Made by a program: the position numbers and the translations under genes. DNA of 57,643 nt from assembly GCA_016219175.1 (NCBI GenBank), contig JACRCD010000033.1, positions 1-57,643 of the forward strand, read 5' to 3'. Of this stretch, positions 1 to 57,643 are shown in pieces; within the stretch, counting starts at the first letter, position 1, and every line of letters starts with the position of its first letter. The notes under the pieces are model-generated. The model was given only the letters and a program-made list of their open reading frames with translations. It was not told where the DNA came from and did not search any database. Origin of the DNA: Deltaproteobacteria bacterium (GTDB taxonomy: Bacteria > Desulfobacterota > Desulfobulbia > Desulfobulbales > SURF-16).

Positions 1-82
1 AGTGCCTAAAGTTAAAGGAGTTATCTGATCAGAAAGTACCGCAACTTCAAGTACTTTAGGCATTTTAAGTACTTTAGGCACT
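1..82. repeat. Inverted/direct repeat cluster at window edge
   Basis: AGTGCCTAAAGT (1-12) is repeated as its exact reverse complement at 71-82. The 14-bp word AAGTACTTTAGGCA occurs twice in direct orientation (49-62 and 67-80). The layout suggests the end of a short mobile or REP-like element. What lies left of base 1 cannot be seen. Confidence 0.6.
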
Positions 83-176
83 CTTCTCGAATCGCAATCC
101 TGGTATCAAAGTAAAATTTGCCGAGATCAGGTTATCTGAAGGTGATGTCGGTTGGAAAAAGTGTAGACTAAACCAT

Positions 177-236
177 TCACGCCGCAAGCTGTTTTTCGTA
201 GTATCGCCTTTCATAGTCTGTCGGGGACAATATACC
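177..236 (-). pseudogene. Transposase C-terminal remnant (IS3-like)
   Basis: The minus strand encodes a 19-residue stretch, GILSPTDYERRYYEKQLAA, followed by a stop at 177-179 and preceded by a stop at 237-239. The S-P-x-D-Y-E-R-x-Y-E pattern resembles the extreme C-terminus of IS3-family OrfB integrases. Nothing upstream in this frame continues the protein, so at most a relic of an insertion sequence remains. The assignment rests on this short motif alone. Confidence 0.4.
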
Positions 237-387
237 TCAACCTTTTTGCCGTCGCTGGCGATTGTAAAATATCCGTTCTTTCGTAAATTAGTTGAAAATC
301 ATCAACTGCGGACCAGGTGATGTCTAGCGACTCATCGAGGTAGCCGAAACGAATACCGAGTGCCGGCACTTCATCGTTATTGTCCAT
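211..387 (-). CDS. Small hypothetical protein (58 aa)
   Basis: This short acidic reading frame starts MDNNDEVPALG. A purine-rich AAGGAAAA lies a few bases upstream, and this start is preferred over farther in-frame ATGs for that reason. It has no recognisable domain, signal peptide or membrane segment. Its 3' end overlaps the transposase remnant in another frame, so it may be a chance ORF or the stub of an older gene. I do not recognise it. Confidence 0.25.
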   Translation of the reverse strand: MDNNDEVPALGIRFGYLDESLDITWSAVDDFQLIYERTDILQSPATAKRLRYIVPDRL

Positions 388-511
388 CTCAATTTTCCTT
401 CTCTGGTCATTGTTCGAACATTGTCGTCCCCTTATCCAATAACCGTTTAAAGAGCAAATCTGGTTCCAGATAGAGGACTGGAGCTTCAATCGAAACCTCG
501 TCATACTATAG

Positions 512-1243
512 TTAATGCTCCCTTTTACCGAACTCCCCCCACGATTTTTCATAGATCAGGTCAAGTGCCTGCTCCAGCCTGAGCCGATACTCCTCCAGCA
601 CCTCGCCGGTTAAATCCCGCGGCACGGCAATGGGTTCCCCATACCACATAACAACCTTCGAAAACGGCAGGGGAAGAGCGGTCTTATCCCAGCTCCTGAA
701 TGATATGCAGCGATCAGCCGCCCAGCCAAGGGGCACAATCGGCGCCCCTGTTCTGGCGGCCAGCAGGATAGTCCCGGCCTGGGCCTTGCGGGCTGGCCCC
801 TGGGAGCCGTCCGCCACCAGCACGGCGGTTTTGCCCTTGGCCATCTCCCTGATCAGCCCCTTCAAGGCGCCCACCGCCCCTTTATTGCGGGAACCGCGCA
901 CTGTGGAAAAGCCCTTGCCCTGCAGGATGCGGGACACATATTCGCCGTCTTTACTGGCGCTGACCATGGCCACATAGGGAATATCCCTGGCCTGATAAAC
1001 AATGTAAATGACCCCGTAATGCCAGAAGGAGACAATAAAGGGGGTAGCCGCCTCGGCCAATCCTTGAAAATGCCCGTAGCCGCGCCGCTCCACCCGGCAG
1101 GTGGCAAACAGCGCAAGGGAAACCACCCGAAACAGTAGCGGCGCAGCCCACAGGGATAGCCGGTAGAGCAGCCCTTCCTTCTTGCCGCCTCCTGACTTCC
1201 GCATCCCGGCTTCCGGCTCCTGTTCCCCGCCTCTTACATCCAT
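512..1243 (-). CDS. DUF374-family lysophospholipid acyltransferase-like protein
   Basis: A 243-aa protein of the DUF374 group, related to the LPLAT/LpxL-type acyltransferases that act on membrane lipids or lipid A precursors. Visible marks are a hydrophobic N-terminal segment (about 28-48), a W-H motif in SFWHYG (about 70-75), the conserved [10 protein letters not shown] block and [14 protein letters not shown], typical of DUF374 (family form DGPxGP). The start is chosen because AGGAG lies 5 bases upstream and the ATG overlaps the uvrB stop by 10 bp, implying translational coupling. It is probably the last gene of the minus-strand operon. The exact acyl donor and acceptor cannot be told from sequence. 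Confidence 0.8.
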
Positions 1244-3234
1244 TGCAGCTCCTGCTCCTTCAGCCGGATGATGCGGTCACGCAAGCCGGCCGCCTCTTCA
1301 AAAGCCAAGGCCTTCGCCTTAACCTGCATTTCTTTTTCCAGCTTCTTGATCTGTTTACGCAGCTCCTTTAAGTTCATAAACTCCATTTTTTCTTCAGCCG
1401 CCTGCAGCAGTGGAGCTGTTGCTCCTTGGTCGTAGACCGTTTCCATGACATTTTTGATTGAGGAGCGGATAGTCCGCGGGGTAATGCCATGCCGGCTGTT
1501 GTGCTCCTGCTGGATAATCCTTCTTCTATTCGTCTCATCAATGGTGCGCTGCATGGAGCCGGTCACCTTGTCCCCGTAAAGAATGACCAGGCCCGCCTCA
1601 TTTCTGGCCGCCCGGCCGCAGGTCTGAATGAGCGACCTTTCACTGCGCAGAAACCCCTCCTTGTCGGCGTCGAGCACGGCCACCAGCGACACCTCCGGGA
1701 TATCAAGCCCCTCGCGCAGCAGATTGATGCCGATCAGCACGTCAAATTCACCCTGCCGCAGCCGGCGCACCAGCTCGATGCGTTCCAGGGTCTTGATGTC
1801 CGAATGCAGATACCGCACCCTTACCTCCAGCTTCTCATAATAATCCGTCAGATCCTCCGCCATGCGCTTGGTAAGGGTGGTGACCAGCACCGCCTCCTTT
1901 CTGGCGGCGCGCTTCCTGACCTCAGCCAAAAGATCATCCACCTGGCTTGTCGCGGGCCGCACCTCAATGGCCGGATCAAGCAACCCGGTGGGCCGGATGA
2001 TCTGTTCCACCACCCTGCCCTGGGCCCGTTCCAGCTCAAAGTCGCCGGGGGTGGCCGAGACATAGACGGCCTGCTTGATGCGGTGGTCGAACTCGTCGAA
2101 TTGCAGAGGCCGGTTATCCAGGGCGGAAGGCAGGCGGAAACCGAACTCCACCAGGGTCTGCTTACGGGAACGGTCCCCCCGGTACATGCCGCCGATCTGC
2201 GGGATGGTGATATGGCTCTCATCGGCAAAGAGGATAAAATCAGGGGGGAAATAATCGAGCAGGGTAGGCGGCGGCTCGCCGGGACTTCTGCCGGTGAGAT
2301 GGCGGCTGTAATTTTCAATGCCGTTACAGTAGCCCAGCTCGCCTATCATCTCCAGATCAAACATGGTGCGCTGCTCCAAGCGCTGCGCCTCCACCAGGCG
2401 GCGTTCCCGCTCAAAAAGAGCCAGCCTTTCCTTCAGCTCACTCTTGATGGTCTCCATGGCCCGGGCCAGGATTTCCCTGGAGGTGACGAAGTGGCTGCCG
2501 GGAAAAATCGTTACCTCCTCCATGAAGGACAAGACCTCGCCCCGCAGAGGATCAACCAGCGAGATGCTGTCGACTGTGTCCCCGAAAAACCCGACCCGCA
2601 CGGCATGTTCCTCCTCGTAGGCCGGGAAGATATCGATCACATCCCCGCGCACCCGGAAGGTGCCGCGGTGGAAGGAAAAATCATTGCGTTCATAAAGCAT
2701 GTAGACCAGTCGCCGCTGTATCTCCTGCAAGGGATATTCCTCCCCCTTTTTCAACAGGAGATGCATGTTCTTATACTCATCCGGCGAGCCGAGTCCGTAA
2801 ATGCAGGAGACGCTGGCCACAATCACCACATCCCTCCGGGTGAGCAGCGAGCGGGTGGCGGAATGACGCATCTTGTCAATGGCGTCATTGATGGCGGAGT
2901 CTTTTTCAATATAGGTGTCGGACTGGGGGATGTAGGCTTCCGGCTGGTAATAGTCATAATAGCTGACAAAATACTCCACCGCGTTCTCGGGGAAAAGCTC
3001 CTTGAATTCGGCATAAAGCTGGGCCGCCAGGGTCTTGTTCGGCGCCATGACCAGGGCCGGACGCTGGGTCCTGGCAATGACATGGGCCATGGTGAAGGTT
3101 TTACCGGAGCCGGTAACGCCGAGCAGCACCTGCTCGCGTTCGCCCCGCTCAATGCCCCGGCTCAGGGCTTCGATGGCCCCGGGCTGATCGCCGGCGGGCA
3201 GAAAGGCGGAATGAAGTTTAAAACCGGTGTTCAT
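1234..3234 (-). CDS. uvrB: Excinuclease ABC subunit B
   Basis: UvrB, the helicase-like damage-verification subunit of nucleotide excision repair, which works with UvrA and UvrC in the cytoplasm. The 666 aa match family length. Walker A is GVTGSGKT near residue 40. The beta-hairpin that threads under DNA is present ([12 protein letters not shown] near residue 90), helicase motifs include ISNADESH-type sequence, and motif VI reads [13 protein letters not shown] coiled-coil that contacts UvrC closes the protein. The start MNTGFKLHS was chosen because upstream codons are unlike the family and it leaves a 17-bp overlap with thiL. The pairing with thiL and ptsP looks like simple operon packing. Confidence 0.97.
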
Positions 3235-4207
3235 AGCCGCCAAAGGTGATGTCCCGCCAGCCGGTGTCCTGCCGGAGCATGACCCGGTTGCCGGCAACGA
3301 TCCGGCCGACACAAAAAATTTTCATGCCCGCCTGGAGGCAGAGGGTTTGCAGTGATTCGTTGTTTTCCACCGGCGCGGTAAAAACAAGCTGGTAATCCTC
3401 CCCGCCCTGCAGGGCCAGGGGCAACGGCGCAAGCCCCAGCAAGTTCGCCGCCTGGAGCAGCTCGTCCGCGAGCGGCACCGCGCCGGCCATGACCTCGGCC
3501 CCCACCCCGCTTTCCGCGCAGATATGGGCCAGATCCGTGGCCAAGCCATCGGAGATGTCCATCATGGCATGGATCAGCCCGCTTTCGGCCAGCAAAGCGC
3601 CCAGCCCGACCTGGGGGTGCGGATCGAGATGGGCGTGCAAGAGCGCGGCATACTCCCCCTGGCCGGCCACGCCCCGCCGGCACAACTCCAGACCGCAGGC
3701 GGCATTGCCGAGACAGCCGCTCACCCAGACCTGATCCCCGGCCGCGGCAGCGGAGCGGTAACAGACCTGGTCCTCCCGCATCTCCCCGCACACGGTCACC
3801 GACAGCAGGAGACGCTCGCCGGCAGAGACCGTATCCCCGCCGACCAGGGCCACCTCATATTCGCCAAGGGCCTCCTGAAATCCAGCCAGAAACGGATCGA
3901 TCAGCTGCGCGGCGCAGGCCCGGGGCAGCCCCAGGGAAAGCAGGGCGAACCTCGGCCTGCCGCCCATGGCGCCGATATCGCTGATATTGACATTGGCCGC
4001 TTTTCTGCCCAGCAGCCGCGGAGGATGCCAGGACAGATCAAAATGCACCCCCTCGACCAGGGTGTCCATGGTCCACAGCTCCACCAGGCCATGACCTTTG
4101 CGCACCACGGCGCAATCATCGCCAATGCCCTTGACAAGGTCCGCCGGCCGGCGGGTGGCTTGACGGGCAATGCCCTGGATTATTTTTCGCTCGGACAGGT
4201 CGTTCAT
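3218..4207 (-). CDS. thiL: Thiamine-monophosphate kinase
   Basis: ThiL phosphorylates thiamine monophosphate to thiamine diphosphate using ATP, the last step of cofactor synthesis. The 329 aa contain the family blocks: [10 protein letters not shown] near the N-terminus, [10 protein letters not shown], the [17 protein letters not shown] glycine-rich ATP site, [17 protein letters not shown] and [11 protein letters not shown]. These acidic clusters bind Mg-ATP. It overlaps uvrB by 17 bp, so the two are probably co-translated. About 100 bp separate it from ptsP upstream, and that gap carries a short repeat. No TPP riboswitch-like sequence is visible. Confidence 0.96.
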
Positions 4208-4208
4208 A

Positions 4209-4250
4209 TTAAGTTAGGGGTTTAGGCTGTAGGCCATAGGCTGCAGGCTG
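4209..4250. repeat. Family D repeat fragment (GGCTGTAGG/GGCTGCAGG)
   Basis: The short run GGCTGTAGGCCATAGGCTGC carries the same TAGGCTGTAG vocabulary as segments at 13205-13235, 49491-49617 and 53330-53471. It fills the gap between ptsP and thiL. Only a fragment of the repeat is present here. Confidence 0.4.
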
Positions 4251-4308
4251 AACAGAATGAAAAGACTGATTTTTTAGCGGTTTTCACAAAAATCATGCGG
4301 TCCCGCCT

Positions 4309-6102
4309 TTACACAGTCAATCCCGGATAATGGCGGACATAATAATCCCGCAATGATTTTCTGATCTCCAGGGAAGAGTCGCAATCCAGCAAGCGCTCGG
4401 CCAGCCTCTGCACCGAGGCGGCATTGCTTTGCCGTATCATTCTTTTAATGGCGGGAATGGCCAGGGGATGCATGCTGAAAGAATCCAGGCCAAGCCCCAG
4501 CAGCACGGGAAGATACCGCTCCTCGCCCGCCATTTCCCCGCATATCCCCACCTCAATGCCCGCCCCGTGGGCGGACTCGACCACCTGGCCGATCATCCTC
4601 AGCACCGCCGGATGCAGAGGATCATACATATGGGCGACCAGCTCGTTTCCCCGGTCGATGGCCAGGGAATACTGGATCAGGTCATTGGTGCCGATACTGA
4701 AGAAATCAACTTCCCGGGCCAGGGTATCGGCCAGGGCAACCGCGCTGGGCACCTCAATCATCACCCCGAACCGCACCCTGTCGTCAAAGGGGATCCCGTC
4801 GCCTCGCAGTTTCTCCTGGACCCCGGCGACAACCTCTTTCACCTGCCGCAGTTCACAACAGGAAGAGATCATGGGAAACAGAATACGCAGACAACCGAAA
4901 CAGCTGGCCCGCAACATGGCGCGCAGCTGGGTGGCGAACATGGCGGGATCATGCAGACAATAACGGATGGCTCTGAGACCCAGGGCGGGATTCGCCTCGG
5001 AGGACCATTGCTTTTCCATTTTGCCGCGAAAACCGGAGGCTTTGCCCGTCTTGTCAACTGACAGCTTGTCTCCCCCGATATCAAATGTTCTGATGGTTAC
5101 CGGGAAAGGGGCGTTCATGGACAGCAGCTGTTTATAGGTATCAAACAACAGCTCTTCCCCGGGGTTGTCCTTGCAGCCCAGATAGAGATATTCACTGCGG
5201 AAAAGCCCGATGCCGCCCGCGCCGTACTCGAGAGCCTGTTTGACCTCGTCAACGCCCTCCAGATTGGCCTCAACCCGCACCAGCAAGCCATCCGAGGTCT
5301 CGGAACGCAGATGGGCATATTGGGCCACCTCCAGGACATGGCGCTGCTGCTGCTGCTGCCTCTCCTCGTATTGCCGCAGGAGCTCCGGGCCAGGATTGAT
5401 GATAACCCGGCCGGCGCTGCCGTCCAGGATCACCAGATCGCCGCCGGCCACCCGGCCGGTTACATCCTTTAAACCCACCACCGCCGGAATGCCCAACGTC
5501 CTGGCCACGATGGAGGTGTGGGAGGTTTCCCCGCCCACTTCCGTCAGGAATCCGGCCCTGCCGCGCATGCGCAGAATGTCCTCCGGCGCAAAATCCCGCG
5601 AGACCAGGATCACCTTTTCATCGATCGCTTCCGGCAGTTTATCCGCCCCGGCAAACTCGCAGAAGATGCGGTCCACCACCTGCCGGACATCGGTAAAACG
5701 CTCGCGGATATAGGAGTCATCAACCTTGGCGAAAAGATCCTCCACGAGGCGAAGGGCCTTTTCCAGCGCCCATTCAGCATTTACCTTTTCCGCCCCGATA
5801 ATTCCCAGGGTCCGGTCGAAGATCATGCCGTCCCGCAGCATGAGGATATGGGCATCGACCAGGGTGGCGTAGTCGGCCAGCACCGAGGCAAACTGCTCCC
5901 GCACATGGCGCAGCTTTTCTTCTGTCCGCGCCACGGCCGCGCGGAAACGTTCCTGCTCATAGCCAAGCTGATCATCGCTTAGTATTATTTTTTTGGCGGA
6001 GATGCCGGGCTCCGTCATGAAAGCCCTGCCAATGGCTATGCCGGGAGAGACCCCGATCCCCATGATGGTTGAACCGTTCTCGTAAGGTCCGCTGCTGGTC
6101 AT
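4309..6102 (-). CDS. ptsP: Phosphoenolpyruvate-protein phosphotransferase (PTS enzyme I)
   Basis: Enzyme I takes phosphate from PEP onto a histidine and passes it to HPr. The 597-aa protein has the N-terminal HPr-binding and phosphohistidine domain (active His in GGETSHTSIVAR, about residue 195) and the C-terminal PEP-binding TIM barrel (FRSEYLYLG, GICGEMAG). There is no GAF domain, so it resembles classical EI more than PtsP(Ntr). A glutamine run (about 251-255) sits in the linker. HPr lies directly upstream, but no sugar-specific EII is in the window, suggesting a regulatory PTS. An internal start at 6063 (MGIGVSPGIAIG) is equally plausible. ptsI would be an alternative symbol. Confidence 0.93.
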   Translation of the reverse strand: MTSSGPYENGSTIMGIGVSPGIAIGRAFMTEPGISAKKIILSDDQLGYEQERFRAAVARTEEKLRHVREQFASVLADYATLVDAHILMLRDGMIFDRTLGIIGAEKVNAEWALEKALRLVEDLFAKVDDSYIRERFTDVRQVVDRIFCEFAGADKLPEAIDEKVILVSRDFAPEDILRMRGRAGFLTEVGGETSHTSIVARTLGIPAVVGLKDVTGRVAGGDLVILDGSAGRVIINPGPELLRQYEERQQQQQRHVLEVAQYAHLRSETSDGLLVRVEANLEGVDEVKQALEYGAGGIGLFRSEYLYLGCKDNPGEELLFDTYKQLLSMNAPFPVTIRTFDIGGDKLSVDKTGKASGFRGKMEKQWSSEANPALGLRAIRYCLHDPAMFATQLRAMLRASCFGCLRILFPMISSCCELRQVKEVVAGVQEKLRGDGIPFDDRVRFGVMIEVPSAVALADTLAREVDFFSIGTNDLIQYSLAIDRGNELVAHMYDPLHPAVLRMIGQVVESAHGAGIEVGICGEMAGEERYLPVLLGLGLDSFSMHPLAIPAIKRMIRQSNAASVQRLAERLLDCDSSLEIRKSLRDYYVRHYPGLTV

Positions 6103-6142
6103 GCGTGATTACATCGCAAAAAGTCAGGAATTTGCGCCGCCA

Positions 6143-6415
6143 TCATTCCTCCCCAAACTTATCGGCAATAAGTTGGGCAAGGGCGGCCAGCGCCTCCTCG
6201 GCATCCTCTCCCGAAGCTTTGATGGATACCGGCGTCCCCTTGGTACAGGCCATGGACATCACATCAAGGATGCTCTTGCAGTCCGCATCCATATCATCAC
6301 GGACGAGTCGGATTTCCGCCTTGAACCGCTTGGCCGTTTCCACCAGCAGGGCGGAAGCGCGGCCATGCAGGCCGAAGGTGTTGCTGATTGTCAATTCTTT
6401 CTCGCAGACCGACAT
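6143..6415 (-). CDS. ptsH: Phosphocarrier protein HPr
   Basis: A 90-aa HPr-family phosphocarrier. The phospho-accepting His17 lies in TFGLHGRAS, and the regulatory serine position is Ser48 in CKSILDVM, so both modification sites are kept. It would receive phosphate from the EI encoded 40 bp downstream. HPr kinase is not in this window. With no sugar permeases nearby, its targets are probably regulatory (inference). The ribosome-binding sequence (AAGTAGAG) is weak, and the gene is probably translated as part of the run starting at 6786. Confidence 0.94.
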   Translation of the reverse strand: MSVCEKELTISNTFGLHGRASALLVETAKRFKAEIRLVRDDMDADCKSILDVMSMACTKGTPVSIKASGEDAEEALAALAQLIADKFGEE

Positions 6416-6417
6416 CT

Positions 6418-6786
6418 CTACTTCACCACCCGCAAAGCCGACTGCTTCCCTTTTTCCACCGTTTTTTTCTCTTTTTTCGGACCGGCGTCAGGCTCCGAGA
6501 AGTCGACGGCTTTCATATATTTCTTCTCGCCGCCCATGGTAAAAATTTCCATGCCGGTAAACTGGGCGGTTCTCAGGGTCCAGGCCACTTTCTGCGGAGG
6601 GACGGCAAGAAGCTGCATCCTGACATGCCACCATTCATCGCGCTTGCCGGAATCCCGCTCGAAGCCGGTGATCACGGCATAGGTAAGCGTCTGGGGCTTT
6701 TCCGTGACAATGATGACAATATCCCCCACGTCCGTGGTCTCTTTCAACCGAAAAATTTTATGAAGTTCTTGTACGATTTTATCCAT
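6418..6786 (-). CDS. Hypothetical protein upstream of HPr (122 aa)
   Basis: A soluble-looking 122-aa protein with a beta-rich middle (DVGDIVIIVTEKPQTLTYAVITGFERD) and a strongly basic, lysine-rich tail. It ends 2 bp before HPr, so it is probably in the same transcript. The reading frame stays open into a repeat element upstream, but that part (6927-7020) is repeat-derived, so the start at MDKIVQELHK is preferred although its ribosome site is weak. I do not recognise the family. Its position suggests a role tied to the PTS, but that is only context. Confidence 0.65.
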   Translation of the reverse strand: MDKIVQELHKIFRLKETTDVGDIVIIVTEKPQTLTYAVITGFERDSGKRDEWWHVRMQLLAVPPQKVAWTLRTAQFTGMEIFTMGGEKKYMKAVDFSEPDAGPKKEKKTVEKGKQSALRVVK

Positions 6787-6926
6787 TGGCAATGTTAAAG
6801 TAATAGTGGTTGTTAGTAGGCCTGCAAAAAAAATACCCGAAGGAAAAGAGGGGCCGGACCCGTATTTTGTCTGGACAAAATATCTCTTACAACGGACAAG
6901 ATAAAAAGGCAACACGCAGACAAACT

Positions 6927-7091
6927 TGATGGCGTCGTAAAAAACCCGATCTACTGCGTTGTAGGTTTTTGACAGGGGCTCTACATACCGTATGTATAGT
7001 CGGGCCCCTGTCAAAAACACTACGCCTTGTATATCAAACTTTTCACTTAGCCATCCGGGAGCTGCGTGGTGACTTTTTACGAGATCATCAA
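6927..7091. mobile_element. MITE-like element, family A copy 1
   Basis: About 165 bp bounded by TTGATGGCGTCGTAAAAA and, at the other end, TTTTTACGAGATCATCAA, which are imperfect inverted repeats of each other. It shares the blocks CCGATCTACTGCGTTGTAG, ACTACGCCTTGTATATC and CTTAGCCATCCGGG with copies at 13243-13407 and 57462-57643. In this copy the centre is a different long hairpin: GTTTTTGACAGGGGC facing GCCCCTGTCAAAAAC. It encodes no protein and is likely mobilised in trans. Confidence 0.75.
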
Positions 7092-7376
7092 ACTTAATTC
7101 CCGCATTGATATTTTACAAGAAAATGGTATCTGTTTATGTTTACAATATGAAAATTGATGAATAAGACCCTCAATTCAATGCAGCCTCCGCGCGAGGATA
7201 AAGACATCTAGAGCGACCCCTAAAAAACATGGAACCTTTTCATATACGGATTTGTCCAGTCAGCAGAGATAAGCTGTTACTGCCCTTAATAAATTTACGT
7301 GCGTCTTCCCCGCTTCAGAGTTCCCCGTTCCGCACAGGAAATACTCGGCTGCCAAAGTGCTTAATCCGGGTGTTTC
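7092..7376. other. Intergenic region upstream of the ECF sigma gene
   Basis: About 285 bp of AT-rich DNA between the family A element and the sigma factor start. I see no convincing -35/-10 pair or hairpin. It must contain the promoter of the sigma/anti-sigma/protease genes, and an ECF-type promoter would not be recognisable by eye. Confidence 0.4.
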
Positions 7377-7958
7377 ATGAATAATGACGGGCTGAAGGCG
7401 GAGACGGACAAACTGGTTCAGGATTTTCTGAACGGCGATATACAGGCTTTTAACCGCTTGGTTTTGCTTTTTCAGACCAAGATTTATAATCTGGCCCTGA
7501 ACTATGTCAAAAACCCCGAAGAGGCAAAGGATCTGGCGCAGGACGTTTTTATCACCGTCTACCGTTCCCTGCCCAAACTGAGGGAAAAGGAAAAATTTAC
7601 ACCCTGGCTGTATCAGATTGCCATAAATCACTGCCGGAACCGCTATAAAAAACTGAGCCGCCGCGGATATTTCAGCAATATTTCCCTGGATGATGAAGAC
7701 ACACATCTGCAGCTTCCAGGAGATGAAGGGCCGGAAATATCACTCCAGCGGAAAAACACGATCAATCTTGTCCGCACCACGATTGATTCGCTGGGTGAGG
7801 CGGAAAGAGAAATTCTTCTTTTACGGGACGTCCAGGAGCTCGCTTACGATGAGATAAGCGCTATCCTTGATATTCCACTTGGTACGGTCAAATCAAAACT
7901 GAACAGAGCGCGGAGTTCTTTAAAAGAACGATTAAAAAAAATTTACCGGGATTTGTGA
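7377..7958 (+). CDS. ECF-type RNA polymerase sigma factor (RpoE-like)
   Basis: A 193-aa extracytoplasmic-function sigma factor. Region 2 covers about residues 22-90 (FQTKIYNLALNYVKNPEEAKDLAQDVFITVYRSL, then the W-L-Y-Q-I-A promoter-melting block). Region 4 covers about 135-190, with the helix-turn-helix LAYDEISAILDIPLGTVKSKLNRAR. There is no sigma region 3, as expected. The next gene, 9 bp on, is a zinc-finger anti-sigma factor, and a periplasmic protease follows. This points to an envelope-stress regulon like RpoE-DegP. The ATG lacks a strong ribosome site. Confidence 0.93.
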   Translation: MNNDGLKAETDKLVQDFLNGDIQAFNRLVLLFQTKIYNLALNYVKNPEEAKDLAQDVFITVYRSLPKLREKEKFTPWLYQIAINHCRNRYKKLSRRGYFSNISLDDEDTHLQLPGDEGPEISLQRKNTINLVRTTIDSLGEAEREILLLRDVQELAYDEISAILDIPLGTVKSKLNRARSSLKERLKKIYRDL

Positions 7959-7967
7959 GCCATCTTT

Positions 7968-8900
7968 ATGAAATGTGACGATTGCCAGGAACTATTCTCA
8001 CTCTATCTTGACGGGGAGATCGACCAGATCAGCAGGTCCGAAGTGGACTCTCATTTCAAAGCCTGCCCCCAGTGCGTCGAGGAATGGCGCGTCTTCAAAA
8101 ATACCGTAAATTTCCTGCGGGACATTCCCATGGAGAAAGTCCCGCCAGGCTTCCTGGCCGGCATTCATGAAAAACTGGAAAGACCTTCTCTCCTGGCGAG
8201 ATTTAAAGCATTATTTTTCGGCCAGGGAGAGAGAAAACTGGTATTCTCCACCGCCTTTGCCATGCTCGTCATCGGTTTTGTCACCGCCTCATTGATTCAG
8301 CTGTTCCCTTTTTCCCGTTCCGGCAAAGAAAACCAGACGCCGCTGACGGTTCCCTCCGGACAGATGGCGCAAAACGCCCTCACCCAGGAAAAACCGTCAC
8401 TTCTCCTGGCCGACAACAGCGACCAGCAGGACTATTATCCAGGGGTTCCTCCTCTCTCCGAATATGACAAGAATGAGCCCTCCTCCTTTCAGCAGTTGGC
8501 CATGGTCCCCCGCGCCAAAAGCGAACACCCTGTCCCACAGGTCGATTTTGTTTCAACCGGCGCCACGGGCCATGCGACCTCCCCGTATCTTGGCGCTCCG
8601 CTCACCTCGCTTGCCGCACGCAATCAACCCCCGTCAATTAAGCCGGACCTGCTGATCACCATCCATTCGTCATCCGGAGGTGAACAGATGGCCCTTGTGC
8701 AACAAATCGTCAAGTCACCTCTGTGGCGGGCTGAATTGTACAACCATAGCACCCTGTTGCTTTCCGTTCCCTCCGGCAGCTTTGATCAGCTTCTCCAGAT
8801 CTGCGGCCAGGGAAATACATCCGTTTCGCCCGACTATGCCGTCAACAGCAGGTACGTTTCGCTGAAACGTTTTTTAACGGTGGCGATCAAACTTGATTGA
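7968..8900 (+). CDS. Membrane-anchored zinc-finger anti-sigma factor
   Basis: A 310-aa protein whose N-terminal 55 residues carry the ZAS motif HxxxCxxC (SHFKACPQC) with an upstream C-x-x-C (KCDDCQ), as in anti-sigma factors that hold ECF sigmas. One membrane span lies near residues 90-115. The remainder, probably periplasmic, is low-complexity and Pro/Ser/Gln-rich, followed by a folded C-terminal domain from about residue 225 (DLLITIHSSSGGEQMALVQQ region) that I do not recognise. It likely sequesters the sigma factor encoded just upstream and releases it on envelope stress, perhaps by proteolysis. Release by the adjacent DegP-like protease is only inference. Confidence 0.85.
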   Translation: MKCDDCQELFSLYLDGEIDQISRSEVDSHFKACPQCVEEWRVFKNTVNFLRDIPMEKVPPGFLAGIHEKLERPSLLARFKALFFGQGERKLVFSTAFAMLVIGFVTASLIQLFPFSRSGKENQTPLTVPSGQMAQNALTQEKPSLLLADNSDQQDYYPGVPPLSEYDKNEPSSFQQLAMVPRAKSEHPVPQVDFVSTGATGHATSPYLGAPLTSLAARNQPPSIKPDLLITIHSSSGGEQMALVQQIVKSPLWRAELYNHSTLLLSVPSGSFDQLLQICGQGNTSVSPDYAVNSRYVSLKRFLTVAIKLD

Positions 8901-8955
8901 TATTTTCATAACGATTAAATAGTATAATATAAAAATATAATAAGGAATCACGGCA

Positions 8956-10386
8956 ATGAAGACACATCGCAAAAAAACATCACTTATTTCATTTCTTATG
9001 GGGGCGGTCTTTTTTTTACTGACCGCGCCGGCTTTTGCGGAGCGGCCCGACACCTTCGCCCCTCTGGTTGAAAAATACGGGGACACGGTGGTCAATATTT
9101 ACACCACCCAGACCGTCAAGGCGCCGCCCATCCCTTATTTCCCTTTCCAGGACCATCCCGATGTCCCTGAATTTTTTAAAAAATTCTTTGAACAGCAGCA
9201 GCAGGGCGAAGGCTATCATGGCCAGGCAGTGCCTCAGCCGCAGAAACGCACCAGTCTCGGTTCGGGCGTCATAACCTCGGCGGACGGCTACATCATCACC
9301 AACAATCATGTTATCGAAGAGGCTGATGAGATCAACGTCCGTTTTGCCAACCATGAAGAATACGAGGCGAAGATCATCGGCCGCGACCCGAAAACGGATA
9401 TAGCCCTGGTCAAGATCGAACCCAAGCAGCCACTGCCGTTTGTGACTTTCGGTGATTCCGACAAACTACGGGTCGGGGACTGGGTCATCGCCATCGGCAA
9501 TCCCTTTGGTTTTGAGCAGACTGTTACCGCCGGTATTGTCAGCGGCAAGGGCCGCTCGCTTGGCAGCGGTAATTACGAAAATTTCATTCAAACCGACGCC
9601 TCCATCAATCCGGGCAACTCCGGAGGCCCCCTTTTCAACCTCGACGGCGAGATGGTCGGCATCAACTCCGCCATTTACAGCCGCAGCGGCGGCAACATCG
9701 GCATCGGCTTCGCCATCCCGGTCAATATGACCAAAAATGTCATCGAACAATTAAAAACCCATGGCAAGGTAACCCGCGGCTGGCTGGGCGTCATGATTCA
9801 AAGCGTCAGCCAGGATCTGGCCAAGCAGTTCGGTCTTGATAAACCGATCGGCGCCCTGGTCGGCGAGGTAACCCCGGACAGCCCGGCGGAAAAGGCGGGT
9901 ATCCTGCCCGGCGACATCATCATCGCCTATAAAGGCAAGGAAATTTCCCAGATGAATACGCTGCCTACCCTGGTTGCCCAGACCCCTATCGGCGAGAAGG
10001 CTGAAATCACCCTGGTTAGAAAAGGCAAAAAAGAGAACGTCACCATTACCGTCGGCAAACTTGAAGAAGAGGACGAGCTGCATGGCGCGGCAACCCAGGA
10101 GAGCCTCCTGGGTCTGACGGTGCAGGAGCTGACCCCCGAACTTGCTCAATCGCTCAAACTGAAGGAAAAGGAAGGCGTCATAGTGGCGAACGTGGAGCCC
10201 AACTCCACGGCGGCCGAAGTAGGTCTGCGGGCCGGGGATCTCATTCTTGAAGTCAACCGCCAGGAAGTAAAAAATCTGGCCGACTACAACAAGGCCATCG
10301 CGGGAGTCGACAAGAAAGAAAGCTTGCTGCTGCTGGTTAAGCGAGACAGGCATTCCAGGTTTGTGGTGCTGGAACCCCGAAGGTAG
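8956..10386 (+). CDS. degP: DegP/HtrA (Do) family periplasmic serine protease
   Basis: A 476-aa Do-type protease/chaperone for misfolded envelope proteins. The Sec signal peptide runs to AFA at residue 28. The trypsin-like domain has the full triad: His118 (TNNHVIEE), Asp148 (KTDIALVKI) and Ser222 (INPGNSGGPL). A Q-rich LA-loop-like segment spans about residues 79-97. Two PDZ domains follow (about 270-365 and 385-470), with GWLGVMIQ and GLTVQELTP as their entry strands. It lies 55 bp behind the anti-sigma gene, consistent with a sigma-controlled stress protease. DegQ or MucD would be equally fair names. Confidence 0.94.
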   Translation: MKTHRKKTSLISFLMGAVFFLLTAPAFAERPDTFAPLVEKYGDTVVNIYTTQTVKAPPIPYFPFQDHPDVPEFFKKFFEQQQQGEGYHGQAVPQPQKRTSLGSGVITSADGYIITNNHVIEEADEINVRFANHEEYEAKIIGRDPKTDIALVKIEPKQPLPFVTFGDSDKLRVGDWVIAIGNPFGFEQTVTAGIVSGKGRSLGSGNYENFIQTDASINPGNSGGPLFNLDGEMVGINSAIYSRSGGNIGIGFAIPVNMTKNVIEQLKTHGKVTRGWLGVMIQSVSQDLAKQFGLDKPIGALVGEVTPDSPAEKAGILPGDIIIAYKGKEISQMNTLPTLVAQTPIGEKAEITLVRKGKKENVTITVGKLEEEDELHGAATQESLLGLTVQELTPELAQSLKLKEKEGVIVANVEPNSTAAEVGLRAGDLILEVNRQEVKNLADYNKAIAGVDKKESLLLLVKRDRHSRFVVLEPRR

Positions 10387-10458
10387 CCCGCCGACAACTT
10401 GCTTGCAGGAAACGGCTCGAACCGCTTCCTGCAAGCTGCTGCCGAGTTCCGGGTCCAT

Positions 10459-10612
10459 TGCTGACGAAGAAAACCGTTCTCACCTGGGGGGTGGACTTCG
10501 GCAAAATCACCCTGCCGCAGCTCCTCGAGATCAACCACTGGATCGTCATCGTCCTGTGCATCGCCGGGGGGAATCGCGCTTTTCCGCTGGTTTGAGACAA
10601 AAAAGCTGTGAA
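10459..10612 (+). pseudogene. C-terminal remnant of a YeeE/YedE-like (DUF395) transporter
   Basis: From about 10459 the plus strand reads LTKKTVLTWGVDFG, then a membrane-like ITLPQLLEINHWIVIVLCIAGG. It breaks at a run of six G (10566-10571). One base less restores IALFRWFETKKL followed by TGA at 10610-10612. The Trp-rich pre-helix, final hydrophobic helix and W-F-E-x-K-K-x end resemble the last helix of YeeE/YedE sulfur-compound transporters. Only this tail remains and it is frameshifted, so it is a relic. The assignment is tentative because it rests on about 50 residues. Confidence 0.4.
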
Positions 10613-10741
10613 CCAGAGACCCCTTCCTCCTTTTTTCGGGGGGGAGGAGACCCGGGTACCGAGTCAGTTTCAGTGGACCGTGGAGAGGGGTGGTGGCTCA
10701 GAAGGAGATCAAGCGGGAAGTTACGTGGTAGTCGAAGACAT

Positions 10742-11377
10742 TCAGGAAGCACCCCGGACCGCTGCCACCAGCCGGCTGATGAGTTGCGGGTCCTTGCGGC
10801 CCGGTTCTCTTTCAATGGCGGAATTAACGTCCACGGCAAAGGGTTTGACTTGGGCGATGGCCCGGGCCACATTGTCCGGCCCCAGGCCGCCGGCCAGGAT
10901 CAAGGGTTTCCCAGGCCGCAGCTTATGGACAAGTGACCAGTCAAAGGTCTTGCCCGTGCCGCCACCTTGGTTTTTGTCATAGGTATCCAGCAGAAAGCCG
11001 CACACCGCCTCCTCATAGGGGAGAAGGTCCTGGGCGGTGAGCATGTCATGCACCTGAAAGGCCTTTACCACCCTGGTCTGGAACCTGCGGCAATAATCAG
11101 GAGATTCAGCGCCGTGCAGCTGGATAACGGTAAGATTGCAGGAGCGGACAATCTCCGCCACCCGCTCGGGATCCTCATTGCGGAACACCCCCACCGCGGC
11201 GACAAAGGGCGGCAAGCTGGCGACAAGCGCCCTGGCCCGTTCCGGCTCGATATATCTGGGGCTTTCCTTGGCAAAAATAAAACCCAGGGCATCAACTCCC
11301 GCGGCTACGGCATAGCGCACCTCATCCGGGTCGGTCATGCCGCAGATCTTGATCCGTGTCCTGGCTCTCATTAACAT
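10742..11377 (-). CDS. trpF: Phosphoribosylanthranilate isomerase
   Basis: TrpF converts N-(5-phosphoribosyl)-anthranilate to CdRP in tryptophan synthesis. The 211-aa TIM barrel carries KICGMT with the catalytic Cys near the N-terminus, VIQLHGAE, the catalytic Asp in FLLDTYD and the phosphate loop ILAGGLGPDNV. The usual VSSGVE motif near the C-terminus reads VNSAIE, a mild deviation. It lies 5 bp after trpC and closes the trpEGDCF run. trpB and trpA do not follow, so tryptophan synthase must be encoded elsewhere. Confidence 0.95.
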   Translation of the reverse strand: MLMRARTRIKICGMTDPDEVRYAVAAGVDALGFIFAKESPRYIEPERARALVASLPPFVAAVGVFRNEDPERVAEIVRSCNLTVIQLHGAESPDYCRRFQTRVVKAFQVHDMLTAQDLLPYEEAVCGFLLDTYDKNQGGGTGKTFDWSLVHKLRPGKPLILAGGLGPDNVARAIAQVKPFAVDVNSAIEREPGRKDPQLISRLVAAVRGAS

Positions 11378-11382
11378 CCCTT

Positions 11383-12162
11383 CTATCTGCCCATCAACTC
11401 GTGCGCCGCCAGTTCCCTGCCCCCGGCCCGCATGAGGGTTTCCCCGACCAGCACGGCAGTGACGCCCGCCCCGGTCAGACGCCTGATATCCTCCACGTTG
11501 CGGATACCGGATTCGCTGACCACGGGAATCCCTGGCGGTATCAGCCGTTTCAGGCGGAAGGTCGTGTCCAGATCCATGGAGAAATCCCGCAGGTTGCGGT
11601 TGTTAATGCCGATCAGCGGGCTGCCTGCGGCCAGGGCCTTTTCCAGCTCCGGCTCGTCATGCACCTCAACCAGCACGTCCAACCCCAGCTCCCGGCTCTG
11701 GGCCAGGAACTCCCTGATCTGGTTTGTTTCCAGGATGGCGGCGATGAGCAGGATGGCATCGGCGCCGAAGCGGGCGGCCTCCCTGATCTGGGCTTCATGA
11801 ATGATAAAATCCTTCCGCAAAACAGGCAGAGCCACCGCCGCCCGCACCAGGGGAATATAGGCGAGGCTGCCCTGGAAAAATTTCTCATCCGTCAGCACTG
11901 ACATGGCCTGGGCCCCGCCAGCCTGGTACTGTCCGGCAATGTGGACGGGATCAAAATCAGCACAGATGACCCCCTTGGAAGGGGAGGCTTTTTTGGCCTC
12001 GGCAATAAGCGCCATGCCGCCATAACCGGTGAGGGCCCGCTGAAATCCGCGGGGCGGGGCTATTTCCTGGTCAGGGTCACTTAGGCCCCTAGCCAACAGC
12101 GCCTTGACCTCCTCCCGTTTGTGGGCAACGATGGTATCAAGAATCACCTTTTTCTCCCGCAT
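11383..12162 (-). CDS. trpC: Indole-3-glycerol phosphate synthase
   Basis: TrpC closes the indole ring from CdRP. The 259-aa TIM barrel shows the conserved VILDTIVAHKREEV N-terminal helix, the catalytic lysine block AEAKKASPSKG, VLTDEKFFQGS, LRKDFIIHEAQI and the phosphate-binding SESGIRNVEDIRRL. The start MREKKVILD is taken as the family-typical one; codons farther upstream lie inside trpD and look unlike the family. It overlaps trpD by 26 bp, implying coupled translation. Confidence 0.96.
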   Translation of the reverse strand: MREKKVILDTIVAHKREEVKALLARGLSDPDQEIAPPRGFQRALTGYGGMALIAEAKKASPSKGVICADFDPVHIAGQYQAGGAQAMSVLTDEKFFQGSLAYIPLVRAAVALPVLRKDFIIHEAQIREAARFGADAILLIAAILETNQIREFLAQSRELGLDVLVEVHDEPELEKALAAGSPLIGINNRNLRDFSMDLDTTFRLKRLIPPGIPVVSESGIRNVEDIRRLTGAGVTAVLVGETLMRAGGRELAAHELMGR

Positions 12163-13177
12163 CCCGGCAGAATTGCACCAGGGCCTCAAGTTTGGCCAGA
12201 GCCGCGCCCGAGGCAATGGTCTTGCCGGCCAGTTCCACCCCGGCCCGCAGGTCAGCCGCCCGGCCGGCAGCCATCAGGGCCGCGCCGCTGTTCATCAGCA
12301 CCATGTCAAGACGGGACCCCGGTTCGCCGCGCAGCACCGAGCGCAGCTGATCCGCGGAGATCTCCGCCGTCAGGCCGCCTTGAATGTCCGCCAGGGTGGC
12401 CCGGGACAGGCCGACATCCTCCGGGCTGATGACATAGCAGCTGACCTTGCCGTCATGCAGATCAGCCACCGCAGTCTTGCCGGTAATGGTTATCTCATCG
12501 ATATTACCTTCCCCGCAGACAACCAGGGCGCGTTTGACCGCGAACCTGGCCAGGACATGGGCAAGTTTTTCAATAAGGGCGGCGGAATAGACCCCGAGCA
12601 CATAGACATTGGCGTTGGCCGGATTGGTAAGGGGACCGAGCATATTGAACACGGTCCTGATGCCGATCTCCCGGCGCGGACCGATGGCATACTTCATGGC
12701 GCCGTGCAGCATGGGGGCAAACATGAAACCGATGCCCACCGTGCGGATACACCGGCCGATCTGCTCGGCATTCAGGCTGAGATCAACGCCCAGGGCCTCC
12801 AGCACATCGGCGCTGCCGCAGTGACTGGAAACGGAACGATTGCCGTGCTTGGCGACCCGCAACCCGGCCCCGGCCACCACAAAGGCCGAGGTGGTGGAAA
12901 CATTGAAGGTGCCGGAGGCATCGCCGCCCGTGCCGCAGGTATCGACCAGGATTTCTCCGGGATCCGCGCCATCCACATGGGTAGCCTTCTCGCGCATGAC
13001 CCGGGCGGCGCCGGTTATTTCATCAATGGTTTCACCCTTCATGCGCAGGGCGGTGATAAAGGCGCCGATCTGGGCCGGAGTAGCCTCGCCGCCCATGATT
13101 TCGTTCATCACCCCGACCATTTCCTCTTCGGAAAGATCCTGCCCCGCCACAACTCTGCCAATGGCTTCCTTGATCAT
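12137..13177 (-). CDS. trpD: Anthranilate phosphoribosyltransferase
   Basis: TrpD joins anthranilate to PRPP. The 346-aa protein has the PRPP-binding glycine loop CGTGGDASGTFNVST, the KHGNRSVSSHCGSADVLE anthranilate-site block and GEGNIDEIT. GGAGAGG lies 9 bases before the ATG. Upstream, about 235 bp separate it from trpG. Most of that is a MITE-like element, so the operon either reads through the insertion or is split in two. Confidence 0.96.
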   Translation of the reverse strand: MIKEAIGRVVAGQDLSEEEMVGVMNEIMGGEATPAQIGAFITALRMKGETIDEITGAARVMREKATHVDGADPGEILVDTCGTGGDASGTFNVSTTSAFVVAGAGLRVAKHGNRSVSSHCGSADVLEALGVDLSLNAEQIGRCIRTVGIGFMFAPMLHGAMKYAIGPRREIGIRTVFNMLGPLTNPANANVYVLGVYSAALIEKLAHVLARFAVKRALVVCGEGNIDEITITGKTAVADLHDGKVSCYVISPEDVGLSRATLADIQGGLTAEISADQLRSVLRGEPGSRLDMVLMNSGAALMAAGRAADLRAGVELAGKTIASGAALAKLEALVQFCRDAGEKGDS

Positions 13178-13204
13178 TGTTTATATCCTCTCCAAGCACA
13201 GGGT

Positions 13205-13235
13205 CTAACAGCCCTCAGGCTACAGCCTAATCAAA
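13205..13235. repeat. Family D repeat fragment
   Basis: AGGCTACAGCCTAATCAA here matches GGCTACAGCCTAATCAA at about 53441-53460. It abuts the family A element just to the right. Confidence 0.5.
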
Positions 13236-13242
13236 CAAATTA

Positions 13243-13407
13243 TTGATGAACTCGTAAAAAGTCGGCGACAAAGCCCGGATGGCTAAGTAACAAAATTCGA
13301 TATACAAGGCGTAGTGTATTTTTGAGAGTGAGGCTATACATGCGGTATGCCGAACGAACAAAAATACGCTACAACGCAGTAGATCGGATTTTTTACGACG
13401 CCATCAA
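13243..13407. mobile_element. MITE-like element, family A copy 2 (inside the trp operon)
   Basis: About 165 bp, inverted relative to copies 1 and 3. It runs from TTGATGAACTCGTAAAAAG to TTTTTTACGACGCCATCAA. Its interior (ATATACAAGGCGTAGTG, CTACAACGCAGTAGATCGG) is nearly the reverse complement of copy 3. It sits between trpG and trpD, and the trp genes on both sides are intact. Confidence 0.8.
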
Positions 13408-13411
13408 TTAT

Positions 13412-13993
13412 TTACAACATCTTCTCATAGTCGGGGCTGACAAAATTTTTCAGCAGCCGCACCCCATGGGGGGTCATGATGGATTCCGGATGGAACTGCA
13501 CCCCTTCCACCATCAAGGTCTTATGGCGCACACCCATCAGCTCGCCCTGGGCCGTGCGGGCCGTAACGATGAGGCAATCGGGCAGATCAACATCCGAAAC
13601 CACCAGGGAATGGTAGCGCATGGCGTCAAAAGGGTTCGGCAGGCCGTTAAAAACACCCTTGCCGTCATGACGGATGGAACTTGTCTTGCCGTGCATGACG
13701 CGGCCCGCCCGCACCGTTTTCCCGCCAAAGGCCTCGCCTATGGCCTGATGGCCCAGACAGACGCCAAGCACGGGGATGATGCCGGCAAAATGACGGATTG
13801 CCTCAATGGATATGCCGGCCTGCATCGGATCGCACGGGCCGGGCGAGATCAGGAGACGATCCGGCTTTATTTTTTCAATACCGTCAATATCAATCTTGTC
13901 ATTGCGGAAGACCAGGAGCTCCTCGCCAAAGCCGCCGATGGTCTGCACGATATTGTAGGTAAACGAATCATAATTATCGATAATGACAATCAT
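13412..13993 (-). CDS. trpG: Anthranilate synthase component II (glutamine amidotransferase)
   Basis: The 193-aa class-I glutaminase subunit supplies ammonia to TrpE. The nucleophile Cys is in GVCLGHQAIGEAFGG, and the His-Glu pair is in VQFHPESI. The N-terminal IDNYDSFTYNI is diagnostic of TrpG/PabA. It may also serve para-aminobenzoate synthesis, because PabA and TrpG cannot be separated by sequence alone. The gene starts 5 bp after trpE. The family A element begins 4 bp beyond its stop. Confidence 0.95.
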   Translation of the reverse strand: MIVIIDNYDSFTYNIVQTIGGFGEELLVFRNDKIDIDGIEKIKPDRLLISPGPCDPMQAGISIEAIRHFAGIIPVLGVCLGHQAIGEAFGGKTVRAGRVMHGKTSSIRHDGKGVFNGLPNPFDAMRYHSLVVSDVDLPDCLIVTARTAQGELMGVRHKTLMVEGVQFHPESIMTPHGVRLLKNFVSPDYEKML

Positions 13994-13998
13994 AGCAG

Positions 13999-15483
13999 TT
14001 AAAATCCTTTCTCGGCCAACTCCACCGCGCGTCTCAGCCCCCGCGATTTGTTAAGCGTCTCCTGGAACTCCATTTCCGGATCGGAATCAGCGACAATGCC
14101 GGCCCCTGCCTGCACCCACAGATCATCACCCTGCAGCACAAAGGTTCTGATGGTGATACAGAAATCCATGTTCCCTGAAAAGCCGAAATAACCCACTGCC
14201 CCGGCATAGGGCCCGCGCCTTTCCGGTTCCAGATCCTCAATAATCTCCATGGCCCGGATCTTGGGGGCGCCTGTCACGGTGCCGGCCGGGAAACAGGCCC
14301 GCACCACGTCAAACTGATCCTTGCCGGCAGCTAGCCTGCCCCGCACCCCGGAGACAATATGCATGACATGACTGTAACGCTCGATCACCAGCAGGTCATG
14401 GGTTTCCACCGAGCCGTATTCGGCAACCCGGCCCACGTCATTGCGGCCCAGATCAACAAGCATCAGGTGTTCGGCCCGTTCCTTCGGATCAGCCAGCAAT
14501 TCCTTTTCCAGGGCCAGGTCCTCTTCCCTGTTTTTCCCCCTGGGCCTGGTGCCGGCGATGGGCCGCAGCTCAATTTTATTGTCCTCAAGCCTTACCAGGA
14601 TTTCCGGCGACGAACCGATCTGAATAGTATTGCCGAGCTTGAGATAGAACAGATAGGGACTGGGGTTGATATGGCGCAGCGCCCGGTACAGCATGAAGGG
14701 CGGCAGATCCGTTTTGGTATGAAAACGCTGGGAGAGCACGACCTGGATGATGTCGCCCGCCATGATATATTCCTTGGCCCGGGCCACCATCTCCTTAAAG
14801 GACTCCGCGGACATGTTGGACTCAAAGACATGTTTGCCGCCATTGGCGTCGGCATCAACCACATCATAGGGCAGCGGCCTGCGCCTGAGCCGTTTGATCA
14901 TGGCGTCAATGCGCTGGCAGGCCTTCTGATACTGGTCATCCAGATCAGCGCCTTCCTCCAGCACCACACAATTCACCACGGTCAGATTCTGTTTGAGATT
15001 ATCATAGATGAGAACCATGCGGGGAACCATGAACGAGCTGTCGGGAAAATCAGCAAGGGGAGGGTTGATGTCAGGCAGTCTCTCCATGAACCTGACCATG
15101 TCATAGCCGAGATAACCGACCGCTCCCCCGAAAAATCGCGGCAGAAAATCACTGTCCCGGCAGGCGCCAAAAGAGTCCAGGATATTCTGCAACTCCGCCA
15201 GGGGCTCACCCGAACGTTCCTCCGTTCGCCCATCCCGCCGGATGACAATTTTTTCCCCATGACTTGTAAAAGTGAGGAGCGGATCAAGGCCGATAAAGGA
15301 ATAACGGCCCCATTTTTCTCCGCCTTCCAGACTTTCCAGCAAGAAGGCATGGGACTCATCCCCGGCTACCTTGGCAAAAACAGTCAACGGCGTATCAAGA
15401 TCAGCGACAATCTCCCGGCAGACGGGGATCAGCCTTGCTTTTTCCGTCAGTTTTTTAAAATCAACCAGCGCAGGTTGGTACAT
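13999..15483 (-). CDS. trpE: Anthranilate synthase component I
   Basis: TrpE makes anthranilate from chorismate and ammonia. The 494 aa include the tryptophan feedback-site signature LLES in AFLLESLEGGEKWGRYSFIG and the chorismate-binding catalytic half: IAGTRPRGKNREED, DLGRNDVGRV, GTVTGAPKIRAMEIIEDLEP and QAGAGIVADSDPE. The start MYQPALVDFKK is preferred: GGAGG lies 10 bases upstream and the farther in-frame codons are unlike the family. No tryptophan-rich leader peptide is visible upstream. Confidence 0.96.
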   Translation of the reverse strand: MYQPALVDFKKLTEKARLIPVCREIVADLDTPLTVFAKVAGDESHAFLLESLEGGEKWGRYSFIGLDPLLTFTSHGEKIVIRRDGRTEERSGEPLAELQNILDSFGACRDSDFLPRFFGGAVGYLGYDMVRFMERLPDINPPLADFPDSSFMVPRMVLIYDNLKQNLTVVNCVVLEEGADLDDQYQKACQRIDAMIKRLRRRPLPYDVVDADANGGKHVFESNMSAESFKEMVARAKEYIMAGDIIQVVLSQRFHTKTDLPPFMLYRALRHINPSPYLFYLKLGNTIQIGSSPEILVRLEDNKIELRPIAGTRPRGKNREEDLALEKELLADPKERAEHLMLVDLGRNDVGRVAEYGSVETHDLLVIERYSHVMHIVSGVRGRLAAGKDQFDVVRACFPAGTVTGAPKIRAMEIIEDLEPERRGPYAGAVGYFGFSGNMDFCITIRTFVLQGDDLWVQAGAGIVADSDPEMEFQETLNKSRGLRRAVELAEKGF

Positions 15484-15626
15484 CACACTTAAACCTCCAT
15501 GGCCAGTAACAGACCGCACCCCAGGAGCGCCGCCCAAAAAAAAAGCCATGGGGACCATCAAGGCGCCCATGGCGTACCATTTTGTGCGTTACCGATTACA
15601 AGCAGTTGACTCCGTCATTGCTTATA

Positions 15627-15644
15627 ACCCCTGCGGACAGGGGT
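15627..15644 (-). terminator. Possible hairpin after rpsT
   Basis: ACCCCTG facing CAGGGGT with a 4-base loop lies 18 bp past the rpsT stop. No T-run follows on the minus strand, so it may be a weak terminator or an mRNA-stabilising hairpin between rpsT and trpE. Confidence 0.35.
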
Positions 15645-15661
15645 ACCGGTCTACTCCCGGG

Positions 15662-15946
15662 CTAAGCAGCGGGCTGTGAGCCGGCAATCAAGCTGTTAAC
15701 ACGTTTGGTCAGCCGGGAAACTTTCCGGGATGCGGTCCTTTTATGCAGGGTGCCTTTTGAGGCGGCCTTCTGGATGGCGGGGATCGCCGCCTGTAAGGCC
15801 TCCTGGGCCTGCTCAACCGACTGTTGCTCAATGGCTGCGTCCACCGCCCGAACTACGGTTTTCACCTTGCTGCGGTTTGACCGGTTCCGCGCCCTGTGGT
15901 CAAGACTTTGCCGATTTCTTTTTAAAGCAGATTTGTGGTTAGCCAA
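15662..15946 (-). CDS. rpsT: 30S ribosomal protein S20
   Basis: S20 binds 16S rRNA in the small subunit. The 94-aa basic protein shows the family start MANHKSALKRNRQS and the KGTLHKRTASRKVSRLTKRVN block. The start codon is TTG, with GAGGAG 7 bases upstream. No ATG gives the conserved N-terminus. Enterobacterial rpsT also uses UUG, where it is linked to autoregulation. A consensus promoter lies about 100 bp upstream. Confidence 0.96.
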   Translation of the reverse strand: MANHKSALKRNRQSLDHRARNRSNRSKVKTVVRAVDAAIEQQSVEQAQEALQAAIPAIQKAASKGTLHKRTASRKVSRLTKRVNSLIAGSQPAA

Positions 15947-16053
15947 AATAATTCTCCTCTTAATACTTTATAGGAACCCGCGAATAAAGCGTTCTGGCGG
16001 GATTCCATTATGAATTCAAAACAGATGAATCAGTTCCACATTAAAAAAGGGAA

Positions 16054-16082
16054 TATATAATTTACTTTGCGTGCTCTGTCAA
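16054..16082 (-). promoter_or_regulatory. Sigma-70 promoter for rpsT
   Basis: On the minus strand TTGACA (16077-16082), a 17-bp spacer and TATATA (16054-16059) form a near-consensus promoter. Transcription would start near 16046, giving an rpsT leader of about 100 nt. Confidence 0.75.
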
Positions 16083-16240
16083 GAAGCAACCTTTTGTTTC
16101 TTTTTTCAAAAAAAATAGCCTTCCCAGCCACTCCCCCCTCGCATAATCACTCATATTCATATATAGTTAAACGAGATACATTCACCGACCATCACTTTCC
16201 ATTCACCGCAAGATATCCGCAAGGGAAAAATTTAGATTTC

Positions 16241-17032
16241 ATGCTTGACGTTCTTAAAACCCTACGCTGGCAGGATGTTGTCGATATCCTCCTTGTTTCC
16301 TATATTATCTATCGGATAATTCTTATCATCAAGGGAACAAGAGCAGCCCAGATGCTGATCGGCATCGGCATCCTGATCGTGGTCTATTTCGGCGCGAGGG
16401 AACTCGAGTTCATGACGCTTTACTGGCTGCTGGGGATGTTCCTCAGCTCTATTTTCCTCGTTATCATCATTGTTTTTCAACGCGACATACGCAGGGCCCT
16501 GACCCAGGTCGGCCAGACCCCTTTTACGAAAAATACCGAGGAAACAGCCGATTCAATCGATGAGATCGTCCATGCCGCCAGCTATCTTGCCAATAAAAAG
16601 ATCGGCGGACTCATTGTTATTGAGAGGGAAACAGGACTCAAGGATTATGTGGAATCATCTCACATTATAGACGCCAAACTCAGCATGGAACTTCTGGTCA
16701 GTCTTTTTCAGACGGGTTCCCCCCTGCACGACGGCGGGGTTATCGTCCATAAGGATCGCATCCTCACGGCGCGCTCCGTTCTGCCCTTGACCAGAAACCC
16801 CTTTATCAGTAAAAAACTGGGAACCCGCCATCGGGCCGCCATCGGCATTTCAGAGGAAACGGACGCCGTCGTCGTGGTTGTTTCCGAGGAAACGAGCCAG
16901 ATCTCCCTGGTCCTGCATGGCGGCATCACCAGCGGTCTGGACATTCCTTCATTAAACAACCGGCTTGAAGCAATTTTAACCCCGAAAGAATTTGACACAA
17001 CCAAATGGAAAAACTGGCTTCAAAGAAAATAA
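16241..17032 (+). CDS. cdaA: Diadenylate cyclase CdaA
   Basis: CdaA makes the second messenger c-di-AMP from two ATP at the inner membrane. The 263-aa protein has three N-terminal membrane spans (about 13-30, 36-52, 59-80) and a DisA_N catalytic domain. The RHR motif is present at GTRHRA (196-198). The usual DGA motif reads DGG (PLHDGGVIV, 164-166). The gene order cdaA-cdaR-glmM is the classical linkage of c-di-AMP synthesis to peptidoglycan precursor supply. The start MLDVLKTLRW follows family length, although its purine-rich site (AAGGG) is 15 bases away. Confidence 0.93.
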   Translation: MLDVLKTLRWQDVVDILLVSYIIYRIILIIKGTRAAQMLIGIGILIVVYFGARELEFMTLYWLLGMFLSSIFLVIIIVFQRDIRRALTQVGQTPFTKNTEETADSIDEIVHAASYLANKKIGGLIVIERETGLKDYVESSHIIDAKLSMELLVSLFQTGSPLHDGGVIVHKDRILTARSVLPLTRNPFISKKLGTRHRAAIGISEETDAVVVVVSEETSQISLVLHGGITSGLDIPSLNNRLEAILTPKEFDTTKWKNWLQRK

Positions 17033-17982
17033 ATTCATGGCGGGACAGGCCCTGGCCCAAAAACTGGGTGCTCAAGCTGATCTCTTTCTTCTTTGCCCTT
17101 TTTCTCTGGTATTTTGTGGTGGGCGAGGATAAGGTCGACACGATCATGAATATTCCCGTGGAGATCCTGAATCTTCCGGCGGACCTGACAATATCCAATC
17201 AATTCAAGAACGAACTCGAACTGACGGTCAACGGTCCAAGGGGACTGATCCGCAATCTGGCCACCCAGCATATCTCCCGGCCCATTGATCTCTCCAGGGC
17301 CGAACCGGGGACAAAGGTTTTCCAAAACACCAGCGATTCGATCTCCCTGCCGCGCGGCGTTCGTCTGCTGCGGGTCAAGCCCACCGACATCATTCTGCAG
17401 CTTGACAAGCTGATAACAAAAAATATACCCGTCCACGCCGTGACCACGGGAACCCCGCCCGAGGGATTCGAGCTCGTTTCCATCACCCTTGATCCATCGT
17501 CAATTCCCGTAACCGGACCGGAGGTCTTTGTCGGACAGATCAATGGGATTTCCACCGCCCCGATGGACCTGGCCAAACTGAGCGAACCGACAACCCGGCC
17601 CGTGGCGCTCAAGCTTTCCACGGACATCAAGGATCTGGTCGGCGAACCTATTGTTACCGCCTCCATTGTTATTCAAGAAAAAAAGGTGGAAAAAACCGTG
17701 GAAGATATCCCGGTCAAGCTTCTGCTCAGCGGCAAAAAGACCTACACCCTCAAACCTGACAATATTACGGTAAAAGCCAAAATACCCTATAATACCCTGC
17801 GCAAGACCAAGGACCTGAAGACACTCTTCCGCGCCCGTATCATGGGGGTTGAGCTTTCCGCCGGACCGCACAAACTGACGGTTGAGGTCACTCCGGCCCA
17901 GGACGTGGAAATTCTGGACATAAAACCGGAAATGATCGTAGCGGACATCAATGATGAAGAAGAAACCGACAGCGGGAAATAG
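17005..17982 (+). CDS. cdaR: YbbR-domain regulator of diadenylate cyclase
   Basis: A 325-aa CdaR/YbbR protein. It has a short basic N-terminus, one membrane anchor (about 24-42, VLKLISFFFALFLWYFVVG) and about three extracytoplasmic YbbR repeats. Each repeat has the P-V-x-[LV]-x-[NL] start pattern (IPVEILNL, IPVHAVTTG, IPVKLLLSG). The family partners CdaA and modulates its activity. It overlaps cdaA by 28 bp, consistent with coupled synthesis of the two partners. Orientation outside the membrane follows the family. Confidence 0.92.
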   Translation: MEKLASKKINSWRDRPWPKNWVLKLISFFFALFLWYFVVGEDKVDTIMNIPVEILNLPADLTISNQFKNELELTVNGPRGLIRNLATQHISRPIDLSRAEPGTKVFQNTSDSISLPRGVRLLRVKPTDIILQLDKLITKNIPVHAVTTGTPPEGFELVSITLDPSSIPVTGPEVFVGQINGISTAPMDLAKLSEPTTRPVALKLSTDIKDLVGEPIVTASIVIQEKKVEKTVEDIPVKLLLSGKKTYTLKPDNITVKAKIPYNTLRKTKDLKTLFRARIMGVELSAGPHKLTVEVTPAQDVEILDIKPEMIVADINDEEETDSGK

Positions 17983-18012
17983 GGCCTGGTCCCAGAAAGC
18001 AGAGAGGAACAA

Positions 18013-19362
18013 ATGAGAGATCTATTCGGCACGGACGGTATCCGCGGAGTCGCCAACACCTACCCGATGACCACTGAAATCGCCATGCAGGTCGGCCGCG
18101 GTATCGCCTTTCAGGTCAAGGATTTTAAACACGGGCATCGCATCGTTATCGGCAAGGATACCCGGCTCTCCTGCTATATGCTGGAAAATGCCCTGGCGGC
18201 GGGCATATGCTCCATGGGCGTGGACGTGCTGCTCTGCGGCCCCCTGCCCACCCCGGGCATAGCCTTCATCACCACCAGCATGCGGGCGGATGCCGGGGTG
18301 GTGATCTCCGCTTCCCATAACCCTTTTCAGGATAACGGCATCAAAATTTTCTCAGGCGACGGCTTCAAGCTGCCCGATGAAAAAGAGGCGGATATCGAGG
18401 ACCTCATTTTCTCCCAGAAGATGGCGGCCCTGCGCCCGGTGGCCGACGAGGTCGGCAAGGCGGCCCGCATTGAGGATGCACGGGGCCGTTACATCGTCTT
18501 TCTCAAAAACACCTTCCCCAAGAATTACACCCTGGACGGTTTCCATATTGTCCTTGACTGCGCCAACGGGGCGACATACGGGGTGGCGCCCCATGTCTTT
18601 GAAGAGCTGGGCGCCAAGGTGACGAAGATCGGCGTTGAGCCGGACGGCAAGAACATCAATCACGAATGCGGCGCCCTCTACCCCCGGCTGATGGCGGAAA
18701 AGGTCAAGAAGCTCGGGGCGAATCTCGGCATTGCCCTCGACGGCGACGGCGACCGGGTCATCGTGGCCGACGAAAAGGGAGAGATTGTCAACGGCGACCA
18801 TATCATGGCCATCTGCGCCGCGGACCTCATGGGCCGGAAAAAACTCAAGAAAAAAACCCTGGTGGCCACGGTGATGAGCAACATGGGGCTCGAACTCGCC
18901 ATGGAGCAGATGGGAGGCAGACTGGTCCGCACCCAGGTCGGCGATCGCTATGTGGTGGAGATGATGCGCCAGCATCATTACTCATTCGGCGGGGAACAGT
19001 CGGGGCATCTGATCTTTCTGGAGCACAACACCACGGGAGACGGTATTCTTGCCGCCCTGCAGCTGCTGGCCATCATGATCAAAAGACGTAAACCGATTTC
19101 CGAACTCGCCACCATCATGGAATCCTTCCCACAGGTCCTGAAAAACGTCAGGACGGCAAAAAAAATCGATCTGGATCTGGTGCCGAACTTCCATGATACG
19201 GTCAAAAATATGGAGGAAAAGCTGGGCAGCGAGGGTCGCGTCCTGGTGAGACTCTCCGGCACCGAGCCGGTTGTCCGGGTCATGCTGGAAGGCAGACACC
19301 ATGACACCATTGACGCCATGGCCGACGAACTCTGCCAGCTCATCCGCAAAGCGGATGGTTGA
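18013..19362 (+). CDS. glmM: Phosphoglucosamine mutase
   Basis: GlmM interconverts glucosamine-6-phosphate and glucosamine-1-phosphate on the way to UDP-GlcNAc. The 449-aa protein has the catalytic phosphoserine loop [13 protein letters not shown] (about 100-112), the metal-binding DGDGDR, GGEQSGH for sugar specificity and the phosphate-binding [12 protein letters not shown]. The start [14 protein letters not shown] is family-typical. The gene lies 30 bp after cdaR, completing the cdaA-cdaR-glmM module. Confidence 0.97.
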
Positions 19363-20093
19363 TGAAACTCCGGCTCGACAAAGCCCTCCTTCTCCGCGGT
19401 TTGGCGACAAGCCGCCAGCAGGCCCAGGCCCTGATCGGCGCCGGACAGGTGCTGGTCAATGACCGGATCATCGACAAGGCGGGAACGCTTATCCCGGATG
19501 AAGCCGCAATCGAGGTCAAGGAGCGCTGCCCTTATGTCAGCCGCGGCGGATACAAACTGGCAAAAGGACTCGATTTTTTCCATATTAATCCGGCCGGCTT
19601 CATCTGCGCCGACGTGGGGGCCTCAACCGGCGGATTTACGGATTGCCTGCTGCAAAACGGCGCGGCCCGGGTCTACGCCATCGACGTCGGCTACGGCCAG
19701 CTGGACTGGAAACTGCGCCAGGACCCGCGGGTGGTGGTCATGGAACGAACCAACGCCAGACATCTTCAGCCAGGCGACCTCCCCGAACCGCTTGATCTGG
19801 CGGTAATCGACGCCAGTTTTATCTCCCTGAAACTGCTTCTTCCCCCCCTGCTCCCTTTTTTCAGGTCCAAGGTTGCCATTCTGGCCCTGATCAAACCCCA
19901 ATTCGAGGTGGGCCGCGGCAAGGTGGGCAAGGGAGGGGTGGTCAAGGACTCGCTTCTCCATGATGAGGTGACCGGCGAGATCAGCACCTTTGCCGAAAGT
20001 CTGAATCTGACAAGCCTCGGCATTACCGAATCGCCTATCCTTGGTCCCAAGGGCAACAAGGAATTTCTTATCTTTTTTGCCGGGAAAGAATAA
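19362..20093 (+). CDS. tlyA: TlyA-family RNA methyltransferase
   Basis: TlyA-type proteins 2'-O-methylate rRNA; older names call them hemolysin A. The 243 aa comprise an N-terminal S4 RNA-binding domain ([25 protein letters not shown] to about residue 60) and a Rossmann SAM-dependent methyltransferase (ADVGASTGGFTDCLLQNGA, DVGYGQLDWKLRQD, IKPQFEVGRG). The ATG overlaps the glmM stop as TGATG, so translation is coupled. A TTG one codon earlier is possible but less likely. Confidence 0.93.
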   Translation: MKLRLDKALLLRGLATSRQQAQALIGAGQVLVNDRIIDKAGTLIPDEAAIEVKERCPYVSRGGYKLAKGLDFFHINPAGFICADVGASTGGFTDCLLQNGAARVYAIDVGYGQLDWKLRQDPRVVVMERTNARHLQPGDLPEPLDLAVIDASFISLKLLLPPLLPFFRSKVAILALIKPQFEVGRGKVGKGGVVKDSLLHDEVTGEISTFAESLNLTSLGITESPILGPKGNKEFLIFFAGKE

Positions 20094-20125
20094 ACTGTTC
20101 GGCTGGAGAGACGGACAAGGCCGTA

Positions 20126-20286
20126 AGGGACTTAGAAATTTTAAAAATACCGTTTATCTGTGTCGTCATGCCAGCATGTTTTTAGCTGGCATCCAGTGAT
20201 GATCTGGATTCCGGCTTAAAACATGGCGGAATGACGGACCCTTCGAGACGTGATAAACGGTATATCAACAATTGCCAAATCCCTAA
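20126..20286. mobile_element. MITE-like element, family B copy 1
   Basis: About 160 bp. ATACCGTTTATC (20147-20158) faces GATAAACGGTAT (20252-20263), and weaker inverted similarity extends outward to AGGGACTTAG and TCCCTAAG. The interior holds GTCATGCCAGCATG and GGATTCCGGC hairpin arms. Copy 2 at 45228-45386 is nearly identical but inverted. Confidence 0.8.
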
Positions 20287-20411
20287 GACCTGAGATGTTG
20301 CGAAATAATATAGCTTTGAATTTGACTTGGTTTGCTGATAGTGCTAATTTGTTGTCCATTATTTTAAAATAGTAAAAAAAGAAAATCACCCTGCCGTGGA
20401 GGTTGAAGATT

Positions 20412-20879
20412 ATGATGAAAAGACAAAAGACACTGCATAAAAGCTTACTCGGGGGGGTCGGGGTATCCCTGCTCACCCTTTTCCTAAGCACCAATGTTGT
20501 TGCCGCGGAATATGCCAGCGTATCAAAAGATGGGGTCAACATCCGTTCGGGCCCCGCCAACAATGCCGAGGTCTACTGGGAGGTTTTCAAGGACTTCCCG
20601 CTGAAGGTCCTGCAGCGCAAGGAGCAATGGGCCCAGATCGAGGATTTCGAGGGTGATACCGGCTGGGTCTACGCCCCTCTGCTGAACGATAAAAAAACAG
20701 TCATCATCAAGGTGAAAAAGGCCAACATCCGGGTCGGCGCCGGGGAAAACTATGAAGTTTCCGCCTCAGCCCTCTATGGTGTTGTCTTCACTCCGGAAAA
20801 GACGGAGGGCGAATGGATCTACATCAGCCACTCCGACGGCACCAAGGGCTGGATTCACAAATCGCTGATCTGGCCGTAA
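20412..20879 (+). CDS. Secreted protein with two SH3-like domains
   Basis: A 155-aa exported protein. The signal peptide ends near residue 32 (FLSTNVVAAEYA). Two bacterial SH3 domains follow: the first from YASVSKDGVNIRSGP to GWVYAPLL (about 33-93), the second from VIIKVKKANIRVGAG to GWIHKSLIWP (about 97-155). The N-I-R-x-G-x-G/P-x-x-Y pattern and final G-W-I/V are typical. Such proteins usually bind cell-wall or surface ligands in the periplasm; no enzymatic domain is attached. GGAGG precedes the ATG pair. The function is not known beyond the fold. Confidence 0.85.
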   Translation: MMKRQKTLHKSLLGGVGVSLLTLFLSTNVVAAEYASVSKDGVNIRSGPANNAEVYWEVFKDFPLKVLQRKEQWAQIEDFEGDTGWVYAPLLNDKKTVIIKVKKANIRVGAGENYEVSASALYGVVFTPEKTEGEWIYISHSDGTKGWIHKSLIWP

Positions 20880-21048
20880 GGGAACAGGCGGCGGCTCGTT
20901 GATCATTGTTCATGGGCCGCCGCGCCCTCACCACCCGATTTGCCGCACCGCCGTGGCTCCCGGAAACCACGCCTCTCCTGCCTATGTTCTCCCCTTCCCT
21001 TCTCCAAAACATGTTGGTTCATTACCAAAATTCCTCGTATTGACGAAA

Positions 21049-21397
21049 ATGTCTTTTACAGAATACCACGCTAAATACTTTGCCTACGAACTCACCAAAC
21101 GCTGCCCGGCCGACAGCGTCGAGAAGCTGGCTGCCGCACTGGTTGACGACTCTTCCTTTCGTTTGCATTCCAACCCTTTCCGAAAGAGACGGAGCGCAAT
21201 CCACTTGGCCTCTATGAATTGCCACGCCGGTCCGGCAAGGCTCATCTTTTCCACCAAAAACGGCGAACCCTTTTCGACGCCAAGGATGAGGTTGACCGGG
21301 AACGGGAAGCATTGATTGACGGATTGAGGGGAAGATGCAACAGAGACCCGGACTGATGCGACTTTTCATGATTCGATGGACATTGGGAACCATATAA
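21049..21397 (+). pseudogene. Decayed SNF2/RapA-like helicase of a defence island
   Basis: Frame 1 begins MSFTEYHAKYFAYELTKR and runs to AALVD, an N-terminus I recognise from SNF2-family helicases found with restriction-type islands. It then reads DSSFRLHSNPF, shifts frame to PKETERNPLGLYELPRRSG, then LFDAKDEVDREREALIDG, and in a further frame ends RLFMIRWTLGTI and a stop at 21395-21397. The conserved motor core is missing and at least two frame breaks join the head to the tail. An internal deletion has destroyed the gene. It lies directly upstream of the three-gene cassette. Confidence 0.65.
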
Positions 21398-21466
21398 TTT
21401 AGAAAGAGATGATCACCGAGTTGACTTCATTTTTGAATGACAAGAACTATCAGCAAACGGAGTGCT

Positions 21467-21913
21467 ATGCCAACCACAAAACCTGTCGACTTTCACCATG
21501 CTGGCAAACGTCATTTCACTGACGCAGAATTGTTGCTAAAACACACGAGAAACGCGACAGCAGGTCAGCTCTACGGTTTTGCCGCGGAATGTGGCATAAA
21601 AACTCTATTGGTATGGAGCGGTTACCCGACCGACCCGACATCCGGCGAGATCGTTGAGAAAAAGAAAAAATTCAGAAAACACATCCATGAACTTGTCAAT
21701 AATATTAATATGCTTCATGCCTATCTTGATGGGCGGGGGGCGGCAAAATACCTTGCCATGCTCCCCAGCATCGAAGATTTATCCGATTGGACAACGGATC
21801 ACCGGTATTACACCGACTCAGCATTGCCGCCTTCGCTGCTCAAATGGCGAAAGGCTTCTCAAGAAATAATGCGGATGCTCGATCATGCCATGCTCGACAG
21901 GGGAACGTTATGA
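21467..21913 (+). CDS. HEPN-like protein of a three-gene cassette
   Basis: A 148-aa helical protein. The N-terminal half (FHHAGKRHFTDAELLL, then AGQLYGFAAECGIKTLLVW) has the look of a HEPN domain, with the A-x-x-L-x-x-x-A-E-x-x-I-K-x-L-L helix. Conserved-looking blocks are GYPTDPTSGEIV, HIHELVNNIN, GRGAAKYLAMLP and DHRYYTDSALPPS. A canonical RX4-6H ribonuclease motif is not evident; R-x3-H spacings occur at about residues 67-71 and near the C-terminus. The start ATG follows GGAG by 4 bases. Its stop overlaps the next start as ATGA. Family placement is by pattern only. Confidence 0.6.
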   Translation: MPTTKPVDFHHAGKRHFTDAELLLKHTRNATAGQLYGFAAECGIKTLLVWSGYPTDPTSGEIVEKKKKFRKHIHELVNNINMLHAYLDGRGAAKYLAMLPSIEDLSDWTTDHRYYTDSALPPSLLKWRKASQEIMRMLDHAMLDRGTL

Positions 21914-23229
21914 CAAAGAAAACGATCTATTTCAATATGGCTTTGCAGGCCACGGTGGATTTTCTGGCCCGGGAAACCTTTCCGAAAGACATTGTACCCT
22001 TGGTGATTCGCGACATACAGGGACGTATTCGCATAGGGTTGGAGCATGGCGACAAAGAAAAACACAAGGAACTAGCTGCGCGTCTTGTCGCTAGCATCAC
22101 AAACCTAGCGGCCTTTACTGGGGACACTGGAAAGGCTGTACTCTTCCCCGATGATTTTTTCGATCCGGACAGCGTGTTCAAAAACCCCGACATCCTTGAT
22201 TTTTATTATCCGGGAGTAGATACGCCTTTACGCCTGCTTGACCGCCAGGTTGTCGGTCAAGATTGGCTGCGTCCCACCAAGAAGGTCCATTCAATAATTC
22301 CACGGCTGGTCTTTTTTGGTCTGAAAGGAGGCGTCGGCCGTTCCACCGCTTTGGCTATCCTAGCCTACGATCTGGCGCGAGCCGGCAAACGGGTTCTATT
22401 GATCGATTTCGATCTTGAATCTCCAGGCCTTTCCGGCCTTCTTATGCCTCCGGATCGTCTTGCTGATTTTGGAGTGGTGGACTGGTTTGTCGAGGATGCG
22501 GTCGGACAGGGTAACATGGTGATTGATCGGATGACAGCAGGGAGCCCGTTGTCGGAACACACACAAGGGGAAATCCGCGTGGCGGCGGCTATGGGACTTT
22601 CGGAAAAATTTTATCTCGCCAAATTGTCGAGGGTCTATGCCGAGGTGACGCGCCAGGAAAAAATCGAATGTTTTTCCCAGCGGACACACCGCTTTTTGGA
22701 AGAGTTGGAGAAGCAGGAAAAACCGGATATAGTCCTCATCGACAGTCGTGCAGGGCTGCACGATCTGGCAGCGGTGAGCATTGTCGGTCTGGCTACGGAT
22801 GTTCTCCTTTTCGGAGCGGACTCGGCCCAGACCTGGCAAGGATACCAACTACTCTTTTCGCATTGGCAGGCTTACCCTGCTGTCTTGCAGGCGGTGCGAG
22901 ATCGGCTGATCATGGTTGAGGCCCTTTTCCCGGAACTCGACCAAGCAGAGCGGGCCGAACGTTTCCTGGAACACGCTTACACCCTATTTTCCGAGACAAT
23001 CTACGAACGAATCGAGCCGGGGGCGGAAGCGGACCCGGACGTATTCAATTTTGACATCCATGATGCCGCCGCTCCCCATTATCCTTTACGGATTAAATGG
23101 AATAGCCGCCTTCAAGAGTTTGATCCTCTGCTGCTTCCGCAAGGCATTCTGACCGATGCCGATATCACGGTGACCTTCGGCGAATTCCTGGATGGGGTAA
23201 AACAACGTCTGATGGGGGGTGCTGCATGA
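21910..23229 (+). CDS. ParA/MinD-like ATPase with KGGVGR Walker A variant
   Basis: A 439-aa protein. An N-terminal region of about 130 residues has no clear match. A SIMIBI-class ATPase domain follows: deviant Walker A KGGVGRST (139-146), switch block LLIDFDLESPGLSG (163-176) and Walker B DIVLIDSRAGLHD (273-285). The usual KGGxGKT lysine is replaced by Arg, as in the KGGVGR-variant ATPases seen in accessory islands. The first KG lysine, which reaches across the dimer, is kept. No DNA-binding domain is visible. It overlaps both neighbours by 4 bp, so the three proteins probably act together. A role in anti-phage defence is inference from context. Confidence 0.75.
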   Translation: MTKKTIYFNMALQATVDFLARETFPKDIVPLVIRDIQGRIRIGLEHGDKEKHKELAARLVASITNLAAFTGDTGKAVLFPDDFFDPDSVFKNPDILDFYYPGVDTPLRLLDRQVVGQDWLRPTKKVHSIIPRLVFFGLKGGVGRSTALAILAYDLARAGKRVLLIDFDLESPGLSGLLMPPDRLADFGVVDWFVEDAVGQGNMVIDRMTAGSPLSEHTQGEIRVAAAMGLSEKFYLAKLSRVYAEVTRQEKIECFSQRTHRFLEELEKQEKPDIVLIDSRAGLHDLAAVSIVGLATDVLLFGADSAQTWQGYQLLFSHWQAYPAVLQAVRDRLIMVEALFPELDQAERAERFLEHAYTLFSETIYERIEPGAEADPDVFNFDIHDAAAPHYPLRIKWNSRLQEFDPLLLPQGILTDADITVTFGEFLDGVKQRLMGGAA

Positions 23230-24704
23230 CCAAACCATTTCCGAAAGAACCTACACGCCAGGCAATGGAGGCCCTGCCGGAAATTGAACCGGCTATTTCT
23301 TCGCCTTCCACGAATGTCGCCTTTACCTATGTTCCACCCAGTCATGCCCGCGCTCTCGATCCAGAAAATACCTTGGTTGAGGGTATACGGGGTGCTGGAA
23401 AAAGCTTCTGGTGGATGACTCTCGCCTCCGAACGGCACCGCAAGTACATTGCCTCAGTGTTTCCCGAGACAAGGATTAGCGATGATGTGGAGGTATCTCA
23501 AGCGTTCGGGACCGGGACAGACTTACCACCAACAAAAGTTCCCAGCTCGGATACACTGGCGCAATTGACCGCATCTTTTCCTCCTCGGCATATTTGGCGG
23601 GCGGTGGTAGCCGTACACCTCGATTTTTCTTCCCCCTTTCCTTTTGAAGGTAAATGGGAGGAAAAAGTGCAGTGGGTACAAGGTCATCCGGAGGAATACG
23701 ATGATTTGCTTTATCACACCGACAGAACATTGGCTGAAGCCGGCAAGGTTCGCTTGATCCTATTCGATGCCCTTGACCGCTTAGCCGGCGATTGGCCGGG
23801 AATCCGTCTCCTGGCGAAAGCTTTGCTGCAGGTGGCGCTTGATCTGCGCTCATGCAAAAGCATCCGGGCAAAACTTTTTGTCCGACCGGATATGCTGGAG
23901 GACAGGGAGATTCTCGCCTTTCCCGATGCCTCTAAACTTTTAGCGCGGAAAGTACCTCTTTTCTGGCGGCGAATGGACCTCTATGCCCTGCTCTTCCAAT
24001 GTCTCGGGAATGCGTCATCAGGGGGGGGCGAGTTTCGCCAGCATTGTGAGGTATTTCAGCTCCACTGGAAGCAGGACCGGATAAGTGACGCCTGGATCGT
24101 ACCCCAGTCCTTGCGGACTGAGGAGGAAACACAAAAAAAAATTTTTCACGCCATTGCCGGACCGGCCATGGCAAGCGGCCCCAGTGGTCACAAGCGCGGC
24201 TTTCCCTACACATGGCTTGTCAACCACCTCATGGATGGACGTGAACAGGTGAGCCCGAGAAGTTTTTCTGCCGCGCTTCGCTATGCAGCTAATCAGGAAA
24301 ACCCCGAGGAGTGGCTTTATCCCCTGCATTATAAAGCCATTCAATCCGGCGTTCAGGAGGCCTCCCGTATCCGTGTCGAAGAGATCGCCCGAGAAGATTA
24401 CCCCTGGGTTAATCTGCTCATGAAGCCATTGAAAAACCGGATCACAGTTCCATGTGAAGCTGAGGAAATTCTGGAGTTATGGCGTCAGGAAGACATCATA
24501 CGTAATCTTGCAAACCTTGCCAGTGAAGCTGGAAAGGTGAAACTTCCGCCCCAGCATCTGGCCGAAGGACCTGAAGGGGTTCTTCAAGATATTGCCGAAC
24601 TCGGTTTAATTCAACGCCTGAAAAATGGTCGAATCCAAATGCCTGATGTGTATCGGATCGCCTTTGGCCTGGGCCGAAGAGGCGGGGTAAAACCTTTAAA
24701 ATGA
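23226..24704 (+). CDS. P-loop ATPase of the three-gene cassette
   Basis: A 492-aa P-loop protein. Walker A is VEGIRGAGKSFWW (about 51-63) and Walker B is LILFDALDRL (177-186), the D-x-x-D-R form seen in STAND/AAA-like ATPases. The middle (FPDASKLLARKVPLFWRRMDLYALLFQCL) and the block GFPYTWLVNHLMDGREQVSPRSFSAALRYA resemble the helical lid of such ATPases. The C-terminal 100 residues look like a winged-helix-type tail (VLQDIAELGLIQRLKNGRIQMPDVYRIAFGLGRRGG). There is no nuclease, TIR or membrane effector. It is translationally coupled (ATGA) to the KGGVGR ATPase. The family name is unknown to me. Confidence 0.7.
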   Translation: MTKPFPKEPTRQAMEALPEIEPAISSPSTNVAFTYVPPSHARALDPENTLVEGIRGAGKSFWWMTLASERHRKYIASVFPETRISDDVEVSQAFGTGTDLPPTKVPSSDTLAQLTASFPPRHIWRAVVAVHLDFSSPFPFEGKWEEKVQWVQGHPEEYDDLLYHTDRTLAEAGKVRLILFDALDRLAGDWPGIRLLAKALLQVALDLRSCKSIRAKLFVRPDMLEDREILAFPDASKLLARKVPLFWRRMDLYALLFQCLGNASSGGGEFRQHCEVFQLHWKQDRISDAWIVPQSLRTEEETQKKIFHAIAGPAMASGPSGHKRGFPYTWLVNHLMDGREQVSPRSFSAALRYAANQENPEEWLYPLHYKAIQSGVQEASRIRVEEIAREDYPWVNLLMKPLKNRITVPCEAEEILELWRQEDIIRNLANLASEAGKVKLPPQHLAEGPEGVLQDIAELGLIQRLKNGRIQMPDVYRIAFGLGRRGGVKPLK

Positions 24705-24705
24705 G

Positions 24706-25311
24706 TTGGTGGTCAAGGTGAGCAAGGGTTTCACCGAACTCAAATCAAGCGCCTATACCTGCGCGACAGCGGAACCCATTACCGATTACAGGATGTCACC
24801 AGCAGACAAAAGCAACATGGCGAAATATCTTTTCGCGGGCTTTAGCCGTTGTCTCTACCCGGTGCAGAAATTCGCCTCCGAGGCGGAACGCAAGCTGGCG
24901 GTGATCCTCGAACGCGAGACCATCAAGTGGTTCAAGCCCGCCATGGGCCAGTTCCAGATTTTTTACTGGCAAGGAGCCGATCATTTTGAATACCAGCCGG
25001 ACTTCGTCGCCGAAACCACTGATACAATTTTCATGCTGGAACCCAAGGCCAGTAATCAGATGAACGATCCGGTCGTGCTTGCCAAAAAAGAGGCTGCCAT
25101 GAAATGGTGCGCCAATGCCACGGATTATACGGCAAGCTATGGCGGTAAGCCGTGGCGTTATCTGTTGCTCCCCCATGATGAGATCGCCACGAACATGACC
25201 CTGGCTGCCTTTGCACTGCGATACGGAAGTCCTGTAAGTCGGCGTACCCATGCCGGCACGGGCCTGTCGGGAAAGGTTTCCCGGCAAAATGAAACGCCGG
25301 ATGCCACTTGA
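24706..25311 (+). pseudogene. C-terminal fragment of a type III-like restriction helicase/nuclease
   Basis: The reading frame has no proper start (TTG next to the preceding stop). It begins KGFTELKSSAYT and continues NMAKYLFAGFSRCLYPVQKF, then YQPDFVAETTDTIFMLEPKAS, a PD-(D/E)xK-like nuclease site (PD and E-x-K), then KPWRYLLLPHDEIATNMTL. This is the C-terminal region of Res subunits of type III-like restriction systems. The helicase part is absent. After about 25230 the sequence no longer resembles the family. With the SNF2 relic it frames the intact cassette, so the site looks like a collapsed restriction island. Confidence 0.65.
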
Positions 25312-25363
25312 CACGACACTCCCGGCAGGCCGGTATCCTTCAATCTTGACACTTGAGTGGTTA

Positions 25364-28309
25364 TCAGCAATTATCAACTGCTATCCTCGCTCCGAACTCC
25401 ACCGGGCAGCGCACCGTCTGGCCCGCCTTGTTCTGAAAGAGCAGATAGCCTTTCTCGGCCCCGAAAAGGAAAAGATCACGGGTGATCTCCACATCCCTCC
25501 GGCAATACTCGATGATCTTGTCAAACTGCCCTTCTTTATACCATTGCAGGGCCAGCAGCCCGCTGCCGCTTTTCTTGATGCCCAGGGTTTTTTCCGCCAG
25601 CCGCTCCAGGCTCAGCCGGTAACCAAGCCGGTTGGTCACCTCTTCCAGGATATCCAGGGTGGGCAGCGAGCCCAGATCAAAATCGGTGTAAGCCGACAGC
25701 ACCCGGTTGTCAAAACGTCTGTTGTTAAAGCCCACCACCAGATCAAGCCGGCGCAGATGGGCAATCAATTGGTCCATTTCCTGCTCGCGATAGACGGAAA
25801 AACTAGCGGCGGCGTTGTCATAGAGCACCGCCACGCTCACCCCCATCCGTTCCGCCCGGTGCCAGCCGCCGACCTCTTCCGCCGACCGCCGGGTTTCCAC
25901 ATCAAAAACGCCGTAGCGTTCGGGCAGCGCCATCCTCTGCCGCGGCTCCGGGCGCGGGGCCGGGACAGGGCGCGGCGGCGGCGCGGCGGGCGGCCCTTCC
26001 TTACCGGCCTCCCTTACCGCCCCATGACCGGCAAGCAGCCCCCGCAACACCGCCACGGCCGCCGCCTTGTCAATGGGCCTGTTGCCGGACCCGCATTTGG
26101 GGGAATGGACACAGCTCGGGCAACCCGTGGCGCAGGGGCAGTGTTCGATGGTCTTGAGACTGGTCTCCAGCAGTTCCCTGATGCGGCCAAACACCTGGCG
26201 GGCCAGACCAACGCCTCCGGCATGGCCGTCATAGATAAAAACCGCCGGGCTCTGCAACTGGGGATGGAAGGGGTAGGAGATGCCGCCCACGTCGTTGCGG
26301 TCACAAAGAACAAGCAGTGGAAAGATGCCGATGGCCGCGTGTTCCACGGCATGGATGCCGCCCATGAAGTGCATCTGTTGCCGCTCCAGCCGCTGCTGCA
26401 GCCACGGGGGCGCCTCAAACCACAGGCCTTCCGTTTCAAAAACCTGGGGCGGCAGGTCAAGGTGTTCCATGCCGATGATTTTCTGCCCCCTGATCAGCCG
26501 GCGCTGGAAACCGGTAACCTGATCGGTGACCCGCAGACAGCCGAGGCAGGCCTTGATGTTGCCGAACTCCACCTCGTCATGCACGCTGATGATCTCGGTC
26601 TCCTTGCTGGACATGGCGCGGGTGAAATAGTTGACCCGTGTCTCCCCGGCCAGGACCAGGCGGGAGTCAAGATCAAGCTCATGCACCAGCCAGGTTCTCC
26701 CCATATGCAGGTAGATGGCCCCCGGGTGGCATTCCCTGAAGCAGCGATGCCCGTCAATTTCACCCAGCAGCTCGAAATCATTGCTCTTCCTGATCACATA
26801 ATTTTTGCCCGTGCCCCGCAGATCGACCTCCCGGTGGGGGTATTTACGCACGGTGAACCAGGTGGCGCCCTCCACATCAAGCAGCAGCTCCCCGGAGCCG
26901 GTAAGTTCATCAACCTCGGCCCGGCACCTGGCCTCGGCAAGCAACGGTTCCGCGGCCTGCAGCGGCGCTTCCGCGGCGGCACAGACCAGGTGACGGCGCA
27001 TGATGACCTGATTGTAAGGATTCAAAACCGCATCCTCCACCGGCCGGCTGAAAAAATCCTCGGGGTGACGCATGAAATACTGATCAAGGGCGTCTTCATG
27101 GGCCACCAGAATGACTAAAGACTCACGCTGCCTGCGTCCGACCCGGCCGCCCCGCTGCCAGGTGGACATGACGGAGCCCGGATAACCGGCCAGGATGCAG
27201 ATGTCCAGATTGCCGATGTCGATCCCCAGTTCAAGGGCGCTGGTGGAGACGACGCCCAGCAGCTCGCCGGACGCCAGTTTGGCCTCGATCTCCCTCCTGT
27301 CCTCCGGCAGAAATCCGGCCCGGTAGGCGGCCAGCTTGCCGCGCAGATCACCGAGCCGGGACTGGGTCCAGGTGGCGACAAGCTCAGTCATCTTGCGGGA
27401 CTGGGTGTAGACAATGGTCCTCAGCCCCCGTTTCAGGGCGGCCTCAAGCATCTGGCTCGCCGTATGGGCCGCGCCGTCCCAGGGGTTGAAAAAAATAAAA
27501 TGCTGGTCACCGCGCGGGGCTCCTGTCTCGCTTACTACTTCAACCCGGCGTCCCAGCAAATCCCCGGCCAGCTGAGCCGGATTGCCCACCGTGGCCGAAA
27601 AGAGAAGAAACCGGGGATCCCCGCCATGCAGGCGGCAGATCCGCTGGAGACGCCGGAGCACCCAGGCCATGTGGCTGCCGAATACCCCGCGGTAGGTATG
27701 CGCTTCATCAATGACCACATGGCTGAGATTCGCCCAGAATTGCGACCAGTGGCCATGAAAGGCAAGCATGGAGAGATGCAGCATGTCCGGATTCGAGATA
27801 AGAATATTGGGCGGGTTGTCGCGCAGCTTGCGGCGGTGGTAGCTTGAGGTATCGCCATCAAAAACCGCGGCCCGCGGCCGTTGTTGTTCAGGCAGCCCGG
27901 CGGCCAGCTCGCTTAAGGTGCGCAGCTGGTCCTGGGCCAGGGCCTTGAGGGGAAAAAGATAGAGGGCCGAGGCCGCTGGCTGGCCCATAACCGTTTCAAA
28001 AACCGGCAGGTTGTAGATCAGGCTCTTGCCGCTGGCCGTGGGCGTCGCCACCATCACATCCCTGCCCTGGCGGATCATGGCAATGGCGGCTGTCTGGTGA
28101 CTGTAAAGACTGCCGATCCCCAGATTTTTCAAGGCAACGGCCAGGGGCGCGGGCAAAGGCGGGGAAAGGGCGCCAAAACAGGGGTCCCCGCCCTTGATCA
28201 ATTCGTGGTGCACCACCTGGGGGCCAAAACGGGGTGAACCTTTCAGCGAAACAATATATTCAGTGACTGTACCTGAGCGACTTTGCATTTTATTAAAAAA
28301 AAGGAACAT
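25364..28309 (-). CDS. MrfA-like DEAD helicase fused to MrfB-like exonuclease
   Basis: A 981-aa two-part repair protein. Residues about 50-500 form a superfamily 2 helicase (Q-motif LYSHQTAA, Walker A ATPTASGKS, DEAH in VIDEAHTYRG, SATVGNP, QRGGRVGRRQ). Next comes the DUF1998/MZB region with the four-cysteine cluster CPCATGCPSCVHSPKC (about residues 735-750). A proline-rich linker leads to a C-terminal RNase H-like exonuclease from about residue 805: FDVETRR, GFNNRRFDNRVL and the Y-x3-D motif YCRRDV, i.e. DEDDy. In Bacillus, MrfA (YprA) and MrfB (YprB) are separate proteins of mitomycin C repair; here they are one polypeptide. The start at 28309 (or 28288) is uncertain. Confidence 0.9.
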   Translation of the reverse strand: MFLFFNKMQSRSGTVTEYIVSLKGSPRFGPQVVHHELIKGGDPCFGALSPPLPAPLAVALKNLGIGSLYSHQTAAIAMIRQGRDVMVATPTASGKSLIYNLPVFETVMGQPAASALYLFPLKALAQDQLRTLSELAAGLPEQQRPRAAVFDGDTSSYHRRKLRDNPPNILISNPDMLHLSMLAFHGHWSQFWANLSHVVIDEAHTYRGVFGSHMAWVLRRLQRICRLHGGDPRFLLFSATVGNPAQLAGDLLGRRVEVVSETGAPRGDQHFIFFNPWDGAAHTASQMLEAALKRGLRTIVYTQSRKMTELVATWTQSRLGDLRGKLAAYRAGFLPEDRREIEAKLASGELLGVVSTSALELGIDIGNLDICILAGYPGSVMSTWQRGGRVGRRQRESLVILVAHEDALDQYFMRHPEDFFSRPVEDAVLNPYNQVIMRRHLVCAAAEAPLQAAEPLLAEARCRAEVDELTGSGELLLDVEGATWFTVRKYPHREVDLRGTGKNYVIRKSNDFELLGEIDGHRCFRECHPGAIYLHMGRTWLVHELDLDSRLVLAGETRVNYFTRAMSSKETEIISVHDEVEFGNIKACLGCLRVTDQVTGFQRRLIRGQKIIGMEHLDLPPQVFETEGLWFEAPPWLQQRLERQQMHFMGGIHAVEHAAIGIFPLLVLCDRNDVGGISYPFHPQLQSPAVFIYDGHAGGVGLARQVFGRIRELLETSLKTIEHCPCATGCPSCVHSPKCGSGNRPIDKAAAVAVLRGLLAGHGAVREAGKEGPPAAPPPRPVPAPRPEPRQRMALPERYGVFDVETRRSAEEVGGWHRAERMGVSVAVLYDNAAASFSVYREQEMDQLIAHLRRLDLVVGFNNRRFDNRVLSAYTDFDLGSLPTLDILEEVTNRLGYRLSLERLAEKTLGIKKSGSGLLALQWYKEGQFDKIIEYCRRDVEITRDLFLFGAEKGYLLFQNKAGQTVRCPVEFGARIAVDNC

Positions 28310-28453
28310 CCATCCCGCTCATCCGCCTGGAATTCATATTTCCCGTTGAAAGGAAAGCGGAAAAAGGCTAAATGAGAATGCTTACGCAAATTTTTCCAGT
28401 TACCCCTGCAGCCAGACGAATAACTATCTGCTACAAAGAATGCCAAACATACC

Positions 28454-30139
28454 ATGAATAAAAAAACAACCATAGCAATAATCGGCCCCAGGGGCTCCCA
28501 TGCCTGGGAGGCGGCCTCGCGATTTTCCCCGGACAGCACCATCAGAAGTTATTCCCACATCAGCGCCGCGGCGGAAGGGTTCAGCAGCCGGGAAACCGAT
28601 TTTTTCCTCCTGCCGGTTTACAACAGCAGAATCGGCGGCATCGTCCGCTCCTTCCAGGTCATGGAGAAAATGGCCAACTCCTACTGGGTCGATAATATCG
28701 TGCTGCCCATTCACCTCTCCCTGGGCTCCCTGGAAAAAGAGCAGAAGCTGAAGGTGCTGCTCGGCACCAAATCCGTGCTGCGCCAGTGCGAGGACCACTT
28801 TGCCAGACTCTTCCCCGATGTAGCCCTGCTCAGCGTGCCCGACCTGGAAGCAGCCATCACCGAGATCAGGGAAAACAACCAGCTGGACCGGGGAGTGATT
28901 GAGGCGGAAGGGTTGCTGGTGGATCAGGGCCTCATCGTCCGGGAACGGGAAATCCTCTCCCACAACATAACCCGCTTTGCCGTGCTGGGACATCATCCGG
29001 CCGGCCGCACCGGTTATGACGCCACCTCGATCATCACCGTCCCGCTGAAGGACCGGGTGGGCATCCTCTATGACACCCTGGGAGAATTCACCCACCGCGG
29101 CATCAATATTCTTGACATGCGGGCCGAGTCGGACGCCAGAACCCAGAAACTACAGATCTATATCGAGGCGGAGGGACACCGCAAGGATCGTGCCGTTGCC
29201 GCTGCCCTGGAAACCATTGAAAAAAACATCATCCAGGAAGAGGATTCCATCAAGGTCCTGGGCAGTTACCCGCGGGTGGACATGCGGGTCAAGCGCATCA
29301 AAACCTTCGGCTTCATCGGCACCGGCGACATGAGCAAATGGTTTGCCGCCAAGCTTGAGCATGAAGGTTACCAGACAATTCTTACCGGCCGCTCCACCCC
29401 CCTGCGCCCGGAGAAGATGATCCCGGAGGTTGATGTGGTGATGATCTGCGTACCCATCAGCCACACCCCGGAAGCCATCAGACAGTACGGCCCCTGTCTT
29501 GCCGACGGCCAGGCCCTCATCCTGCTGGCCGGCGAGGCGGAGAAAACCCTTGATACCGCCCTGAGCTGCACCAGCCAGGGGGTGGAACTCATGCTGGTCC
29601 ACAATCTCTGGGGCCCGGCCGCCGCCACCATGAAGGACAAGAACGCCTCGGTGGTGAGGACATCGCGCAGTGGCGCGCTGTGCGGTGAATTCGAGGCCTT
29701 TCTCTACAAGCACGGCGCCGGTATCCGCCATGACACGCCAAGCGGCCATGACCTGCTCATGGGGGTGGGCCAGAAGCTCCCCACGACCATATCCGTCGCC
29801 CTGGCCCGAGCCCTGGCGGAAAACCAGATCAATACCGGGGATATCGGCAGCCATTCCACCCTGACATCACTGTACGGCATCCTGGCCATGGCCAGAATCC
29901 ACCGGCAGAATCCGCGCACCTATGCCGAAATCATGGCAACCGGCGGTGACGGCAGAAAAATCGTCAAGAGTTTTGCGGAGAACATACTCAAGCTCATCAC
30001 CCTGTCGGAAGAAGGAAAGATTGACAAACTCTGCGATTTCATAGAAGAAAATAAAAATTATCTCTCCGAGGAATTCCTTAAATCATCCATGAAGCAGGCC
30101 CTGGCGGTTGATGAGGTTCTGGGGAAAATGTCCAAATAA
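28454..30139 (+). CDS. Fused prephenate dehydratase-ACT-prephenate dehydrogenase
   Basis: A 561-aa bifunctional protein of phenylalanine and tyrosine synthesis. The N-terminal dehydratase-like half has IGPRGSHAWEAA at the start, LPVYNSRIGGIV (family PxENSxxGxV) and the catalytic TRF at 173-175. An ACT regulatory domain follows (VPLKDRVGILYDTLGEFTHRGINILDMRAES, about 196-225). The C-terminal half begins with a Rossmann fold, FGFIGTGDMSKWFA (G289-x-G291), and continues as a TyrA-type dehydrogenase (CVPISHTPEAI, LVHNLWGPAAA, MGVGQKLPTTI). No chorismate mutase is attached. The dehydratase is divergent (Glu to Tyr in PVENS), so its activity should be tested. It is divergent from the MrfAB gene. 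Confidence 0.8.
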   Translation: MNKKTTIAIIGPRGSHAWEAASRFSPDSTIRSYSHISAAAEGFSSRETDFFLLPVYNSRIGGIVRSFQVMEKMANSYWVDNIVLPIHLSLGSLEKEQKLKVLLGTKSVLRQCEDHFARLFPDVALLSVPDLEAAITEIRENNQLDRGVIEAEGLLVDQGLIVREREILSHNITRFAVLGHHPAGRTGYDATSIITVPLKDRVGILYDTLGEFTHRGINILDMRAESDARTQKLQIYIEAEGHRKDRAVAAALETIEKNIIQEEDSIKVLGSYPRVDMRVKRIKTFGFIGTGDMSKWFAAKLEHEGYQTILTGRSTPLRPEKMIPEVDVVMICVPISHTPEAIRQYGPCLADGQALILLAGEAEKTLDTALSCTSQGVELMLVHNLWGPAAATMKDKNASVVRTSRSGALCGEFEAFLYKHGAGIRHDTPSGHDLLMGVGQKLPTTISVALARALAENQINTGDIGSHSTLTSLYGILAMARIHRQNPRTYAEIMATGGDGRKIVKSFAENILKLITLSEEGKIDKLCDFIEENKNYLSEEFLKSSMKQALAVDEVLGKMSK

Positions 30140-30155
30140 TACGAATCAGACCAAC

Positions 30156-31733
30156 ATGAATACTTTGCTGCAACTTGCCACGCCGCCGCTCCTGGGGGCC
30201 TTCATCGGCTACACAACAAACTATGTGGCCATCAGGATGCTGTTTAGGCCCCTGCATCCTTGGAAAATTCTCGGACTGCGGGTCCCGATGACGCCGGGTG
30301 TCATCCCGGCCAAACGACATCAGCTCGCTGAAAACATCGGCGAGATGGTTGGCGAGCATCTGCTCACGGGCCAGGACGTCAGCCGCGCCATTACCGGCAG
30401 CCGCTTCCAGCAGGAACTGCGGGAACTTATCCAAAGCCGGGTGGAAAATATGCTCGGCCGCGACCTGGGGCCCATCACCACTGTCATCCCGGAACGGTTC
30501 CGCACCTATTTTCAGGCCACGGTTAAAATAGTGCGGCTGCGCTTTATCACCCACATGCATGCTTACCTGGAAAGCGACGCCTTTGCCGGGACGATTGACA
30601 AGGCGGTCCGCAATAAGCTTGAACCAATGCTGGCTGGAAATCTCGCCGGCACCTTTCCCCGGGAAACCAGCGAACAACTGGCGGCCTTCCTGGAACAAAC
30701 GGTGACCGACCTGCTGGCCAGCCCCGGAGTCAAGGAGTGGATTGCCTCCCAGCTGCAGCAGAAAATAGACGCCACCCTCAGCGCCAACCGCTCCCTGAGC
30801 GACATCATCCCGCCGGAGTTTTCCGCCCTCATTCTGACCCGGCTGGAACAGGAGGCGCCCGGTCTGCTTGAAAAGCTGGCCCATCTGCTTCAGGAACCGG
30901 CCATGCAGGCCAAGATTGCCGACACCATCTGCACCGCTATCAGCAACTTCACCGCCTCCCTGGGACCCATGGCCGCCATGTTGACCAGCTTTATCAGTAC
31001 CGAGACCATCCGCGGCAAGGTGAACGGTTATCTGGATGACAAGGGCGAGGATATCGCCAGCTGGCTGGCCGACGAAGCAGTGCAAAAAAAGGTAGCCAGG
31101 CTGCTCAAGGATAAGGCCGATGAGTTGCTCAACACCCCTCTGACCATTCTCCTGAAAAATGTCGGCCGGGAAAGGATTAATGAACTGAACCGGGACTTCA
31201 GCGGCAAAATAAGCGAACTCCTGGCCAAACCCGGCACGGCAGCCTCTCTGACCAATATCCTGCGCGATGCCCTGGCCCCTCACCACGAACGTTCCGTGGC
31301 CGGGATCATTACTGATATTTTCGGAGCAGACGCCCTGCGCAAGGGGCAGCATTGGACGGCCACAGAGGTGACGGCCATTTTTCGCTCCGCCAAGATAAAA
31401 CAGCTTCTTGATGATCTGGTGGTGGAAATGGTGGAGAAAAAGCTGCTGCAAAAGCCGATCGGCCCCTTGACCGCTCTTCTGCCCAGGGATGTGCAGATTT
31501 CCTTTATGGAATATATCCTGCAGCAGGTCAATGACTTGCTGGTTAAAGAGGTGCCGAGGCTGGTTGATTTGCTGCATATCAGAAATATTGTGACCAGAAA
31601 GGTCGACTCCCTGGATCTGTTGCGCCTGGAGAAACTGATCATGGGCATCATGCAGGAACAGTTCAAGTACATCAACCTTTTCGGCGGCCTGCTCGGCTGC
31701 CTTATCGGCTTGCTCAACCTGCTGTTTCTGTAG
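30156..31733 (+). CDS. DUF445 family membrane protein
   Basis: A 525-aa DUF445 (YheB-like) protein of unknown function. The N-terminus LLGAFIGYTTNYVAIRMLFRP followed by GVIPAKRHQLAENIGEMV is the family hallmark. A final hydrophobic helix (FGGLLGCLIGLLNLLFL) forms a membrane anchor. Between them lie long amphipathic helical repeats. The start MNTLLQLATPP is chosen by family fit; the ribosome site is weak. It follows the prephenate gene by 16 bp and is probably cotranscribed, with no functional link apparent. Confidence 0.88.
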   Translation: MNTLLQLATPPLLGAFIGYTTNYVAIRMLFRPLHPWKILGLRVPMTPGVIPAKRHQLAENIGEMVGEHLLTGQDVSRAITGSRFQQELRELIQSRVENMLGRDLGPITTVIPERFRTYFQATVKIVRLRFITHMHAYLESDAFAGTIDKAVRNKLEPMLAGNLAGTFPRETSEQLAAFLEQTVTDLLASPGVKEWIASQLQQKIDATLSANRSLSDIIPPEFSALILTRLEQEAPGLLEKLAHLLQEPAMQAKIADTICTAISNFTASLGPMAAMLTSFISTETIRGKVNGYLDDKGEDIASWLADEAVQKKVARLLKDKADELLNTPLTILLKNVGRERINELNRDFSGKISELLAKPGTAASLTNILRDALAPHHERSVAGIITDIFGADALRKGQHWTATEVTAIFRSAKIKQLLDDLVVEMVEKKLLQKPIGPLTALLPRDVQISFMEYILQQVNDLLVKEVPRLVDLLHIRNIVTRKVDSLDLLRLEKLIMGIMQEQFKYINLFGGLLGCLIGLLNLLFL

Positions 31734-32076
31734 TTTCAGCGATGCGTTGTCCTTTTTTTTGCGGGGCGCAATCAATACGCCCCGGACCTTCCTTTAACCA
31801 TAATCCCCCTCATGACTTGACATTTCTTCCCCATTTCAGCATATAATAATTACTACTGTACAGCCGTGGTCACCTCCTGTCTGACGTCAAGATCCTGATT
31901 TTGCGGCGGCAGTACTACATAAACAATTCAGTGCGCAGGGTTGATGCCCACTGTTGCAACAGCATTACTTTCTCATGTTTTCCGCCAATGATCTCTGTAA
32001 TGATCCGCAACAGTCTTTCATGGGGAAAAATTAAAAAATCAATCCCCCTGGATTTTTTTACTCAGGAACAAAGCTC
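31734..32076. other. Intergenic region with promoter upstream of the PocR kinase
   Basis: This 343-bp gap holds a GC hairpin (GGGGCG facing CGCCCC near 31762-31783, with the T-run on the wrong side for a plus-strand terminator), the promoter listed separately, and a leader of about 220 nt. Just before the start codon AAAAAATC faces GATTTTTT (about 32034-32060), possibly a weak attenuator-like hairpin. Confidence 0.4.
31817..31847 (+). promoter_or_regulatory. Candidate sigma-70 promoter for the PocR hybrid kinase
   Basis: TTGACA (31817-31822) and TATAAT (31842-31847) are both perfect consensus hexamers. The 19-bp spacer is longer than ideal. It would start transcription near 31855, leaving a long leader before the ATG at 32077. 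Confidence 0.55.
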
Positions 32077-34359
32077 ATGCCGGCCAAACATACCTGCAAA
32101 AAAACCAAACAACCGCGGCACAAGCTGGAATGGATGTTACGCGCCGGGCAAACCGCTTCTTCCCCTGCCGCCCTCCCGTCCTACGGTACCCTGGCCGGGT
32201 TGAACACCTCGCGCCGCATACTGAATGCGGTCGGCGAGAAAACCTTGGCTGCCCTGACTGAAAATTTTTTGGATCTCCTGGGGAGCTCCGCCGCCATCTA
32301 CGAGGCAAACGGCGACTATGCCTCGGAGTTTCAAGCCACCGGCTGGTGCCGGCTTCTCAGCAACGCTTCCCGCAATCTGTGCGGAACCGGTGACAATACG
32401 GCTGCCCTGCGGAGCGGCAAGTGGCTGTGCCATGAAGCCTGCTGGCATTCCGTGGCAAAAATCGCCATCGCCAAGCAGGGGCCGGTGGACATCGCCTGTG
32501 ATTGCGGCATCAGCCACTACGGCGTACCTGTCCTGGCCAATGGTGAAGTGGTCGGGGCCATGACATTTGCCTATGGAGAGACTCCCGCTTCTCCACGCAA
32601 ATTACAAAAAATTGCCGAGCGATACCAGGTTGACGCGGACGAGCTCGCCCGTGAATCAGCAGCCTGCAAATCCCGCCCGCCCTTCATCGTCGATCTTGCC
32701 AAAAAACAGCTGTTGCGGACGGCAACTATTTTACAGCAGATCATTGAGGGCCAGGAGAAGGAGGATTTCCGCCAAACCAGGGAAGAGCTCGGCCAGCTGA
32801 GGACGGAACTCCTGATCCGAAATCGCGCGGAAAAAGAACTCCGCCGGAACGAAGAACGCTTCCGGGACCTGATCGAAAGCGCCAGTGACATCATCCAGAT
32901 TCTGCAACCGGACGGCCGATTTCTGTTTGTCAACAGATCATGGGAAGAAACCCTCGGCTATAGCCCGGAGGAACTTGCCAACCTTTCCATCTTTTCTCTC
33001 ATTGATCCGGATTGCGGTGAGTATTGCAAGGCAACATTCCGGAAAGTGCTCTGCGAAGGGAGAGTTGATACTATTAAGACAACATTCGTTGCCAAAAACG
33101 GCCGGAAGATCATTCTCGAAGGCTCGGCCAACTGCAAATTCGAAGCAGGGACGCCGCAATCCATCCGCTGTATTTTCCGTAACGTCACGGAACAGAAAAA
33201 ACTGGAAGCCCAATTCCTGCAATCGCAGAAAATGGAGGCCATCGGCCGCCTGGCCGGCGGAGTGGCCCATGATTTCAATAACCTGCTGACCACAATCATC
33301 GGCTACAGCGATATCGTCCTGCGACAGCTCCCCGATATGCATCCTTTATGGGACAAGATCGAGGCCATCAACAGTGCCGGAAAAAAATCGGCGGCTCTGA
33401 CCCGGCAACTGCTGGCCTTCAGCCGCAAGCAGGTGCTGGAAATGAAATCCGTCAACCTGAACAAGGTTATCCGGGACTTGAGCAAGATGATGCAGCGCTT
33501 ACTGGGGGAGGATGTGGAATTGAAATCCAGTCTTGAAGAAGAAATCAGCGCTATCATGGCCGATCCGGTCCAACTGGAACAGATCCTGATGAATCTGGCC
33601 GTCAACAGCAGAGACGCGATGCCGAACGGGGGCGAGTTGTTGATTGAAACGGCTGGCATCCATGTCGACGATGATTATGTGAAATTGCATAAAGGCATGA
33701 AACCCGGGGAATATGCCCTGCTTTCCGTGACGGACACGGGCGAAGGGATGACAAGAGAGGTTCAGGAGCAAATTTTCGAACCCTTTTTTACCACAAAGGA
33801 AGAGGGGAAAGGTACAGGACTTGGCCTGGCAACCATCTACGGCATCGTCAAGCAGCACAACGGCTATATTTATGTCAACAGCGGTCCGGGCAGAGGGACC
33901 AGCTTCAAAATCTTCTTTCCCGTCACGGAGCGATTCCGCGCCTACCCGCCTGTACGCCTGCAGCAGGACGACATGCCGCCCGGCAATGCAACCATTCTGG
34001 TGGTGGATGACAGCGCGTCGGTGCGCCAGGTGATTTCCGACACATTGCAGCCCCTGGGCTATAAGATATTCGAGGCGGCGAACGGCAAGCAGGCCCTGGA
34101 ACTGTGCAGCCGGCTGGAAGAACCGGTAAATCTGCTTTTGACCGACGTCATCATGCCCAAGATGAATGGACCGGAACTGGCCCAGCGTTTGCAGCAGTCC
34201 AGGCCGGAAACAAAGATTATTTTCATGTCAGGTTATGCGAAAGATGTCCTCATGAATCAGGGGGTGCTGAAAAACGGTTTCATCCTGCTTGATAAACCAC
34301 TGTCCCCGGCGAGTCTGGCAAATATGCTCCGTCTGGTCCTGACGGCAGGCCACCAATAG
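32077..34359 (+). CDS. Hybrid histidine kinase with PocR-like sensor, PAS and receiver domains
   Basis: A 760-aa soluble hybrid kinase. The N-terminus (about 60-215) is a PocR-like ligand-binding domain with Cys-rich turns (LCHEACWHS, IACDCGISHYGVPV). A coiled coil (about 230-260) leads to a PAS domain (FRDLIESASDIIQILQPDGRFLFVNRSWEE), then HisKA with His398 in [11 protein letters not shown], then HATPase_c ([31 protein letters not shown]). A C-terminal receiver has phospho-acceptor Asp690 (LLTDVIMPKMNG). No membrane span is visible, so it senses a cytoplasmic signal. No dedicated output partner lies next to it. Confidence 0.92.
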   Translation: MPAKHTCKKTKQPRHKLEWMLRAGQTASSPAALPSYGTLAGLNTSRRILNAVGEKTLAALTENFLDLLGSSAAIYEANGDYASEFQATGWCRLLSNASRNLCGTGDNTAALRSGKWLCHEACWHSVAKIAIAKQGPVDIACDCGISHYGVPVLANGEVVGAMTFAYGETPASPRKLQKIAERYQVDADELARESAACKSRPPFIVDLAKKQLLRTATILQQIIEGQEKEDFRQTREELGQLRTELLIRNRAEKELRRNEERFRDLIESASDIIQILQPDGRFLFVNRSWEETLGYSPEELANLSIFSLIDPDCGEYCKATFRKVLCEGRVDTIKTTFVAKNGRKIILEGSANCKFEAGTPQSIRCIFRNVTEQKKLEAQFLQSQKMEAIGRLAGGVAHDFNNLLTTIIGYSDIVLRQLPDMHPLWDKIEAINSAGKKSAALTRQLLAFSRKQVLEMKSVNLNKVIRDLSKMMQRLLGEDVELKSSLEEEISAIMADPVQLEQILMNLAVNSRDAMPNGGELLIETAGIHVDDDYVKLHKGMKPGEYALLSVTDTGEGMTREVQEQIFEPFFTTKEEGKGTGLGLATIYGIVKQHNGYIYVNSGPGRGTSFKIFFPVTERFRAYPPVRLQQDDMPPGNATILVVDDSASVRQVISDTLQPLGYKIFEAANGKQALELCSRLEEPVNLLLTDVIMPKMNGPELAQRLQQSRPETKIIFMSGYAKDVLMNQGVLKNGFILLDKPLSPASLANMLRLVLTAGHQ

Positions 34360-34360
34360 A

Positions 34361-34403
34361 TAAGAGCCGTTTATGCCGCTGGCAGCGGCATAAACGGCTC
34401 TTA
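34361..34403. terminator. 43-bp perfect palindrome between convergent genes
   Basis: TAAGAGCCGTTTATGCCGCT, a 3-base loop GGC and the exact reverse complement form a 20-bp perfect stem. It sits 2 bp after the hybrid kinase stop and 44 bp from the convergent rhlE stop. A second copy of CTCTTATCTAT follows, matching the reverse complement of ATAGATAAGAG on the left. It probably serves as a bidirectional terminator, although no T-run follows. Confidence 0.65.
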
Positions 34404-34447
34404 CTCTTATCTATCGTAACCGTGATACGCCCGCAAGGGGCAAGAAA

Positions 34448-35770
34448 TCACTCTGCCACGGATTTTCTCCTGCCTCCGGCGACCGTGGAAAGATTACGCA
34501 CATCAAAATCAAAGGGAACCGATCGCCTGCGACCGCGATCTCCTCCCGCCCCCGCGGTCCGAGCCCGAGCCGGAGCCGGATTTCTCTTTTTTTGGACCTG
34601 CCGGGGACGTTCATACTCCATTTCCGCGGGTATTCCTGCTGACGATTTGCTCTCCTGGGGAATATCGGTCAGCGTCGGCCGCTGCATTTTCTTGCCCAGA
34701 TTTCGCTCAATGAGACTGATCATCCTGCTGTCTTCACGGCCGGCAAAGGTAAAGGCCTCGCCGGTCCGGCAGGCGCGACCCGTACGACCGGTACGGTGGG
34801 TGTATGTCTCGGCTGTATCCGGCATGTCATAGTTGACCACATGGGAAATTCGCGACACATCAATGCCGCGGGCCGCGATGTCGGTAGCCACCAGTATTTT
34901 GTATTTTCCGCTTTTAAATCCGTCCAGGGCCTGCTGCCTTTTCTGCTGGGAAAGATTGCCTTGCAGCGACGTGACGCTGTAACCGAACTTCTCCAGTTGC
35001 AGGGCAAGAGTCTTGGCCTTATGTTTCGTGCGGGTAAAAATCAGGGCGGAAACCATTTCGGTCTGCTCGATGATCCTTTTCAACAAAGCGGTCTTGCCCG
35101 GTTGCTCGACCTGAAAAAGCACATGGGATATGGTTGGCGCCGGCAGGTCGTGATCGATCTGCACGGTGACCGGCGATTGCAGGATATTTTCCGCCAGATG
35201 ACGGATTTCATTGGGCATGGTAGCTGAAAAGATGAGCGTCTGCCTCTGTTTCGGGACATATTTCAATATTCTGCGGATGGCCGGCAAAAAACCCTTGTCG
35301 AACATATGATCCGCCTCATCGAGAACCAGCATCTCAAGCTTGCTCAGGTTAAACGCCCCGGCATCCAGGTGATCCAGCAACCGGCCGGGACAGGCGACAA
35401 CGATTTCCGCCCCGCCGCGGATCTTGCCGATCTGGCCCTGTTTCCCCACGCCGCCATAAACCACGGCACTGGACAGACCGGTCTGCTCCGCCATCTTGCC
35501 GATATATTCATGGGTCTGCTCGGCGAGCTCCCGCGTCGGGGCAACAATCAAGGCCCGGACTTTTTTGCGGGGGCCTGTCATGAGGCGCTGCAGAATGGGC
35601 AGGACAAAGGCCGCGGTTTTACCGGTGCCTGTCTGGGCCAGCCCAAGCAGATCGCGGCCTTCAAGAACAGGAGGGATCGCCTTATACTGAATGGGGGTGG
35701 GGGAAGTGTAACCGCAGCTCGTTACCGCCGCGGCAATTTTTTCATGAAAATGAAACGAAGTGAAACTCAT
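34448..35770 (-). CDS. rhlE: DEAD-box RNA helicase, RhlE type
   Basis: A 440-aa RNA helicase for RNP and ribosome-assembly remodelling. All core motifs are visible: PTPIQYKAIP (Q-motif), AQTGTGKT (I), PTRELAEQ (Ia), DEAD in VLDEADHMFD (II), SAT (III), ATDIAARGID (V) and HRTGRTGR (VI). The tail after about residue 370 is basic and Arg-rich, typical of RhlE. AAGGAG lies 6 bases upstream of the ATG. The next gene upstream on the same strand encodes an RRM protein, so this looks like an RNA-metabolism pair. No cold-shock box is obvious in the leader. Confidence 0.93.
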   Translation of the reverse strand: MSFTSFHFHEKIAAAVTSCGYTSPTPIQYKAIPPVLEGRDLLGLAQTGTGKTAAFVLPILQRLMTGPRKKVRALIVAPTRELAEQTHEYIGKMAEQTGLSSAVVYGGVGKQGQIGKIRGGAEIVVACPGRLLDHLDAGAFNLSKLEMLVLDEADHMFDKGFLPAIRRILKYVPKQRQTLIFSATMPNEIRHLAENILQSPVTVQIDHDLPAPTISHVLFQVEQPGKTALLKRIIEQTEMVSALIFTRTKHKAKTLALQLEKFGYSVTSLQGNLSQQKRQQALDGFKSGKYKILVATDIAARGIDVSRISHVVNYDMPDTAETYTHRTGRTGRACRTGEAFTFAGREDSRMISLIERNLGKKMQRPTLTDIPQESKSSAGIPAEMEYERPRQVQKKRNPAPARARTAGAGGDRGRRRSVPFDFDVRNLSTVAGGRRKSVAE

Positions 35771-36033
35771 TAAAACTCCTTTTTTTTATGGTACTACGTT
35801 AATTAGTATGCTTTTGGTCCGAAAAATTATTCTCGGATTTATATACGATTGAAATTATTCACAAAACACCTACACCAAGCATCTTACCCAGCGCTAAGAA
35901 GTGCTGAACGGAGTCCAGTTCCGCTGCGACTGGCAGCTTTGCTCCTCTGCTTCACAGCTTCTGGCCAAGATGAATCCTGGCCTGGGGCTGCGATAATGGT
36001 TTCGATGTCGTTGCTGGTTAAAAAATGTTGATT
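35771..36033. other. Intergenic region between rhlE and the RRM gene
   Basis: Most of the 412-bp gap (35771-36182) shows no gene, tRNA-like fold or repeat that I recognise. It should contain the rhlE promoter and 5' leader. The right part carries the RRM terminator. A short plus-strand ORF beginning at about 36079 has a good AAGGAAGG site but no family likeness and runs antisense into the RRM gene, so it is not called. Confidence 0.4.
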
Positions 36034-36060
36034 TAAAAACGAAGGTCAGGGTTCCTGACC
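36034..36060 (-). terminator. Intrinsic terminator after the RRM gene
   Basis: On the minus strand GGTCAGG, loop AAC and CCTGACC are followed by TTCGTTTTT. It lies about 120 bp past the RRM stop and ends that transcript before rhlE, suggesting the two genes have separate promoters. Confidence 0.65.
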
Positions 36061-36182
36061 AAAAAGGAAGGAAAAAAAATGTTCCATCCGGGCAGCATGA
36101 CAACTGCGATTATACGGTGGATTTGCTTGAGGCTGCCTGCCCACCGCTGTTCAGGCACGAGAAGTGATTCTGGGAAAACATG

Positions 36183-36449
36183 TTATCTGCGGCGCGCACC
36201 TTTTTTCTTTGGCGGTTTCGCCTCGTTGCAGATCAATTTCCGATGAGCGACCTCCACGCCGTTCAGACCTTCCATGACCTTATGACCTTCAGGACGGCTG
36301 GACATCTCAACAAAACCAAAACCCTTGGTCTGCCCTGAAAAATGGTCGGTTATTATTTTCGCGCTCAGCACACTGCCAAAAGGAACACAGAGCTCATTCA
36401 GTTCTTTATCGTTCATGTTATAGGGAAGATTGCCGATATAAAGTTTCAT
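36183..36449 (-). CDS. Small RRM-type RNA-binding protein
   Basis: An 88-aa single-RRM protein like the glycine-poor bacterial Rbp proteins. RNP2 is LYIGNL (residues 3-8) and RNP1 is KGFGFVEM (about 43-50). A basic tail (PPKKKGARRR) follows. AGGAG lies 7 bases before the chosen ATG; farther in-frame starts lack this. Such proteins bind single-stranded RNA and are often stress- or cold-induced. The gene sits between rhlE and the gene-free block with tandem RNA-like units. Confidence 0.92.
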   Translation of the reverse strand: MKLYIGNLPYNMNDKELNELCVPFGSVLSAKIITDHFSGQTKGFGFVEMSSRPEGHKVMEGLNGVEVAHRKLICNEAKPPKKKGARRR

Positions 36450-36642
36450 GCGGGTACTCCTATAAGTGATCAGCAAAAACTTCAACGGCATCAAACGAGG
36501 CTAAGGAACGCAGCGCAGGAAGAGGAGATTGACGAGAAAAGAAGATGCTTCTACTTATTATTAAGGTTAATAAACCATTTAAATACTCCGGCCTCTCGTT
36601 CTTGTCAACTTAAATATGGTTGAATAAAAAAGTATTTCCCAG
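36450..36642. other. Intergenic region, divergent promoter zone
   Basis: This stretch precedes the RRM gene on one strand and the first tandem unit on the other. TTGTCA (36602-36607), 17 bp and TAAAAA (36625-36630) could be a plus-strand promoter placing a start near 36640, at the left border of unit 1. The -10 hexamer is poor. Nothing else is recognised. Confidence 0.4.
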
Positions 36643-36790
36643 GGAACCTTTTCTAAACGAGAGCGTCTTAATAAACAAGAACGTAAGTGATAACAATCCT
36701 GTTACCTTACTTTTCTCTTCTTCATTTTTCTCGCAGTTTCCCGCAAGGGAAACGGAAAGCCGGTGTTCCTCCCAACACCGGCTTTTTTTT
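36643..36790 (+). ncRNA. Candidate small RNA, tandem unit 1
   Basis: This is the first of three similar units (148 bp). It begins GGAACCTTTTC, contains GCGTCTTAATAAACAAGAACG and a pyrimidine-rich middle, and ends in a terminator: AAAGCCGGTGTT, loop CCTCCC, AACACCGGCTTT, then five more T. T-runs follow only on the plus strand, which favours plus-strand transcription. No open reading frame is shared with the other copies. The RNA is not matched to a known family by me. Confidence 0.45.
36756..36790 (+). terminator. Intrinsic terminator of unit 1
   Basis: A 12-bp perfect stem with a 6-base loop (CCTCCC) is followed directly by a T-run. Units 2 and 3 have the same CCCTCCCAA-type loop at their stems. 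Confidence 0.8.
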
Positions 36791-36806
36791 ATGCGCCTTA
36801 CCTTCA

Positions 36807-37027
36807 GAGCCTCTTGCAAAATGACGCAATGAACGTTTCGTCATGCCGGGCAAGCGCAGCGCGACCTTGACCGAGGTAACGCCGATCACCGGCCAGATCC
36901 GTCATTCCGGGCAAGCGCGGCGCGACCCGGAATCCATAGTGCTCCGGATTCCCGCTGGAGTTTATCCTCACGGCAGTGGGGACGGGAATGACGGCGGATT
37001 GATTTTATGTCATTTTACAAGAAGCTC
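36807..37027. mobile_element. MITE-like element, family C copy 1
   Basis: It is bounded by GAGCCTCTTGCAAAATGAC and the inverted partner GTCATTTTACAAGAAGCTC (two mismatches in 19). Inside are two copies of a GTCATTCCGGGCAAGCGC-like arm and CGGATTCCCGCTGGAG. It lies exactly between tandem units 1 and 2. It shares ends and interior with copy 2 at 52246-52408. Confidence 0.75.
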
Positions 37028-37045
37028 ATTCTTTCATTTTTTTTT

Positions 37046-37190
37046 GGAACCTTTCCAGAACCGGGGCATCTTAACTATTAAGTCCGCAAGTAATGACAAA
37101 TTTCTTGGCTGACATTTTTTACTCCTTTCTTCATTTCTTTCTCCGCATCTTCTATAAAAAAACCGGCGCCCTCCCAACGCCGGTTTTTTT
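37046..37190 (+). ncRNA. Candidate small RNA, tandem unit 2
   Basis: A 145-bp unit aligned with unit 1 from GGAACCTTTCC through GGGCATCTTAACTATTAAG and CTTCATTTCTTTCTCC to a terminator (AACCGGCG, 9-base loop CCCTCCCAA, CGCCGGTT, T7). A family C element lies 18 bp upstream, so any promoter it had may be displaced. On the opposite strand AAAGGAG precedes a 14-codon ORF, but that peptide is not conserved in units 1 and 3. Confidence 0.4.
37161..37190 (+). terminator. Intrinsic terminator of unit 2
   Basis: Stem AACCGGCG/CGCCGGTT with loop CCCTCCCAA and a T-run. An A-run before it means it could also work on the minus strand. Confidence 0.75.
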
Positions 37191-37210
37191 ATGCCCGGAA
37201 CATTTTTTCC

Positions 37211-37352
37211 GGAACCTTTTCCGCATCAGCGCATCTTAATTAACAAGACGGCAAGCGAAACAACTCACTTACCTGTCATTTTTCACTCATTTTTCATTTT
37301 TTTCTCCTCAGCTTCAGTAAAAAAACCGGCGCCCTCCCAACGCCGGTTTTTT
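37211..37352 (+). ncRNA. Candidate small RNA, tandem unit 3
   Basis: A 142-bp unit beginning GGAACCTTTTCCGC. It contains GCGCATCTTAATTAACAAG and GGCAAGCGAAACAA, then a T/C-rich stretch and the same terminator as unit 2. It starts 20 bp after the unit 2 terminator. The adk start codon follows about 160 bp later, so these RNAs would be separate from adk. Confidence 0.4.
37323..37352 (+). terminator. Intrinsic terminator of unit 3
   Basis: Stem AACCGGCG/CGCCGGTT, loop CCCTCCCAA, then T-run. It is identical in stem and loop to that of unit 2. Confidence 0.75.
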
Positions 37353-37515
37353 TATTGCTTCACCACCTCCATTCCCGAAACGCCCTGTCTCCAGCGGAAC
37401 CTTCGCGCTTTTCTTGTTTTTTTACTGTCAAACGACACAAAACAATGTATATTTTCTAGTTTTTCCGCTCCCCATAAACATTCAACAAATATCTGATCGA
37501 CTCAGGAGGATTACT

Positions 37516-38163
37516 ATGAAAATCATACTTCTCGGCGCGCCCGGCGCAGGCAAGGGTACTGTGGCAAAAATGCTGACCAAGCTCGACGGTTCCGTCCAGA
37601 TCTCAACCGGGGATATTCTGCGTGGCGCGGTTCAGGCCGGCACCGAACTGGGCAAGGAGGCGGACGGCTACATGAAACGTGGCGATCTGGTCCCCGATTC
37701 TCTCATTATGGGCATCATGGAAAAACGGCTGCAGGAATCCGACTGCCAGCAAGGCTTTCTGCTTGACGGCTTCCCCCGCACCATCCCCCAGGCGGAAGAA
37801 CTGAATCAGCTGCTGGCCAAGCTGGGCATCAAACTCGACATGGTTGTCAACATTGACGTACCGCGTGACGTCATCTTTGATCGTCTCTGCACCCGCCGAA
37901 CCTGCGAAAATGCCAAATGCCAGGCGATCTACAATGTTAAAAGCAACCCGCCCCAGCAAGAAGGCATCTGCGACAAATGCGGCTCCCCCGTTGTCCAGCG
38001 GGCTGACGAAACCCAGGAGGCCATCGCCCATCGCCTGGACACCTACAACCAGAAAACCGCTCCCCTGGCCGGCTTCTACGAAAAGGAAGGACTGCTGAAA
38101 ACCATCACCGGCACCTCCAGCGACCTGGTGGTGAGCGGTATCCAAAAAGCACTGGGCAAATAA
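37516..38163 (+). CDS. adk: Adenylate kinase
   Basis: Adk balances ATP, ADP and AMP. The 215-aa long-form enzyme has the P-loop GAPGAGKGT (7-15), the AMP site [19 protein letters not shown] and a zinc-finger LID: C-x5-C pattern in [11 protein letters not shown] and CDKCG (about residues 127-158). Cys-type LIDs are common in anaerobes. AGGAGG lies 6 bases upstream of the ATG. The stop overlaps the trmFO start (TAATG). Confidence 0.97.
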
Positions 38164-39500
38164 TGGAGGAGCAACGCCTTACCATCATCGGCGGGGGGCT
38201 GGCCGGCTGCGAGGCGGCCTGGCAGGCCGCCCAACGCGGTGTTGGCGTCGTCCTGCACGACATGAAGCCGCAACGCTTCAGTCCGGCCCACGCCTCCCCC
38301 GATCTGGCGGAACTGGTCTGCAGCAATTCGTTTCGCTCCGATGACCCCTTTTCAGCGGTAGGTTTGCTCAAAGAGGAGATGCGGCAGCTTGGCTCACTCA
38401 TCATGTCTGCCGCCGCTTCGACAAAGGTTCCGGCCGGCAAGGCCCTGGCTGTGGACCGCGCGCTTTTTGCCCGTTTTATTACGGAAAAAATCAGCGGACA
38501 CCCGGCTATCGATGTCCGGAGGGAGGAGATCAGCCGTATCCCGGACCCCGGTGAAAACCAGCCGCTGACCATCCTGGCCACGGGGCCTTTGACCTCCGAC
38601 AACCTGGCCCGCTCACTGCGGGAAATCACCGGCGAGCATCTTGCCTTCTACGACGCCATAGCCCCGATTGTCAGCGCTGATTCACTGGACAGGACCATCA
38701 TCTATCAAGCCTCCCGTTATGATGACGGCCCTGGCGACTACCTCAACTGTCCCATGGACAAAAACCAGTATCTCACCTTTATTACGGCGCTGGCCGCCGC
38801 TGACAAGGTGGAACTGAAATCCTTTGAGGAAAAAAAATATTTTGAAGGTTGTCTGCCCATTGAGGTGATGCTTGAGCGCGGCGAGGACACCCTGCGTTTC
38901 GGCCCCATGAAACCGGTGGGTCTGCCGGACCCTCGCACCGGCCGCGACCCCTATGCCGTCATCCAGCTCAGAAAGGAGAATGTGGCGGGAAGCCATTACA
39001 ACATGGTGGGCTTCCAGACCAAACTGACCTATCCGGCACAGAAACAGGTTTTCCGTTTGATTCCCGGCATGGAGAAGGCGCACTTTGAACGCCTGGGCAG
39101 CATCCACCGCAACACCTTTGTCTGCGGCCCCAAGGTGCTGGAGCCCTCCCTGCAGCTGAAAAACAGAAAGGATATTCTGCTGGCCGGCCAGCTCACCGGG
39201 GTGGAAGGCTACGTGGAATCAACGGCCATGGGGCTGCTGGCCGGCATGAATGGCGCCCGCCTTCTCCAGGGCAAGCAACCTGTTTTCCCACCGGAGGAAA
39301 CCGCGCTCGGCGCGCTTATCCGCCATCTGACCCAGACCGAACCTCGCCGTTTTCAGCCGTCAAACATCAACTTCGGCCTCTTTTCCGAACTGAGCAGCCC
39401 CACCGGCAGGAAGGTGCCGAAAAAACTTCGCGGCCAGGCCCGCGCTGAAAAATCCCTCAGGGCTTTAAGTTTGTGGAAGGATGTCCTGCATGAAGGATGA
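38163..39500 (+). CDS. trmFO: Methylenetetrahydrofolate-tRNA-(uracil-5)-methyltransferase
   Basis: TrmFO is the folate/FAD-dependent enzyme that makes 5-methyluridine 54 in tRNA. The 445-aa protein begins with a dinucleotide site [14 protein letters not shown]. Family blocks are [37 protein letters not shown], the C-terminal [20 protein letters not shown] and [10 protein letters not shown]. It is translationally coupled to adk, and its end overlaps the glycosylase gene. Confidence 0.96.
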
Positions 39501-40296
39501 GGACCTCTCCCTGGCCGGACTCCTGCGGGAGACAAGAAATCTTGTCGCCTTTCACCAACAGTGCGGCCTTGAGTACCCACTTTCAACGGCATTAAAGCAT
39601 TTTCTGGCGGAATCGCCCCCCCCGGGACTGAAACAAAAAACTCCTCCCCGGCCGCGGTCCGCCCCTGTGTCGCATTCGCTGGCAGCCACACCTGCCAGGG
39701 GTCACCGCTCCCCGCAACCCGCCGTGAGAGTGCCCGAAACCACCCTGGAAGATTTCCGGCAGGGGTTGGAGGATTGTCATCACTGCGGACTGGGGAAATC
39801 AGGGAAGCGGATGATATTCGGCGAGGGAGCCGCCCAGCCCGGTCTGGCCCTGATGATTATCTGCGATCCGCCGGGCTCGGAAGAAATGGCGGCTCAGACC
39901 CCGATCAGCGGAGAATCCCGCGACCTGCTGGTAAAAATGTTGAGCGCCATCAACCTTTCCCTGTCCGACGTTTTTATAACCAATGTTGTCAAATGCGCGG
40001 CAAGCGGTCAGTCCGCCCCGACTCCCGAGGAAATTGCCGCCTGTCTGCCTTTTCTCATGCGCCAGATTGAACTCCTGCAACCCAAAATCATCTGCGCCAT
40101 GGGTTTGGCTGCCAGCCAGATTCTGCTCAAAACCTCGCAAATCCTGGGCAGTCTGCGGGGTCGTTTCCATGATTTCAAGGGCATCCCCCTTCTCCCGACC
40201 TTTCACCCCGCCATGCTTATCAAGCTGCCGGAACTGAAGAAAGGCTCCTGGCTTGACCTGCAGCTGATCCAGAAAAAGCTGAAAACCCACCACTGA
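39490..40296 (+). CDS. Family-4-like uracil-DNA glycosylase
   Basis: A 268-aa Fe-S uracil-DNA glycosylase-like protein. After a variable Pro-rich N-terminus come [18 protein letters not shown] (first cysteine pair), NVVKCAASG (third Cys), an [22 protein letters not shown] block and TFHPAMLIK (active-site HPA). The usual GEAPGxxED motif reads [10 protein letters not shown] and PFVGRAG reads PISGESR, so the uracil pocket is divergent. The start at 39490 is preferred for GGAAGG 9 bases upstream. It overlaps trmFO by 11 bp. It may act in base excision repair; substrate range is uncertain. Confidence 0.85.
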
Positions 40297-40514
40297 TTTG
40301 CCGGGTGTGCAGACTGCCGGCCTCTCACGGAGCGCGAGAGAAGATACAAGACTGGCACGTTGAGCCAGCCGGCAGCTCTCCTGTTCTTCAGCGGAAAGAG
40401 CGCCAGTTTTTCCGAAAAAATGGAATACCATCCCGTTTCCCGGAAAAAAATACTATTTATTCCAATTTTCCTGCCCAAAAGCTATAATTCGCAAAGCCAT
40501 ACCCCTAGAAAAAA

Positions 40515-40558
40515 CAGCAAAAAGCCGCGCGAAGATAGTTATGGCGCGGAATTTGCTG
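40515..40558 (+). promoter_or_regulatory. Structured leader hairpin upstream of the S8 protease
   Basis: CAGCAAA/TTTGCTG encloses CCGCGC/GCGCGG, a two-part stem about 100 nt before the start codon. The 363-bp gap 40297-40659 otherwise shows no repeat or gene. A CGCAAAGCC word at about 40489 hints at a riboswitch but the rest of a c-di-GMP class I fold is missing. Confidence 0.35.
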
Positions 40559-40659
40559 GTATTTCATCAACACACACCATCGCTTCATGCCCCTTTTCCA
40601 GGATGAAGATTTTGGACCATTCACCGTCAAGTTGCACGCTTGTCAGGAGGATTTCACCC

Positions 40660-43206
40660 GTGACAAAACAAATACGCAGGGCATGCGGTATTCTGGCGGC
40701 TGCCCTCCTGTGTTTCCCCCCGCCTGCCCTCGCCTTGAAAAAGGCGCAATTGCTCGACGTGCAGCCGCGGCCCATGAGGCAAGGACAATCCTCCTTCGAC
40801 CCCAACAAAGTTCTATCCCCTCTACAGACGACATCCTTGGCCAGCGGTGAAAAGATTCTGCTCGCCCCAGGCCGGCCATCCGCCAAAAAGCCTCTCTACA
40901 AGCCGGACGAGGTTGTCATCAAATTAAAAAAATCCGTTACCCCTCAGTCGTTTCAGACAAAAGGCGCAAAAATGGGCCTTGAAATCAAAAAGAGATTCAA
41001 AACCCTGTCCCGGGTGAAAGGCCAGGAATTTTTACTGATAAAATCCCAGTCAGCTTCAGCCGGCAAGCTGCTTGACATGCTGCGCCAGGATCCGATGGTA
41101 GAGGCTGCGTCTCTCAACTATTTGCGCTATATCAATACAACACCGGACGACGCTCTTTTCTATCAACAGTGGTCCCTGGCCAACACCGGACAGTTAGTAG
41201 CCGGATATCCGGGCGGCACACCGGGCGCCGACATTGATGCCGGCCGGGCCTGGGATGTGCAGACCGGCAACAGCAATACGGTCGTGGCGGTGCTGGATAC
41301 CGGCGTGGCCTATGACCACCCTGATTTGACAGACAACATGTGGGTCAACAGTCAGGAGCTGGCCGGAACAGCGGGGGTGGATGATGACGGCAACGGTTAT
41401 GTCGACGACATATACGGCATTGATACCGGCGAAGGCGACAGCGACCCGCTTGATCACTACGGCCACGGCACCCACGTCGCCGGCACCATTGCCGCCAGCG
41501 GCAACAACACCCTCGGCGTGACCGGCATCAACTGGGACGGCAGGGTTATGGCCGTCAAGGGTTTCCCGGACAATGCGGAACTCGGGCTCTCCCTTGATGC
41601 CGAACTGGCGGCCCTTGACTATATTATCGCCATGAAGCAGAGCGGCGTAAATATCGTGGCCATCAATGCCTCATATGGGGGCGGCGGCCAAAGCCAGCTC
41701 CAGAAAGAGGCTATTGAAGCGGCGGGTGCGGCGGGCATTATTTTTATCGCGGCGGCCGGCAACGACGGCTCAAATAATGATGCCGCCCCCCAGTATCCCG
41801 CCTCATACGATTCCGCCAATATCATCAGCGTGGCGGCCACGGACCGGAATGACCTGCTCACCTCCTGGTCAAACTACGGGGTAAACTCCACAGATCTGGG
41901 GGCGCCTGGCGATCTGATATTAAGCACCTATTCATGGCAAAATTACGATCCGGCCCCGGGGGATGTCTTTTACGACGACATGGAGGGTGGTTCCGTCAAC
42001 TGGCTGGCTGACGGCTCCTGGATGATAACGGAAGAGGAGGCATCAAGCCCTACCCATGCCTGGTCCGACAGCCCATACGGACAGTACGGCGACAACACCT
42101 TCTTCGCCCTGCAGTCCCGCGCCGTGGATTTGTCCTCCGCGCAAACACCCCTTACCCTTGGCTTCAGCGCCAAATTTGCTCTGGAACAGGATTTTGATTT
42201 TCTGGATGTTTATTTTTACGGTAAAGGCGATCATCTCTGGGAGGTGACGGCTGAAAATCCATGGAGCGGCAGCAACTCCTGGTCCGACAGTCCGGGCGGC
42301 AACTATCCGGACAATCTCGAAAACTGGCTTGTCAGCCCAACAATCAATCTTTCCGGCAGCGGGCCCGATACCGCCCTGAACTTTGTCTTCACCGGCATGG
42401 TGGAACAGGGTTACGACAAGCTGAAGATTTACGTGAGTGGTGATGGCGGCGCCCAGTGGGCCGCCCTGACCTACCTGACCGGTGACTATAGCGATGACTG
42501 GTATGAGGCGCCGGTGAACATCCCCGCGGCGTACCGCACAGGGCAATTCCGCTTCGCCCTTGTCCTATCCAGTGATTATTCCATTACCCATGACGGCTAT
42601 TACATTGACAATGTGTCCGTGGCTGACGGCGCGGCAACCTTTTTTGCCGACGGCATGGAATCCGGCCCAGGGGCATGGAGCGCGCCGGATGGGATATGGC
42701 ACTACCTGGGCGGCATCACGGGCAGCTCCGCTGGCGGCTGGAATGCGTTCAACGTGAACATCGACCAAAAATATTTCTGGGACGGTTTCAGGGTTGCCTT
42801 TGTTTTATCCTCGGATATAAACTTGGTGGACGACGGAGTCCATATTGATGATGTGGGCATTGGCGCAGCCATGGAAACAAACGGCTATGTCTACATGAGC
42901 GGCACATCCATGGCTACCCCCCATGTTGCGGGGGCTGTCGCCCTGACGGCAGCGCAGCATCCCCAGGAAAATGTTGCGGCAAGAATCACCCGAATACTGG
43001 CCGGGGTTGAGCCTTTGCCCTCTCTTGCCGGGAAGGTGGCCACCGGAGGGCGGCTCAACCTCGCCGCCTCAGCGGGAACAGCTCCCGAGCCCGCCACCTG
43101 CGATCTGGACGGAGACGGAGACGTTGACGGCAGCGATCTTGCCGGATTTCTGACCGGGCAATTCCCGGTGACCATAGATGTTTGCGCCACGCATTTCGGC
43201 AAATAG
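40660..43206 (+). CDS. Secreted subtilisin-family (S8) serine protease with dockerin-like tail
   Basis: An 848-aa exported protease. The GTG start follows AGGAGG by 9 bases and gives a clean signal peptide ending at ALA (about 23). A propeptide-like region (PDEVVIKLK to NYLRYIN) precedes the S8 domain: Asp213 (VLDTGVAYDHPDL), His269 (HGTHVAG), oxyanion Asn in AAAGNDG and Ser750 (GTSMATPHVAG). A beta-rich insert of roughly 300 residues between Asn and Ser has two similar DDMEGG/ADGMESG plus DSPGGNYPDN-type modules. The last 30 residues (CDLDGDGDVDGSDLAGFL) are a calcium-binding dockerin-like repeat, shared with the protein at 52896. It converges on the next gene with 12 bp between. Confidence 0.9.
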   Translation: MTKQIRRACGILAAALLCFPPPALALKKAQLLDVQPRPMRQGQSSFDPNKVLSPLQTTSLASGEKILLAPGRPSAKKPLYKPDEVVIKLKKSVTPQSFQTKGAKMGLEIKKRFKTLSRVKGQEFLLIKSQSASAGKLLDMLRQDPMVEAASLNYLRYINTTPDDALFYQQWSLANTGQLVAGYPGGTPGADIDAGRAWDVQTGNSNTVVAVLDTGVAYDHPDLTDNMWVNSQELAGTAGVDDDGNGYVDDIYGIDTGEGDSDPLDHYGHGTHVAGTIAASGNNTLGVTGINWDGRVMAVKGFPDNAELGLSLDAELAALDYIIAMKQSGVNIVAINASYGGGGQSQLQKEAIEAAGAAGIIFIAAAGNDGSNNDAAPQYPASYDSANIISVAATDRNDLLTSWSNYGVNSTDLGAPGDLILSTYSWQNYDPAPGDVFYDDMEGGSVNWLADGSWMITEEEASSPTHAWSDSPYGQYGDNTFFALQSRAVDLSSAQTPLTLGFSAKFALEQDFDFLDVYFYGKGDHLWEVTAENPWSGSNSWSDSPGGNYPDNLENWLVSPTINLSGSGPDTALNFVFTGMVEQGYDKLKIYVSGDGGAQWAALTYLTGDYSDDWYEAPVNIPAAYRTGQFRFALVLSSDYSITHDGYYIDNVSVADGAATFFADGMESGPGAWSAPDGIWHYLGGITGSSAGGWNAFNVNIDQKYFWDGFRVAFVLSSDINLVDDGVHIDDVGIGAAMETNGYVYMSGTSMATPHVAGAVALTAAQHPQENVAARITRILAGVEPLPSLAGKVATGGRLNLAASAGTAPEPATCDLDGDGDVDGSDLAGFLTGQFPVTIDVCATHFGK

Positions 43207-43218
43207 CCAAGCGCCAGA

Positions 43219-44289
43219 TCAACGCCCTTTTCCCTGCCTTGCCAGCACCTCGCCGAGCCGGACCAGATATTCCGGATGATCCGGGACCAGCGCCAGACAT
43301 CTCTTGAACTGTCTGGCGCTGGCCTCATGGTTGCCCCCCTTTTCCAGCATCTCCGCCAGCTGGGCGAATATGTAAACTGTCTCGGGCAAGGGGTGGACGG
43401 TTTTATCCAGATACTGCGCGGCCTCCTCCGCTCTGCCCTTTTTCAGCAATGCCTTGCCGATTTTTATGAGGTTCAGGTCGGTGGGCTCTGAAGACATCAC
43501 CAGGTTAAAAATCTCCCGGGCATTGTCCTCCATATTCATTTCCAGATAAAATTTGCCCAGATCAATGGTCAGATCGATGTTGAGGGGATTTTCCTTATGG
43601 GCCTTCAACAGCAGACCGAAGGCGTCGCCGGATTGACCGTCAAGCCGGCACACCTTGCTCAACAGATGCATGCCCTTACCGCTGGCGGGATTTTCCTGGA
43701 GATATGCTTTCAAAAACTGCTTGGCCTTATCCAGGTCCCTCAGCCAATAATAGCTTTCACTGAGCACAAAGAGGGCATCCGTGTTTTTCGGATCATGGCC
43801 AAGAATTTCCTTGGCCTTCTCTATGGCTTTGTCATAATTTTTCAACAAAACAAAGTGGCGCGCCTGACGGATGCCGGCCTGCAGAGGCGACAACTGTTTT
43901 CTCTTCCGCACGGCGCTGACGGCATGCAGCAGGTCCTCCCGGCTGTACGGCATGGCCAGGTAGCCGTCGACCATTTCATCAATGGCATAAAGAACCATAT
44001 CCCTGTGGCGGTTATCCGAGGTCATCAGCACCGGGATATCCGACAGCCCGGACGTTCTGCGGATGAGCCTGAGCAGCTCGATGCCGTTCATGCAGGGCAT
44101 GCGCCATTCCGTGACAACAAAGTGTACATTCATGTCCTTGAGGAGATTGCGAGCCTCGATGCCACTGCGGACAATACGAATATTCCCGTAGCCCGTTTCC
44201 TGCAATATTTGGGCGTCCCGCTCCAGAATTTCCTGATTGCGGCCGACCAGGAGAAAATCTATTTCCTGCTTCAGAGAATGAGTGGTCAT
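43219..44289 (-). CDS. Pseudo-receiver domain protein with TPR repeats
   Basis: A 356-aa cytoplasmic protein. Residues 10-125 fold like a CheY receiver, but the acidic pair is Gly16-Arg17 (LLVGRNQE), the phospho-acceptor position is Glu61 (VVTEWRMP) and the conserved Lys before Pro is Met (LAMPYS). It cannot be phosphorylated in the usual way; Glu may mimic phosphorylation. About five TPRs follow (from about 145), e.g. DALFVLSESYYWLRDLDKA and EEAAQYLDKTVH. It is probably a protein-interaction hub. The start MTTHSLKQ is chosen because upstream codons lie in a hairpin repeat. Confidence 0.85.
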   Translation of the reverse strand: MTTHSLKQEIDFLLVGRNQEILERDAQILQETGYGNIRIVRSGIEARNLLKDMNVHFVVTEWRMPCMNGIELLRLIRRTSGLSDIPVLMTSDNRHRDMVLYAIDEMVDGYLAMPYSREDLLHAVSAVRKRKQLSPLQAGIRQARHFVLLKNYDKAIEKAKEILGHDPKNTDALFVLSESYYWLRDLDKAKQFLKAYLQENPASGKGMHLLSKVCRLDGQSGDAFGLLLKAHKENPLNIDLTIDLGKFYLEMNMEDNAREIFNLVMSSEPTDLNLIKIGKALLKKGRAEEAAQYLDKTVHPLPETVYIFAQLAEMLEKGGNHEASARQFKRCLALVPDHPEYLVRLGEVLARQGKGR

Positions 44290-44329
44290 TGATATGATAG
44301 TCCCAGGTATCTGTTGATCATTTTGGCAG

Positions 44330-44353
44330 GGTGGGCGGGATTTATCGCCCACC
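44330..44353. repeat. Family E hairpin repeat copy 1
   Basis: GGTGGGCGGGATTTATCGCC continuing to CCACC forms a GGTGGGC/GCCCACC hairpin. The same module with two base changes is at 57356-57379. Confidence 0.6.
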
Positions 44354-44419
44354 TATCCGCTATTTCAGGAAAGTCATAACGAGGTCAAAGTTGCCCAAAA
44401 AACCCGTAACCTGCGGATC

Positions 44420-44435
44420 ATACAATTAATTGTAT
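44420..44435. promoter_or_regulatory. 16-bp perfect palindrome, candidate operator
   Basis: ATACAATTAATTGTAT is its own reverse complement and lies in the 335-bp space between the divergent pseudo-receiver and rubrerythrin genes. Size and AT content fit a dimeric repressor site. A second palindrome, CGGTGGAATTCACCG (about 44519-44533), lies close to a TATAAT at 44545. The regulator is unknown. Confidence 0.4.
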
Positions 44436-44624
44436 ACTTTACGTTCCCGAATATGTCAAAAGAAGTAGAAAAAAACCCGCCGGACGGAGGGGATGATAAT
44501 CAAATTCCTGACTGAAAACGGTGGAATTCACCGCGGGTATTCAATATAATTATGCACGGCACCATATTTTTTTATACATTTCCAGCCATCGCATACATAA
44601 CCTGAAAACCAAGGAGGAGAACAC

Positions 44625-45122
44625 ATGGGTAAAACAGAAAAAAATCTTCAGGAGGCCTTTGCCGGCGAGTCCCAGGCCAATAGAAAGTACCTTGCCTTTG
44701 CCGGAAAAGCTGAAAAAGAAGGCTTTGTTCAGGCGGCAAAACTGTTCCGCGCCGCGGCAGCGGCGGAAACCATCCATGCCCATGCCCATCTGCGCGCCAT
44801 GAACGGCGTAAAGACAACGGCGGAAAACCTCAAGGAAGCCATCGCCGGCGAAACCCATGAATTCACCAACATGTACCCGCAAATGATCACGGATGCGGAA
44901 AGCGAAGGGCACAAAGCGGCGCTCCGCTCGTTTCAATACGCCAACGCGGTGGAAAAGGTGCATGCCGCCCTCTACCGGAAGGCCCTGGAGACCCTTGAGG
45001 AAAAAGCCGCGACATACGACTATTACATCTGCACGGTCTGCGGCCATACCCATGAAAAAGAGGCGCCGGACAAGTGCCCGGTCTGCGGCGCCAACGCCAA
45101 CGCCTTTTTTAAAAGCGAATAG
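44625..45122 (+). CDS. Rubrerythrin
   Basis: A 165-aa rubrerythrin, a peroxide-scavenging non-haem iron protein of anaerobes. The N-terminal four-helix diiron domain shows E-x-x-x-N-x-x-Y (GESQANRKYLAF), AAAETIHAHAHL, GETHEFTNMYP and NAVEKVHAALY ligands. The C-terminal rubredoxin centre has CTVCGHTH and CPVCGAN. AAGGAGG lies 7 bases before the ATG. It stands alone, with a possible operator upstream. This marks an anaerobic or microaerobic lifestyle. Confidence 0.96.
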   Translation: MGKTEKNLQEAFAGESQANRKYLAFAGKAEKEGFVQAAKLFRAAAAAETIHAHAHLRAMNGVKTTAENLKEAIAGETHEFTNMYPQMITDAESEGHKAALRSFQYANAVEKVHAALYRKALETLEEKAATYDYYICTVCGHTHEKEAPDKCPVCGANANAFFKSE

Positions 45123-45227
45123 CTGTTGAGGAGACCTGGGCTGGTTATATGAAGTCCTGTTTCCATGCATGGGGGACGAGGCAAAGGGAGGCAAGAGGCA
45201 GAAGTGAAGATGCTTTTCTTTTGCCTT

Positions 45228-45386
45228 AGGGATTCAGCAATTGTTGATATACCGTTTATCACGTCTCGAAGGGTCCGTCATTCCGGCATGTTTTAAGCCG
45301 GAATCCAGATCATCACTGGATGCCAGCTAAAAACATGCTGGCATGACGACACAGATAAACGGTATTTTTAAAATTTCCAAGTTCCT
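45228..45386. mobile_element. MITE-like element, family B copy 2
   Basis: This is the inverted, nearly identical partner of 20126-20286. It runs from AGGGATTCAGCAATTGTTG and ATACCGTTTATC to GATAAACGGTAT (about 45353-45364). It sits between rubrerythrin and the convergent hybrid kinase end. Confidence 0.8.
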
Positions 45387-45400
45387 CTTGCCTCTTGCCT

Positions 45401-47944
45401 TCAGGTATCAACCTGAACCCCTGACTGGCTGAAAACTTCCCGAATTTTTTTCATCAGGGACGACGGCATGACCGGCTTGACCAGAAAATTCTTTTCCGTG
45501 ACCGCAATATCGCTTTCCCCACCCCCGGCGTCAAGGTAACCGGACATGAACAGCACTCTGGTCTCCGGCCATCTCCGGACAATACGGCTGGCAAGCTCGG
45601 TACCGTACATGCCGGGCATGATAATGTCGGTCAGCAGCAGATCGATGCCGCCGGAAAACTGTTCCGCAACCTCCAGGGCCTCTTCTCCGCTGGCCGCGCC
45701 GAGCAGTTTGTAGCCCAGGGGGGAAAGGGAATCAACCACCATGCGCAGAATGGCGGGCTCATCATCAACCACCAGGATTGTTTCATTGCCGCGCCCTGAC
45801 TCTTCCGGCTCCGCTGGCCGCTCAATCGCCTTAGCCGCTTCCGTGGTGACGGGAAAAATGATCCGGAAAGTTGTCCCCTTGCCCGTCTCGCTATCCACAT
45901 CAATATAGCCGTTATGCTGTTTGACGATATTATACACTGTCGCCAAACCCAGACCGGTGCCCATGCCCGGCTGTTTGGTGGTAAAAAAGGGCTCGAAAAT
46001 TCTTTCCCGCACCTCCCGGCTCATGCCGTGTCCGGTATCCGCTACCGTGATGACAACATAGGCGGCCGGTTTCATGTTGACATGTAATCGTGCATATTCC
46101 TTATCTATCATGACATTTGCCGTACCGATGGAAATGCGGCCGCCGGCTGGCATGGCATCCCTGGCATTGACCACCAGATTCATGATGATCTGCTCAATCT
46201 GGCCGGGATCGGCCTTGATGTTGTGCACACTCTCCTCAAGCCGCGGATCAAGGACCACATCTTCCCTGATCATCCTGGTCATCATCTTGTGCAAGGAGGT
46301 GATGATGTCATTGACGTTGACGATGCGGATATCAAGCTGCTGCCTGCGGCTGAAGGTCAGAAGCTGCCGGACGAGAGCAGCGGCCTTTTCGCCGGCATGT
46401 TTGATGACCTCCACCTCTTCCTTCCAGCTGGGATAGCCGGGTTCTTTGAGCAGCAGCAGCTCGCTGTAGCCCAGGATACAGGTGAGAATATTATTGAAAT
46501 CATGCGCCACCCCGCTGGACAGACGGCCGATGGCCTCCATTTTCTGGGCCTGGAGAAACTGCGCCTCAAGTTTCTTGACCTCCGTGATGTCCTTGGCAAA
46601 ATGGATAATGCGCTTCAGCTCGCCCCCTTCATCAAAAACCGGGGCGGCCGATACCCAGAAAATTTTACCAAGGGCGGGATGCTCGATTTCCGCGCTGTAT
46701 GGTTTAAAGTCCGCTATTGATTCAGAAACGGGGCAACCCTCGCACACCGCCGCTTCCCCGCGAAACATCTCATAGCAATGCTTGCCGACCAGCGCCTCGG
46801 GACCGGCGCCGAAAGCCTGACATCCGGCATGATTTACCCTGATAATCCGCATATCCTCATCCTGGATGGTGACTATATCGCCAATGGCGTCAAAGGTTCT
46901 CTCCCACTCCTCCTTGGCCAGCCGCACCTCTTTTTCCGAACTCTTGACCTGCTCAATACTTTCCTTGAGGTTTTCAGCAAGCTCCTTCATAAACAGGGTC
47001 AGATCGCCGATTTCATCATTGGGAACCGTGGCTGGCGCCTCGTAATCATAGATTCCCGCCTCAATCGCCAGGATGGCCTTCCGCTGATGATGCAGAAAGC
47101 CGCGGAAATAGCGGGAGACCCCCCACCAGAGACCACCGGTAAGTAAAACGGAGAACAGGCTCAGAGAGACAATGACCCAGGCAAGCGTGTCCTGCCTTTT
47201 CCGGCTCAGTGCGGATATCTCCCGGGCGGTTTCCGTGGCGAACTCATGAAAATGGCCGGCGGTGTCGGAAAGAAAATCCTCTCGATCCACCATGCCCAGG
47301 AAATTGACATACATCGCTTCGGCGTTTTCCTGGTGAGCCCCGACAATCTTTCCTATTGCCGCGTTGTCCGTGCGGGAGACCATCTCATTTCCGATCTCCC
47401 GCATGGCGGCAAGCAATCCGGGGTCCCGTTGTTGATGGGCCTTCTCAAACAGGGCCTGCATTCTCTGGAAATATTCATGCAGCGCGAGCTGCTGGCCGGG
47501 ATCACTGCTTTTTATCTCCCTGAGAAAGGTGTCCCCCAGCTCCCACTGGCGCTGATGCAGCAACTGATCACGCTGATATTTGGCAAAAAGCTCCGTAAAG
47601 GCCTGGCGGTAATAGCCAAGATTTGTTTCCACCGTTTCTATCTTTTTCCGCATTTCCGGGCCGAGATTGGCCTGGAAGGTTTTCATCCGGCTGAGCAGCT
47701 GACTGGCCTTGGCAAAATCCTTTTCAAAACGAGTCTGCTCAGGGGAGGCGAGAAGTTTTTCCTGGCCGATCTGAAAAGCGGAAAGCTCCTTGATCTGGAA
47801 CTGAAAATCCCTGAGGACAAGCACCTCGCCATTGGCGACCCGCAGATCACGAAGCCCGAAATAAAGGGCGCAGCCCACCAGAATCGTCAAAGAGGTCAGG
47901 GTCACGAAAAGCAGAAAAACCTTTTTGGATATGTTCAATCGCAT
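45401..47944 (-). CDS. Membrane hybrid histidine kinase with HAMP, PAS and receiver
   Basis: An 847-aa sensor kinase. TM1 is near residues 9-29 and TM2 near 255-275, with a helical periplasmic sensor of about 225 residues between. HAMP follows ([18 protein letters not shown]), then PAS ([25 protein letters not shown]) with a CEGCP turn, HisKA ([14 protein letters not shown]), HATPase_c ([32 protein letters not shown]) and a receiver with Asp in [12 protein letters not shown]. The ATG at 47944 is used; a GTG at 47950 overlaps the upstream stop as GTGA. It is paired with a substrate-binding lipoprotein gene, which may feed it a periplasmic signal. Confidence 0.9.
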
Positions 47945-47946
47945 GG

Positions 47947-49080
47947 TCACAGGTTCTGTTTCGCCTTATCGAATATTTCCCGGTTATAAATCACCTGCGG
48001 CAGCTTGCCCCCGGCATAAGCCTCTTTCACCTTGCCCTGCAGAATATTGCTCTTGACCATGGCCTCAACCCATAACTCCATGCCCCTGGTCCAGTTTTGA
48101 TCATAATCCTGCAAAAAACTGATGGTGGGGATCGATTTGCCCTCAATAGCGGGAGAGGTATCGAGCCATTGGGCAATCTGTTCAGCGCTTTTTTCCGGAT
48201 TCATGCGGATCAGGGTCATGGAGCGCAGCATCAGGGTGACCAGCGCCGCACTAATCTCGGGATTGGCGGCCGCATAGGCGTCATTGGCGGCCAGGGCGCA
48301 GCAGGGGCTGCCCCGCCATTTGCCTGGCGGGGGCAGATCGGCAAGCCAGGAAGCCACCTTGCCTATGCCGCGCTCCTCGGCCATGGCAATGAAGGGCTGC
48401 ATGGTGACAAAGCCGTCAACAAGTCCGTTTTCCAGGGCTGGAATGAGATTTTTTTCCCCGAAGAGATTGACGAGCAGCACCTGCGCCCCGCTGTCCCGCG
48501 GATCATCGCTAAACGTGATGCCTGACTCACGCAGGGCCTCTTTAAAAACCAGGTTCTGCACGGAGACGGCAACCTTATAGCCTATTTTAACCCGCGTGGC
48601 GTCCGTACGGATATACGAGAGGAAATCCTGCCAGCTGTCCGCCGGCAGGTCGCGCCGCACCACAAGCCCCGTGCCTTCCGCCATGACAGGGGCCACGATC
48701 CTGATGGGGCTGCCCTTGTCCATGAAACTGAGCATGGCCGGCACCCCGCCGAATGACATGTCAAAGAGGCCTTCGGCCAGCCGGCGGATGAGCTCCTCGC
48801 CTCCAGGGCTTGAATCGATAAGCACCCTGGCCACCACCCTGTCCTGGTCAATCAGTTCATAGTCCTGGCGGTAAACCGTTTCCTTGAGATAGATGCCGCC
48901 ATGCGCCCTGAAATAATCCGCATTCATGGCGGCGACATAAAGGGGTGAGTGGTGATCATGGGGGGCATGCCCCAGACGCAGAACCGGCAGGGACTTGGGG
49001 GACTGGCCGCAACCGGAAACAGCCACCGCCGCCAGCAGCCAGACATGAAACCACGGGAATTTTCCCAGCGCGTGCATCAT
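47947..49080 (-). CDS. ABC-type substrate-binding lipoprotein (NMT1/SsuA-like)
   Basis: A 377-aa periplasmic binding protein. The signal sequence ends in a lipobox, VAVSGC, so the Cys is probably lipidated. The body resembles NMT1/SsuA/TauA-type binding proteins for organic sulfonates, pyrimidines or nitrate (LRLGHAPHDHHSPLYVAAMNADYF, DMSFGGVPAMLSF, NLVFKEAL, GLVDGFVTMQPFIAMAEE). GGAGGG precedes the ATG at 49080 by 6 bases, which decides the start. No permease or ATPase is next to it. The neighbour 2 bp on is a hybrid kinase, so a sensing role is likely (inference). Confidence 0.85.
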   Translation of the reverse strand: MMHALGKFPWFHVWLLAAVAVSGCGQSPKSLPVLRLGHAPHDHHSPLYVAAMNADYFRAHGGIYLKETVYRQDYELIDQDRVVARVLIDSSPGGEELIRRLAEGLFDMSFGGVPAMLSFMDKGSPIRIVAPVMAEGTGLVVRRDLPADSWQDFLSYIRTDATRVKIGYKVAVSVQNLVFKEALRESGITFSDDPRDSGAQVLLVNLFGEKNLIPALENGLVDGFVTMQPFIAMAEERGIGKVASWLADLPPPGKWRGSPCCALAANDAYAAANPEISAALVTLMLRSMTLIRMNPEKSAEQIAQWLDTSPAIEGKSIPTISFLQDYDQNWTRGMELWVEAMVKSNILQGKVKEAYAGGKLPQVIYNREIFDKAKQNL

Positions 49081-49262
49081 TTTTTCCCTCCACATGTTCC
49101 GACAGTAAAACAGTGACGTAAGGAAAGGCAGATAATCATCTGAGTCTATACTTTTCTTTTCCGACCGTCAAAAAGTATATTGCTAATCGCCATGGGATAT
49201 AAAACGTCCGCCCGGCTTCCGGTTGTTCGCCCCCCTTCGCCCCAGCAAAAAAACCTTATTCC
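49081..49262. other. Intergenic region, left half of the divergent promoter zone
   Basis: This is AT-rich DNA upstream of the lipoprotein gene. I see no clear -35/-10 pair. Together with family C and D elements it makes up the 540-bp space before the divergent receiver-pyruvate kinase gene. Confidence 0.35.
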
Positions 49263-49395
49263 GAGGCTCATGCAAAATGAACTTGCCTGTCATTCCGAAC
49301 GCAGTGAGAAATCTTTAATCGCCTTGATTTTATTAGATTTATCCCTTCGGTCGAAATGACAGGAAGCACTCTTTTGCTTATTTTGCAAGAGCCTC
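49263..49395. mobile_element. MITE-like element, family C copy 3 (variant interior)
   Basis: The ends GAGGCTCATGCAAAATGA and TATTTTGCAAGAGCCTC are inverted repeats related to those of family C copies 1 and 2. The interior differs: GTCATTCCGAACGCAGTGAG opposes CTTCGGTCGAAATGAC. The same ends thus carry a different filling. Confidence 0.65.
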
Positions 49396-49490
49396 CTCTC
49401 TTTTCAATTTCACATCCTCGCTCTTTTTTTGCTATTATCAGAACAGCAACTATCTTTCCGCGGGGATTACAAAAAAAAAGGACATAATTG

Positions 49491-49617
49491 CTCAGGGGTT
49501 ACGGCTGTAGGCTGTAGACTGAAGACTTGCCGGTACTTGATTCATATAGGTCATTGTACCGCCTGTCCTTCGGCTTTCAGCCTTCAGTCCATCAATCCGG
49601 GCAGTTACAAAAGGACA
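49491..49617. repeat. Family D repeat upstream of the receiver-pyruvate kinase gene
   Basis: It contains GGCTGTAGGCTGTAGACTG, then the inverted CGGCTTTCAGCCTTCAGTCC, and ends GGGCAGTTACAAAAGGACAA. The end matches 53459-53490, where GGACAGTTACAAAA also lies directly before a coding region. The AAGGA in the repeat end acts as the ribosome site of the next gene. Confidence 0.55.
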
Positions 49618-49620
49618 AAA

Positions 49621-51402
49621 ATGAATATTCTATTGGTGGAGGACTCTCCGGTTGTCAGCATGCTGCTGAAGACGCAGCTTACTAAACTCGGTCACAAGGT
49701 GGATACCGTTGAAAACGGGCAGCAGGGCTTTCACCGGGCGACCTCAAGGCATTACAACCTGGTCATCTCCGACATCGTCATGCCCCACTGGGATGGCTTC
49801 AAATTCATGGAGGCCATGCTGGTCATCTCGCCCCAATGCCCCATTGTCGTCATCTCCTCGAGCGTTGAGGAGGAAACGGTTCGGCAGCGCCTGACGCGAT
49901 TTCCCAACGTTATCGGTTTTCTGCCCAAGCCCGTCAAGGCTGACAAGCTCAAGGAACTCATGGAGCGGGTAAAATCCTATTCCACTGAAAACGTGCGCAA
50001 GCTGGCCAGGATTGTCTGCACAATCGGTCCGTCCTCGCAGTCACCGGAGATACTGGGCCAGATGATCCTGGCCGGCATGGATATCGCCCGCCTCAATTTT
50101 TCCCATGGAACCTACGAAGAACACCATGAACGTCTCATGGCGGTGCGGGCGGCCGAAGAAAAATGGTCCCGCCCGGTGGCTATTCTCATGGACCTCTGCG
50201 GACCAAAAATCAGAACAGGGGAAATGCGTGACAATAAAATCACCCTTACTCCGGGCGCCCGGGTTATTATCCAGGCCGAGCCCCTGGAAGGAACGGAGGA
50301 GCGGTTCTCCACCATAGCGCCGGAAATTCTTCCGGATCTGCGGGTCGGCGATCCTATTCTACTGGACGATGGTCTGCTGGAGCTGATCGTTGAGGAAGGA
50401 GGGACAACCGAGGTTGCCTGCCGCGTGGTAGTCGGTGGCGCCCTGAAATCAAGCAAAGGCATCAATCTGCCGGCCACCCCGCTTTCCCTGCCGAGCATCA
50501 CGGAAAAAGACAAACGTGATCTTGCCTGGGGCCAGGATCACTCCATTGATTTCGTCGCCCTCTCCTTTGTCCGTTCGGCTAAGGATATCCTGGAGGTAAA
50601 AAAACTGATCAGCGCCGGCAACCGGAACCTGAAGATTGTCGCCAAGATTGAAAAGCCTGAGGCGGTGGAAAATATCGACGAAATCATCAAGGTGGCCGAT
50701 GCCATCATGATCGCCAGGGGGGATATGGGTGTTGAGCTGCCAGCCCCGCGTGTGCCCTGGGTGCAGCGCGAGATCATAAAAAGATGCTGGCTGGCCAACG
50801 TGCCGGTCATCACCGCCACCCAGATGCTTGACAGCATGACCACCAATCACCGTCCCACCCGGGCGGAGGTTACCGATGTCAGTGTGGCTATCAGGGAAGG
50901 CACCGATGCGGTGATGCTCTCGGGAGAAACCGCGATAGGAACCGATCCGCTTAATGTGGTCCGCACCATGGCCTCGATCATCAGCGAGGAGGAAAGCCAT
51001 ACGGAACCCAGCGACAATCACTGCGAGCTGATGCGAAACCATCAGGGGTTTAATCCCGCCCTGGCTGCAGCCGCCAGCCTCGGCAACGCCACGGCGGTGA
51101 TGGTCCTTGATTTCAAGGGGGAGATTTACCGGCATCTGTCCAAATGGAACCGCTCCATCCCCACCCTGCTCGTCACCAATTCGTTACACGTGGCCCGTCA
51201 TTCCTGCATTTACAAAAATATTGACCCGATTATCATCAAGGAGGATCTCACCCGGGACCAGGTGGTGCTGCGGGCCAAGGATGAGGCGTGGAAAAAGGGT
51301 TATATCGGCTCAGGAGATGTGCTGGCCGTCATTGAGGGAGAAAGACTGACCAAGGGCGGCATCGCCCAGATCGGCGCCTTCCAGATCATCAGGGTGGAGT
51401 GA
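49621..51402 (+). CDS. Pyruvate kinase with N-terminal response-regulator receiver domain
   Basis: A 593-aa fusion. Residues 1-120 are a complete CheY-like receiver: acidic pair Glu7-Asp8 (LLVEDSP), phospho-acceptor Asp51 (VISDIVMPHWDGF), Ser cluster (VVISSS) and Lys103 (FLPKPVK). Residues about 126-593 are a full-length pyruvate kinase (RIVCTIGPSSQSPE, ARLNFSHG, MDLCGPKIRTG, catalytic Lys in IVAKIEKPEAVENI, IARGDMGVEL, ITATQMLDSM, MLSGETAIG). It makes pyruvate and ATP from PEP and ADP. The receiver implies control by a histidine kinase. AAGGA lies 6 bases before the ATG. The divergent neighbours are a binding lipoprotein and a hybrid kinase. The pyk domain assignment is firm; the regulation is inferred. 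Confidence 0.93.
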   Translation: MNILLVEDSPVVSMLLKTQLTKLGHKVDTVENGQQGFHRATSRHYNLVISDIVMPHWDGFKFMEAMLVISPQCPIVVISSSVEEETVRQRLTRFPNVIGFLPKPVKADKLKELMERVKSYSTENVRKLARIVCTIGPSSQSPEILGQMILAGMDIARLNFSHGTYEEHHERLMAVRAAEEKWSRPVAILMDLCGPKIRTGEMRDNKITLTPGARVIIQAEPLEGTEERFSTIAPEILPDLRVGDPILLDDGLLELIVEEGGTTEVACRVVVGGALKSSKGINLPATPLSLPSITEKDKRDLAWGQDHSIDFVALSFVRSAKDILEVKKLISAGNRNLKIVAKIEKPEAVENIDEIIKVADAIMIARGDMGVELPAPRVPWVQREIIKRCWLANVPVITATQMLDSMTTNHRPTRAEVTDVSVAIREGTDAVMLSGETAIGTDPLNVVRTMASIISEEESHTEPSDNHCELMRNHQGFNPALAAAASLGNATAVMVLDFKGEIYRHLSKWNRSIPTLLVTNSLHVARHSCIYKNIDPIIIKEDLTRDQVVLRAKDEAWKKGYIGSGDVLAVIEGERLTKGGIAQIGAFQIIRVE

Positions 51403-51408
51403 AAAAAC

Positions 51409-52230
51409 TCAGCCCAAGCCCACATCCAGCACCATCATCAGGGCAAAGCCAGCCAAGGTGGCCATGGTGACCACATCGATATTCTTCGCATTCCGCTGGG
51501 ATTCGGGGATCAGCTCTTCAACCACGACAAAAATCATGGCGCCCGCGGCAAAGCAGAGGGCATAAGGCAGAATGCCCTGCATCCGCATGACGAAATAGGC
51601 GCCCAGCACCCCGGCCACGGGCTCCACCAGGCCGGAACTCTGGCCATAGAGAAAACTCTTCCAGCGCCCCATGCCTTCCCTCCGCAGGGGCAGGGAAACA
51701 GCCGCCCCTTCGGGAAAATTCTGCAGGCCGATGCCGATGGCCAGGGCGATCGCGGCGCCAATGCCGGCCGAGGAACCGCCGGAGGCAGCGGCCCCGAAGG
51801 CCACTCCCACGGCCAGCCCCTCCGGGATGTTATGGAGGGTGATGGCCAGCACCAGGAGCGTGCTGCGCTGCCACGACGTTTTGATCCCCTCGCTCTGCGA
51901 CAGGGCCAGTCCGGGATGCAGATGGGGAAGAAACATATCGATCAGCCGCATGAAGATTCCGCCGCCCAGAAAGCCTATTGCCGCCGTCAGCCAGCAGGGC
52001 ACGGGGCCGCCGAGCTCCTGCGCCATCTCAATGCCGGGTGAGAGCAATGACCAGAAGCTTGCGGCAATCATGACCCCCGCGGCAAAGCCGAGCATGGAAT
52101 CCATCACCTTGGCATTCATTTTCTTGACCACGAAAACAAGGGCCGCGCCCGCCGCCGTCACCAGCCAGGTGAAAAGCGTGGCCAGCAGGGCCTGGACCAC
52201 GGGGTGGAACTGTTGCAGATATTCGATCAT
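51409..52230 (-). CDS. ZIP-family divalent metal transporter
   Basis: A 273-aa ZIP-type transporter for zinc or related metals. About eight membrane helices are visible. The metal-binding helix motifs are present: HNIPEGLAVGVAFG (helix IV) and NFPEGAAVSLPL (helix V). A loop with HLHPG lies between helices III and IV. AAGGA lies just before the ATG, and the start MIEYLQQF matches usual ZIP length; farther starts lie in a repeat element. It is convergent with the pyruvate kinase gene. The direction and exact metal cannot be told. Confidence 0.92.
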   Translation of the reverse strand: MIEYLQQFHPVVQALLATLFTWLVTAAGAALVFVVKKMNAKVMDSMLGFAAGVMIAASFWSLLSPGIEMAQELGGPVPCWLTAAIGFLGGGIFMRLIDMFLPHLHPGLALSQSEGIKTSWQRSTLLVLAITLHNIPEGLAVGVAFGAAASGGSSAGIGAAIALAIGIGLQNFPEGAAVSLPLRREGMGRWKSFLYGQSSGLVEPVAGVLGAYFVMRMQGILPYALCFAAGAMIFVVVEELIPESQRNAKNIDVVTMATLAGFALMMVLDVGLG

Positions 52231-52245
52231 TTTCCTTATCCTTTT

Positions 52246-52408
52246 GAACCTCTGGCAAAATGACGGCAATGAACGTTTCGTCATTCCGGGCAAGCGCAGC
52301 GCGACCCGGAATCCATTGTGCTTTCCGGATTCCCGCTGGAGTTTATCCTCACGGCAGTGGGGGCGGGAATGACGGCAAATTGCTTTTAGGTCATTCCGCA
52401 AGAGTCTC
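52246..52408. mobile_element. MITE-like element, family C copy 2
   Basis: It is bounded by GAACCTCTGGCAAAATGAC and TCATTCCGCAAGAGTCTC. The interior GTCATTCCGGGCAAGCGCAG, CGGATTCCCGCTGGAGTTTA and GGCGGGAATGACGG matches copy 1 at 36900-37000 almost base for base. It begins 15 bp upstream of the ZIP start codon, so the transporter's promoter may lie in or beyond it. Confidence 0.75.
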
Positions 52409-52895
52409 CTTTTATATCCGATTATGGGTTAAACAAGAAGGCAACTCAAGCTAAATTTCCATCTTTACCTCCCAGTGAGACCGCCCATCCCCAAAGAAAG
52501 TTCATTTTGAGCGAAAGAGTCAAACTTACCCCCTGGATTGATTTTCCCACACTGCCGTCAGCACTCTTATCAGATCACGGAATTAACCTTTTTGGTTGAC
52601 ATTGCCATGTCCCATCCTGTTTAATCTTGCTAAGGCTTCTTTCTCGATTCTCTTCCTCTATTCCAGGCAAGGGTGCAAGAAATGATGCGTCCGGCAAGTC
52701 AAAAGAGTTCACCCCGCCCTCCCCTCCCTCGTCCTGCGTCCCGCCTTTTGTCCGGACAAACAGTAATTGAGTCTTTCATTTTCCCGAAAAATTCTTCGCC
52801 TGCCTTGATCGCGTCCCTGCCCCGAGGCAGGACGCCAACCTTGAGCCACATAGGCCGTTTGCCAGAAAAATTGACAAGTGAAGGAGGAAGACAAA
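52409..52895. other. Intergenic region upstream of the dockerin-like protein
   Basis: This 487-bp stretch has a promoter (listed separately) and a leader of about 270 nt containing CCTGCCTTGATCGCG...GGACGCC-type pairing near 52800-52840. No gene or repeat is recognised. Confidence 0.35.
52596..52625 (+). promoter_or_regulatory. Candidate sigma-70 promoter for the secreted-protein genes
   Basis: TTGACA (52596-52601), an 18-bp spacer and TTTAAT (52620-52625) make a good promoter. It would drive the dockerin-like gene at 52896 with a long leader. Confidence 0.5.
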
Positions 52896-53321
52896 ATGAT
52901 GCATGTCAGAAAAAAGAGAAGGTATATTCTTGCCGGAGTGGGGGGACTGGCCGTGACACTGTTGCCGTCCGCCCTTATTGCCGGTAGCTCCAGCCCTTCG
53001 TTTTCCCTGCCGGGCACGATCATTGCCGGAGGCGGAGGCTCCATGTCTTCCGGCCATTTTGCCTTAAGCGCCACGACCGGGCAGCCTTCGCCCATCATGG
53101 CCGCCGACGACATCCCCTCTCCGCCGCAATCGGACCATTTCAATAATTTTCCGGGGTTCTGGTATAGCATGGCGGCAGAGGCGGGCTGCCCTGATCTTGC
53201 CACCTTTGCCCTCTGTTTCGGCCTGACAAGCGCCGATGTCAATTTCAATGGCGGATGCGATTTTGACGGTGACGATGATATCGACGGCATCGATCTGGCT
53301 GAATTGATTACTCTTTATTAA
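52896..53321 (+). CDS. Small secreted protein with dockerin-like calcium repeat
   Basis: A 141-aa exported protein. The signal peptide ends near residue 29 (ALIAGS). The middle (IIAGGGGSMSSGHFALSATTGQPSPI to FPGFWYS) is a motif widespread in secreted proteins of this group: a glycine run, then T-x-G-Q-P and G-F-W. The C-terminus CDFDGDDDIDGIDLAELI is a dockerin-like EF-hand loop resembling the one ending the S8 protease. AGGAGG lies 8 bases before the ATG. Such tails may bind calcium or dock to partners; no partner cohesin is seen here. Confidence 0.75.
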   Translation: MMHVRKKRRYILAGVGGLAVTLLPSALIAGSSSPSFSLPGTIIAGGGGSMSSGHFALSATTGQPSPIMAADDIPSPPQSDHFNNFPGFWYSMAAEAGCPDLATFALCFGLTSADVNFNGGCDFDGDDDIDGIDLAELITLY

Positions 53322-53329
53322 AAAAAATG

Positions 53330-53471
53330 AACTACCCAGGTGAATAGACTGAAGGCTTTTAGGCTGAAGGCCTGGCGGGGCTGACTGTAGAAGAAAATGT
53401 TTCCCCAGCCATTCTCTGCTTTCTTTTACTAGCAGCCTTCAAGGCTACAGCCTAATCAACCTGGACAGTTA
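53330..53471. repeat. Family D repeat upstream of the tail-fibre-like gene
   Basis: It contains AGACTGAAGGCTTTTAGGCTG, inverted CAGCCTTCAAGGCTACAGCC and the end GGACAGTTACAAAA. It is related to 49491-49617 and 13205-13235. Confidence 0.55.
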
Positions 53472-53511
53472 CAAAAAAAACGACAAAAAATATGAATTGA
53501 GGGAGTGACAA

Positions 53512-55743
53512 ATGAAAAAGAAAGCCCCGCTTGCCATTTTTACCAGCCCTTTCATCCTCTTTTTTCTGACAATCACCATTAGCTTTGCCTGGGGTGCGCC
53601 GGACCGGATCAATTATCAGGGAAAACTCACCGACCCGGCCGGGGTTCCTCTAACCGGCTCCTACACCATGCGCTTCGATCTCTTTGATGAGGAAAGCGGC
53701 GGCGGCAAGCTGTGGAACCCGCCCAACGGTGAAACCCATGCCGGCGTCGCGGTGACGGACGGCATGTACAATATCGAGCTTGGTTCAATCCAACCCCTGA
53801 GCAGCGCTGTCTTTGCCAGCGATACCATCTGGCTTGAGGTCGCCATTTTTAACAGCGACACCGCCACCTGGGAGATCCTCACCCCGCGCCAGCGGATCAC
53901 CTCCACCCCCTTTGCCTTCCGCTCGGAGGATAGCGAAACCATAAACGGCATGACAGCAGGGGACTTCGCCCTGACCAGCCATAGTCATGACGCCAGCTAC
54001 GCGCTGATCGTCCATAACCATGATGCCGCCTACGTCAACGAGGGGCAGACCAACTCCATCAACTCCTCGATGGTGCAGGACGGCTCGGTCAGATTCGAGG
54101 ACCTGATGGACGGCACGGTCCTGGCGGAGATTCTCGATGACGATGGCCCGGGTTCCCAGCTCAATGGGGATTATCTGGATGGCTACAGCGAAGAGTCCTT
54201 TTTCAATCTCAGCCACAATGAGACGGTCAGCGGCATCCCGTCGCTTAACGGCGGCGCCAGCGGCATCACCCCGCCCTTTTACGTGGACAGCACCACCCTT
54301 GTCGCAAACCTCAACGCCGACCTGCTGGACGGCTTAAGCAGCGGCTCCTTTGTCCTGGCCTCCCAGGATTACGGGCGCAACGGGGTCTCGGCGAGCCTGT
54401 ATGAAGGCGCTTCGACCCTTACCAGCCTCTATGTCAATGAGGGGCAGGCAAATTCCATCACCAGCGCCATGATCGTTGACGGAACGGTCAGCGCGGCCGA
54501 CCTCGGGGTGGATTCGGTTACGGCAAGCGAGATCGCGGCCGATGCCGTCACCGCCGAGGAAATCGCGGCCAATGGTGTTACGGCAAGTGAAATCGCCGCC
54601 GGCGCGGTCGGCGCCAGTGAAATCGCCGACAATTCGGTTGGCGAAGCCGAGATCGCCTGGTCCCTTGACGACAGCGCGGCTGATCTGAACGGTGCTTTGC
54701 TCCACCTGACCAACACCTCGGAAGCGACAGCGGGCAATTACCCCATGGGGCTTGCCGGGCAAACCTCGGGACTGCCGACGTCCAATCCGGTTATCGGCGT
54801 GTTCGGCGGCTCGCCCGGCCTTGGCGCAGGCGGCCCTGTTGCCAGCATTCCCGATGACAAGGTGGGGGTGGCCGGCGTTTCGGACACCGGCTACGGCGTG
54901 GCCGGTGTTTCCTCAAGCGGCACGGCAATTTATGGTCTGAGCAACGGCGCGAACGGTTACGGCGGTTTTTTTGAGGCAAACGGCCAGTATTCCCGTGCTG
55001 TCCATGCCAAAAACACCTATAACGACGGTACGGTCTATGCCGCCCTGGCCACAACGAGCACGGGCGTCATCGGCTACCACAGCTCAGCCAGCTACGGCTG
55101 GGTGGGCACCTCATCCTATGCCCTTTACGGCCAGAACGGCAACACCGGCGGCTATGGCGCCTATGGCTACTCTTACGGCACGGGAGGCACCGGGGTTTAT
55201 GCCCGGGCCAGCGCCAGCGACGGCACCGGACTCTATGCCTATGGCGGCTCCAGCGGTTACGCCGCCCATTTCCGCGGCAAGATAAAGATCACCGACCGCT
55301 CCACCGATGCCACGGTTATGGAGCTGGGGGCCGGACTTGACTATGCCGAGGGCTTTGATGTTTCGGAAAAAGTCGAGGTGGCGCCGGGAACGGTGCTCGT
55401 CATTGATGCGGACCATCCCGGCAAGTTAAGGATCTGCAACACCCCCTATGACACAAAGGTTGCCGGTATCGTCGCCGGGGCAAACGGCATCGGTTCGGGA
55501 GTCCGTCTGGGCGCTGATCAGTTCGACAACGATGTCGCCCTGGCCGGCCGGGTCTTCTGCAACGTGGACGCCAGCCGGGCAGCTATCAAAACAGGGGATC
55601 TCCTCACCACCTCCGGCCTGCCGGGCTATGCCATGAAGGCCCAGGATCATGACCGCGCCCGGGGCGCCATCCTCGGCAAGGCCATGCAGAACCTGGAGCA
55701 GGGGGAGAAAGGGCAGATACTCGTTCTCGTCACTTTGCAATAG
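53512..55743 (+). CDS. Secreted tail-fibre-like repeat protein
   Basis: A 743-aa exported protein. The signal peptide ends near residue 28 (ISFAWGAPD). An N-terminal beta domain (RINYQGKLTDPAGVPLTGSYTMRF) is followed by H-D-A-x-Y repeats (SHSHDASYA, VHNHDAAYVNEGQ). A decapeptide repeat runs from about residue 335 to 382 (SVTASEIAAD, AVTAEEIAAN and so on). Gly/Ser/Tyr-rich fibre repeats come next (GTSSYALYGQNG). The C-terminal domain (LDYAEGFDV, GKAMQNLEQGEKGQILVLVTL) resembles phage tail-fibre-type surface proteins in related bacteria. GAGGGAGTG precedes the ATG. Likely cell-surface or extracellular; function unknown. Confidence 0.75.
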   Translation: MKKKAPLAIFTSPFILFFLTITISFAWGAPDRINYQGKLTDPAGVPLTGSYTMRFDLFDEESGGGKLWNPPNGETHAGVAVTDGMYNIELGSIQPLSSAVFASDTIWLEVAIFNSDTATWEILTPRQRITSTPFAFRSEDSETINGMTAGDFALTSHSHDASYALIVHNHDAAYVNEGQTNSINSSMVQDGSVRFEDLMDGTVLAEILDDDGPGSQLNGDYLDGYSEESFFNLSHNETVSGIPSLNGGASGITPPFYVDSTTLVANLNADLLDGLSSGSFVLASQDYGRNGVSASLYEGASTLTSLYVNEGQANSITSAMIVDGTVSAADLGVDSVTASEIAADAVTAEEIAANGVTASEIAAGAVGASEIADNSVGEAEIAWSLDDSAADLNGALLHLTNTSEATAGNYPMGLAGQTSGLPTSNPVIGVFGGSPGLGAGGPVASIPDDKVGVAGVSDTGYGVAGVSSSGTAIYGLSNGANGYGGFFEANGQYSRAVHAKNTYNDGTVYAALATTSTGVIGYHSSASYGWVGTSSYALYGQNGNTGGYGAYGYSYGTGGTGVYARASASDGTGLYAYGGSSGYAAHFRGKIKITDRSTDATVMELGAGLDYAEGFDVSEKVEVAPGTVLVIDADHPGKLRICNTPYDTKVAGIVAGANGIGSGVRLGADQFDNDVALAGRVFCNVDASRAAIKTGDLLTTSGLPGYAMKAQDHDRARGAILGKAMQNLEQGEKGQILVLVTLQ

Positions 55744-55759
55744 CGGGGAGGGAACAATC

Positions 55760-57316
55760 ATGAAAAAAACAGTGCTGACTCTTCTCATCGTCTGGGCAAC
55801 CCTGATCAACACCGGCCCCCCGGCCCTGGCCCAACAGGTTTCCATGGGCGAAGCCTATACCGTGGCGGAAAACTGGATCACGGTGATCCTGCGGAAAAGT
55901 GGCGGCTGGGGTGGTAGCGACTCAGCCCAAATCGATGAGATCATGGAATTTAAACGAAAAGACAATACCGTCGGCTACTTCTGCCGGATCAAGCCCCAGG
56001 GCTTCATCGTCATTTCCACGAGGCGGGAACTGGCCCCGGTCAAGGCTTATTCCGCCTTAAGCGATCTTGACCCCGAGGCGGAGGAAGGTCTGGCCGACCT
56101 GCTCAAGGGCAGAATGGAAGGGCTGCTGCGGAGATTCCAGCAGGCCCAGGCCAAGTCCCAGGCCGGCCTGCCTGGCGGTTGGACCGAAGTAGCCGAAATC
56201 GACTACCGCCAGGTCTGGGATGCCCTGGAGGGCGACGTGCCGGGATTCATGGATGAATCCGCCAGGCCTTTCCCATCCCCAAAGGGCATGAAACCGGAAG
56301 ACCTGGCCAGCGAGGGCGAGCTTGACCTTGACATCGGCCTGTTGAACTACCAGGAAGGGGGCGCGCTGCTCACCTCCCACTGGCATCAGTTCCCGCCCTA
56401 CAATAATTTCTGTCCGGACATGAGCTGCGTCAACACCACCAACAACAACGCCGTGGTGGGTTGCGTGGCCACGGCCGGGGCCCAGCTCATGCGTTACTGG
56501 AACTGGCCTCCCTACGGAGAGGGGGCGGCCATCGGCGGTGTTACCTTTACCGACAGCTATGACTGGATCAACATGCCGGATACCGCCACCACCGGATCCC
56601 CAACGGCGGTCCAGAACGCCGTGGCGGAACTGTCCTACGAGATCGGCCTGGCGGTGGGCATGGATTACGGCTGCGACGGTTCCAGCGCTTACACCTACGA
56701 TATGGATGGCGTCTTTGAAAACCGCTACCGTTACGAGACGACGGTGACTGTCCGCTACCGGGACGACTACACGGCCGACAGCTGGTTTGATCTGATGAAG
56801 GGCGAGTTCAATTTCAACCGCCCGGTCCAGTACCGGATTCCCGGCCACTCCATTGTCGGCGACGGCTGGCAGGAAGTAGGCAATCCGGTGGTCAAACAGT
56901 ACCATATGGTCTACGGCTGGACCAATGCCGGTAATGACACCTGGTACACCCTGGACAGCCTGTCCGCCGATCCGGCAGGGGAAGAATACCTGTTGGAAGC
57001 GATCAGGCCGGAGCCGTCCATCACCAGCCTCAGCGGGGCGACGTATGCCAGGGACGCGGCCTTCCCCTACCGTTATTTCTACCGGGACACCGGCGGCACC
57101 GGCGCGACCTTCGAGGGCGGCCAGAGCATTCAGTTCCTGCCCAATATCGCTGTTTATAACACCAGCACGACCGGAGGGACAATCGACTTCGAGGGCTCGG
57201 ACTCCTCCTTCTCCTATCTGTTCACCAGGGGAGACCGGGGCCGGGGCATCAAGATGCACCTGGATGCGGACGCAGCCGTCAAACTGTATCAGAACGGCAT
57301 GATCAAATTTCATTAA
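55760..57316 (+). CDS. Secreted C10-family (streptopain-like) cysteine protease
   Basis: A 518-aa exported cysteine protease. The signal peptide ends at ALA (24). A propeptide region with a Spi-like start (VSMGEAYTVAENWI, GYFCRIKPQGFIVIS) covers roughly residues 28-170. The catalytic domain has Cys235 in GCVATAGAQLMRYWNWP and His363 in IPGHSIVGDGW, followed by YHMVYGW. A C-terminal beta domain of about 120 residues follows. GGGAGGG lies 7 bases before the ATG. It lies 16 bp after the fibre-like gene and is probably cotranscribed, giving a secreted pair. Confidence 0.88.
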   Translation: MKKTVLTLLIVWATLINTGPPALAQQVSMGEAYTVAENWITVILRKSGGWGGSDSAQIDEIMEFKRKDNTVGYFCRIKPQGFIVISTRRELAPVKAYSALSDLDPEAEEGLADLLKGRMEGLLRRFQQAQAKSQAGLPGGWTEVAEIDYRQVWDALEGDVPGFMDESARPFPSPKGMKPEDLASEGELDLDIGLLNYQEGGALLTSHWHQFPPYNNFCPDMSCVNTTNNNAVVGCVATAGAQLMRYWNWPPYGEGAAIGGVTFTDSYDWINMPDTATTGSPTAVQNAVAELSYEIGLAVGMDYGCDGSSAYTYDMDGVFENRYRYETTVTVRYRDDYTADSWFDLMKGEFNFNRPVQYRIPGHSIVGDGWQEVGNPVVKQYHMVYGWTNAGNDTWYTLDSLSADPAGEEYLLEAIRPEPSITSLSGATYARDAAFPYRYFYRDTGGTGATFEGGQSIQFLPNIAVYNTSTTGGTIDFEGSDSSFSYLFTRGDRGRGIKMHLDADAAVKLYQNGMIKFH

Positions 57317-57355
57317 CATGCCCATAACCTGGCGCATGGTAATCCTTTGCCTTTT

Positions 57356-57416
57356 GGTGGGCAGGATTTATTGCCCACCAATCCGCGTGGGCAAACGATG
57401 AAACCGTTTGCCCACG
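57356..57416 (+). terminator. Family E hairpin plus second hairpin after the C10 protease
   Basis: GGTGGGC/GCCCACC (57356-57379) is followed by CGTGGGCAAAC facing GTTTGCCCACG (57386-57416). The first hairpin is the same repeat as 44330-44353. The pair may end the fibre/protease transcript, though no T-run follows. Confidence 0.5.
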
Positions 57417-57461
57417 CTACGGGGAAAACAGGCATTACCATATTTCAGACGTCAGGCAAGC

Positions 57462-57643
57462 TTGATGGCGTCGTAAAAAATACCCTGAAGGGCATAAATC
57501 CGATCTACTGCGTTGTAGCGCATTTTTGTTCGTTCGGCATACCACCTGTATTGCCTCGCTCTCAAAAATACACTACGCCTTGTATATCGAATTTTGTTAC
57601 TTAGCCATCCGGGCTTTGTCGCCGACTTTTTACGAGTTCATCA
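57462..57643. mobile_element. MITE-like element, family A copy 3 (cut by window end)
   Basis: It begins TTGATGGCGTCGTAAAAAA and runs to the window edge at TTTTTACGAGTTCATCA. It has a short extra segment, TACCCTGAAGGGCATAAA, absent from copies 1 and 2. Its interior matches copy 2 in inverted orientation. Confidence 0.75.

Follow-up and report, generated by a model that had tools for sequence, protein, structure and literature searches.

The window, by which we mean the whole 57,643-nt stretch of DNA that was analysed, contains three tandem direct-repeat units on the plus strand of an intergenic region (36643-36791, 37046-37192 and 37211-37355), flanked by the gene for an RRM protein on one side and by adk on the other. 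Units 1, 2 and 3 measure 149, 147 and 145 bp as cut in this re-analysis and align with one another over their whole length. The sequence-only reading of this DNA had described three units with shared blocks at 148, 145 and 142 bp, and these were recovered with boundaries a few bases apart. The features of the cluster are listed below.

36183-36449, minus strand: gene for an RRM-domain RNA-binding protein, adjoining the cluster
36643-36671, plus strand: predicted unit 1 promoter, -35 element GGAACCTTTTC and -10 region GCGTCTTAA; the -35 box is the same as that of the ECF sigma gene promoter at 7231
36675-36791, plus strand: putative unit 1 small RNA, type A, with an extra hairpin before the terminator; its 5' end is placed by the promoter and its 3' end by the terminator
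36707-36742, plus strand: unit 1 CU-rich core, whose best predicted partner among 336 sampled start sites is that of an OmpP1/FadL gene
36756-36785, plus strand: unit 1 terminator hairpin (inverted repeat I5), loop CCTCCC at 36768-36773
37046-37074, plus strand: predicted unit 2 promoter, GGAACCTTTCC ... GCATCTTAA
37078-37192, plus strand: putative unit 2 small RNA, type B, ends inferred
37122-37145, plus strand: unit 2 core CTCCTTTCTTCATTTCTTTCTCCG, antisense of a start site of the form GGAG-A-rich-ATGAAGAAAGGAG
37154-37192, plus strand: unit 2 terminator hairpin (inverted repeat I2), loop CCCTCCCAA at 37169-37177
37211-37239, plus strand: predicted unit 3 promoter, GGAACCTTTTC ... GCATCTTAA
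37243-37355, plus strand: putative unit 3 small RNA, type B, ends inferred
37290-37307, plus strand: unit 3 core, exact antisense of GGAGAAAAAAATGAAAAA
37315-37357, plus strand: unit 3 terminator hairpin (inverted repeat I1), loop CCCTCCCAA at 37332-37340
37516-38163, plus strand: adk

Each unit closes in a GC-rich terminator hairpin with a CCTCCC-type loop, and the accompanying T-run lies on the plus side only in unit 1 and on both sides in units 2 and 3; the hairpins and the one-sided T-run of unit 1 had both been described from the letters and were found again here. A simple terminator scan of the plus strand listed none of the three unit hairpins. The putative transcripts of units 1, 2 and 3 fold with z-scores of -6.6, -5.2 and -6.0, respectively (0 of 200 shuffles as stable for each), a stability that comes mostly from the terminator hairpin. 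The terminator stem covaries, with 13 of 14 pairs changed on both sides, 95.5% of cells paired and 0 of 500 shuffles scoring as high. By eye, the units fall into two sub-types: type A (unit 1) has a short extra hairpin preceding the terminator and is matched by one counterpart each in four of the five genus relatives, and type B (units 2 and 3) is multi-copy.

The refuting case named in the earlier reading, that the unit is a dispersed mobile repeat, was not encountered: unit 3 used as a DNA query returned only units 3 and 2 from the source genome, and a covariance model built from the three window units only (R1) returned only those three. Positions 36839-36935, in the gap that separates unit 1 from unit 2, contain a separate repeat, CGTCATTCCGGGCAAGCG..GCGACCCGGAATCCA, which occurs again at window position 52279 and at L195:15532. 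Its full form has three copies in 457 kb of the source genome, and as a dispersed repeat it may have pushed units 1 and 2 further apart. Elsewhere in the window, a large protein gene at 40360-43206 ends in a DLDGDGDVDGSDL stretch; we take its product to be subtilase-like and that end to be dockerin-like.

Searching a covariance model of the three copies in related genomes had been proposed as a check, and R1 matched 20 of the 22 family genomes listed at E<=0.01, source genome included, with weak matches only in the remaining two (G012 and G019). The copies were mostly tandem, numbering up to five (G005). A second covariance model, built from 45 units (R2), matched 75 of 193 genomes from the order at E<=0.01, in some cases through the terminator part alone, and 21 of the 22 family genomes listed, the latter count being partly by construction because family units were fed into the model. 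The 22 family genomes are those listed, and additional ones that lack the RNA may be among 98 non-matching genomes outside that list. Full-length R2 matches at E<1e-6 came from 27 genomes of other families (21 of f4, three of f14, two of f7 and one of f5); four of these (G046, G054, G087 and G122) had supplied units to the model. Duplicate loci, antisense matches and partial matches were excluded from unit counts, and the truncated match L030 was kept in the 46-unit set used for motif and frame counts and left out of the 45-unit alignment (A5). Two tandem copies each were present in G024, a single-contig genome, and in Desulfurivibrio sp. AMeS2 (L072). The nearest named relatives by adk, at 86-87% identity, are uncultured Desulfobulbaceae and MAGs with labels of that sort.

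The start common to the units, GGAACCTTTTC...CRTCTTA, had been read as part of the RNA. It is instead most likely an ECF-sigma promoter, judging by its form: a GGAACC-T-rich block is followed about 16 nt on by an RTCTTA block, and once the GGAACCTTTTC and GCRTCTTAA blocks are assigned to the promoter, what is left as RNA is about 113-117 nt long. The -35 element of E. coli RpoE reads GGAACTT in the published account (PMC8103513). Among the 46 units, 44 carry the GGAAC box on the plus strand, a count to be read with the covariance model's own selection for the box; the exceptions are L022, with TGAAC, and the truncated L030. The -10 pattern was missed by 19 of the 46 units.

The same box precedes a sigma gene in the window. 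The box at 7231 is GGAACCTTTTC, with 11 bases identical to those of units 1 and 3, and it stands upstream of a sigma factor, an anti-sigma factor and a protease in that order (7377-10386), 29 kb from the small-RNA cluster.

7231-7257, plus strand: predicted ECF sigma gene promoter, GGAACCTTTTCATATACGGATTTGTCC
7377-7958, plus strand: RpoE-like ECF sigma factor, 193 aa
7968-8900, plus strand: zf-HC2 anti-sigma factor, 310 aa
8956-10386, plus strand: DegP/HtrA (Do family) serine protease, 476 aa

A search of 38 relatives gave 31 sigma matches, and 30 loci (28 orthologues and two distant matches) were examined. A GGAAC[CT]T box was found 49-147 nt before the predicted start in 28 of 28 orthologous sigma genes (53-100% identity) and before neither of the two distant matches (31-32% identity). 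The spacer between the promoter blocks was mostly 16 nt in the RNAs and 17 nt in 17 of the 18 sigma promoters (out of 28) that were compared. In the whole 4.2-Mb source genome a looser box pattern occurred at six sites, namely the three RNAs, the sigma gene and two sites within mechanically called ORFs; as a reversed control gave seven sites, the pattern alone is not enriched, and it is the position of the boxes rather than their number that counts as evidence. The exact promoter pattern matched one of 58 genomes, the source genome itself, because it was too strict. Across six genus genomes, no further regulon beyond the RNAs and sigma genes emerged from the promoter pattern (13 sites, 10 of them RNAs, vs 7 reversed) or from a looser version of it (33 sites, including 10 RNAs and 5 sigma-gene promoters, vs 39 reversed).

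Judged by its gene content, the window sigma operon is of the envelope-stress kind, combining, as RpoE/AlgU-type ECF operons do, an ECF sigma factor, an anti-sigma factor, a DegP/MucD-like protease and a box that fits autoregulation. The protease scored 550 bits against a cut-off of 416 for the Do family. The sigma factor scored 129.5 bits against the NCBIfam RpoE equivalog TIGR02939, below the threshold of 236.15, and this was the best of 93 families. Seven sigma-70-family matches were found in the source genome, three of them ECF-like by length and domains, and among these three only the gene at 7377-7958 has an upstream box by the patterns used. Across the 30 sigma loci, whose flanks were short, the anti-sigma factor was found in 27 and the protease in 18. 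In four of these loci the anti-sigma match is followed on the same strand, 14-337 bp further 3', by a family RNA with its own box (G015 and G007, which share a genus; G030; and G027, with a weak match of 26 bits).

The RNA and the sigma factor also tend to occur together. A full-length R2 match was present in 24 of 28 genomes with a sigma orthologue vs 1 of 10 without (Fisher p = 3.8e-5, uncorrected for relatedness). This count treats G012, matched over model positions 32-157, as full length, but not G026, G029 and G036, which match in the terminator part only; G030, whose RNA was found only by local search, was omitted, and its inclusion would give 25 instead of 24. One genome (G006, 90% complete) carries the RNA with no sigma orthologue found.

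Between promoter and terminator, the unpaired body of the units is CU-rich. The motif TTCAT-(Y4-9)-CTCC, which is the antisense of GGAG-(R4-9)-ATGAA, is present in 23 of 46 units, where dinucleotide shuffles would predict 0.1; for a looser form the figures are 35 of 46 and 1.7. A CU-rich anti-Shine-Dalgarno motif occupies the terminator loop in 28 of 42 units vs 1 of 44 background terminators taken by the same finder from 457 kb of the source genome, the denominator of 42 reflecting four units for which the finder gave nothing. As both motifs were defined after the units were seen and the units are related, these counts are not independent. By its letters, the RNA mirrors a ribosome-binding site and start codon at their natural spacing. 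The sequence-only reading had proposed duplicated small-RNA genes with C-rich loops that could pair with ribosome-binding sites. This is supported indirectly by comparison (conservation, covariation, loop enrichment and antisense-start bodies), with the amendments that the first 30 bp or so of each unit would be promoter and that the CU-rich unpaired body probably matters no less than the loop.

The start-site pattern, allowing up to two mismatches, occurs at 34 sites in the genome, including two on the RNAs' own antisense strand, and the reversed pattern at 5. With one mismatch or none there are nine further sites, at seven of which a frame of at least 234 codons opens; judged by eye, six of these seven frames start in signal-peptide-like fashion, and two of the six look multihaem-cytochrome-like. 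Predicted pairing of the cores was then compared over 336 genes called in the window plus 400 kb of source genome, with heuristic gene and signal-peptide calls. The unit 3 core prefers signal-peptide starts more than 100 of 100 of its own shuffles, and the cores of units 1 and 2 did not stand out on the same genes, with 17 and 6 of 100 shuffles as good. On this evidence, the predicted target preference among the window units is clear for unit 3 only. Two units of another genus showed the preference again when 221 genes called in the genome they come from were used (0 and 1 of 100 shuffles as good). When whole single-stranded regions were used, duplex energies gave no raw signal-peptide preference (Mann-Whitney p 0.94, 0.88 and 0.30). 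The best predicted partner of unit 1, and thereby its candidate for repression of an outer-membrane protein mRNA, is the OmpP1/FadL gene (PF03349) at -27.6 kcal/mol; by the heuristic, neither unit 2 nor unit 3 has a signal-peptide gene as its top single partner. For unit 3, unbroken pairing is predicted across the Shine-Dalgarno sequence and AUG of two genes (L201:152 and the L197 gene).

We consider it probable, on sequence evidence, that the RNAs are the noncoding arm of a sigma-E-type envelope-stress response and block the translation starts of exported and outer-membrane proteins. The three units would be tandem genes for trans-acting small RNAs of about 115 nt, each with its own promoter for the RpoE-like sigma factor. 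Envelope damage would free the sigma factor from its zinc-finger anti-sigma factor, and free sigma would raise its own operon, DegP included, and in parallel the small RNAs. The unpaired CU-rich body would pair with a ribosome-binding site and start codon of the 'AGGAG-AAAAA-ATG-AAR-AAR' type, with the CCUCCC terminator loop as a second anti-Shine-Dalgarno stretch. Pairing at the start sites of exported and outer-membrane protein mRNAs would stop their translation and lighten the load on the envelope. Transcription of the units, use of their promoters by this sigma factor, the mRNA targets and their repression are predictions of this model, and for induction by envelope stress it is promoter and operon content alone that point the way. 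We regard as tentative, and rather doubtful, the broader idea of a generic anti-start-site RNA, in which a sigma-driven flood turns down protein export as a class without Hfq. The RNAs would here mirror the AGGAG-A-rich-ATG-AAR-AAR (Met-Lys-Lys) start typical of signal-peptide genes.

Hfq (PF17209) was found in 0 of 38 genomes at E<=0.001, with 5 of 14 controls positive, and another chaperone in its place is possible. The neighbouring RRM protein is a possible RNA partner by its position only. In the source genome, with no Hfq match, this single-RRM gene adjoins a DEAD-box helicase gene (34448-35770), and four of the five genus relatives likewise have both genes close to the RNAs. That the RNAs are sigma-dependent yet act mainly by some other route, be it general anti-Shine-Dalgarno competition, titration of a CU-binding protein such as the RRM protein, or a few specific mRNAs in place of exported proteins at large, seems to us unlikely. 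CU-rich bodies and loops would suit several partners, and the RRM gene stands beside the cluster in the source genome and four of five genus relatives, but no RRM match lies beside it in the other genera checked or in G004. The weak target preference of units 1 and 2 also leans towards such a route; the ordered antisense of ribosome-binding site, spacer and AUG, however, far exceeds shuffles, and the preference for signal-peptide starts was replicated in another genus.

The genomic location of the RNAs bears on a second alternative, a terminator or attenuator array or an adk leader with no trans-acting role, to which we give very little weight. Of the 27 RNA-holding stretches checked, 19 have adk and/or trmFO along with the cluster, as such a role would lead one to expect. 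Two others have the sigma gene, and in six none of these genes was found; the location is therefore not fixed, a point against the envelope-stress reading. In five genus relatives (L289, L302, L303, L304 and L305) no intact adk was found upstream of trmFO, L305 having an adk fragment (59% over 54 residues), and the RNA cluster is retained there, upstream of trmFO; an adk leader was rejected on this ground. The copies at the sigma operon in four genomes and the separate promoter box of every window unit also count against a leader or array.

It is highly improbable that the minus strand is the functional one, supplying the ribosome-binding site and ATG of a very short peptide (MKK...) with a bidirectional terminator flanking it, since the AGGAG-A-rich-ATGAA string readable on the minus strand of many units, the MKKGVNAF peptide start of one genus and the symmetric terminators of units 2 and 3 are set against an ATGAA frame of 4-40 codons in 36 units that is absent from 10 of 46, peptides unlike between genera, the plus-side T-run of unit 1 and the plus-strand GGAAC box, though the model selects for the last. 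A plus-strand peptide was rejected as well, a Shine-Dalgarno-like start followed by at least 8 codons being present in only 2 of 46 units.

No Rfam family reached its gathering score anywhere in the window. The best scores were 33.6 bits for ar14 (RF02344; gathering score 58.8), 32.4 bits for Betaproteobacteria_toxic_sRNA (RF02278; 50) and 25.1 bits for CcsR1 (RF02791; 65.3), and membership of a known Rfam family was rejected with best scores of 25-34 bits against gathering scores of 50-65. These resemblances are weak (E 0.0035-0.051), and they are near chance, given that a ylbH leader on the other strand and a Thr leader score about equally. The ar14 / CcsR CCUCCUCCC RNAs and the betaproteobacterial toxic small RNA are CU-rich, as the window units are. 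CcsR RNAs are cut from a single precursor, whereas in the window every unit comes with a separate promoter box and terminator. Rfam includes an LhrC family, which was absent from the window and four-locus results, and MicA, RybB and MicL were absent from the matches at gathering score in the window and at E<=0.5 in the four loci.

The RNAs do resemble several known regulators in kind. MicA and RybB require Hfq. With MicL, they are described as sigma-E-dependent small RNAs of E. coli that form a noncoding repression arm with outer-membrane protein targets (PMC8103513). The window RNAs would similarly be the noncoding repression arm of an RpoE envelope-stress sigma factor, behind a GGAACTT-like -35 box; they differ in their tandem copies, in a CU-rich body antisense to a generic start site and in the lack of an Hfq match in 38 of 38 genomes. 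The RpoE-type ECF promoter form expected of a sigma-E arm is present, in a box common to the sigma gene and its orthologues; no homology to MicA, RybB or MicL was found among the Rfam matches, nor an Hfq gene on which pairing could depend. LhrC1-5 of Listeria, 111-114 nt long, are reported as a five-copy set that envelope stress induces through the LisRK two-component system and for which Hfq is dispensable; their CU-rich sites, located in single-stranded sequence and in the loop of the terminator, are predicted to cover the Shine-Dalgarno sequence of lapB mRNA (PMC4132741). The window RNAs share the several copies, the length of about 110 nt (here predicted) and the CU-rich unpaired stretch and terminator loop, but come from a different phylum, have an ECF-type promoter and hold an antisense start codon in the body as well. 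NmsRA and NmsRB of Neisseria are likewise tandem intergenic siblings with two predicted anti-Shine-Dalgarno motifs, but their reported control is the stringent response and their targets belong to the TCA cycle (PMC5362039). An earlier description of the window RNA family was not found by the searches made of the open-access literature or in Rfam 15, and on sequence grounds we file these RNAs as a new family, whose targeting region is unusual, within a kind of regulator already known.

If the envelope-stress reading is correct, this Desulfobulbales-like group would have a response of the sigma-E kind, noncoding arm included, in genomes that yielded no Hfq gene, and would have converged independently on the logic of MicA/RybB and LhrC. 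Should the antisense-start-site idea also be true, one RNA would be aimed simply at a whole protein class, the exported proteins, with multihaem-cytochrome-like ones among the RNAs' predicted partners here.
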